From contig BJGN01000020.1 of assembly GCA_014190515.1 (NCBI GenBank), positions 1-32,915 on the forward strand: a DNA stretch of 32,915 nucleotides, written 5' to 3'. Position 1 is the first letter of the stretch. The number at the start of each line of letters is the position of its first letter. The position numbers and the translations under genes are program-made. Shown here one piece after another: positions 1 to 32,915 of this stretch. Under the pieces are notes generated by a model that was not told where the DNA came from, made no database searches, and worked only from the letters and a program-made list of their open reading frames with translations. The stretch is from Bacteroidota bacterium (GTDB lineage Bacteria > Bacteroidota > Bacteroidia > Chitinophagales > Saprospiraceae).

Positions 1-134
1 ACCAAGGCATAGTTAAGGGTTGGGACGGAACTTTTGGTTCTTTACCTATGCCTGAAAATGATTATTGGTATGTTATCGATTTAAAAAATGGGGAGTTGCC
101 AAAACGAGGACATTTTACCCTGAAACGACAATGA
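1..134 (+). CDS. C-terminal end of a T9SS type B (gliding-motility-associated) cargo protein, partial
   Basis: Reading the third frame from base 3 gives 43 residues up to a TGA at 132-134, and the gene begins outside the window. The residues include GWDGTFGSLPMPENDYWYVIDL and then KNGELPKRGHFTLKRQ. This is the classic end of the gliding-motility-associated C-terminal domain (type B sorting domain, TIGR04131-like): G-W-D-G-x-x-x-G-x-x-x-P, a Y-W-Y-V-I-D-L strand, and a final G-H-F-T-L-K-R. The domain directs large surface adhesins and secreted proteins through the type IX secretion system. What the rest of the protein does cannot be seen. A PorP/SprF-family gene, the usual partner of type B cargo, lies 2 kb downstream at 2145. 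Confidence 0.88.
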   Translation, partial: QGIVKGWDGTFGSLPMPENDYWYVIDLKNGELPKRGHFTLKRQ

Positions 135-307
135 TGAATTATAATTTTAGCGTTAGAAAATTATTTGAACGGATATAATTTAAAAGAGAATATCTTCATT
201 GGTAATTCCTTATTATAAGGTCATTCATTCAATTTCCTAATTTCAACCTCCTCTAAATTTCCTTATTAGCCTGAATTCAGTTTATAAATTACAATAACCG
301 TCCAGAA

Positions 308-1834
308 ATGCCATTACCAATAAACATAGAAAACCTCTTGTCCGGCAGAACCGTGGAAAGCGAGCGTATCGAATACAAAGAAGGCTGGAATCCTGCAGCA
401 ATTTATCGGTCCATTTGTGCTATTGCAAATGACTTTAGTAACATAGGTGGTGGTTACATAATTATAGGAATTAAAGCAAAAGATGGAATTCCTGAAAGAC
501 CCATAAAAGGAATTCCAGATAATCAATTAGATAGCATTCAGCAGCAAATGATTGGTTTCAATAACCTAATTCGTCCTGTTTATCACCCAAAATTAGAAAT
601 TGAAGTAGTTGATGGAAAAAGAATTATAGTGCTTTGGATACCGGGTGGTTCTAATCGTCCTTATGAAGTACCTGAAGACATAACAGCAAATAAAAAAGAG
701 TTCTTTTATTACATAAGGAAATATGCCAGCTCTATAAAAGCAGGTAAGCAAGAACGTGAAGAGTTAATAAGTTTGGCAAATCACATTCCTTTTGATGATC
801 GTGCCAATACAGATGCATCACTTAATGATATTTCATTTACTCTTTTAAAGGATCATTTACGCCTTACAAAAAGTAGGTTGCATGATTGGGTTGAAACCAG
901 GCCTAAGGCTGATATTATGGAACAAATGGAGCTTCTTTCGGGCCCTCCTGAACAATTCTTTCCGCGAAATGCTGCTTTGATGATGTTTACAGAAAAACCT
1001 GAACGTTTCTTTCCGTATTCCAGAGTTGAGATTGTTTACTTCCCTAAAGGTGCAGAAGATCCGGAATTCATAGAAATTCCTGCTATTTCAGGCCCTGTCC
1101 CTTTTATGATTAAGGAAACTTTAAGTTATTTAAGAACACATGTGTTAGAGGAAAAAATCAGGAAAGTAGAAAACCAACCTGAATCCATTCGCATTTGGAA
1201 TTATCCTTATGCAGCCTTGGAAGAAGCTGTTGCCAATGCCTTGTATCACCGTGACTATCAATTACGCGAACCTGTTGAAATTAGAGTGTATCCCGACAGT
1301 ATTACCATTCTAAATTATGGTGGTCCCGATCGTTCAATAAAACTTGGTGCATTTAATAAAGATATAATTAAACCACGGCGTTACCGCAACAGACGATTAG
1401 GTGATTTTCTCAAAGTACTTGATTTAACGGAGGGTCGAGCTACTGGAATTCCTACCATTCGCAAATCTTTAATTGAAAATGGTTCTCCTGAGGCTTACTT
1501 TGAAACAGATGAAGAACGAAGTTTTTTCGAAACTACTCTATTTGTTCATGCCTTTTTTAAAAACGACAAAAAAGTAACTGAAAATTTCGGAACAATTTCG
1601 GAACAATTTCGGAACAAATTTCGGAACAAATTTCGGAACAAATTTCGGAAAAGTATTTTGGAAACTTTGGAAATAATAGTACAATACCCAGGATTTACAG
1701 CCGAACAAATTGCCGTAAAAACCAATAGAACTTCCAGGACAATTGAAAACCATATCTCCCGACTACGCAATGGTGGAGCCATTATAAGGAGGGGAGCTAA
1801 TAAAGGAGGTTATTGGGAAATAGTTATAGATTAA
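308..1834 (+). CDS. AlbA_2 / GHKL-ATPase-like / winged-helix ATP-binding protein
   Basis: The protein has 508 residues. Residues about 15-140 form an AlbA_2 (Schlafen AlbA-like, formerly AAA_4) domain: the E-S-E-R-I-E-Y-K-E opening at 18-26 is followed by a GGGYIIIGI turn at 48-56. Residues about 290-400 resemble the HATPase_c_4 module, with E-E-A-V-A-N-A-L-Y-H-R-D-Y at 305-317 providing the N-box-like Glu and Asn. A repetitive F-R-N-K linker (about 424-447) leads to a C-terminal winged helix-turn-helix (about 450-505). Members of this family are annotated as RecG-related ATP-binding or transcriptional regulators. Some lie in defence regions, but no defence partner is visible here. The start is the ATG at 308. 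The gene stands alone, with 173 bp upstream and about 310 bp downstream, and sits between a type B T9SS cargo gene and a PorP/SprF gene. The exact role is unknown. Confidence 0.85.
   Translation: MPLPINIENLLSGRTVESERIEYKEGWNPAAIYRSICAIANDFSNIGGGYIIIGIKAKDGIPERPIKGIPDNQLDSIQQQMIGFNNLIRPVYHPKLEIEVVDGKRIIVLWIPGGSNRPYEVPEDITANKKEFFYYIRKYASSIKAGKQEREELISLANHIPFDDRANTDASLNDISFTLLKDHLRLTKSRLHDWVETRPKADIMEQMELLSGPPEQFFPRNAALMMFTEKPERFFPYSRVEIVYFPKGAEDPEFIEIPAISGPVPFMIKETLSYLRTHVLEEKIRKVENQPESIRIWNYPYAALEEAVANALYHRDYQLREPVEIRVYPDSITILNYGGPDRSIKLGAFNKDIIKPRRYRNRRLGDFLKVLDLTEGRATGIPTIRKSLIENGSPEAYFETDEERSFFETTLFVHAFFKNDKKVTENFGTISEQFRNKFRNKFRNKFRKSILETLEIIVQYPGFTAEQIAVKTNRTSRTIENHISRLRNGGAIIRRGANKGGYWEIVID
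1581..1648 (+). repeat. 11/12-bp tandem repeat inside the AlbA_2-family gene
   Basis: After a leading partial unit (1581-1590) come two 11-bp units AACAATTTCGG (1591-1601, 1602-1612) and three 12-bp units AACAAATTTCGG (1613-1624, 1625-1636, 1637-1648). Because 11 is not a multiple of three, the same DNA unit is read in three frames in turn (N-F-G-T, then I-S-E-Q, then F-R-N-K), and the 12-bp units then lock into repeated F-R-N-K. The repeat falls in the linker between the ATPase-like domain and the winged helix. Confidence 0.92.
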
Positions 1835-2144
1835 AACTTGTTAAAATATTTCAACACATGACTTATTTTGAAAATGGTGAAGATTTTTAACTAATGACTA
1901 AGTTTTTTTAAGCTTAAATTGGCTTGTAATTTCATTGCAAAAAGAACTACTATAAAAATTATAAATTGTAGAAAATATAAATTGAATAGGGAGGTTTGCT
2001 AATGCAAATTTGTAAGCAATTTAATTTAGTTTTGTCATTCAGCTATTTGAAAGTATAAAAGTAAGGGGCAAATCCATTTTTATATGAATAAATCTCTTGT
2101 TTTAATTAAACGATGGTAAATCAGTTCGTAAAGTGGTAAAAAGC
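1835..2144. other. AT-rich gene-free stretch between the AlbA_2-family gene and the PorP/SprF gene
   Basis: About 310 bp of AT-rich DNA with no convincing coding frame, RNA gene or strong hairpin. The only recognisable element is a TAGTTTTG promoter-like box at 2027-2034. A short ATG-initiated frame at 2113 stops after eight codons and is not considered a gene. Confidence 0.5.
2027..2034 (+). promoter_or_regulatory. Bacteroidota -7 promoter box (TAGTTTTG) for the PorP/SprF gene
   Basis: TAGTTTTG matches the Bacteroidota -7 consensus TAnnTTTG exactly and lies about 110 bp before the ATG at 2145. No TTTG box at the usual -33 distance is seen: the nearest ones, at 2009-2012 and 1995-1998, are too close and too far. 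The assignment is therefore tentative. Confidence 0.35.
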
Positions 2145-3095
2145 ATGAGGCACCTATTTATTGTATGTATTTTATTTACTTGTTTACCTAGTGGATTTTC
2201 ACAATATCAGCCTATCCAAAATCAATATATCTTAAATCCATTTTACATAAATCCCGCTTTTGCAGGGGCAGTAAATGGTACGTTGCTAAGTGCTACGCAA
2301 AGAAGTCAGTGGATAGAATTTCCAGAGTCTCCAAATACGCAAACAATGGCTTATCAAACGAATAAGGGGAAAGTTGGTTTGGGAGGCTGGGTATATCGCG
2401 ATCAAAACGGACTCACCGGGAACGCAGGTTTCGAATCGTCTTTTGCTTATCATCTGAGCTTTAAAGGAAAAAGAGAAGAGGCTAAAAATTCTCGCATTCT
2501 CTTTGGACTAGCAATATCGGGAAATCAATGGACGGTTAGGGAGGATAAATTTACGCCATCGGCCGGTGATCCATTAGTAACGGGCGCTAATCCTTCCCGT
2601 TTTACGCCCAATGCCCATGTAGGTTTTTATTTTTCACATTATCCTTTTTATGCAGGTGTTTCAGTCAGAGATATTTTGCCAGCTGAAAAAAACTTCGTTA
2701 CTAAGTCCTGGTACAATATTCATTTTCTGTCTGGCTTTCAAATTCCCGTTGCCAACGATTTTTACATAGAGCCTTCTTTCCTTTTGAGGCTGACAGCTTT
2801 GGGCGATTGGCAAACCGATGTAAACGCAACCATTCATATTCCCATTTCAAATAAAATCAGTTTACTCAATACGCTTTCATTAAATAGGGAACAATTGAAT
2901 TTTAAAAATGAAAATTTGTCAGCATCAGCAATTTTTGGTATAAAAATAGACGCATATCAGATTTCTTACCGTTATATTTATCCGCTGTCCTTGATAAACT
3001 CGTTTACCATAGGTGGTCATGAGTGGATGTTAAGTTACAGGTTTGGAAAAACGAAAGGATCGGGTGTATTTTGCCCCACTTTTTCGGGTTATTAG
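2145..3095 (+). CDS. PorP/SprF family type IX secretion membrane protein
   Basis: The protein has 316 residues from the ATG at 2145. A GTG at 2133 would add four residues before the signal peptide and is less likely. A Sec signal peptide (R-H-L-F-I-V-C-I-L-F-T) ends near G-F-S-Q. The family hallmark follows at once: Q-N-Q-Y-I-L-N-P-F-Y-I-N-P-A-F-A-G-A. The rest is a series of amphipathic strands typical of an outer-membrane beta-barrel of about 300 residues. In Flavobacterium, SprF-like proteins are needed to export type B cargo such as SprB, and in Porphyromonas PorP/PorE-type proteins belong to the T9SS. A type B cargo gene ends 2 kb upstream. The next gene begins 2 bp after this stop, which suggests cotranscription. 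Confidence 0.9.
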   Translation: MRHLFIVCILFTCLPSGFSQYQPIQNQYILNPFYINPAFAGAVNGTLLSATQRSQWIEFPESPNTQTMAYQTNKGKVGLGGWVYRDQNGLTGNAGFESSFAYHLSFKGKREEAKNSRILFGLAISGNQWTVREDKFTPSAGDPLVTGANPSRFTPNAHVGFYFSHYPFYAGVSVRDILPAEKNFVTKSWYNIHFLSGFQIPVANDFYIEPSFLLRLTALGDWQTDVNATIHIPISNKISLLNTLSLNREQLNFKNENLSASAIFGIKIDAYQISYRYIYPLSLINSFTIGGHEWMLSYRFGKTKGSGVFCPTFSGY

Positions 3096-3097
3096 CA

Positions 3098-5110
3098 ATG
3101 TATTCTATGAAGGAAATGACAGAGGTTGAAACCCCTTTTCAGCGAGGGAACCTAAGTAATGAAAAGCTGATCGAGTTTTATAAAGCATTGGTTTATCCGC
3201 GCCTGATTGAGGAAAAGATGCTTAATCTTCTGAGACAGGGTAAAATAAGCAAATGGTTTTCTGGTATTGGTCAGGAAGCGATTTCAGTGGGTGCCACTCT
3301 TGCGTTGGATGACGATTCATTTATTTTTCCCCTGCATAGGAATCTGGGCGTTTTCACTACCCGAAAAATGCCGTTGACACGACTTTTTGCTCAATGGCAA
3401 GGTAAAATGGAGGGTTATACCAAAGGGCGGGATCGTTCCTTTCATTTTGGTTCTTTGGAAAATGCGGTGGTAGGTATGATTTCCCACCTCGGTCCTCAAT
3501 TATCCCTGGCCAATGGCGTGGCTCTTGCCGATGCTCTTTCCGGCCAAAACAAGGTTGCGATGGCCTTCACCGGAGAGGGTGGAACCAGTCAGGGGGAATT
3601 TCATGAAGCATTAAATGTGGCGGCTGTCTGGCAATTACCTGTTATTTTTATCATTGAAAATAACGGATATGGTCTTTCTACCACTACTGACGAACAATAT
3701 AGATGCGCGACTTTAGCAGATAGGGGCATTGGTTATGGAATGAAATCTATGACTATCGATGGTAATAATATCTTGGAGGTTTATCAGACGATTAAAAAAA
3801 TAAAAGAGGAAATTACCCTAAGGCCTGAACCTGTTTTGGTCGAATGCATGACCTTCAGAATGAGAGGTCACGAGGAAGCATCTGGTACTAAGTATGTCCC
3901 AAAAGAACTGATGGAAAAATGGGCACTTCGCGATCCGGTGTTACTTTTTGAAGCGTTTCTTGCTAATGAAAAGGTGCTTTCCCCAGGGGAAATGGCCGCT
4001 ATCAAGGACCTCCTTAAAAAGCAAATTGTTGCTGACTTGAAGGAGACGGAGGCTTATAGCGATCCCTTACCCATACCAGAATTGGAGCTGGACGATGTTT
4101 ATAAGCCCTGGAAACCTTCATTTCAAGTGCCTGAAATGGACGATAATGTGACGGAAAAGCGATTTATCGATGCTATTTCAGAGGGATTAAGCCAATCGAT
4201 GGAAAAATTTCCGAGTCTCATTCTCATGGGGCAGGATATTGCAGAATATGGCGGTGCATTTAAAATAACAGAGGGTTTTGTTGCTAAATTTGGAAAAAAG
4301 CGCGTTAGAAATACCCCGCTTTGTGAAAGCGCCATCGTTGGAGCTGCATTGGGACTGAGCCTGAAAGGGTATAAATCGATGGTTGAAATGCAGTTTGCCG
4401 ATTTTGTAAGCTGCGGTTTTAATCAGATTATCAATAATTTAGCAAAAATACATTATAGATGGGGTGCTCATGCGGATGTCGTTATTCGTATGCCCACGGG
4501 AGGAGGTATGGCGGCCGGTCCCTTCCATTCACAAAGTAATGAAGCTTGGTTCTTCCATACTCCGGGACTTAAAGTGGTCTATCCATCCAATCCGTATGAT
4601 GCAAAAGGGTTATTGACAGCTGCTATTGAAGATCCTAATCCGGTATTGTTTTTTGAGCATAAAGGTTTGTATCGATCGGTTTCCGGCCCTCTTCCTTCAG
4701 CCTATTATAGCTTACCTTTGGGAAAAGCAGAGGTTTTAAAAAAGGGTAGCAAGGTTACTATAATTACTTATGGAATGGGTGTTATCTGGGCAAAGGAGGT
4801 AGTTGAAGCATTGGGTGAGCCTATTGAAATAATAGATTTACGCACCTTATGGCCCTTAGATGAGGAAACCTTGTTGTCCAGTGTTAAAAAGACGGGAAAG
4901 GTTATAGTTTTACATGAAGACACGTTAACAGGAGGTATAGGTGGAGAAATATCAGCCCTAATTTCAGAGAAAGCCTTTGAATATTTAGACGCCCCTGTTC
5001 TTAGAGTTGGCGGGCTCGACAGCCCGATACCTTTCTCACCCATTTTGGAAAAACAGTTCATGGCAAAATCCAGACTTAGGGAAAAATTAGATTATTTACT
5101 GCGGTATTGA
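3098..5110 (+). CDS. 2-oxoacid dehydrogenase E1 component, fused alpha and beta subunits
   Basis: The protein has 670 residues from the ATG at 3098. An in-frame start at 3023 would overlap the PorP/SprF gene by 73 bp and is rejected; ATGs at 3107 and 3116 remain possible. Residues about 1-325 are the alpha part, with the thiamine diphosphate motif G-E-G-G-T-S-Q-G-E-F-H-E-A-L-N from residue 159 and ending in E-N-N. Residues about 345-670 are the transketolase-like beta part (V-E-M-Q-F-A-D-F, then P-T-G-G-G, then the C-terminal transketolase domain). Such fused E1 proteins decarboxylate pyruvate or branched-chain 2-oxoacids for transfer to a lipoyl E2. The substrate cannot be decided from sequence, and no E2 or E3 gene is nearby. 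The first TPP motif residue pair is G-E rather than the more usual G-D. Confidence 0.9.
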   Translation: MYSMKEMTEVETPFQRGNLSNEKLIEFYKALVYPRLIEEKMLNLLRQGKISKWFSGIGQEAISVGATLALDDDSFIFPLHRNLGVFTTRKMPLTRLFAQWQGKMEGYTKGRDRSFHFGSLENAVVGMISHLGPQLSLANGVALADALSGQNKVAMAFTGEGGTSQGEFHEALNVAAVWQLPVIFIIENNGYGLSTTTDEQYRCATLADRGIGYGMKSMTIDGNNILEVYQTIKKIKEEITLRPEPVLVECMTFRMRGHEEASGTKYVPKELMEKWALRDPVLLFEAFLANEKVLSPGEMAAIKDLLKKQIVADLKETEAYSDPLPIPELELDDVYKPWKPSFQVPEMDDNVTEKRFIDAISEGLSQSMEKFPSLILMGQDIAEYGGAFKITEGFVAKFGKKRVRNTPLCESAIVGAALGLSLKGYKSMVEMQFADFVSCGFNQIINNLAKIHYRWGAHADVVIRMPTGGGMAAGPFHSQSNEAWFFHTPGLKVVYPSNPYDAKGLLTAAIEDPNPVLFFEHKGLYRSVSGPLPSAYYSLPLGKAEVLKKGSKVTIITYGMGVIWAKEVVEALGEPIEIIDLRTLWPLDEETLLSSVKKTGKVIVLHEDTLTGGIGGEISALISEKAFEYLDAPVLRVGGLDSPIPFSPILEKQFMAKSRLREKLDYLLRY

Positions 5111-5120
5111 AGAAAATCTT

Positions 5121-5128
5121 TAATTTTG
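5121..5128 (+). promoter_or_regulatory. -7 promoter box (TAATTTTG) for the DUF5606 gene
   Basis: TAATTTTG is an exact TAnnTTTG match 11 bp after the E1 stop codon and 47 bp before the ATG at 5176. A start site about 7 bases downstream would leave a leader of about 40 nt. This also argues against a longer reading of the next gene from a TTG at 5107. No clear -33 box is visible. Confidence 0.45.
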
Positions 5129-5175
5129 CCGCTCAAAATGGAATGACATCATTGGATTTCCAAAATATAGTAATT

Positions 5176-5598
5176 ATGAATTTAGAAAAATTAGTTGCCG
5201 TAGCCGGTATTTCAGGTGTTTTTCGCTTAGTTGCCAATCGAAATAATGGTCTCATTATCGAGGACTTAGACACAGGAAAACGCAGTTTTGCCTCCAGTCG
5301 CAAACATCAATTTACACCGTTAGAAACCATAGGTATCTTTATTGATAACGGGGAAACTGAGGAATTGAAAGTTATTTTTCAAAAAATAAAAGATACCAAA
5401 GCAGAAAATCCTCCCTGCGAATCTGACGCTTCCGCGGAGACAGTAAAATCTTATTTTGGTACATTATTGCCGAATTATGATAAAGATAAGGTCCTTATTG
5501 GCGATATGAAGAAGGTGATTAAATGGTTTAATTTTCTTGAGACCAGAGGCTTCCTCGATACAACAGAACCTGTTGTTGAGGCAGAAATAGTGGAATAA
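5176..5598 (+). CDS. DUF5606 family protein of unknown function
   Basis: The protein has 140 residues from the ATG at 5176. A longer frame from a TTG at 5107 overlaps the E1 gene and spans a promoter-like box, so it is rejected. The N-terminus, M-N-L-E-K-L-V-A-V-A-G-I-S-G-V-F-R-L, followed by N-G-L-I-I-E-D-L and a K-x-x-F-T-P-L-E-T-I motif, is the DUF5606 signature, a small family known mainly from Bacteroidota. The N-terminal half looks like a small beta-barrel, and the C-terminal half (about 75-130) is helical with Y-F-G-T-L-L-P-N-Y-D and W-F-N-F-L. It has no signal peptide or membrane segment, so it should be cytoplasmic. The function is not known. A glycosyltransferase gene follows 15 bp later. 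Confidence 0.85.
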   Translation: MNLEKLVAVAGISGVFRLVANRNNGLIIEDLDTGKRSFASSRKHQFTPLETIGIFIDNGETEELKVIFQKIKDTKAENPPCESDASAETVKSYFGTLLPNYDKDKVLIGDMKKVIKWFNFLETRGFLDTTEPVVEAEIVE

Positions 5599-5613
5599 CA
5601 TTTAAGTTGGAGC

Positions 5614-6357
5614 ATGTACAAAGGAAAAAAGGTGATGGTCGTTCTTCCCGCGTACAATGCCCATCGTACTTTAGAGAAAACCTACAGGGAAATTCCTCTC
5701 GATTGGGTAGATGACGTTATTCTTTGTGATGATGCCAGTCAGGATGGTACAGCGGAATTAGCCAGAAAACTAGGCATTCGAGAGCTGATAATACATGAAC
5801 GCAATAGAGGGTATGGGGGTAACCAAAAATCTCTCTATCAACGTGCGTTGGCGCTCGATGCAGATATCATTATTCTCCTTCACCCGGACTACCAATATAC
5901 CCCAAAGTTATTGGTGCCGATGATTCACCTGTTGGGGGAAGGGCTTTTTGATGTCGTACTCGGTTCCAGAATTTTAGGTAAAGGTGCTTTGGAGGGGGGA
6001 ATGCCTCTTTATAAGTATTTGGCTAATAGGTTTTTAACACTCATTCAAAACTTATTGGGTGGACATAAATTGTCAGAATACCATACTGGTTACCGAGCCT
6101 TTACCAAAGAGGTTTTGTTAAAAATACCTTTCAAAGAGAATTCAGAAGATTTTCTATTTGATAATCAAATGTTGTCTCAAGCCATTTATGGAGGCTTTAA
6201 CATCGGCGAAATAACTTGTCCAACGTTATATTTCGCCGATGCGTCCTCCATTAATTTTAAACGCAGCGTTGTCTATGGGCTCGGAGTATTGAAAGTCTCC
6301 TTCATGCACTTTTTACAAAGAAAGGGTCTGGCTGCTTTTTCCCTTTATCGTTTTTAG
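5614..6357 (+). CDS. Family 2 glycosyltransferase (DPM1-like)
   Basis: The protein has 247 residues with a GT-A fold beginning V-M-V-V-L-P-A-Y-N-A. Nucleotide-sugar binding residues C-D-D-A-S-Q-D-G-T lie at 38-46. The conserved G-Y-G-G-N at 66-70 is followed by L-L-H-P-D-Y-Q at 88-94 in the place of the metal-binding DxD. The later G-S-R-I-L-G and G-Y-R-A-F motifs are typical of polyprenyl-phosphate glycosyltransferases that resemble dolichol-phosphate mannose synthase. No C-terminal membrane segment is obvious, so it is probably a peripheral enzyme at the inner membrane. Donor and acceptor sugars are unknown. It lies 15 bp after the DUF5606 gene, probably in one transcript, and its stop is only 16 bp from the end of the convergent nadB. 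Confidence 0.85.
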   Translation: MYKGKKVMVVLPAYNAHRTLEKTYREIPLDWVDDVILCDDASQDGTAELARKLGIRELIIHERNRGYGGNQKSLYQRALALDADIIILLHPDYQYTPKLLVPMIHLLGEGLFDVVLGSRILGKGALEGGMPLYKYLANRFLTLIQNLLGGHKLSEYHTGYRAFTKEVLLKIPFKENSEDFLFDNQMLSQAIYGGFNIGEITCPTLYFADASSINFKRSVVYGLGVLKVSFMHFLQRKGLAAFSLYRF

Positions 6358-6373
6358 CCCTGATTACAGGCCG

Positions 6374-7978
6374 TCACAAAATAAGACTTTTAGCAATGTC
6401 CTGCCTTTGCGGGTAATCAGTAGTGTAATGCAAGCCTCTGCTTTCCCTTCGCATTCTTGCTGTTCGGGTTATGAGATAAGCAATATTGATAAGGTTTCGT
6501 AGTTCACAAAGTTGAGGACTTAAGGTCGTTGTAGCATATAAATTTTCGGTTTCCTGGTTTAATTGCCAAAGGCGATCCAAGGCTCTTTTTAGTCTGATAT
6601 TTGAACGAACTATACCCACATAACTACTCATTATTTCTTTTAACTCTTTGATAGACTGAGTGATAAGTACCATTTCTTTTGGGTCAGTAGTTCCTGACGC
6701 ATTCCAATCTGGGATATTTGTATTAAAAGTACCTGTGGATATAACTTCCCGCACATCTAGGGCAATCCGGTGGGCAAAAACCATAGCCTCCAAAAGAGAA
6801 TTGGAAGCCAGTCTATTTGCACCATGAAGGCCCGTACTGGTACATTCGCCGACGGCGGAAAGCCTGGAAATGGAGCTTCGACCCATTTCATCGGTTTTTA
6901 TGCCGCCACACAAATAGTGGCAGGCGGGAGCAACGGGAATCATATCCTTAGCCGGATTTACGCCAACGCTAAGGCATTTATCTCTGATGGTTGGAAAATG
7001 CTGAATAAATTCTTCCTCAGGAATATGTCTGCAATCTAAAAACATATTCTCTTCGCCCATGATTTTCATCTCATTATCAATAGCTCTGGCGACAATATCG
7101 CGGGGAGCGAGCGATTTTCGTGCGTCATATTTATCCATAAAAGGATGTCCGTTTCTGTCTTTCAAAATGCCCCCCATTCCTCTGACAGCTTCCGACACTA
7201 AAAAAACAGGATTATCTCTTCCAGGGTTATATAAAGAAGTAGGGTGAAACTGAACAAATTCCATATTTTCCAACCAGGCTTTAGCCCGGTAAGCCATGGC
7301 AATGCCGTCACCTGTGGCAATAACCGGATTGGTTGTAGAGCGGTAAACCTGACCAGCGCCGCCTGTGGCGATAATAGTATGTCTGGCTAGAAAGGTTTCA
7401 ATATGCCCCGTTTCTTTATTCAGGACATAGGCACCAAAGCAAGTAATGTCAGGAGTTAAGCGAGTAACGGCATGCCCCAGATGGTGTTGGGTAATAAGGT
7501 CAATAGCGAAATAATGTTCAAAAATAGTTATGCTTTTAATGGTATCAGCCTTTGCCATCAAGGTTCTTTGCATCTCCCAACCAGTAAGATCCTTGTAATG
7601 CAAAATTCTATTTTCTGAGTGACCACCTTCTCTGCCAAGATCAAAGGTACCATCGGTAGCCTTTTTGTCGAAGCGCGCACCCCAGCCAATAATTTCCTGA
7701 ACCCGAAGAGGTCCCTCATTTACAACGATATCAACAATTTTTTCATTACAAAGCCCGTCGCCTGCATCGAGCGTGTCTTCCTTATGTTTGTTTGTAGAAT
7801 CAACTTCCGGGTTCCATACTGCGGCAACACCGCCTTGTGCATATCGTGTATTACTCTCACCTTCAATTGTTTTGGTGAGAACACAAACAGATAATTCGGG
7901 ATTATCCTCAGCGATTTTGATAGCTGTGGTCAGTCCGCCAATACCAGAACCAATAATTAGAATGTCATATTTAGCCAT
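6374..7978 (-). CDS. nadB: L-aspartate oxidase NadB
   Basis: The protein has 534 residues, normal for NadB. It oxidises L-aspartate to iminoaspartate, the first step of de novo NAD synthesis, using FAD. The N-terminal dinucleotide-binding loop is G-S-G-I-G-G-L-T-T-A at residues 10-19. The family block G-G-V-A-A-V-W is followed by H-S-E-N-R-I-L-H-Y-K-D-L-T-G. Further blocks are F-V-Q-F-H-P-T-S-L-Y, A-P-R-D-I-V-A-R-A-I and the C-terminal T-G-L-H-G-A-N-R-L-A-S-N-S-L-L-E-A. The last block and the distal helical part (M-R-R-E-S-R-G-L-H) separate it from, but relate it to, SdhA/FrdA. No nadA or nadC is nearby. The gene is divergent from atpB, with a -7 box 21 bp upstream of its ATG. Confidence 0.95.
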   Translation of the reverse strand: MAKYDILIIGSGIGGLTTAIKIAEDNPELSVCVLTKTIEGESNTRYAQGGVAAVWNPEVDSTNKHKEDTLDAGDGLCNEKIVDIVVNEGPLRVQEIIGWGARFDKKATDGTFDLGREGGHSENRILHYKDLTGWEMQRTLMAKADTIKSITIFEHYFAIDLITQHHLGHAVTRLTPDITCFGAYVLNKETGHIETFLARHTIIATGGAGQVYRSTTNPVIATGDGIAMAYRAKAWLENMEFVQFHPTSLYNPGRDNPVFLVSEAVRGMGGILKDRNGHPFMDKYDARKSLAPRDIVARAIDNEMKIMGEENMFLDCRHIPEEEFIQHFPTIRDKCLSVGVNPAKDMIPVAPACHYLCGGIKTDEMGRSSISRLSAVGECTSTGLHGANRLASNSLLEAMVFAHRIALDVREVISTGTFNTNIPDWNASGTTDPKEMVLITQSIKELKEIMSSYVGIVRSNIRLKRALDRLWQLNQETENLYATTTLSPQLCELRNLINIAYLITRTARMRRESRGLHYTTDYPQRQDIAKSLIL

Positions 7979-7998
7979 TTTGAAGATTTAAAGTCACT

Positions 7999-8006
7999 CA
8001 AAAGTA
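7999..8006 (-). promoter_or_regulatory. -7 promoter box (TACTTTTG) for nadB
   Basis: On the minus strand this reads TACTTTTG, an exact TAnnTTTG match. It lies 20 bp upstream of the nadB ATG, leaving a leader of roughly a dozen bases. The -33 region is AT-rich without a clear TTG. Confidence 0.45.
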
Positions 8007-8058
8007 AAGTAAAAAGAAAATAAATTACTACATATTTTTTTTAAATCATTTAAATGTC

Positions 8059-8066
8059 TAAATTTG
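8059..8066 (+). promoter_or_regulatory. -7 promoter box (TAAATTTG) of the atpBEFHAG operon
   Basis: TAAATTTG is an exact TAnnTTTG match. It lies 38 bp before the ATG at 8105, so transcription should begin near 8073. A longer atpB frame could start at 8054, but that codon would lie upstream of the transcript, which supports 8105. The -33 region is a run of T bases (8034-8042) rather than TTTG. Confidence 0.5.
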
Positions 8067-8104
8067 TGGCGATTTTAAAAAAGCGCTATAAAAGAATAAT
8101 TAGA

Positions 8105-9352
8105 ATGAAAAAATTCGTGGTTCCATTCATTTGTTTGTTCGTTATAATGGCGAATACATTTATTGTTGAAGGCGCAGAAACTCACTCAGAAGAATTAAAG
8201 AATGCAACGCACAATCACGATGAATGTTCATGTCATCATGAGGAGAAATATGACCCAGGTGCTTCTGCATTCCACCATATTGCTGACGCTAATGCATTTC
8301 ATTTATTTGGCGATTATTATCTTCCACTTCCTTGCTTGTTATACGCTCCGTCAAAAGGATTCACTTTTTTAATGTCCAATGCTTTTGATATGCACCACCA
8401 TGGTTCAGGAACAAAGGCCATTGATGGCTATGTAATGGTTCATGGATCTATTATGAGAGTAAAGCAGGAAGGTTTTCCAATGGATGGAGAGGTTGAGGTA
8501 ACTTGTTATACTGAAAAAGAGGCTGCAGACGGGAAGGTTACGTACCAGGTGGTTTATGATGAAAAATGTTACGAATTGGATAAGAAAACATCTTACGATG
8601 GCGGAATTATGGGTGGTGGGGTCACCTCTTTCTATGATTTCGGTATGACAAAAAATGTTTTCACTATGATATTGGCTTTCCTGATTTTATTTTTCCTTTT
8701 CAGGAAAGCAGCGGTAAGTTACATCACCAGGAAGGGTCAGGCACCAAAAGGGGTTCAAGCCGTTATAGAACCATTATTTGAGTTTATCAGAAATGAGGTA
8801 GCCATCCCTTTTTTAGGAAGCAAATACGAAAAATATCTTCCTTATTTAATGTCTATTTTCTTTTTTATACTGGGATTGAATCTTATAGGGCAGTTGCCTT
8901 TTTTCCCGGGAAGTGGTAACGTAACAGGAAATTTATCTGTCACTTTAGTATTGGCGGTCATAGCAGCCATAATAACTAATTTCAGTGGTAATAAACATTA
9001 TTGGCAACACGTTTTCAATATGCCAGGTGTTCCATGGCCTATAAAATTTATATTGACGCCTGTAGAATTATTTGGTTTATTTATTAAACCTATGACTCTA
9101 ATGTTGCGTCTTTTTGCCAATATAACGGCTGGTCACATCGTAATCATTATATTTGTCAGTTTGATATTTATTTTTGGACAAGCGGGAGAAAATCTGGGTG
9201 GTTCCATCTTAGGAGGAGTTATGGCTGTACCACTTACCTTGTTCATGATGGCCATTGAACTATTAGTAGCCTTTGTTCAAGCATTTGTATTTTGTATCCT
9301 GACCTCATCATATATAGGTGCTGCCATTGAAGAACATCACGAACATCATTAA
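8105..9352 (+). CDS. atpB: F0F1 ATP synthase subunit a, with a long His-rich periplasmic N-terminus
   Basis: The protein has 415 residues from the ATG at 8105, and the -7 box at 8059 argues against the longer start at 8054. A signal peptide (M-K-K-F-V-V-P-F-I-C-L-F-V) is followed by a long exported segment rich in His and Cys (N-H-D-E-C-S-C-H-H-E-E and later M-H-H-H-G). Five or six membrane helices follow. The proton-channel arginine is R335 in L-M-L-R-L-F-A-N-I-T-A-G-H. The C-terminus ends E-E-H-H-E-H-H. Subunit a forms the half-channels facing the c-ring. At about 415 residues it is much longer than the roughly 270 of E. coli; the extra length is the N-terminal exported part, a known trend in Bacteroidota. 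First gene of the operon. Confidence 0.95.
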   Translation: MKKFVVPFICLFVIMANTFIVEGAETHSEELKNATHNHDECSCHHEEKYDPGASAFHHIADANAFHLFGDYYLPLPCLLYAPSKGFTFLMSNAFDMHHHGSGTKAIDGYVMVHGSIMRVKQEGFPMDGEVEVTCYTEKEAADGKVTYQVVYDEKCYELDKKTSYDGGIMGGGVTSFYDFGMTKNVFTMILAFLILFFLFRKAAVSYITRKGQAPKGVQAVIEPLFEFIRNEVAIPFLGSKYEKYLPYLMSIFFFILGLNLIGQLPFFPGSGNVTGNLSVTLVLAVIAAIITNFSGNKHYWQHVFNMPGVPWPIKFILTPVELFGLFIKPMTLMLRLFANITAGHIVIIIFVSLIFIFGQAGENLGGSILGGVMAVPLTLFMMAIELLVAFVQAFVFCILTSSYIGAAIEEHHEHH

Positions 9353-9355
9353 TAA

Positions 9356-9583
<228 letters not shown>

Positions 9584-9593
9584 TCAAAATGAA

Positions 9594-9635
9594 AGAAATA
9601 CAGATTGGGTGCGGTTGGCACCTGGCTGTATTTCT
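9594..9635 (+). promoter_or_regulatory. Strong RNA hairpin between atpE and atpF
   Basis: The arms AGAAATACAG (9594-9603) and CTGTATTTCT (9626-9635) are perfect complements. Above them, after a bulged A9604, bases 9605-9612 pair with 9618-9625 through three G-U wobbles (9605-9625, 9606-9624, 9607-9623) and five Watson-Crick pairs. The loop is GGTTG (9613-9617). That makes 18 pairs in total. The wobbles work only in RNA copied from the plus strand. Moderately T-rich sequence follows (ACCTTTTATT), so partial attenuation or RNA processing is possible. Confidence 0.75.
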
Positions 9636-9682
9636 ACCTTTTATTAAATGAATTGGTAAATACCAAGGTAAAAAAATATAAA

Positions 9683-10201
9683 ATGATGCTTTTCTTAGCC
9701 GATTTCTCAGTAATTCGCCCAGAACCGGGCTTATTAATATGGACAACGCTTATCTTCCTTCTTTTCTGGGGATTGATGGGTAAATTTGCCTTCAAACCTA
9801 TCCAAAATGCATTAAAGGAGAGGGAACAAGATATACAGAACTCTTTAGATGCAGCTAAAAAAGCAAAAGAGGAAATCTCCTCTTTACAATCGCATAATGA
9901 AAATTTATTAAAGCAAGCATCGGAAGAAAGAGCAGCTATTTTAAAGGAAGCTAAAGAGGCGAAGGAATCAATTATTAGCGAAGCAAGAGAAAGAGCAAAA
10001 GAGGAAGCACAAAAAATTGTCCAGGCAGCTAAGGTGGAAATTGAACACCAAAAAATGGAAATGTTAACCAATGTTAGAAATGACATCGGATTGTTGTCTA
10101 TAGAAATTGCTGAGAAATTAATTCATCAACGTCTTTCTGACAAACAAGAGAGTTTACAATTAACACAAAAACTAGTAGAAGAAATTCGTTTCGAAAATTA
10201 G
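9683..10201 (+). CDS. atpF: F0F1 ATP synthase subunit b
   Basis: The protein has 172 residues from the ATG at 9683 (another ATG at 9686). A frame beginning with TTG at 9605 would place 26 extra residues through the hairpin and is rejected. One N-terminal membrane helix (L-L-I-W-T-T-L-I-F-L-L-F-W-G-L) is followed by a long charged coiled coil rich in Ala, Lys and Glu, the peripheral stalk that joins F0 to F1. The motif K-F-A-F-K-P-I just after the helix is typical of the family. Length is normal. Confidence 0.92.
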   Translation: MMLFLADFSVIRPEPGLLIWTTLIFLLFWGLMGKFAFKPIQNALKEREQDIQNSLDAAKKAKEEISSLQSHNENLLKQASEERAAILKEAKEAKESIISEARERAKEEAQKIVQAAKVEIEHQKMEMLTNVRNDIGLLSIEIAEKLIHQRLSDKQESLQLTQKLVEEIRFEN

Positions 10202-10227
10202 TCTTTGCATGCCTTTAAGTAAATAAA

Positions 10228-10800
10228 ATGACCACAAATAAAATTGCCTTTCGTTACGCTAAATCCTGGATTGATCTTGCTTTGGAGAGAAACGAGGTCG
10301 AATCAGCTTTAGTTGATGTAAAAGTTTTAAAAAATTTGCTTCGGGAAAATGCAGATTTTACTGCATTCGTTAAAAGTCCGGTGATTTCTTATGATAAGAA
10401 AAAGAAGATTTTGTCCACTCTTTTTGAAGATAAACTAAGTAAATTAACCTTGTTGTTCCTTCAATTATTGGTAACAAAACATCGGGAATTTAATCTTCCT
10501 TTAATTGTTGATTCTTTTCTTTCCCAATATAAAACGTTAAAGGAGATTTCTACCGTTAAAGTTATTTCAGCTCAACCGTTAATTAAAGAGGATCAGGAAA
10601 AAATTATAAAAATGGCTTCCGCATCTTTTGTCGGTTTCAAGAATATTGAATTGGAAACGGTTGTTGATGAATCTTTAATAGGTGGTTTTATTATTGAAAT
10701 GGAGGATTATGTGTATGATGCCAGTGTTAAAAATCAAATTTTTAGACTGAAAAAATCATTTGCAGAAAATCTTTATGAGTCTAAAATTATAGCGCGATAA
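10228..10800 (+). CDS. atpH: F0F1 ATP synthase subunit delta
   Basis: The protein has 190 residues, predicted soluble. The N-terminal helical domain opens I-A-F-R-Y-A-K-S-W-I-D-L-A, the usual A-x-R-Y-A-x-A-L-x-x-x-A start of delta. The C-terminal domain contains V-I-S-A-Q-P-L and ends with the family block V-D-E-S-L-I-G-G-F-I-I-E-M-E-D-Y-V-Y-D-A-S-V-K. Delta links the b-dimer stalk to the top of the alpha3-beta3 head. Its stop codon TAA (10798-10800) is the first triplet of an 18-bp palindrome. Confidence 0.94.
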   Translation: MTTNKIAFRYAKSWIDLALERNEVESALVDVKVLKNLLRENADFTAFVKSPVISYDKKKKILSTLFEDKLSKLTLLFLQLLVTKHREFNLPLIVDSFLSQYKTLKEISTVKVISAQPLIKEDQEKIIKMASASFVGFKNIELETVVDESLIGGFIIEMEDYVYDASVKNQIFRLKKSFAENLYESKIIAR

Positions 10801-10815
10801 TTAGCGTGCTAATTA
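10798..10815 (+). promoter_or_regulatory. 18-bp palindrome at the atpH/atpA junction
   Basis: TAATTAGC-GT-GCTAATTA is a perfect inverted repeat with a 2-base centre. In RNA it would form about 7 pairs with a four-base CGTG loop. It begins on the atpH stop codon and ends 34 bp before the atpA ATG. No T-run follows, so it is not a terminator. It could slow ribosome re-entry or shield an mRNA end, or bind a protein as DNA. Confidence 0.5.
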
Positions 10816-10849
10816 ATATTTATTTGAATCAGTAGCAAAACATAAAAAA

Positions 10850-12454
10850 ATGGGTGACGTAAGACCTGAAGAAATTTCACAAATCCTGAAGCAACAAATT
10901 TCTGGATTTAATGATACTGCTGAGTTAGCAGAGTTCGGTACCGTACTTCAAGTAGGAGACGGAATTGCTCGTGTGTATGGATTAAATAATGCTCAATCAG
11001 GTGAATTGGTTGAATTTAGTACAGGTACACAGGCCATCGTTCTAAATCTTGAAGAAGACAATGTCGGTGTGGTACTTATGGGTTCGGCTGACGGGATTCG
11101 TGAGGGCTCCAGGGTTCACAGAACCAATAGAATTGCTTCTATTAAGGTGGGAGAAGGTTTTGTTGGCCGTGTTGTAAATACTTTGGGTCAACCTATTGAC
11201 GGAAAGGGTCCTATCAAAGGAGATCTTTATGAGATGCCTCTGGAAAGAAAAGCGCCGGGTGTTATCTTTCGTCAACCTGTAAATGAGCCTCTTCAAACAG
11301 GTATCAAAGCCATTGACGCGATGATTCCTATTGGAAGAGGACAAAGGGAATTGATAATTGGCGACCGTCAGACAGGAAAAACGGCTATTGCTATTGATAC
11401 GATTATAAATCAGAGAGAATTTTATGATAGGGGTGAACCTGTTTATTGCATTTATGTAGCATCGGGGCAAAAAGCTTCTACCGTAGCACAAGTAGCCAGA
11501 ACACTGGAAGAAAACGGAGCTATGGCTTACACGGTTATCGTGTCTTCTTCAGCTTCTGATCCTGCACCTCTGCAGTTCTATGCGCCTTTTGCGGGTGCTT
11601 CTATCGGTGAGTTTTTCCGTGACACTGGTCGTCCGGCACTTATTGTTTATGATGATTTATCAAAACAAGCAGTAGCTTATCGCGAGGTTTCGTTGCTTTT
11701 GCGCCGTCCTCCAGGTCGTGAAGCTTATCCTGGTGACGTTTTCTATCTTCACTCTCGTTTGCTGGAAAGAGCGGCAAAAATCATTAATAATGATGGCATC
11801 GCCAGAACAATGAATGATTTACCTGAATCATTGAAAAACGGAAAAGATGCAAATGGTCAGCCTATGGTTAAAGGAGGTGGATCTCTTACCGCATTACCAA
11901 TCATAGAAACGCAGGCATCTGACGTTTCTGCATACATCCCAACCAACGTAATTTCTATTACCGATGGTCAGATCTTCCTTGAAACTAACTTATTTAATGC
12001 AGGTATTCGTCCAGCTATTAACGTAGGTATTTCTGTTTCCCGTGTGGGTGGAAATGCTCAAATCAAGTCCATGAAAAAAGTGGCTGGTACACTAAAGTTG
12101 GATCAGGCTCAATATCGTGAATTAGAGGCGTTTTCTAAATTTGGATCAGATTTGGATGCAGCTACACAAGCTGTTCTTGAAAAAGGAAAACGAAATGTCG
12201 AAGTGCTTAAGCAAGCACAATATTCTCCTCTTTCTGTTGAAAAACAAGTAGCTATTATCTTTTTAGGTACTTTCGGAAAGTTGCGGAATGTTCCCGTTAA
12301 TAAAGTATCAGAATTCGAAAGTAACTATTTGGTGACACTCGAAAAAAGACATCCTGAGATTTTACAGAATTTTAAAGCTGGTAAATTGGAGAAAGAGGAC
12401 ACTCAACGTATTGAGGCTCTCGCCGATGAATTGTCAAAAGCTTACTCGCTTTAA
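10850..12454 (+). CDS. atpA: F0F1 ATP synthase subunit alpha
   Basis: The protein has 534 residues. The N-terminal beta-barrel domain includes [14 protein letters not shown]. The Walker A loop is G-D-R-Q-T-G-K-T-A from residue 171, with Q where the catalytic beta subunit differs, and the alpha/beta signature [13 protein letters not shown] is present. The C-terminal helical domain ends [10 protein letters not shown]. Alpha carries the non-catalytic nucleotide site and the arginine finger at the alpha-beta interface. It is preceded by atpH and followed by atpG after 21 bp. Confidence 0.97.
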
Positions 12455-12475
12455 ATTTTGTTTAAATAAATAATT

Positions 12476-13369
12476 ATGGCTGCCAATTTAAAAGAGGTTA
12501 GGGAAAGGATTCGCTCGGTAAATAGTACTCAGCAAATTACTAAAGCGATGAAAATGGTTTCTGCCGCTAAGCTTAGGCGTGCGCAGCAGGCTATTCAGCA
12601 AATGAGACCCTATGCTGAAAAGCAATCGTCGCTTCTCAGAAATATTTTGTCTAACTTAGATGGTGACTTTACTTCTACTTTTAGTGTTCAAAGAACAGTT
12701 AGTAAGGCTTGTGTCGTAGTGGTAACTTCCAATAGAGGTCTATGTGGTGCTTTTAATACCAATGTAGTAAAAGCTGCTATTCAGGCTATTGAAGATAAAT
12801 ATAAAAAGGTGCTCGAGGATGGAAATTTGACCATCCTTTGCGTAGGTAAAAAGGGATATGAAACTTTAGTTAAACGTTATCCTAAAGCACATTTTATTAG
12901 AGATTATGTTTCCCTTTTTGAGAACCTGTCTTTTGATTCCGTGGCTAAAGTACCTACTTTTCTCATGGATACTTTCGAAAAAGGTGAGTTCGATGCAGTG
13001 GATATTGCATACGGTAGGTTCAAAAATGCAGCCACCCAATTCGCTGAATTGGAGGCTTTCCTTCCAGTTCCTCCTTTAGATGTTAAAGATGGTGCTAAAA
13101 ATAAGGCAGATTATATTTTTGAACCAGATAAATCTTCTTTACTTACCTTCCTTATTCCCTCGATTTTGAAGTCTCAGTTCCAAAAGTGTGTGCTCGACAC
13201 GAACGCTTCTGAACACGGAGCAAGAATGACGGCTATGGATAAGGCAACGGATAATGCAAATGAACTCTTAAGAGATCTTAAAATATCCTATAATAAGGCG
13301 AGACAAGAATCAATTACCAAAGAAATTCTTGAAATTGTTGGTGGTGCTTCAGCTTTAGCTTCTTCCTAA
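12476..13369 (+). CDS. atpG: F0F1 ATP synthase subunit gamma
   Basis: The protein has 297 residues. The N-terminal rotor helix opens L-K-E-V-R-E-R-I-R-S-V-N-S-T-Q-Q-I-T-K-A-M-K-M-V-S-A-A-K-L-R, split here around the conserved I-T-x-A-M-x-M-V. The middle domain has S-N-R-G-L-C-G-A-F-N. The C-terminal helix contains S-E-H-G-A-R-M-T-A-M-D-K-A-T-D-N-A, the family signature. Gamma is the rotating shaft. It is the last gene of the operon: atpD and atpC are absent, as is usual in Bacteroidota, where they sit elsewhere. A terminator follows 24 bp after the stop. Confidence 0.96.
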   Translation: MAANLKEVRERIRSVNSTQQITKAMKMVSAAKLRRAQQAIQQMRPYAEKQSSLLRNILSNLDGDFTSTFSVQRTVSKACVVVVTSNRGLCGAFNTNVVKAAIQAIEDKYKKVLEDGNLTILCVGKKGYETLVKRYPKAHFIRDYVSLFENLSFDSVAKVPTFLMDTFEKGEFDAVDIAYGRFKNAATQFAELEAFLPVPPLDVKDGAKNKADYIFEPDKSSLLTFLIPSILKSQFQKCVLDTNASEHGARMTAMDKATDNANELLRDLKISYNKARQESITKEILEIVGGASALASS

Positions 13370-13392
13370 ATATTAGAATAAAGCTTGCCTTT

Positions 13393-13436
13393 AAAATCCT
13401 CCATATAACGCTACTGTTTTATGGAGGATTTTTTTA
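13393..13436. terminator. Bidirectional terminator between atpG and the nucleotidyltransferase gene
   Basis: A perfect 13-bp stem, AAAATCCTCCATA (13393-13405) with TATGGAGGATTTT (13420-13432), encloses a 14-base loop. On the plus strand it runs into a T tract (13429-13435), and on the minus strand the opposite arm also ends in TTTT. The plus-strand T tract overlaps the stop codon of the convergent gene (13434-13436). Confidence 0.85.
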
Positions 13437-14435
13437 TTGATGGCCGAAATCAATTTCTGTATTATCGCCGATACTCAGACTTTGTCCAGCGGAGGATAAA
13501 CTTACATCATTTCCAACGACGGATTTATTTAAGATAATCTCGTTTAGTTTACTGTAATTTCCAACGATGGAATTTGAAATGATAGATTGGATTATCTCTA
13601 CATTATCTCCAATAGTAACGTGAGGTCCAATAATAGAATGGGTTAACTTACATTTTTTACCAATACTTACAGGATGTATGATAATGGTATTGTCGTAAGG
13701 AGGTAAATCAACGGAAGCGTATCCTTCCCTATCTAAAAAAATAGCATTGGTCTCCAGCAAAATCTCCTTTTTACCACAATTGAACCAATTATCTACTTCT
13801 ACTGCCGAAAAGGGGATGCCAGCGGAAATCATGTGCATAATAGCATCGGTCAAATGAAATTCGCCTTCGGTGTGAAGGTTGTTTTCAATATTATAAGTTA
13901 AAGCCTCAATAAGTTGAGGAACCTCCTTTATTCTAAATATACCAACCATGGCCTTATTAGACTTTGGAATGGAGGGTTTCTCGATAACTTTGGTTATCAT
14001 GTTATCATTGTCTAATTCTACAATGCCAAATTCCCTCGGATCGGTTACCCTTTTTATAGCAATACAACTATAAGGAGATTGCATGAAGATAGAAAAATCA
14101 ACATCGATAATTGCATCTCCAAAGGCTATAATTACTTCATCGGCGTCATTAAAAAAGTGTCTTCCAATCCATAAAGCATGAGCTGAGCCGAGTCGCTCCT
14201 CCTGGTAAATATAAGATACAGAAAGATGAGGATATTTTTCTTCCACAAAAGCTTTTATCTTGTCTCCCAGGTAACCCAGAATAATTAGAAACTCCGTTAC
14301 GCCCTGTTCAATGAGAGGATCAATAATAAAGGAAATAATCGGTTTTCCAGCCACTGGAATAAGTGGCTTTGGTTGAGTATAGGTTAGCGGTCGTAATCGA
14401 GTGCCAGCGCCTGCAACAGGAATTATGGCTTTCAT
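13434..14435 (-). CDS. Sugar-1-phosphate nucleotidyltransferase with left-handed beta-helix tail
   Basis: The protein has 333 residues. The N-terminal nucleotidyltransferase core has the G-A-G-T-R-L-R-P-L-T loop at 9-18 and K-P-L-I-P-V-A-G-K-P, which bind NTP and Mg. The sugar-phosphate site includes G-S-A-H-A-L and, further on, F-G-D-A-I-I-D-V-D. The C-terminal quarter has hexapeptide-like repeats (I-I-I-H-P-V-S-I-G, S-I-I-G-P-H-V-T-I-G, S-I-V-G) that form a left-handed beta helix. The layout resembles RmlA-long, GlmU-like and archaeal Sto-type enzymes making dTDP- or UDP-sugars. The exact sugar is unknown. No rml or other sugar-pathway genes are adjacent. Convergent with atpG. Confidence 0.85.
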   Translation of the reverse strand: MKAIIPVAGAGTRLRPLTYTQPKPLIPVAGKPIISFIIDPLIEQGVTEFLIILGYLGDKIKAFVEEKYPHLSVSYIYQEERLGSAHALWIGRHFFNDADEVIIAFGDAIIDVDFSIFMQSPYSCIAIKRVTDPREFGIVELDNDNMITKVIEKPSIPKSNKAMVGIFRIKEVPQLIEALTYNIENNLHTEGEFHLTDAIMHMISAGIPFSAVEVDNWFNCGKKEILLETNAIFLDREGYASVDLPPYDNTIIIHPVSIGKKCKLTHSIIGPHVTIGDNVEIIQSIISNSIVGNYSKLNEIILNKSVVGNDVSLSSAGQSLSIGDNTEIDFGHQ

Positions 14436-14525
14436 AGCATTCGGGTTAAGCGTTATTTAAGGTTCGAATATAGCACATTTAAACAACCTTTTCCTCTTAT
14501 TAGCTATTATCTATGTTAAGTTTCA

Positions 14526-15083
14526 ATGGTATCAAATGTAGTAAAAATGAATCATAAATTTACCTGGTTCCTTCTAATAGTTATTTTCTCGGTTTTTATA
14601 GGCCGGTATTTTTATTTTAAGCCTACTTATATAGAAAATGACCTTGTCCCAAATTTTTCAGCAAAAACCCATACTGGTAAATCATTTAATCTCAATGATT
14701 TAAAAGGTAATTATGTTTTTATTGACTTTTGGGGAAGTTGGTGCGGACCCTGTAGAAGGGCGAATCCACAACTTCGGGCTATCTATCAGACATACAAAAA
14801 TGTTCAGTTTAAAGAGGCAAAATCCTTTCAATTGGTAAGTATTGGGATAGAAAAATCCGAAAGTGCCTGGTTACAGGCTATTGAGAATGATCAACTCGAT
14901 TGGCCTTTTCATATTTTAGATCTGTCGGAGAGTTTACGGTTTTTTGACGCTCCTATTGCTTCGTTGTATAAAATAAAAGAGGTTCCTTCAACCTATCTGA
15001 TTGGTCCGGATGGAAAGGTTTTGGCAAGAAACTTAGATCTTCTAATGTTAGATTCTTTTTTGAAAAAAAATGCCAAAAAATAG
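14526..15083 (+). CDS. Membrane-anchored TlpA/ResA-like thioredoxin
   Basis: The protein has 185 residues (an alternative ATG is at 14547). A single N-terminal helix (about 13-28, F-L-L-I-V-I-F-S-V-F-I-G) anchors it with the thioredoxin domain outside the cytoplasm. The active site is F-W-G-S-W-C-G-P-C at 69-76. The conserved cis-proline region is V-P-S-T-Y-L-I near residue 155. Such proteins reduce disulfides in periplasmic partners, for example during cytochrome c maturation. The TAG stop at 15081-15083 abuts an inverted repeat upstream of grpE. Confidence 0.87.
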   Translation: MVSNVVKMNHKFTWFLLIVIFSVFIGRYFYFKPTYIENDLVPNFSAKTHTGKSFNLNDLKGNYVFIDFWGSWCGPCRRANPQLRAIYQTYKNVQFKEAKSFQLVSIGIEKSESAWLQAIENDQLDWPFHILDLSESLRFFDAPIASLYKIKEVPSTYLIGPDGKVLARNLDLLMLDSFLKKNAKK

Positions 15084-15124
15084 ACAAATTGAAAGTGGAA
15101 TCACTTAATATATGACAATTTGTC
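15083..15124 (+). promoter_or_regulatory. Inverted repeats upstream of grpE (possible operator)
   Basis: GACAAATTG (15083-15091) and CAATTTGTC (15116-15124) are perfect 9-bp complements 24 bp apart. The second arm is itself in a small palindrome, GACAA-T-TTGTC (15114-15124). They lie 58 to 99 bp upstream of the grpE ATG. No CIRCE element is present. They might bind a regulator of the grpE-dnaJ genes, but there is no direct evidence. Confidence 0.3.
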
Positions 15125-15181
15125 GCAAATTAAGATATGGCAATATAATTGATATCTGTTAAATCTACTAAAATAAAGAGT

Positions 15182-15733
15182 ATGAGTCAAAATGTTGATA
15201 TTGAAAACGAGGAACTTCCTGACAATAGTTCAGTACCACAAGAGGAAAATGATAATGATCAAACTCAAAATGAGGATTCCTCAAGCAGTATTGAAAAATT
15301 AGAAAATGAAAATCAGGAGCTTAAAGATAAGTATTTAAGGCTTTTTGCGGAGTTTGATAATTATAAAAAAAGAACGGTCAAAGAACGGCTCGATTTAATG
15401 CGGACCGCAGGGCAAGAGACAATTCTTGCCATTTTACCTGTATTAGATGATTTTGACAGAGCTAAAAAGCTGGCTGACGAACCAGGAAGTACTGAAGTAT
15501 TTAGCGAAGGAGCTAATATTGTGTATCATAAGTTGTATGCCGTTTTAAAAAATAAAGGGCTTGAGCCTATGGATACCCACCATCAGCCGTTTGATCCGGA
15601 GTTACATGAGGCGCTTACTGAAATTCCAGCACCTACGGATGAACTGAAAGGTAAAATCCTTGATACTATAGAAAAAGGTTATAAACTAGGTGATAAAATT
15701 ATCCGGTACGCCAAAGTCGTGGTTGGAAATTAA
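15182..15733 (+). CDS. grpE: Nucleotide exchange factor GrpE
   Basis: The protein has 183 residues from the ATG at 15182; a TTG start at 15149 would add 11 residues and is less likely. An acidic disordered N-terminus is followed by a long coiled coil (I-E-K-L-E-N-E-N-Q-E-L-K-D-K-Y) with F-D-N-Y-K-K-R. The C-terminal beta domain carries the family signature from V-Y-H-K-L through G-L-E-P-M and F-D-P-E-L-H-E-A-L to D-K-I-I-R-Y-A-K-V-V-V. GrpE releases ADP from DnaK. dnaJ follows 39 bp downstream; dnaK itself is not in the window. Confidence 0.95.
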   Translation: MSQNVDIENEELPDNSSVPQEENDNDQTQNEDSSSSIEKLENENQELKDKYLRLFAEFDNYKKRTVKERLDLMRTAGQETILAILPVLDDFDRAKKLADEPGSTEVFSEGANIVYHKLYAVLKNKGLEPMDTHHQPFDPELHEALTEIPAPTDELKGKILDTIEKGYKLGDKIIRYAKVVVGN

Positions 15734-15772
15734 TATCGGGCTTGTTAAAATTAATAAGAAGAACCATCAATT

Positions 15773-16927
15773 ATGGCTAAAAGAGATTATTATGAGGTTT
15801 TGGGCGTTTCAAAATCCGCAGATGCTGCGGAACTTAAAAAAGCTTACCGTAAACTAGCTGTCCAGTATCATCCCGATAGAAATCCTGATGATAAAGTTGC
15901 AGAAGATAGGTTTAAAGAGGCCGCAGAAGCCTATGAAGTGCTCTCCGATCCCGATAAAAAGGCAAAGTATGATCGATATGGTCATGCTGGGGTAGATGGT
16001 CAGGGCGGTTTCTCTGGTGGTGGTATGACTATGGATGATATCTTTAGTCAGTTCGGTGATGTTTTTGGTGACTCTGGCTTTGGTTCATTCTTCGGTGGTG
16101 GAGGCGGTGGTGCGGCTTCAGGAAGACAGCGTGGGCAAAAAGGTACCAATTTGCGTATTAAAGTGTCCTTAACGCTCGAGGAAATTGCTCATGGCGTACA
16201 TAAAAAAATAAAAGTTAAAAAGGAAGTTGCCTGCAATACTTGTAATGGTTCCGGAGCAAAAGATTCCGGTTCCGTGAAAGTTTGTAATACTTGCGGTGGA
16301 AATGGGGTAGTTCGTCAGGTAAGAAATACTTTCTTAGGTCAAATGCAAACTACGGTAACTTGCCCAACGTGCAATGGTTCTGGGAAAATAATTTCTTCCT
16401 TCTGTGGTGGCTGTAAAGGTTCAGGAACGTCCCATGGAGAAGAAACTATTGATATAGATATTCCAGCCGGGGTTGAATCGGGCATGCAGCTAAGTATGCG
16501 GTCCAGAGGAAATGCAGGGCAAAAAGGTGGTCCGGCCGGCGATCTTATTATAAACATAGAGGAAAAAGAACACGAATTTTTACAAAGAGATGGACAAAAT
16601 ATCCTATATGAACAGTTTTTGAGTTTCGCTGATGCATCAATCGGTACACAAGTCGAAGTGCCTACGCTGGACGGAAAAGTTAGAATTAAAATTCCTCCAG
16701 GCACACAATCTGGTAAAATATTTCGTTTGCAAGACAAAGGGCTTCCAACGGTTCAAGGATATGGTAAGGGAGATCAACTGATTCATGTGAATGTCTGGAC
16801 TCCCAAGAAGCTTACACAAGAGGAACGTGATCTTCTTGAGAAAATGAGGTCAATGCCTAATTTTACGCCTTCTCCTCAGAAATCTGATCGCACCTTATAT
16901 GAAAAATTACGCGATTATTTTAAATAA
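15773..16927 (+). CDS. dnaJ: Chaperone DnaJ
   Basis: The protein has 384 residues, a type I (class A) Hsp40. The J domain holds H33-P34-D35 in Y-H-P-D-R-N, needed to stimulate DnaK ATPase. A Gly/Phe-rich linker (about 75-120) has a run of glycines. Four zinc-binding C-x-x-C-x-G-x-G repeats ([32 protein letters not shown]) start near residue 154. The C-terminal substrate-binding domains end with a normal length. Probably cotranscribed with grpE and gldH. Confidence 0.97.
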
Positions 16928-16935
16928 AGGATAGT

Positions 16936-17427
16936 ATGAATATTCGTCATTTTTTTTTTCTTGTTTTAATATCTATCTCCTTTTCTTGTAGTAAAGAAAA
17001 GGTTATTCTCGAAAAGGAGGTGGATGTTAAAGAATCTATAGGATGGATATTCAACGATAGCCTTTCAGTGGATTTTTCTATTTCAGATACTAACAGGCTG
17101 TATGCTATGCGCTTACAACTAAATCATACGCCCGACTTTGATTTCGAAAATGTTTATACGCGTATTCATACGCTTTTCCCGGACGGGAAACTAAGCTCTC
17201 AAATCCTTTCTCTGGCGTTGACCAATGAGACCGGAGCCTGGGCTGGTCAATGTAATAAGACAGATTGTAAAGTTGAAATAGCTCTTCAGGAGCAAATTAT
17301 ATTTCCTGCAAAGGGTAATTATAAAATAACCATTGCGCAGTTTATGCGTACAGATACCTTGTCAGGTATCGGGAATATCCGGTTTTTACTAATAGATACT
17401 GGCGAAAGAAAGTATTCAACGAAATAA
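16936..17427 (+). CDS. gldH: Gliding motility lipoprotein GldH
   Basis: The protein has 163 residues. An N-terminal lipoprotein signal ends at C18 (I-S-F-S-C-S-K-E-K), though the lipobox is not a perfect match. The family pattern follows: G-W-x-F-N-D-S-L-S-V-D-F at about 36-47, then N-V-Y-T-R-I-H-T-L-F-P-D-G-K, a G-A-W-A-G block, and I-I-F-P-A-K-G-N-Y-K-I-T-I-A-Q-F-M-R. In Flavobacterium, GldH is needed for gliding and surface secretion. Its exact task is unclear. The gene starts 8 bp after dnaJ, so it is probably read from the chaperone transcript. No terminator is seen before the convergent carB. Confidence 0.82.
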   Translation: MNIRHFFFLVLISISFSCSKEKVILEKEVDVKESIGWIFNDSLSVDFSISDTNRLYAMRLQLNHTPDFDFENVYTRIHTLFPDGKLSSQILSLALTNETGAWAGQCNKTDCKVEIALQEQIIFPAKGNYKITIAQFMRTDTLSGIGNIRFLLIDTGERKYSTK

Positions 17428-17570
17428 CCCTTTACTTAGCTACTTTACAACGAAAAATACAGGTAAAGCATTGAGAAAATTTAAAATTCGTATGATAATG
17501 GCGAATCCGGGAAATAATTCACCCATGCCTAAAAATACCACCTTATTGTCTGATATTTAGGAGATAAGAC

Positions 17571-20387
17571 TTATCGACTTAAATACATATTTCTTTGGTT
17601 GTTCAGCATGCGGAAAAAAGGATCACTCAGGTCTTTAATAAATCTGATTTCCTCACCGGTAGATTTCATTTCAGGTCCTAAGTTTTTATCAACATTCGGG
17701 AATTTATCAAAAGAAAAGACAGGGACTTTTATAGCAAATCCACGAGGTTGTGGTTTAATATCAAAATCTATTAGTTTGTGTGTACCCAACATTACCTTAG
17801 TGGCTATTTGCAGATAAGGAACCTGATAGGCTTTTGCAATAAACGGAGTGGTTCTTGATGCACGAGGATTAGCTTCTATGACATATACTTTATTGTCTTT
17901 AATAGCAAACTGAACATTTATAAGTCCCTTAATATTTAGAGCAAACGCTAGTTTTTCTGTATATTCTACCATGGCTGTCACCGCTTCGACACTTAAACTG
18001 TAAGTGGGAAGAACCGCTGAAGAGTCTCCGGAATGAACGCCTGCGGGTTCAATGTGTTCCATAATACCCATAATGTGAACGGTTTCTCCATCGCAAATGG
18101 CATCTACCTCAGCTTCTTTAGCTCTATCGAGAAAATGGTCAATGAGGATGGTATCGCCTGACAGGTTTTTAAGGATATGGAGCATTTGGTCTTCCAGTTC
18201 CTGGTCATTGATAACAATGCGCATACTTTGGCCACCTAAAACGTAAGAAGGTCTAACCAAAACGGGATATCCTACCCTTTTTGCAATTTCAATACCTTCG
18301 TCCACCTCTGTAGCCGCACCATATTCAGGATATGGAATACCTAGTTTTTTCAATAAATCGGAAAAGGCACCTCTGTCCTCAGCCAGATCCATGTTGGGGT
18401 AAGAAGTACCGATGATAGGAATGCCCTTTTCATGGAAAGTTTTCGCTAGTTTCAGAGCGGTTTGGCCGCCCAATTGAACGATAATTCCTTCTGGTTTTTC
18501 CAATTCAATAATCTCCTCCAGGTGTTCCCAAAATACTGGTTCAAAATATAGTTTATTGGCAATATCAAAATCTGTAGAAACGGTTTCTGGATTACAATTC
18601 ACCATAATAGCTTCAAAGCCAGCATCTTTGATGGCAAGTAAACCGTGGACACAACAATAATCAAATTCAATTCCCTGGCCAATCCTGTTTGGACCAGAAC
18701 CCAGGACGATTACTTTCTTTTTATCACTGGGGATACTTTCATTTTCCTGATCGAAGGTAGAATAAAAGTAGGGTGTTTTAGCTTCAAATTCGGCCGCACA
18801 GGTATCTACCATTTTAAAGGTTCTCCTGATATTCAATGATTTTCTGTAAGTGCGAACATTTTCCTCCTCTTCGTGCATCAACCTGGCAATTTGGAGGTCA
18901 GAATAGCCTACTTCTTTTAATTCTCTCAAGAAAGATGCTGGAACATCTTGAATGGCATGGTATTTTCCTAAGCTGATTTCATATTTCAGCAAGCGCTTAA
19001 TCTGTTTTAAGAACCACGGATCTATACGGGTTAGGTTTTGCAGCGTTTGGGTAGCAACACCAAGTTTCATGGCATCTTTTAATCTGAAAAGACGATCATC
19101 AGACACCTCTTCCATGCGTTTTAAAACGTCGGCAATATTGGTCCATTCCTTATTATCGGCGCCTAAGCCAATTTTTCCATTTTCCAGTGACTGGCATGCC
19201 TTTTGAAGCGCCTCTAAGAAATTTCGGCCAATGCCCATTACCTCACCTACCGACTTCATTTGAAGACCCAGGCGATGATCGGCACCAGGGAATTTGTCAA
19301 AGTTCCAACGGGGTATTTTAACAATGACATAATCTAAGGTAGGTTCAAAAAAGGCAGAAGTAGTTTTTGTAATCTGATTTTTAAGTTCATCCAAATGGTA
19401 GCCTAAGGCCAGCTTAGAAGCAATTTTTGCGATAGGGTAACCCGTTGCTTTTGACGCCAGGGCTGAGGAACGGGAAACTCTGGGATTTATCTCTATGACG
19501 ATTAACTTTTCAGTGATTGGATCTTGAGCAAATTGTATGTTACAACCTCCTGAAAAATTACCCAAAGAGCGCATGGCCTGAATCGCTTCATCCCTCATTT
19601 GTTGATAGGCTGTATCTGAAAGGGTCATCGCGGGCGCCACCGTAATGGAATCACCGGTATGAATACCCATGGGGTCAAGATTTTCAACGGTACAGATGAT
19701 AACAACATTGTCATTTTTGTCACGCAGTAACTCCAGTTCGAACTCCTTCCAGCCTAAAACTGCTTTCTCAACGAGAACTTCGTGGGTTGGTGAAGCATTT
19801 AAACCACGTCTTAGGGCGGCATCAAAGTCAATTTCCTGCATAATAATAGCACCTCCTGTCCCTCCAAGGGTGTAGGAAGGCCTGATAACCAGGGGGAATC
19901 CTATTTTTTGAGCAGCTTCTTTGCCCTCAAGGAAAGAATTAGCAATAAAAGAAGGCGCTACAGAGAGCCCAATTTTAATCATGTGCTGACGAAAAGCTTC
20001 CCTGTTTTCAGTTAGTTCAATAGCCGCAACGTCAACACCAATCATTTTAACGCCGTACTTTTCCCATATACCCATCTTGTCCATTTCAATAGCAAGATTC
20101 AATGCCGTTTGACCGCCCATCGTTGGTAGCACCGCATCAATTTTCCTTTCTTCCAATATATGAATGACACTTTCAGCGGTTAATGGCAGCAAATAGATAT
20201 AGTCTGCCATTATATTATCCGTCATAATGGTAGCCGGATTGGAATTAATGAGACTCACTTCGATGCCCTCTTCACGCAAAGAACGAGAAGCTTGTGACCC
20301 TGAGTAATCAAATTCGCAAGCTTGTCCTATAACTATAGGTCCGCTGCCGATAATTAATACGGAACGTATGGAAGAATCTTTAGGCAT
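17571..20387 (-). CDS. carB: Carbamoyl-phosphate synthase large chain, without the allosteric domain
   Basis: The protein has 938 residues, against about 1,070 in E. coli. Two tandem ATP-grasp halves are complete: the first starts V-L-I-I-G-S-G-P-I-V-I-G-Q and contains R-P-S-Y-T-L-G-G-T-G-G; the second starts V-I-V-L-G-S-G-P-N-R-I-G-Q and contains R-P-S-Y-V-L-G-G-Q-S-M. The protein ends N-Q-R-N-M-Y-L-S-R exactly where the C-terminal MGS-like regulatory domain would begin. It makes carbamoyl phosphate from bicarbonate, ATP and ammonia supplied by CarA, for arginine and pyrimidines. The stop is clean and the same short form is known in related Bacteroidota, so it is not a truncated pseudogene. 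No carA is adjacent. Confidence 0.95.
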   Translation of the reverse strand: MPKDSSIRSVLIIGSGPIVIGQACEFDYSGSQASRSLREEGIEVSLINSNPATIMTDNIMADYIYLLPLTAESVIHILEERKIDAVLPTMGGQTALNLAIEMDKMGIWEKYGVKMIGVDVAAIELTENREAFRQHMIKIGLSVAPSFIANSFLEGKEAAQKIGFPLVIRPSYTLGGTGGAIIMQEIDFDAALRRGLNASPTHEVLVEKAVLGWKEFELELLRDKNDNVVIICTVENLDPMGIHTGDSITVAPAMTLSDTAYQQMRDEAIQAMRSLGNFSGGCNIQFAQDPITEKLIVIEINPRVSRSSALASKATGYPIAKIASKLALGYHLDELKNQITKTTSAFFEPTLDYVIVKIPRWNFDKFPGADHRLGLQMKSVGEVMGIGRNFLEALQKACQSLENGKIGLGADNKEWTNIADVLKRMEEVSDDRLFRLKDAMKLGVATQTLQNLTRIDPWFLKQIKRLLKYEISLGKYHAIQDVPASFLRELKEVGYSDLQIARLMHEEEENVRTYRKSLNIRRTFKMVDTCAAEFEAKTPYFYSTFDQENESIPSDKKKVIVLGSGPNRIGQGIEFDYCCVHGLLAIKDAGFEAIMVNCNPETVSTDFDIANKLYFEPVFWEHLEEIIELEKPEGIIVQLGGQTALKLAKTFHEKGIPIIGTSYPNMDLAEDRGAFSDLLKKLGIPYPEYGAATEVDEGIEIAKRVGYPVLVRPSYVLGGQSMRIVINDQELEDQMLHILKNLSGDTILIDHFLDRAKEAEVDAICDGETVHIMGIMEHIEPAGVHSGDSSAVLPTYSLSVEAVTAMVEYTEKLAFALNIKGLINVQFAIKDNKVYVIEANPRASRTTPFIAKAYQVPYLQIATKVMLGTHKLIDFDIKPQPRGFAIKVPVFSFDKFPNVDKNLGPEMKSTGEEIRFIKDLSDPFFRMLNNQRNMYLSR

Positions 20388-20501
20388 GGGTTGGTTGTCG
20401 TTAAATTGGCGCTAATATAAGATTAACAACTTGGAATTGAGGGATTTTATAGTGCCTTTTTACATGCTAAAGAAAAAAATATATTGAACACGAAAAATAA
20501 A

Positions 20502-21194
20502 TTATTGTAAATTCAATACAATTGGTGGGGAATAGTGTTCTAAATTAACTAAAATTTTACTATTTCCCTCTTTTAAAGAATAAATCTTCTTTTTTATCAA
20601 GTTTAATTCTAAATTTCCCCTTGAAAGTTTATTTGTGAATCCAGCGGGAATAACAAACTCATTGTCCGGCTGTGGGCCTTTTATTTCTAAATTTACTCCT
20701 TGTTGTTTCTCATCAATTAAAAGAATAACCAATGTTTCTTCAGATTGCAGTAATTGCTCGTCTTGCAAACTGAAGGTGAAGTCGTTCGACGAGATTAAGT
20801 TTTTATTGGTAATGACGAGATTGGGTTGCGTAAGAGATAAATTTACTTTTTGAAGCCCTTTGGGACAGTGAATCAAGTCAACCGACATATCTTTCTGATA
20901 GGGGGCCAGAAATTCTCCGGCATAGAAACGAGTGTACTCCGAACGGGGCTTCTCTTGCAACAAAAAATTATTGAAGGCGGGGACTGACTTCCAATCGGGC
21001 TTTTGTAAAATGCTATCGGATAATTGCTCTCCAAATTCTACCTGAACGGTATAGTAACCCTCTGGATTTAAGTATCGTACGTAAACACTGCCAATAGCTG
21101 CAGGTTCAACCGTTTTTTTTACTTCTTCTTTACAAGATAAAAAAAGGAACAGTAAGGTTACGGTGAGGATTAGGCTGCAGTGTTGTAATTTCAT
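20502..21194 (-). CDS. Lipoprotein of unknown function
   Basis: The protein has 230 residues from the ATG at 21194; a TTG start at 21215 is rejected because a -7 promoter box overlaps it. A lipoprotein signal ends at C21 (L-L-F-L-F-L-S-C-K-E-E). The mature part is mostly predicted beta strands, with no recognised domain, catalytic motif or sorting tail. It has one Cys outside the lipobox (in L-I-H-C-P-K-G). I do not recognise the family. It is separated from carB by 114 bp and divergent from the Gfo/Idh/MocA gene. Confidence 0.7.
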   Translation of the reverse strand: MKLQHCSLILTVTLLFLFLSCKEEVKKTVEPAAIGSVYVRYLNPEGYYTVQVEFGEQLSDSILQKPDWKSVPAFNNFLLQEKPRSEYTRFYAGEFLAPYQKDMSVDLIHCPKGLQKVNLSLTQPNLVITNKNLISSNDFTFSLQDEQLLQSEETLVILLIDEKQQGVNLEIKGPQPDNEFVIPAGFTNKLSRGNLELNLIKKKIYSLKEGNSKILVNLEHYSPPIVLNLQ

Positions 21195-21212
21195 TTTTCT
21201 AAAAATATATCT

Positions 21213-21220
21213 CAAATATA
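21213..21220 (-). promoter_or_regulatory. -7 promoter box (TATATTTG) for the lipoprotein gene
   Basis: On the minus strand this reads TATATTTG, an exact TAnnTTTG match, with TTG at 21239-21237 about 16 bp upstream. The ATG at 21194 lies 18 bp downstream, supporting that start. Confidence 0.45.
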
Positions 21221-21333
21221 AGGCCTATTTACCATACAATTAAATTTAAGTCCACGAACCGTAAAACAAATTCGATTTTTCCTTTTTTTAAATTTTTATT
21301 ATATTGTATTATGCTTCACAAACAGACTGCGCA

Positions 21334-22737
21334 ATGAAAAAAATAGATAGAAGAAAATTTATGACCACAGCAGCAACGGCGGCTTCATTTATGATTATCC
21401 CCAGACATGTATTGGGTGGAAAGGGCTTTATCGCGCCGAGTGATAAAGTAAATGTAGGATTGGTAGGGGCCGGAGGAAAAGGGAAGGAAAATGTGCGGGA
21501 TTTATTTAAATTGAATGACGTTCAAGTTACTTGTTTGGCGGATCCGGCAGAATATTGGGATTTAAACCGTTTTTATTATAAGACCGTTGCAGGGTTGGGG
21601 CCAGTTTCAGACATGGTGGAGAATCATTATAAGGAAAAATCAGGGTATTCAAAAGTAAACAGATATATCGATTTTAGGGAAATGTTGTCCAAAGAGACGT
21701 CTTTAGATGCTGTTCTTTGTGCTACGCCAGATCATTTACATGCCTACGTTTCCATGCTTTCCATGCAGGCAGGCAAACACGTGTATTGCGAAAAACCACT
21801 CACTCACAATATTCATGAGGCGCGCGAGGTTTCAAAAATGGCAAAAAAGACTGGCTTAGCCACTCAAATGGGTAATCAACTGCATAGTTCGCCTGCTATT
21901 AGGAATGCAGTCGAATATCTACGTTCCGGAGTGATAGGAAAGGTAAAAGAGGTTCACTCCTGGGTGCCCGCCACGAGATGGACAAATAGTTTGAAAGAAA
22001 TGCCCACCGCTGCGTCGCCCATGCCAAAAGGACTAAACTGGGATCTTTGGGTTGGACCCAGGTCAAACAGACCTTTTAATGAGCTATATGCACCGGTTAC
22101 CTGGCGTGATTTTTGGGAATTTGGATTAGGGGCTTTGGGAGATTTTGGATGCCATGACCTCGATGCGGCCACCTGGGGCCTGGAATTAGGATTGCCTGCC
22201 AAAATACAGGTGCACCCTGCAGGATTTAGTAATTCGGACATAATTCCCTACGGAGAAATTGGATATTTCAGTTTTCCAGATGGGATTAATAGCAATGAAT
22301 TTATAGATGTGACCTGGTATTCTGGTGGTTTATATCCTAAAAAACCTAAGCAACTTCCATCTGATATTGTCTTTTCCAGAAGAGGGGCCATGTATGTAGG
22401 AGAAAAGGGCGTCATGGTAACGGGAAATGGGGATACGCCTAAGGTTTTTTCAGATAAAAACCTGGTCCAGTCTGTGGAAACTACCTTTAAATTACCTCCT
22501 ACCGAGGGGCATCACCGAGACTGGATTAATGCAATTAAAGGAGGACCTGCCGCTAGTTCCAATTTTGAATATGGCGCACATCTTACCGAAATCACTCTCT
22601 TAGGCGTACTTTCTCTTCGGTTGGGAGGCGCATTAATCGATTGGGATGCTAAAAATTTGAAAGCCGTTGGATTGCCAAAAGCAGATGAGTATATAAGGGA
22701 ATCAGAGAGAACAGGATGGGAATTACCAAAGGGGTAA
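21334..22737 (+). CDS. Gfo/Idh/MocA family oxidoreductase with a Tat signal
   Basis: The protein has 467 residues from the ATG at 21334; the TTG at 21304 is rejected because the Tat signal would be displaced. The N-terminus K-I-D-R-R-K-F-M-T-T-A-A-T-A-A has the twin arginine at 6-7 and a hydrophobic stretch, so the protein is predicted to be exported folded with its cofactor. The Rossmann motif is G-L-V-G-A-G-G-K-G at 42-50, followed by the family E-K-P-L-T-H-N motif and a C-terminal Gfo/Idh/MocA domain. Such proteins reduce or oxidise sugars or cyclitols using NAD(P). The substrate is unknown and no sugar-degradation genes are adjacent. Confidence 0.85.
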   Translation: MKKIDRRKFMTTAATAASFMIIPRHVLGGKGFIAPSDKVNVGLVGAGGKGKENVRDLFKLNDVQVTCLADPAEYWDLNRFYYKTVAGLGPVSDMVENHYKEKSGYSKVNRYIDFREMLSKETSLDAVLCATPDHLHAYVSMLSMQAGKHVYCEKPLTHNIHEAREVSKMAKKTGLATQMGNQLHSSPAIRNAVEYLRSGVIGKVKEVHSWVPATRWTNSLKEMPTAASPMPKGLNWDLWVGPRSNRPFNELYAPVTWRDFWEFGLGALGDFGCHDLDAATWGLELGLPAKIQVHPAGFSNSDIIPYGEIGYFSFPDGINSNEFIDVTWYSGGLYPKKPKQLPSDIVFSRRGAMYVGEKGVMVTGNGDTPKVFSDKNLVQSVETTFKLPPTEGHHRDWINAIKGGPAASSNFEYGAHLTEITLLGVLSLRLGGALIDWDAKNLKAVGLPKADEYIRESERTGWELPKG

Positions 22738-23036
22738 ATTATGTAGCAGTTTCTTTTTAATATCTTATTTTTACTATGATTGTTCTTCATTGTAAAAACG
22801 TTTAGGACACTATTTATTTCTGGTTTTTGTTTAAATAATAAACAAAAAATCTGAGAAATTAAAGCAACTTAAAGAAGTTGGGCTTATGTTATTAAGCCTA
22901 TTTCCATTTGTTGACCTGCAAGCCGATAAAACGTCGATAACGACAAGCCAGGCCGCAGGTACAGAGTGCCTGATAATTCACATTAATGCAAACCTCATGG
23001 ATCGGTCATGCCAATGATGCCCAACAGTCTTTTCTT
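22738..23036. other. Convergent intergenic region with two hairpins and the edge of the GC-rich island
   Basis: About 300 bp with no coding frame. A perfect 10-bp hairpin, TTTTTGTTTA (22824-22833) with TAAACAAAAA (22839-22848), has a five-base loop. A second hairpin pairs GGCTTA (22881-22886) with TAAGCC (22893-22898). Base composition rises sharply from about 22,905 on, before the Kelch gene end. Neither hairpin has a strong T-run, so transcription ends here are uncertain. Confidence 0.55.
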
Positions 23037-24038
23037 TCAGGGATAACTACTGGCTGGTCGGTAAGTCTGATGAATGGTACTCCCGCTGGTGCCACCGCTC
23101 GAGGTCCCGCCGCCCGGAAGATGGATTAAGCCGTTGAGGAATGCAGCGCCTGTCACTCCGTGCACCGGCGTGGGCATATCCGGCAGGTGGATCCAGGAAT
23201 TTCTGACTGGATCATACACGTCGTGGTCAGGGAAGACCCCGTTGGCGGCTTGCGCATTTCCCTCGCCCCCGAAGACGTGGATGAAGCCGTAGGCGACGAT
23301 AGCGTTCACTCCACCGCGTATTTTGAGCATTGGGGTGGCTGTTGACCAGTTTCCTGTTGTGACATCATACACCTCCACTTTGTCGAGCGTTGGCGTGTCG
23401 AACCCGGCGCCGGTACGACCACCCAGCACATAAATTTTGCTCCCGACGCTCACCATTCCAAGGTGGTTTCGCTGGGTTGGGAGGCTGGGAAGGAGCTCCC
23501 AGCGATCGGTAGCGGGATCGTAGACGGCAAAGTCATTCCCGCGAGGCGGCCGGCCTCCAGCGACATAGATCCGTCCATTCACAACCGCCGCCCCGCCGCC
23601 ACTGCGGGCGGTAGGCATGGGTGTGCGGGTGCTCCAGCTCCCATGCTTGGGATCGAAGGCGTAGACGGTGTTCACGAAGGGACCGTCCCCACCGGCCTCA
23701 GTTTGGCCACCGATGACGTACAGGACTCCGTTCACCGACACAGACATGGTATGATTGAGGGCTACGGGTAGTGGCGCGCTTCGACGCCATTGGTCTTTGG
23801 CGGGGTCATAAACCTGCACCACTGTAGTACTGATGCGAGTCGACGGATATCCTCCGAGGACGTATATCTGCCCATCGAGCTCTGCGACGGACATTTCCGA
23901 ATTCGCCTCGAGGAGGTCCGCGCGTCGTCCCCAACGGGAGGGCTCGCTTGCTGGAGTTGAATCGATACTTGATTTCTTACAAGTAGATGAGATGATTACT
24001 GCAAATAATAGCAATAGTCTAAATTTATTAACAATCAT
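23037..24038 (-). CDS. Exported six-blade Kelch-repeat protein of foreign base composition
   Basis: The protein has 333 residues from the ATG at 24038; the TTG at 24068 is rejected. A hydrophobic leader (F-R-L-L-L-L-F-A-V-I-I-S-S-T-C-K-K) looks like a lipoprotein signal, although Thr before Cys is unusual. Six Kelch blades follow, seen by double-glycine turns: Y-V-L-G-G-Y, Y-V-I-G-G-Q, Y-V-A-G-G-R, Y-V-L-G-G-R, H-V-F-G-G-E and H-L-P-G-G-G, with W and Y-D-P motifs in the intervening strands. Such propellers bind sugars or proteins; no catalytic residues can be assigned. Codons up to about residue 28 are AT-rich like the neighbours, whereas the propeller part is GC-rich (row 23581-23640 has 45 G/C of 60; row 24001-24060 has 14 of 60). 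Confidence 0.85.
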   Translation of the reverse strand: MIVNKFRLLLLFAVIISSTCKKSSIDSTPASEPSRWGRRADLLEANSEMSVAELDGQIYVLGGYPSTRISTTVVQVYDPAKDQWRRSAPLPVALNHTMSVSVNGVLYVIGGQTEAGGDGPFVNTVYAFDPKHGSWSTRTPMPTARSGGGAAVVNGRIYVAGGRPPRGNDFAVYDPATDRWELLPSLPTQRNHLGMVSVGSKIYVLGGRTGAGFDTPTLDKVEVYDVTTGNWSTATPMLKIRGGVNAIVAYGFIHVFGGEGNAQAANGVFPDHDVYDPVRNSWIHLPDMPTPVHGVTGAAFLNGLIHLPGGGTSSGGTSGSTIHQTYRPASSYP

Positions 24039-24211
24039 AGAGGATATTTTATGGTTTAGATTTCCCAATCCGAAAAAGGTTTAATTGTATTGTATGTAGT
24101 CAAAGAAATTGGATAATTAAGTTGTAGAGTGTTTTGTTATTTGTATGTAGAATTTTTTCTTAATGATTGTAGTGTTCGTCCTTTCATGGAACCAATCGCG
24201 CGATGCCCCAT

Positions 24212-24242
24212 TTTAGTGTCTCATTATTAATGACCCACTAAA
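24212..24242. repeat. 31-bp near-palindrome in the gap upstream of the Kelch gene
   Basis: TTTAGTG (24212-24218) pairs with CACTAAA (24236-24242), and inside it TCATTA (24221-24226) pairs with TAATGA (24228-24233) around a single T. A 2-base mismatch (TC/CC) separates the two stems. A third partial copy, GTGTCTTAATGA, lies at 24244-24254, and CCCATTTT/AAAATGGG (24207-24214, 24255-24262) encloses the whole. Function unknown. Confidence 0.5.
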
Positions 24243-24596
24243 GGTGTCTTAATGAAAATGGGCAATTAGTAGGGGATAACTTAGCACTTAGTGAATTTAG
24301 AGGTTAATTATTTTTAACGTAAGTAATCAAAGAAACTTTCTCAGTCAATATTAAAGTTCCAAAATCCCTTGTATTTTTTTCTAAATAATTATTTAATTAA
24401 ACAATACCACCTGAAGCATCATAAATAGCTTTTACATTCCTTAAATCCATTTTTTAAGTACACAAATCAGGTGATTCTTGTCCCACCTAAACTTTTGAAT
24501 TGAGATTTATTTAGGACAATATTATTCTAAAAATTATTATTGATGTAACTTGTAACATTTATTGATGGTGTTTTCACAATGTTGTTCAGGATATTG

Positions 24597-24631
24597 CGCA
24601 ACCACTTATAAGGGGTTGCGAAACTTTTTTT
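24597..24631 (+). terminator. Orphan plus-strand terminator-like hairpin
   Basis: CGCAACC (24597-24603) pairs with GGTTGCG (24614-24620). The inner CTT/AAG pair (24605-24607 with 24610-24612) adds three more pairs after a mismatch. A run of seven T follows at 24625-24631. The polarity fits transcription on the plus strand, but no plus-strand gene lies between 22738 and this point. Confidence 0.55.
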
Positions 24632-24776
24632 GACCATTAGAATTTTAGTAACAAAATGGTAATACACTACCCTTTAGAATCAATGTCGATAAAATAGTAC
24701 TAAAGGTCTTCTATATAAAAACATCCAACAGTTATCTAAAATATAGAAACATAGATGGAGGCTATCTCCCCTTTTG

Positions 24777-25664
24777 TCAGATTAGATTTTTTCTAAAAAA
24801 TGCAATGGTCTTCTCCCAAGCTTCTTTTGCTGCAGTTTCATCGTAGCGAGGGGTAGTATTGTTATGGAATCCATGATTGACTCCTGGAAAGTTAATCATC
24901 TGGTAGTTTTTACCCTGGGCTTTTAAGGCTGCTTCATAGGCAGGCCAGCCCGCATTCACCCGTGAATCCAGTTCCGCATAAATGACCAAGAGCGGTGCTT
25001 TAATCTGTGCTACATCAGCAGCTTCTGGCTGTCCTCCGTAATATGGCACGGCTGCTTTCAAGTCAGGGATTCGGACGGCCATCATGTTAGAGATCCAACC
25101 GCCAAAGCAAAAACCGACCACGCCTACATTCCCGTTGCAGTTGGGATGGTTTTTCAGGAATTCGTAGGCTGCAATAAAGTCTTCGAGCATTTCTTCGCGG
25201 GTACGTTTGGCCTGCATGGCCCGACCTTCATCATCATTGCCTGGGTAACCACCCAAGGGAGTCAGGGCATCGGGAGCAAGTGAAATAAATCCATCTACAG
25301 CACATCTTCTGCCCACATCTTCAATGTAGGGGTTGAGCCCTCTGTTTTCGTGGACCACTACGATACCGGGAAACTTTCCATTTCCGACAGGAGTGGAGAG
25401 TAGTCCTTTGATTTGTCCTCCACCTTTCGGGGAAGGATACATTAGGTATTCAGAACCTTGAAGTCGTTCGTCGTCTGAAGATACGGTCCAGGTGCTGTGG
25501 TAGTCTGGCGTCATACTGCTTAGCAAGGCCGCAACGGTAATTCCACCGACAGCATAGATGGATAACTTCTCGATGAAGGTTCGTCGGTCCAACTTGTTGT
25601 GGCAATAGTAGTCGTAGAGGTCAAAGACCTCTTGCGGGATATCGGCTTTGTTGAGTTTTTCCAT
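24777..25664 (-). CDS. Dienelactone hydrolase-family protein with an N-terminal Tat-like segment
   Basis: The protein has 295 residues. An N-terminal extension of about 55 residues holds D-R-R-T-F-I-E-K-L followed by a hydrophobic helix (A-V-G-G-I-T-V-A-A-L-L), like a Tat signal or anchor. The hydrolase core has the Glu of H-E-N-R-G-L (E106), the nucleophile C186 in G-F-C-F-G-G, the acid D233 in A-E-L-D-S-R and the histidine H264 in N-H-G-F-H. This Cys-Asp-His set is that of dienelactone hydrolases. The substrate is not known, and no chlorocatechol genes are near. A molybdenum hydroxylase operon follows on the same strand after 240 bp, but a hairpin between them suggests separate transcripts. 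Confidence 0.87.
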   Translation of the reverse strand: MEKLNKADIPQEVFDLYDYYCHNKLDRRTFIEKLSIYAVGGITVAALLSSMTPDYHSTWTVSSDDERLQGSEYLMYPSPKGGGQIKGLLSTPVGNGKFPGIVVVHENRGLNPYIEDVGRRCAVDGFISLAPDALTPLGGYPGNDDEGRAMQAKRTREEMLEDFIAAYEFLKNHPNCNGNVGVVGFCFGGWISNMMAVRIPDLKAAVPYYGGQPEAADVAQIKAPLLVIYAELDSRVNAGWPAYEAALKAQGKNYQMINFPGVNHGFHNNTTPRYDETAAKEAWEKTIAFFRKNLI

Positions 25665-25863
25665 GGTCTGCTTGAATAGTAGGTTAAGATAAGAATAAAA
25701 TGGTTAAGAAGATGAAGGATTCATATTTTAATAGGGGAATTTATTAATATATGGTATTAAAAAACCGAATTGAATTTATCATAACTAATAAAATACAAGA
25801 CACTAAATAGAAAGCGCAGAATTTATAAAACAATAAATTATTGATATCTAATTGTTTAGAATA

Positions 25864-25897
25864 GGATGGGAATTAGCTGCATAGATAATTCCCATCC
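25864..25897 (-). terminator. 12-bp hairpin after the molybdenum hydroxylase operon
   Basis: GGATGGGAATTA (25864-25875) and TAATTCCCATCC (25886-25897) are perfect complements around a ten-base loop, beginning 7 bases past the stop of the large subunit. Downstream on the minus strand only a weak T-rich stretch follows, so it may be a terminator or an mRNA-end stabiliser. Confidence 0.55.
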
Positions 25898-25904
25898 AAA
25901 CCAA

Positions 25905-28112
25905 TTAAGAAATTGAAGAAATATCAATGGGTAATTTGCGAAGTCTGATACCTGTTGCGGCAAATATGGCATTGCCTAAGGCGGGAGCGACTGGCGGAAG
26001 GCCCGGTTCACCGACACCACCCGGTTCAGCACCACTTTGAATAATATGCACTTCCATTTTAGGAGTTTCGTTCATCCGTAAAACCTGATATTCGTGGTAG
26101 TTCGTCTGATCACATTTTCCATTAGAAAAAGTAATGCCGTCTTTTATGGCAGCGGAAATACCCATCACAATATTTCCCTGTGTTTGGGCCACCACGTTGT
26201 CAGGATTAACATAATGTCCACAATCTATCACCGACACGGCTTTTTCAATAATAATGCCTTTGCCTGAGGTAGATACCGTAATGCAGCAGGCACTTATGCT
26301 ACCAAAAGAAGCAAAAATAGCTAACCCTTTTCCTTTTCCTGTGGGCAGTTTTTCTTTCCAATTCGCTTTTTCTGCCAAAGTTTCCAACACTTTTCTGAAT
26401 CGCTCATCTTTAAGTATAGCAAGTCTTGCTTCCAGGGGATCTTTTCCTGCCAAATGTGCCAGTTCGTCAATAAAACACTCTTGCCCCCATCCAAAATTAG
26501 AGGCATAAACAGAACGCCACCAAACGATGGGGATATCCGTTTTTACGTGTGTCCAACTTACTTTAGATACAGGAAATTGATATTGATTATTTTCAGTACT
26601 GAGTTCTCCTGATAACCAGGGATCAGCTTCGTCGGGTTTAAGGCCATTAAATACCTGACCAACAATAGATTCTCCGATGGCATGATGATGAAATCCTGTT
26701 AATTTACCATTGGCGACCATCCCTTGAACTCTGGAAAGCATACCTGGTCGATAAGGGCCTTGAGTGATATCATCTTCCCTGGTCCAAAGAACTTTTACTG
26801 GTTTTTTTAGTTCTTTCGCCAAGAAACAAGCTTCACTGAGATAGTCATGATAAGCTTTTCTTCCAAAAGAACCACCGAGGAGCGGCACGTGAAATTTAAT
26901 TTTATCTTGATCGATACCTAAGAATCGGGCAGCATCGGCCAATCCGCCATCCGGCCCTTGAACATGAGCCCAAATTTCAGCTGTACCGTCTTCCTTGTAG
27001 TGAACCACAGCACATTCAGGTTCAATAGGCGCGTGCGCCAAGAAAGGGGTTTCATAAACGGCTTCAAGTTTAGCACTGGCTGAATTAAATTTTGCTAAAA
27101 AATCTCCCTTTTCCTCATGTCTGACCCCTTCTTTTTTAGCCGCTTCATAAGCTTTTTGAAAATAGGCATCGGTGGTTTGGGTTAAAGCTAACTGGCCATC
27201 GTCCCATTTGACATTTAGCAGAGACCTACCTTTTTGGGCAGCCCACCATGTTGAGGCGACGACAGCTACAGCGTCAGATTGACGATGTGGCATAGTACGT
27301 TTGCATCGGATAACTTTTTGAACGCCTTTAACCAGTAAAGATTGAGTATCGTCAACAGATATAATGGAGGCATGAATGGTTGGAGAATGCTGAATACAAG
27401 CGTAAACCATACCAGGCACTTCGATATCTATTCCAAAAACAGCTTTTCCGGTAACTTTTGAGGGTATGTCCAGTCGTTTATTATATTTCCCAAGAAGGGT
27501 AAAATCAGCGGGATTTTTAAGTTTAGGGTTTTTAGGAACGGGCAGTTTTGCCGCATCTTCGGCAAGTTCACCGTAAGAAAAAGATTTATCAGAATTTTTC
27601 AAATAAATGGTCGCGTCTTTGGCAAAGCAAAGATCAGTGGAGGTTGCCCAACGACTTGCAGCTACCTGAATAAGCATTTCTTTAGCTGCTGCCCCAGCTT
27701 TTCTAAGCGGATACCATAATCCCCTCACCGTACTACTTCCACCCGATTGCTGGCTTCCGTATTTACTCTGCCCATCTGATTGTATAATAGTCACTTTTTC
27801 TAAAGACACCTCAAGTTCTTCTGCCAATAAAGATGGGGCTGCTTGCATTGAACCCTGGCCCATATCAGGACGCGGATTAATCAGCGTAATACTTCCATCC
27901 GTCCGGATAATTATAAAGGGATTAATCTCAAGATTTATAAATTCAGGAGGTAGGTTTTTAGTGATTGATTTTAATGCTTCACCTTGCAGTTTTGGTAGGC
28001 CTATGACCAGACCAACACCTGCTAAGGCACTTGTTTTTATAAAAAATCGGCGGGAAGTTGCGGAATGTTTCATGTACGTTTGGTTGCTTTTGGATACTTG
28101 ATTATTTGTCAT
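25905..28112 (-). CDS. Molybdopterin-binding large subunit of a xanthine-oxidase-family hydroxylase, Tat-exported
   Basis: The protein has 735 residues, arranged like IorB (isoquinoline 1-oxidoreductase beta) and related aldehyde or xanthine hydroxylases. A Tat signal, [15 protein letters not shown], lies near residue 20; an internal ATG at 28073 would still retain it. Molybdopterin contacts include [14 protein letters not shown] and G-P-D-G-G. The catalytic glutamate is E702 in G-V-G-E-P-G-L-P-P. The start overlaps the small-subunit stop by 11 bp, so translation is coupled. There is no FAD subunit, so electrons probably pass from the iron-sulfur subunit to a cytochrome. The substrate cannot be told. 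Confidence 0.88.
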
Positions 28113-28596
28113 TGCTTGGAGAAGATGTTCCTTCCTTTAAGGCTATCGCCGCCTTTTTAATCCCTTGGTGAATTCGGCTGTAGGTGCCACAACGGCATAA
28201 ATTACCATTCATAGAGGCAACAATTTCCTCGTCTGTTGGTTGGGGATTATCTTTTAATAAAGCAACGGCAGACATAATTTGACCAGACTGACAGTAGCCG
28301 CATTGTGGAACCTGCTCCTCTATCCATGCCTCTTGAATGGCATGTAACTCAATCTCTCCAATGCCCTCTATGGTCGTTATTTTAGCTTTTTTAGAGAGGG
28401 TGGAAATTGGTATTTGGCATGAACGCACGGGAGAACCGTCAATGTGAACAGTGCAAGCACCACATTGTGCAATGCCGCACCCATATTTAGTGCCTTTAAG
28501 TCCTACTATATCTCTGATGACCCATAATAAAGGCATATCTGATGCTGCTTCAGCGTTTATCTTTTTGCCATTTATCTGTAGTTGATAAGCTGCCAT
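28102..28596 (-). CDS. (2Fe-2S) small subunit of the molybdenum hydroxylase
   Basis: The protein has 164 residues, resembling IorA and CoxS-type subunits. The first plant-type cluster has C40, C45, C48 in [11 protein letters not shown] and C60. The second cluster has C99, C102 in C-G-Y-C-Q-S-G-Q and C134, C136 in C-R-C-G-T-Y. These pass electrons from the molybdenum site. There is no export signal, so it probably leaves the cytoplasm in complex with the Tat-tagged large subunit. It is the first gene of the pair and divergent from deoC. Confidence 0.93.
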
Positions 28597-28682
28597 TGTA
28601 TTATTTTTTAATCAACAATATAATAATTAATTATCGTTAATTACCCATTAAATTAAGATTATTTTTTTCGTAATATTTATGT

Positions 28683-28690
28683 TACATTTG
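28683..28690 (+). promoter_or_regulatory. -7 promoter box (TACATTTG) for deoC
   Basis: TACATTTG matches TAnnTTTG and lies 35 bp before the deoC ATG. No clear -33 TTTG is visible; an AT-rich T-tract lies about 17 bp upstream. Confidence 0.45.
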
Positions 28691-28725
28691 TAGATGGAAG
28701 TCTTTTTAAGTCTTTCAAAACACAA

Positions 28726-29400
28726 ATGAGCACAAAAACAATTGCGGGTCTTATAGATCACACTTTACTGAAACAAGATACAAAACAAGCTGAGATAATT
28801 CAGTTATGTGAAGAAGCGATGAAGTATAATTTCGCCTCCGTTTGTATTCCTCCTTATTATGTAAGGGAAGCAAGTAATGCTTTGGAATTTCAAAAGGGAA
28901 ATGTTAAAGTTTCAACGGTAGTGGGTTTTCCTTTGGGTTACAGCTCTGTCCTTGCAAAAGTGGAGGAAATTAAAAAAGCAATCCATGAAGGTGCCGACGA
29001 AATTGACGCTGTACTGAATATTTGTGCCATAAAAAATGAAGACTGGAGCTTTGTTAGAAACGAAATTGATTCTCTGGTTTTAGGAACCCACATGAAGGGG
29101 AAGGTAATTAAGTTAATTCTTGAAACTTCGATGTTGACTCATTCGGAAATTGAAAAAATTTGTGCCATCGCTCTTGATTTCAAACCCAATTTCTTAAAAA
29201 CATCCTCCGGATTTAGTGGTGGAGCGACTCTTGACGCTGTTCAAACCATAATCTCCGTCGTTGGTAAAAATATAAATATTAAGGCTTCCGGAGGTATAAG
29301 AGATTTATCAACGTTAATGCATTTCAAAGAACTTGGCGTAAAAAGAATAGGTACTTCTGCTGGAGTATCTATTATGGAAGAACTTTCCCGGCTTTCTTAA
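28726..29400 (+). CDS. deoC: Deoxyribose-phosphate aldolase DeoC
   Basis: The protein has 224 residues, normal for the short form. The Schiff-base lysine is K158 in F-L-K-T-S-S-G-F, with the proton-relay K186 in I-K-A-S-G-G-I-R and D94 in E-I-D-A-V-L-N. It cleaves 2-deoxyribose-5-phosphate to acetaldehyde and glyceraldehyde-3-phosphate, in deoxynucleoside salvage. The usual K-T-S-T-G-F has a Ser in place of the second Thr. No other deo genes are nearby. Confidence 0.95.
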   Translation: MSTKTIAGLIDHTLLKQDTKQAEIIQLCEEAMKYNFASVCIPPYYVREASNALEFQKGNVKVSTVVGFPLGYSSVLAKVEEIKKAIHEGADEIDAVLNICAIKNEDWSFVRNEIDSLVLGTHMKGKVIKLILETSMLTHSEIEKICAIALDFKPNFLKTSSGFSGGATLDAVQTIISVVGKNINIKASGGIRDLSTLMHFKELGVKRIGTSAGVSIMEELSRLS

Positions 29401-29448
29401 ATGTTTAAGTTTTATATATCTTTATAGGAAGATATTAAAACTTCTACT

Positions 29449-31215
29449 ATGCCTCTTATCATTTCGTTCCTACTAGCTCTTTTTTTAAGCACTTTCATGT
29501 CCGCTCAACCCGCGCTGAAAGTAGAAAATATTCCTGGTGAAAATAAGCCTTATACTCACCTCAATATTAATAATGATCCCGATAAGTTTCATTTTGTGGT
29601 CGTAACAGATAATACTGGGGCTTCCAGACCGGGGATTTGGCCAAAAGGGGTCGGGAAAATAAATCTGATGCAACCAGAATTTGTTGTTAGTGTAGGTGAT
29701 TTAATTCAAGGTTATACGAAAGATTTAGTTACACTAAATAAACAATGGGATCTATTCAACTCCTGGACCAGCAAGTTTATGATGCCTTTCTTTTATGTTG
29801 CCGGTAATCATGATTACACCAATGAAGTAATGGTCGATTTATGGAGGAAAAAATATGGCGCCGATTACTACCATTTTGTTTATAAAAATGTTCTTTTCCT
29901 TTGTTTAAATTCAGAGGATGGTGCTACTGCGCTTAAAAATCCAGATTTTAGTGAGGCTCAATACGAATACGTCAAAAGGATTTTAGCAGAAAATGAAGGG
30001 GTTAAACATACTTTCGTCTTTATGCATCAGCCACTTTGGCTGCATAGTAATGCCAGAAACTGGAAAAAAACAGAGGATCTCCTCATTAAAAGAAAACACT
30101 CCGTATTCACTGGGCATCTACACCAATATGCTTTGCATGCAAGAAATAATACCGATTATTTTGTTCTCGCTACCATGGGCGGTGGAAGCCTTATGAGAGG
30201 TAAAAAATATGGTGAATTTGATCATTTCCTTTGGGTCACTATGAAAGAGGATGGTCCTGTTTATGCCAATGTCCTTCTGGATGGCGTAGAAGAGAAAGAT
30301 ATTCAAACCTATGAAATGCTCACCTTGAAAGGCGATTGGAAAGCAAATCCACCTTACTCCCTGGGTTATGTTTTCTACTCAGGAACCACTCCTAATCAAT
30401 GGCCAGTTGAATTAAAAGCTACAAATACTACTCAAGATACCCTCAATATGTCCCTTTCTTTTAATGATTTGGGCGTTGTGGAAAAATCGGTGCTACTCCC
30501 TGGCCAGTCACTTACTAAAATGGTTACTCTCCCTAATGCTTCATTATCAAATCCTTTAATAGGAAAAATGACACTCGAATCAAGTACTTATGCCTGGGAT
30601 AATCCAGTGAAATGGGCGCCAATTGAAAAGTTATTTGTCCAAAAAGGAAAATCAGTGAAGGTGGACGGTGATTTAAATGAATGGAAAAATGAAATGATTT
30701 TCACTAAAGAGGACGATAAGGGAAATGGTAAATTTACTTTTGGTTTAAGAGAGGATGAGGAAAATCTATACATCGCCGTAAGAATGGAAGATAATGAAAT
30801 TCAGGCTGGATTTGGAAATTCTTCCGCTAACCAGGATGGTATTTATATTTCGTTAGATGCACGAAATCTTGAGATTAGTAGTCAAAACCGTCAAAATCAA
30901 ATTGATTTACTCAAAAATGACTGGCTTTTCCTTAGCGCCCCTCCTGTTTCCGAATCTTTCGGGCTTGAATACCCAGAAAATTTACCTGCCGGTATTTCGG
31001 GCAAAGGTAAAAGAACAGAGAATGGATATCATTTGGAAATAGCCATTCCACATACTTTGTTAAACGAAAAACAGGGTAAGGATTGGGAGAATTTCAGATT
31101 GAATATTTCAGCAATGAATAAAAGTAAAAACCTGAACAACGCAGTACGGTTCTCATGGCAACAAAACTGGTCCGATGGTGTACCTGGTTCGGGTACCTTT
31201 TTTCGACAGAAATAG
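29449..31215 (+). CDS. Secreted metallophosphoesterase with a CBM9-like C-terminal domain
   Basis: The protein has 588 residues with a signal peptide (I-I-S-F-L-L-A-L-F-L-S-T-F-M-S-A-Q). The metallophosphoesterase core (about 45-290) shows V-V-V-T-D-N-T-G, V-G-D-L-I-Q-G, A-G-N-H-D-Y, F-M-H-Q-P-L and T-G-H-L-H-Q-Y, the five metal-binding motifs. The last about 190 residues start V-D-G-D-L-N-E-W and resemble the CBM9-like (DOMON-type) domain common in secreted Bacteroidota proteins. No T9SS sorting tail is present. The substrate is unknown; it may act on phosphate esters outside the cell. It starts 48 bp after deoC and ends 19 bp from the convergent T9SS gene. Confidence 0.87.
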   Translation: MPLIISFLLALFLSTFMSAQPALKVENIPGENKPYTHLNINNDPDKFHFVVVTDNTGASRPGIWPKGVGKINLMQPEFVVSVGDLIQGYTKDLVTLNKQWDLFNSWTSKFMMPFFYVAGNHDYTNEVMVDLWRKKYGADYYHFVYKNVLFLCLNSEDGATALKNPDFSEAQYEYVKRILAENEGVKHTFVFMHQPLWLHSNARNWKKTEDLLIKRKHSVFTGHLHQYALHARNNTDYFVLATMGGGSLMRGKKYGEFDHFLWVTMKEDGPVYANVLLDGVEEKDIQTYEMLTLKGDWKANPPYSLGYVFYSGTTPNQWPVELKATNTTQDTLNMSLSFNDLGVVEKSVLLPGQSLTKMVTLPNASLSNPLIGKMTLESSTYAWDNPVKWAPIEKLFVQKGKSVKVDGDLNEWKNEMIFTKEDDKGNGKFTFGLREDEENLYIAVRMEDNEIQAGFGNSSANQDGIYISLDARNLEISSQNRQNQIDLLKNDWLFLSAPPVSESFGLEYPENLPAGISGKGKRTENGYHLEIAIPHTLLNEKQGKDWENFRLNISAMNKSKNLNNAVRFSWQQNWSDGVPGSGTFFRQK

Positions 31216-31234
31216 TTTCTATTTCAAACTCTTG

Positions 31235-31972
31235 TCAGTTTCCCGCTTTCACCATTAACTTGGTTAAGGCCTGCCCTTTTTTTGGCTGAACTTTTATAAA
31301 ATAAATATTTGGTGGAAGAAAGGAAACGTCATATTGGTTATCAGCTTTTGCTTCCATCTGTCCCATTCGCTGGCCTAATACATTAAAAATCTCAATATGT
31401 GACAGCTCCTCAAATGGATGGTTTATAGTAACATAATCGATCACCGGATTAGGGAATAATTGGATGTCTTCTTTTTCATTCGCAATGCGTTGGCTCGACG
31501 TACTTAATCCATTGATGGTAAGGTCAAATTCCATGGTGGTAAGAAGTGAATCAGGTTTCTTCATGCTGAATAAATCGATATATATTTTGCCTCTCCCCGC
31601 CTTCGATACAGGAAAAACATGGAGAATAAATTCTCTTTCTTCACCAGCTTTTAAGGAAACAGGTATATTTATACGACTTACGCTGTCTATATTGGTGCTT
31701 ACAAAATCCTCGAAACAAGTGATTCCATCACAAACCTGAGATATCCATCCTTCAGGTAATCCCGGTTGCCTTCTTTTCCATTTTAAGGAGATAGAGTCAC
31801 TGGATATGTTCTTGACCTTCGTATGTACCTCCAAATCAAAAAATTTGTCCTTTAAATCGACAGAAATTACTTTTACTGTTTTTGCTGGATTCAATGAAAT
31901 GATTCCAGCAGTTTGCGCCTGTAAATAATTTACTGAAAACAAAATCAGTAATAATTGTATTCTCGTTATCAT
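31235..31972 (-). CDS. Small secreted protein with a T9SS type A sorting domain
   Basis: The protein has 245 residues with a Sec signal peptide (L-L-L-I-L-F-S-V-N-Y-L-Q-A). The mature body (about 20-165) is beta-rich, with one Cys pair in V-C-D-G-I-T-C. The C-terminal 75 residues form the type A sorting domain: L-F-P-N-P-V-I-D-Y-V-T-I, then I-E-I-F-N-V-L-G-Q-R-M, then L-P-P-N-I-Y-F-I-K-V and a final L-T-K-L-M-V-K. The body is not recognised but looks like an immunoglobulin-like adhesion fold. It has no neighbours that explain its task. Confidence 0.83.
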   Translation of the reverse strand: MITRIQLLLILFSVNYLQAQTAGIISLNPAKTVKVISVDLKDKFFDLEVHTKVKNISSDSISLKWKRRQPGLPEGWISQVCDGITCFEDFVSTNIDSVSRINIPVSLKAGEEREFILHVFPVSKAGRGKIYIDLFSMKKPDSLLTTMEFDLTINGLSTSSQRIANEKEDIQLFPNPVIDYVTINHPFEELSHIEIFNVLGQRMGQMEAKADNQYDVSFLPPNIYFIKVQPKKGQALTKLMVKAGN

Positions 31973-31991
31973 TCTTTTATATTTTACACCT

Positions 31992-31999
31992 CAAAGATA
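31992..31999 (-). promoter_or_regulatory. Promoter (TATCTTTG with TTG upstream) for the type A T9SS gene
   Basis: The minus strand reads TATCTTTG, an exact TAnnTTTG match, with TTG at 32022-32020 twenty bases upstream, close to the Bacteroidota -33/-7 spacing. The ATG at 31972 lies 19 bp downstream. Confidence 0.5.
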
Positions 32000-32063
32000 A
32001 GTCCTCCTGAATGGAAAGACAATATTTTAAAGAATTTGAAGTGAATTTTTGAAAAAAAAGAAG

Positions 32064-32915
32064 ATGCATATCGTAATCATTGGTTTTGGAATAAGTGGTG
32101 TGTCGGTGGCAAAAACTTTAAGAGAACAGTCAAACGCAGATATTACTATCGTCACGTCTGAAAGCAGGTCTTTTTTTTCTCGACCTGCTTTGATGTATGT
32201 TTATCTCGGTAAAATGAGGTTCCAGGATATTTTACCCATGCCCTCAGATTATTGGGAGAAGAATAATATAAAGGTGGTTTTGGCAGCAGTTGAGGCTATT
32301 TATTCTGATAAACAACAGGTTGTGTTAGATGATGGAAGCGTTCTATTTTATGATAAACTCGTTATTGCAACAGGTTCCGTTCCCCGTTCTCTTGGGCTAA
32401 ATGAAGGTAATATAAGTGGCGTTCAATGTTTTTATAGTTTGCAGGATTTACTTTTACTCCAAAAATCAGCCAATAATATTCGGCATGCCGCAATTATTGG
32501 TGGCGGTTTAATTGGTGTCGAATTGGCAGAAATGTTTTTGTCAACAGGTATTTCTTTTACCTTTTGGATCAGAGAAAAATGGTTTGGATCTAATTTTTTG
32601 CCGGAAGAAGAGGCTCAATTAGTAACTAATTATCTTAAAAGTAAAAAGATAGATATTAGATTCGAAAGGGAAATTACCCATTTTGATGCTAATGAATTGG
32701 GACAGGTTACCTCCTTACATTCTCAGATTGGTGAAAGGGTGGAAACCGACTATGTCTGCGTTTGTATAGGGGTTAAACCTAATATTGAATGCCTGGAAAA
32801 TACAAATATTCATACCAATCATGGGGTTTTAGTGAACGCCTGTTTGCAAACAAATATTCCTTCTATTTATGCAGTGGGTGATTGTGTGGAATACGTCGAG
32901 CCTTCTTTTGGTAGG
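32064..32915 (+). CDS. FAD/NAD(P)-dependent oxidoreductase, C-terminus outside the window
   Basis: The frame is open from the ATG at 32064 to the last base (284 codons). The N-terminal FAD loop is V-I-I-G-F-G-I-S-G at 4-12. The second nucleotide-binding loop is I-I-G-G-G-L-I-G-V-E, and the flavin-contact block A-V-G-D-C lies near the end. The spacing matches class I pyridine nucleotide-disulfide oxidoreductases of the rubredoxin- and nitrite-reductase NADH type. No C-x-x-x-x-C redox pair follows the first loop, so it is probably not a thiol-disulfide enzyme. Its partner and substrate are unknown. It is divergent from the T9SS gene. Confidence 0.85.
   Translation, partial: MHIVIIGFGISGVSVAKTLREQSNADITIVTSESRSFFSRPALMYVYLGKMRFQDILPMPSDYWEKNNIKVVLAAVEAIYSDKQQVVLDDGSVLFYDKLVIATGSVPRSLGLNEGNISGVQCFYSLQDLLLLQKSANNIRHAAIIGGGLIGVELAEMFLSTGISFTFWIREKWFGSNFLPEEEAQLVTNYLKSKKIDIRFEREITHFDANELGQVTSLHSQIGERVETDYVCVCIGVKPNIECLENTNIHTNHGVLVNACLQTNIPSIYAVGDCVEYVEPSFGR

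Follow-up and report, generated by a model that had tools for sequence, protein, structure and literature searches.

A chimeric kelch gene of probable foreign origin in a Saprospiraceae genome joins an AT-rich leader to a GC-rich propeller

The window analysed here, a stretch of 32,915 nucleotides from a Saprospiraceae bacterium (genome G000, contig BJGN01000020.1), carries on its minus strand (24038-23037) a kelch gene of 333 codons plus stop, which is a genuine chimeric gene of foreign origin. We consider it likely, with a probability of roughly 0.68, that the gene was acquired horizontally and combines parts of different origin, namely a foreign GC-rich propeller and an AT-rich leader. As far as sequence comparison goes, the same join is present in a second genome, titled Bacteroidetes (G040), and the gene is absent at the five congener sites seen. 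The coordinates of the features are collected in Table 1.

Table 1. Features of the kelch unit and its surroundings, in window coordinates.
Feature	Position	Strand	Basis or content
Gfo/Idh/MocA oxidoreductase, conserved left neighbour	21304..22737	+	Pfam; synteny
Stretch without congener counterpart, holding the kelch unit	22788..24523		comparison with G001 and G003-G006
Non-coding tail, common to L002 and L019	22928..23036	-	46% G+C
GC-rich kelch propeller, codons 31-333 plus stop	23037..23948	-	60.6% G+C without stop; Kelch_1; AlphaFold2 model
AT-rich leader, codons 1-30	23949..24038	-	hydrophobic stretch and Cys20; probable lipoprotein signal; aligns with L002 leader
AT-rich 5' stretch common to the L002 copy	24039..24092	-	29.6% G+C; blastn match
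Dienelactone hydrolase family, conserved right neighbour	24777..25664	-	Pfam; 95-99% amino acid identity in 5 of 6 congeners

The composition of the gene changes abruptly within one reading frame. Codons 1-30 contain 28.9% G+C and codons 31-333 contain 60.6%, compared with 39% in the rest of the window, and the GC3 rises from 0.2 to 0.66; 15-codon bins of 0.20 (codons 1-15), 0.20 (16-30) and 0.80 (31-45) place the break at codon 30/31 (23949/23948), near the sharp switch at about 23,955 claimed in the preliminary description, whose row counts were also reproduced upon recounting (45 G/C of 60 at 23581-23640; 14 of 60 at 24001-24060). The 15 sixty-base rows of the propeller hold 31-45 G/C each, and the 517 rows outside the kelch region reach a maximum of 40, only one of them standing at 36 or above. 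At 60% G+C, the propeller lies about 6 standard deviations above the other 900-base stretches of the window (39.0%, sd 3.3%, maximum 48.6%). For steps in GC3, 25 likely genes picked from the window's 39 ORFs served as the comparison set. The kelch gene shows the largest step between adjacent 30-codon blocks (+0.53, at codon 31), followed by two other genes with 0.50 and 0.43; a local step of such size is not unique to it. The contrast between the first 30 codons and the remainder is +0.46 in the kelch gene and -0.25 to +0.10 in the other 25 genes. The leader is host-like in composition, with a GC3 lower than the whole-gene value of all 22 other genes compared (lowest 0.257). A TTG at 24068 is a possible alternative upstream start, and the ATG at 24038 is the start matching the relative L002. 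The GC-rich block had been said to continue past the stop, and a GC-richer stretch is real there but weaker, at 46% over the tail.

The GC-rich part of the gene encodes a kelch propeller. The protein matches Kelch_1 (Pfam PF01344) with 167.1 bits against a cut-off of 20.1 (E 4.7e-50), and an AlphaFold2 model built from 20 aligned sequences has a mean pLDDT of 87.5, with residues 1-32 below 50, and contains 24 strands, which are predicted to form six four-stranded blades. In a structure search of the model, the best 50 PDB matches listed (Z 36.6-38.9) consist of kelch domains, with one entry whose title mentions just an antibody complex. With motifs over the curated cut-off and a propeller fold in the model, the protein belongs to the kelch-repeat beta-propellers, and the strands, the Pfam match and the PDB domains together uphold the six-blade Kelch module proposed earlier. 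The kelch domains of Keap1 and NS1-BP share the motifs and the six-bladed fold, the best 50 listed being animal or designed; the animal domains among them are 24-31% identical to the window protein, which, unlike them, is bacterial and stands behind an export leader. NanM/YjhT, an N-acetylneuraminate epimerase, likewise shares the kelch fold, and the window protein scores above the cut-off of the broader Pfam model PF24996 (72.8 against 45 bits). Identity with this mutarotase was nevertheless rejected, as the NCBIfam cut-offs of the curated NanM/YjhT models (including TIGR03547) are missed by far, at 65.1 of 416 and 61.9 of 256.35 bits. The 20-row alignment A1 comprises the window protein and 19 of the 22 loci of a genome scan (all except L019, L021 and L023). 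In it, R145 and R190 are invariant, E48, N95, H96, N191, H192, R241 and H293 are nearly so, and the segment GGRPPRGNDFAVYDP is exact in 15 of the 20 rows. Given the kelch fold, these conserved residues would all face the central channel from the same side, and the propeller most likely binds a ligand via a pocket, deduced from the alignment, that is lined with conserved polar residues.

The closest relatives of the propeller point outside the host phylum. The scan of genome contigs, which yielded the 22 loci, reaches only places sharing one of six eight-residue stretches exactly, and closer relatives may have been missed. The best match, L002, lies in a bin titled Bacteroidetes (LaPlata-a_bin-0315, that is, G040) and is 88% identical over all 333 residues; the second, L003, lies on a contig titled Gemmatimonadetes with 73% G+C and is 78% identical over residues 29-333, and next come four Verrucomicrobiota loci at 62-66%, three of them titled Opitutae or Opitutaceae. 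In a tree of the window protein and 21 of the 22 loci (without L019), the window and L002 form a group with supports of 100/97, which joins L003 with 100/99 and then the four Verrucomicrobiota with 97/96. A second tree, which omits L019, L021 and L023 and takes in 7 of the 19 loci L024-L042 (L025 and L030 were dropped, their pieces being too short), places five Bacteroidota kelch proteins from relatives within the family or order at a great distance from this group, several of them on long branches. The kelch matches in the 39 relatives searched are at most 43% identical. The gene tree conflicts with the host and the presence of the gene is sporadic, as in horizontal transfer. On these matches, the propeller family is otherwise found here in GC-rich bacteria, nearest in Gemmatimonadota and then in Verrucomicrobiota. 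The description of a GC-rich foreign propeller behind an AT-rich leader agrees with the tree and with the next-best matches, which lie outside Bacteroidota. The best match for the whole protein, in contrast, lies in a Bacteroidota-titled bin with the same step, which speaks against a fusion made in this genome.

The N-terminal parts vary in this family: Opitutae members are extended there by about 300 residues, L016 has a Big_2 domain, and L003 has a lipoprotein-like leader. The latter stands at the same position as the window leader and is different in sequence, and the first 40 codons of L003 contain 78% G+C. L003 is 78% identical to the window propeller and has a GC3 of 0.93 versus 0.66, which implies that the window gene has ameliorated strongly or that its donor was less rich in G+C. 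The Opitutae extensions, at L004:4110-5906 and L005:2260-4080, have no Pfam match at E 0.01. We also observed family members with 50-51% identity on two MAG contigs titled Klebsiella pneumoniae (L009 and L011), whose species labels look doubtful.

Next to the window copy, L002 gives a measure of the age of the join. It shows the same compositional step (36% G+C in codons 1-37, then 59%), and blastn aligns window positions 24092-22928 with L002 2128-3296 at 82% identity, so that the shared unit of about 1.17 kb takes in 54 bp ahead of the ATG, the gene, and 109 bp downstream of the stop; outside it, the flanks of the two copies are unrelated within the 2.1 kb compared. The dS between the copies is 0.756 for codons 1-31, a value based on only 21 silent sites, against 0.705 for the remaining codons, the dN is 0.137 in the leader and 0.062 in the propeller, and the overall dN/dS of 0.098 indicates a protein kept by selection. 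As leader and propeller are about equally diverged at silent sites, the fusion would predate the separation of the two copies; the join thus appears older than their split. The preliminary description had proposed a recent capture behind a resident leader, which is not supported in that form, because L002 contains every part of the unit, from the 5' stretch and the leader to the tail, at 88% protein identity. When polarised by L003, the changes comprise 30 GC>AT and 6 AT>GC on the window branch and 32 GC>AT and 1 AT>GC on the L002 branch, and amelioration towards AT is, judging from these counts, under way in both copies. The tail of the window copy is identical to that of L002 at 86 of 121 positions and to that of the second G040 copy, L019, at 89 of 122 (71-73%), compared with 102 of 169 (60%) at four-fold sites. 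L002 and L019 are 85% identical in the tail, with a pS of 0.07 at silent sites over the 93 codons available; since their tails differ more than their silent sites, the comparison speaks against strong constraint on the tail. When the L002 tail plus repeat was searched against eight genomes, the tail part occurred only at the kelch loci, save for short matches at E 0.07 or worse. The promoter scan gave 10 matches versus 4.2 in shuffles and the terminator scan 5 versus 1.7; a terminator-like site on the strand of the kelch gene falls within the tail, and we draw no conclusion from these scans. The assignment of G040 to Bacteroidota rests on its record title, and the single core gene compared between G000 and G040, AtpA, gave only a 29% partial match in the 2.1 Mb bin.

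The leader contains, by eye, a hydrophobic stretch and Cys20, and is probably a lipoprotein signal. The residues before the cysteine are S-S-T in the window copy and S-S-A in L002, the former departing from the usual lipobox; those after it read C-K-K-S-S and C-K-K-S-K, respectively. Surface-export motifs vary between genera, so surface exposure of the product is still possible. The motif given for Capnocytophaga surface lipoproteins is C-X-K-(D/E)2-X (PMC5080379), of which the window copy lacks the two acidic residues. Together with the Thr preceding the cysteine, this leaves the immediate surface export that had been claimed without support. Most likely, the protein is attached to the outer membrane, on either side, by a lipid anchor. 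Nor could the leader be called resident, as its DNA was found nowhere else in G000, the six congeners or G040: across these eight genomes, the leader plus 5' stretch matches only the two kelch loci, the next-best matches being 26-31 bases at E 0.02. Because the leader is found on no other gene, its origin can be judged by composition and type only. The genes of the window also include a GldH lipoprotein and a Por_Secre_tail protein (Pfam), which, among other genes, point to a Bacteroidota host.

The kelch unit lies in a spacer between two conserved genes. In G001, G003, G004 and G006 the oxidoreductase and hydrolase genes are adjacent without the kelch gene, and the matched flanks are 87-95% identical in DNA. 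The left limit of the unmatched stretch is about 22742 against these four (parting at 22739-22742) and 22787 against G005, whose left spacer resembles that of the window up to 22787, about 50 bases beyond the oxidoreductase gene; the right limit is 24524-24627 in the four. The G005 site carries two other genes instead, one for a 293-residue protein that matches nothing in Pfam and one for a member of the beta-lactamase family that bears a Por_Secre_tail domain. The sixth congener, G002, gave no hydrolase match at the limit used, and absence at the site therefore covers five of six congeners. Neither the kelch protein (tblastn, E 1) nor 22788-24523 (blastn, E 0.01) has a match in the five congener regions. 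The arrival of the unit at this site looks recent. A gain here is the simplest reading; because the tree of the flanking genes places G000 among the congeners only weakly (supports 36-59) and the left spacer resembles that of G005, the gene may instead have been gained earlier and then lost once in the other four. As a separate observation, the spacer (22738-24776; L062:1909-4647 in G005) varies in content, holding the kelch gene, two other genes, or a shorter sequence without kelch. G005 also has a gene pair without window counterpart between the hydrolase and a molybdopterin oxidoreductase (L062:5825-6606), which resembles a GNAT toxin with its antitoxin. At the left edge of the window, 308-1834 encodes a protein that combines a Schlafen AlbA_2 domain with a RecG-C-like ATPase domain. 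A 14-base direct repeat with one mismatch occurs at 22801 and 24510, its second copy ending at the right limit, but it was rejected as a target duplication, as 14 families of direct repeats and 23 inverted pairs, many of comparable length, turn up in the same stretch.

The surroundings of the gene in G040 are different. On a 3.7 kb contig (L002), the kelch gene is preceded by genes for a metallophosphoesterase and a tRNA-Leu(CAG), and a second, partial kelch copy (L019) begins another contig. Sequence like the tRNA-Leu 3' end occurs four times in G040, on these two contigs only, and about 80 bases from downstream of the tRNA-Leu recur at two of these four sites. Over L002:179-3480 and L019 (contigs C377 and C169), the repeats alternate with, or are flanked by, the metallophosphoesterase, the kelch copies and a protein with a Peptidase_S74 domain. 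The arrangement suggests a tandem island associated with a tRNA gene, resembling tRNA-anchored genomic islands in having a gene after tRNA-Leu(CAG) and repeats like the tRNA 3' end, and differing from them in that no integrase was noticed on the two short contigs. The likeness does not extend to the window, where no tRNA was found, nor to the rest of its genome, the tRNA-3'-end repeat having 0 hits in G000 and 4 in G040; Rfam at gathering scores on the window, L002 and L019 reported only the tRNA in L002.

The gene is rare, and the vehicles considered do not account for it. No kelch homologue was found in the six congeners at E 1e-3, and at E 1e-60, with up to 5 candidates scored per genome, only G000 was positive among 396 genomes drawn from its order and only G040 among 395 drawn from its phylum. 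Plasmids and phages were rejected as vehicles, with 35 of 72,556 plasmid records and 80 of 50,697 phage records matching, every one below 60% identity; plasmid DNA gave no match to L002 2050-3480. Among viral contigs, a single-sequence scan found no kelch relative, and the alignment as query found 24 at 26-35% identity. One viral contig contains the 22-base core of the tail, but the useful match is limited to those 22 bases and was taken as chance. An attC site consists of a core-site pair and a folded structure after the gene; an integron cassette, considered here because the copies have the tail in common, found no support, since shuffled sequences fold just as well as the tail DNA (z 0.00) and no core-site pair in the right order was seen by eye.

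The reading we prefer would run as follows. A propeller gene would have entered a Bacteroidota and lost its own leader, and recombination in the linker near codon 30 would have put the propeller behind a start region and leader usable by AT-rich Bacteroidota, such that the product could be expressed and exported there. The unit would then have spread between Bacteroidota, landing here in the variable spacer of two convergent genes, and selection (dN/dS about 0.1) would have kept the protein while its base composition drifts towards that of the hosts. An old gain in the common ancestor of G000 and G040, followed by near-universal loss and without late transfer of the chimera, would fit the dS of 0.7 between the copies and a variable spacer that could lose genes; with the gene in none of six congeners and 1 of 396 genomes of the order, unrelated flanks, and two copies beside a tRNA and among repeats in G040, we regard it as unlikely.

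Another reading dispenses with the leader swap, the donor's own leader having ameliorated faster than the propeller. The lipoprotein-like leader at the same place in the Gemmatimonadota locus L003 and the higher dN of the window leader are in its favour, yet the leader has fallen below the lowest of the 22 other genes in GC3 while the propeller still stands at 0.66, the AT-rich part runs on through the non-coding 5' stretch, and silent divergence is nearly equal in both parts, which makes it quite improbable. A fusion made recently in this genome, behind its own lipoprotein leader, would account for the sharp step, the AT-rich leader and the absence from congeners; it is very hard to reconcile with an L002 leader and 5' stretch diverged about as much as the propeller, and no other leader copy exists in G000. 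Finally, both genomes are drafts (355 contigs here, and for L002 a 3.7 kb contig titled MAG), which might raise the suspicion of an assembly or binning artefact, but the same join in a separate record and the synteny of both window flanks with congeners leave this scarcely credible.

Beyond the horizontally acquired two-origin gene, the 5' stretch, leader, propeller and tail may constitute a self-contained, integrase-free unit of a single gene travelling among Bacteroidota, with the AT-rich start as a ready-made adaptor, an idea that we offer tentatively and regard as doubtful. If true, the unit would have accreted beside tRNA-Leu in one genome, in two copies, and entered a gene-exchange spacer in another, and an adaptor for expression and export would make foreign GC-rich secreted domains usable in AT-rich hosts. 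Gene transfer with exchange of a leader or domain is an established kind of event, of which this is a neat example. Streptomyces GlxA, a galactose-oxidase-like kelch-fold protein, is held to come from fungi and has a G+C below that of its host (PMC3543389). It is comparable in having the kelch fold, in being regarded as a gene that crossed a wide gap, and in its foreign composition and envelope-associated product, and differs in its fungal source, its lower rather than higher G+C, and in that the cited part of the paper describes no leader swap (PMC3543389). A search of full-text literature by title found no report of such a leader-propeller chimera, a weak result, since most subscription papers and preprints fall outside its scope. 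Together, these data make the gene a well-resolved case of an exported protein crossing phyla, in which the first 30 codons and the 5' stretch were exchanged as well, the junction lies within the linker that separates leader from propeller and is modelled with low confidence, and two genomes share the fused gene. With a donor-side relative and a gene-free site both known, it can be asked whether leader replacement makes foreign exported proteins work in Bacteroidota.
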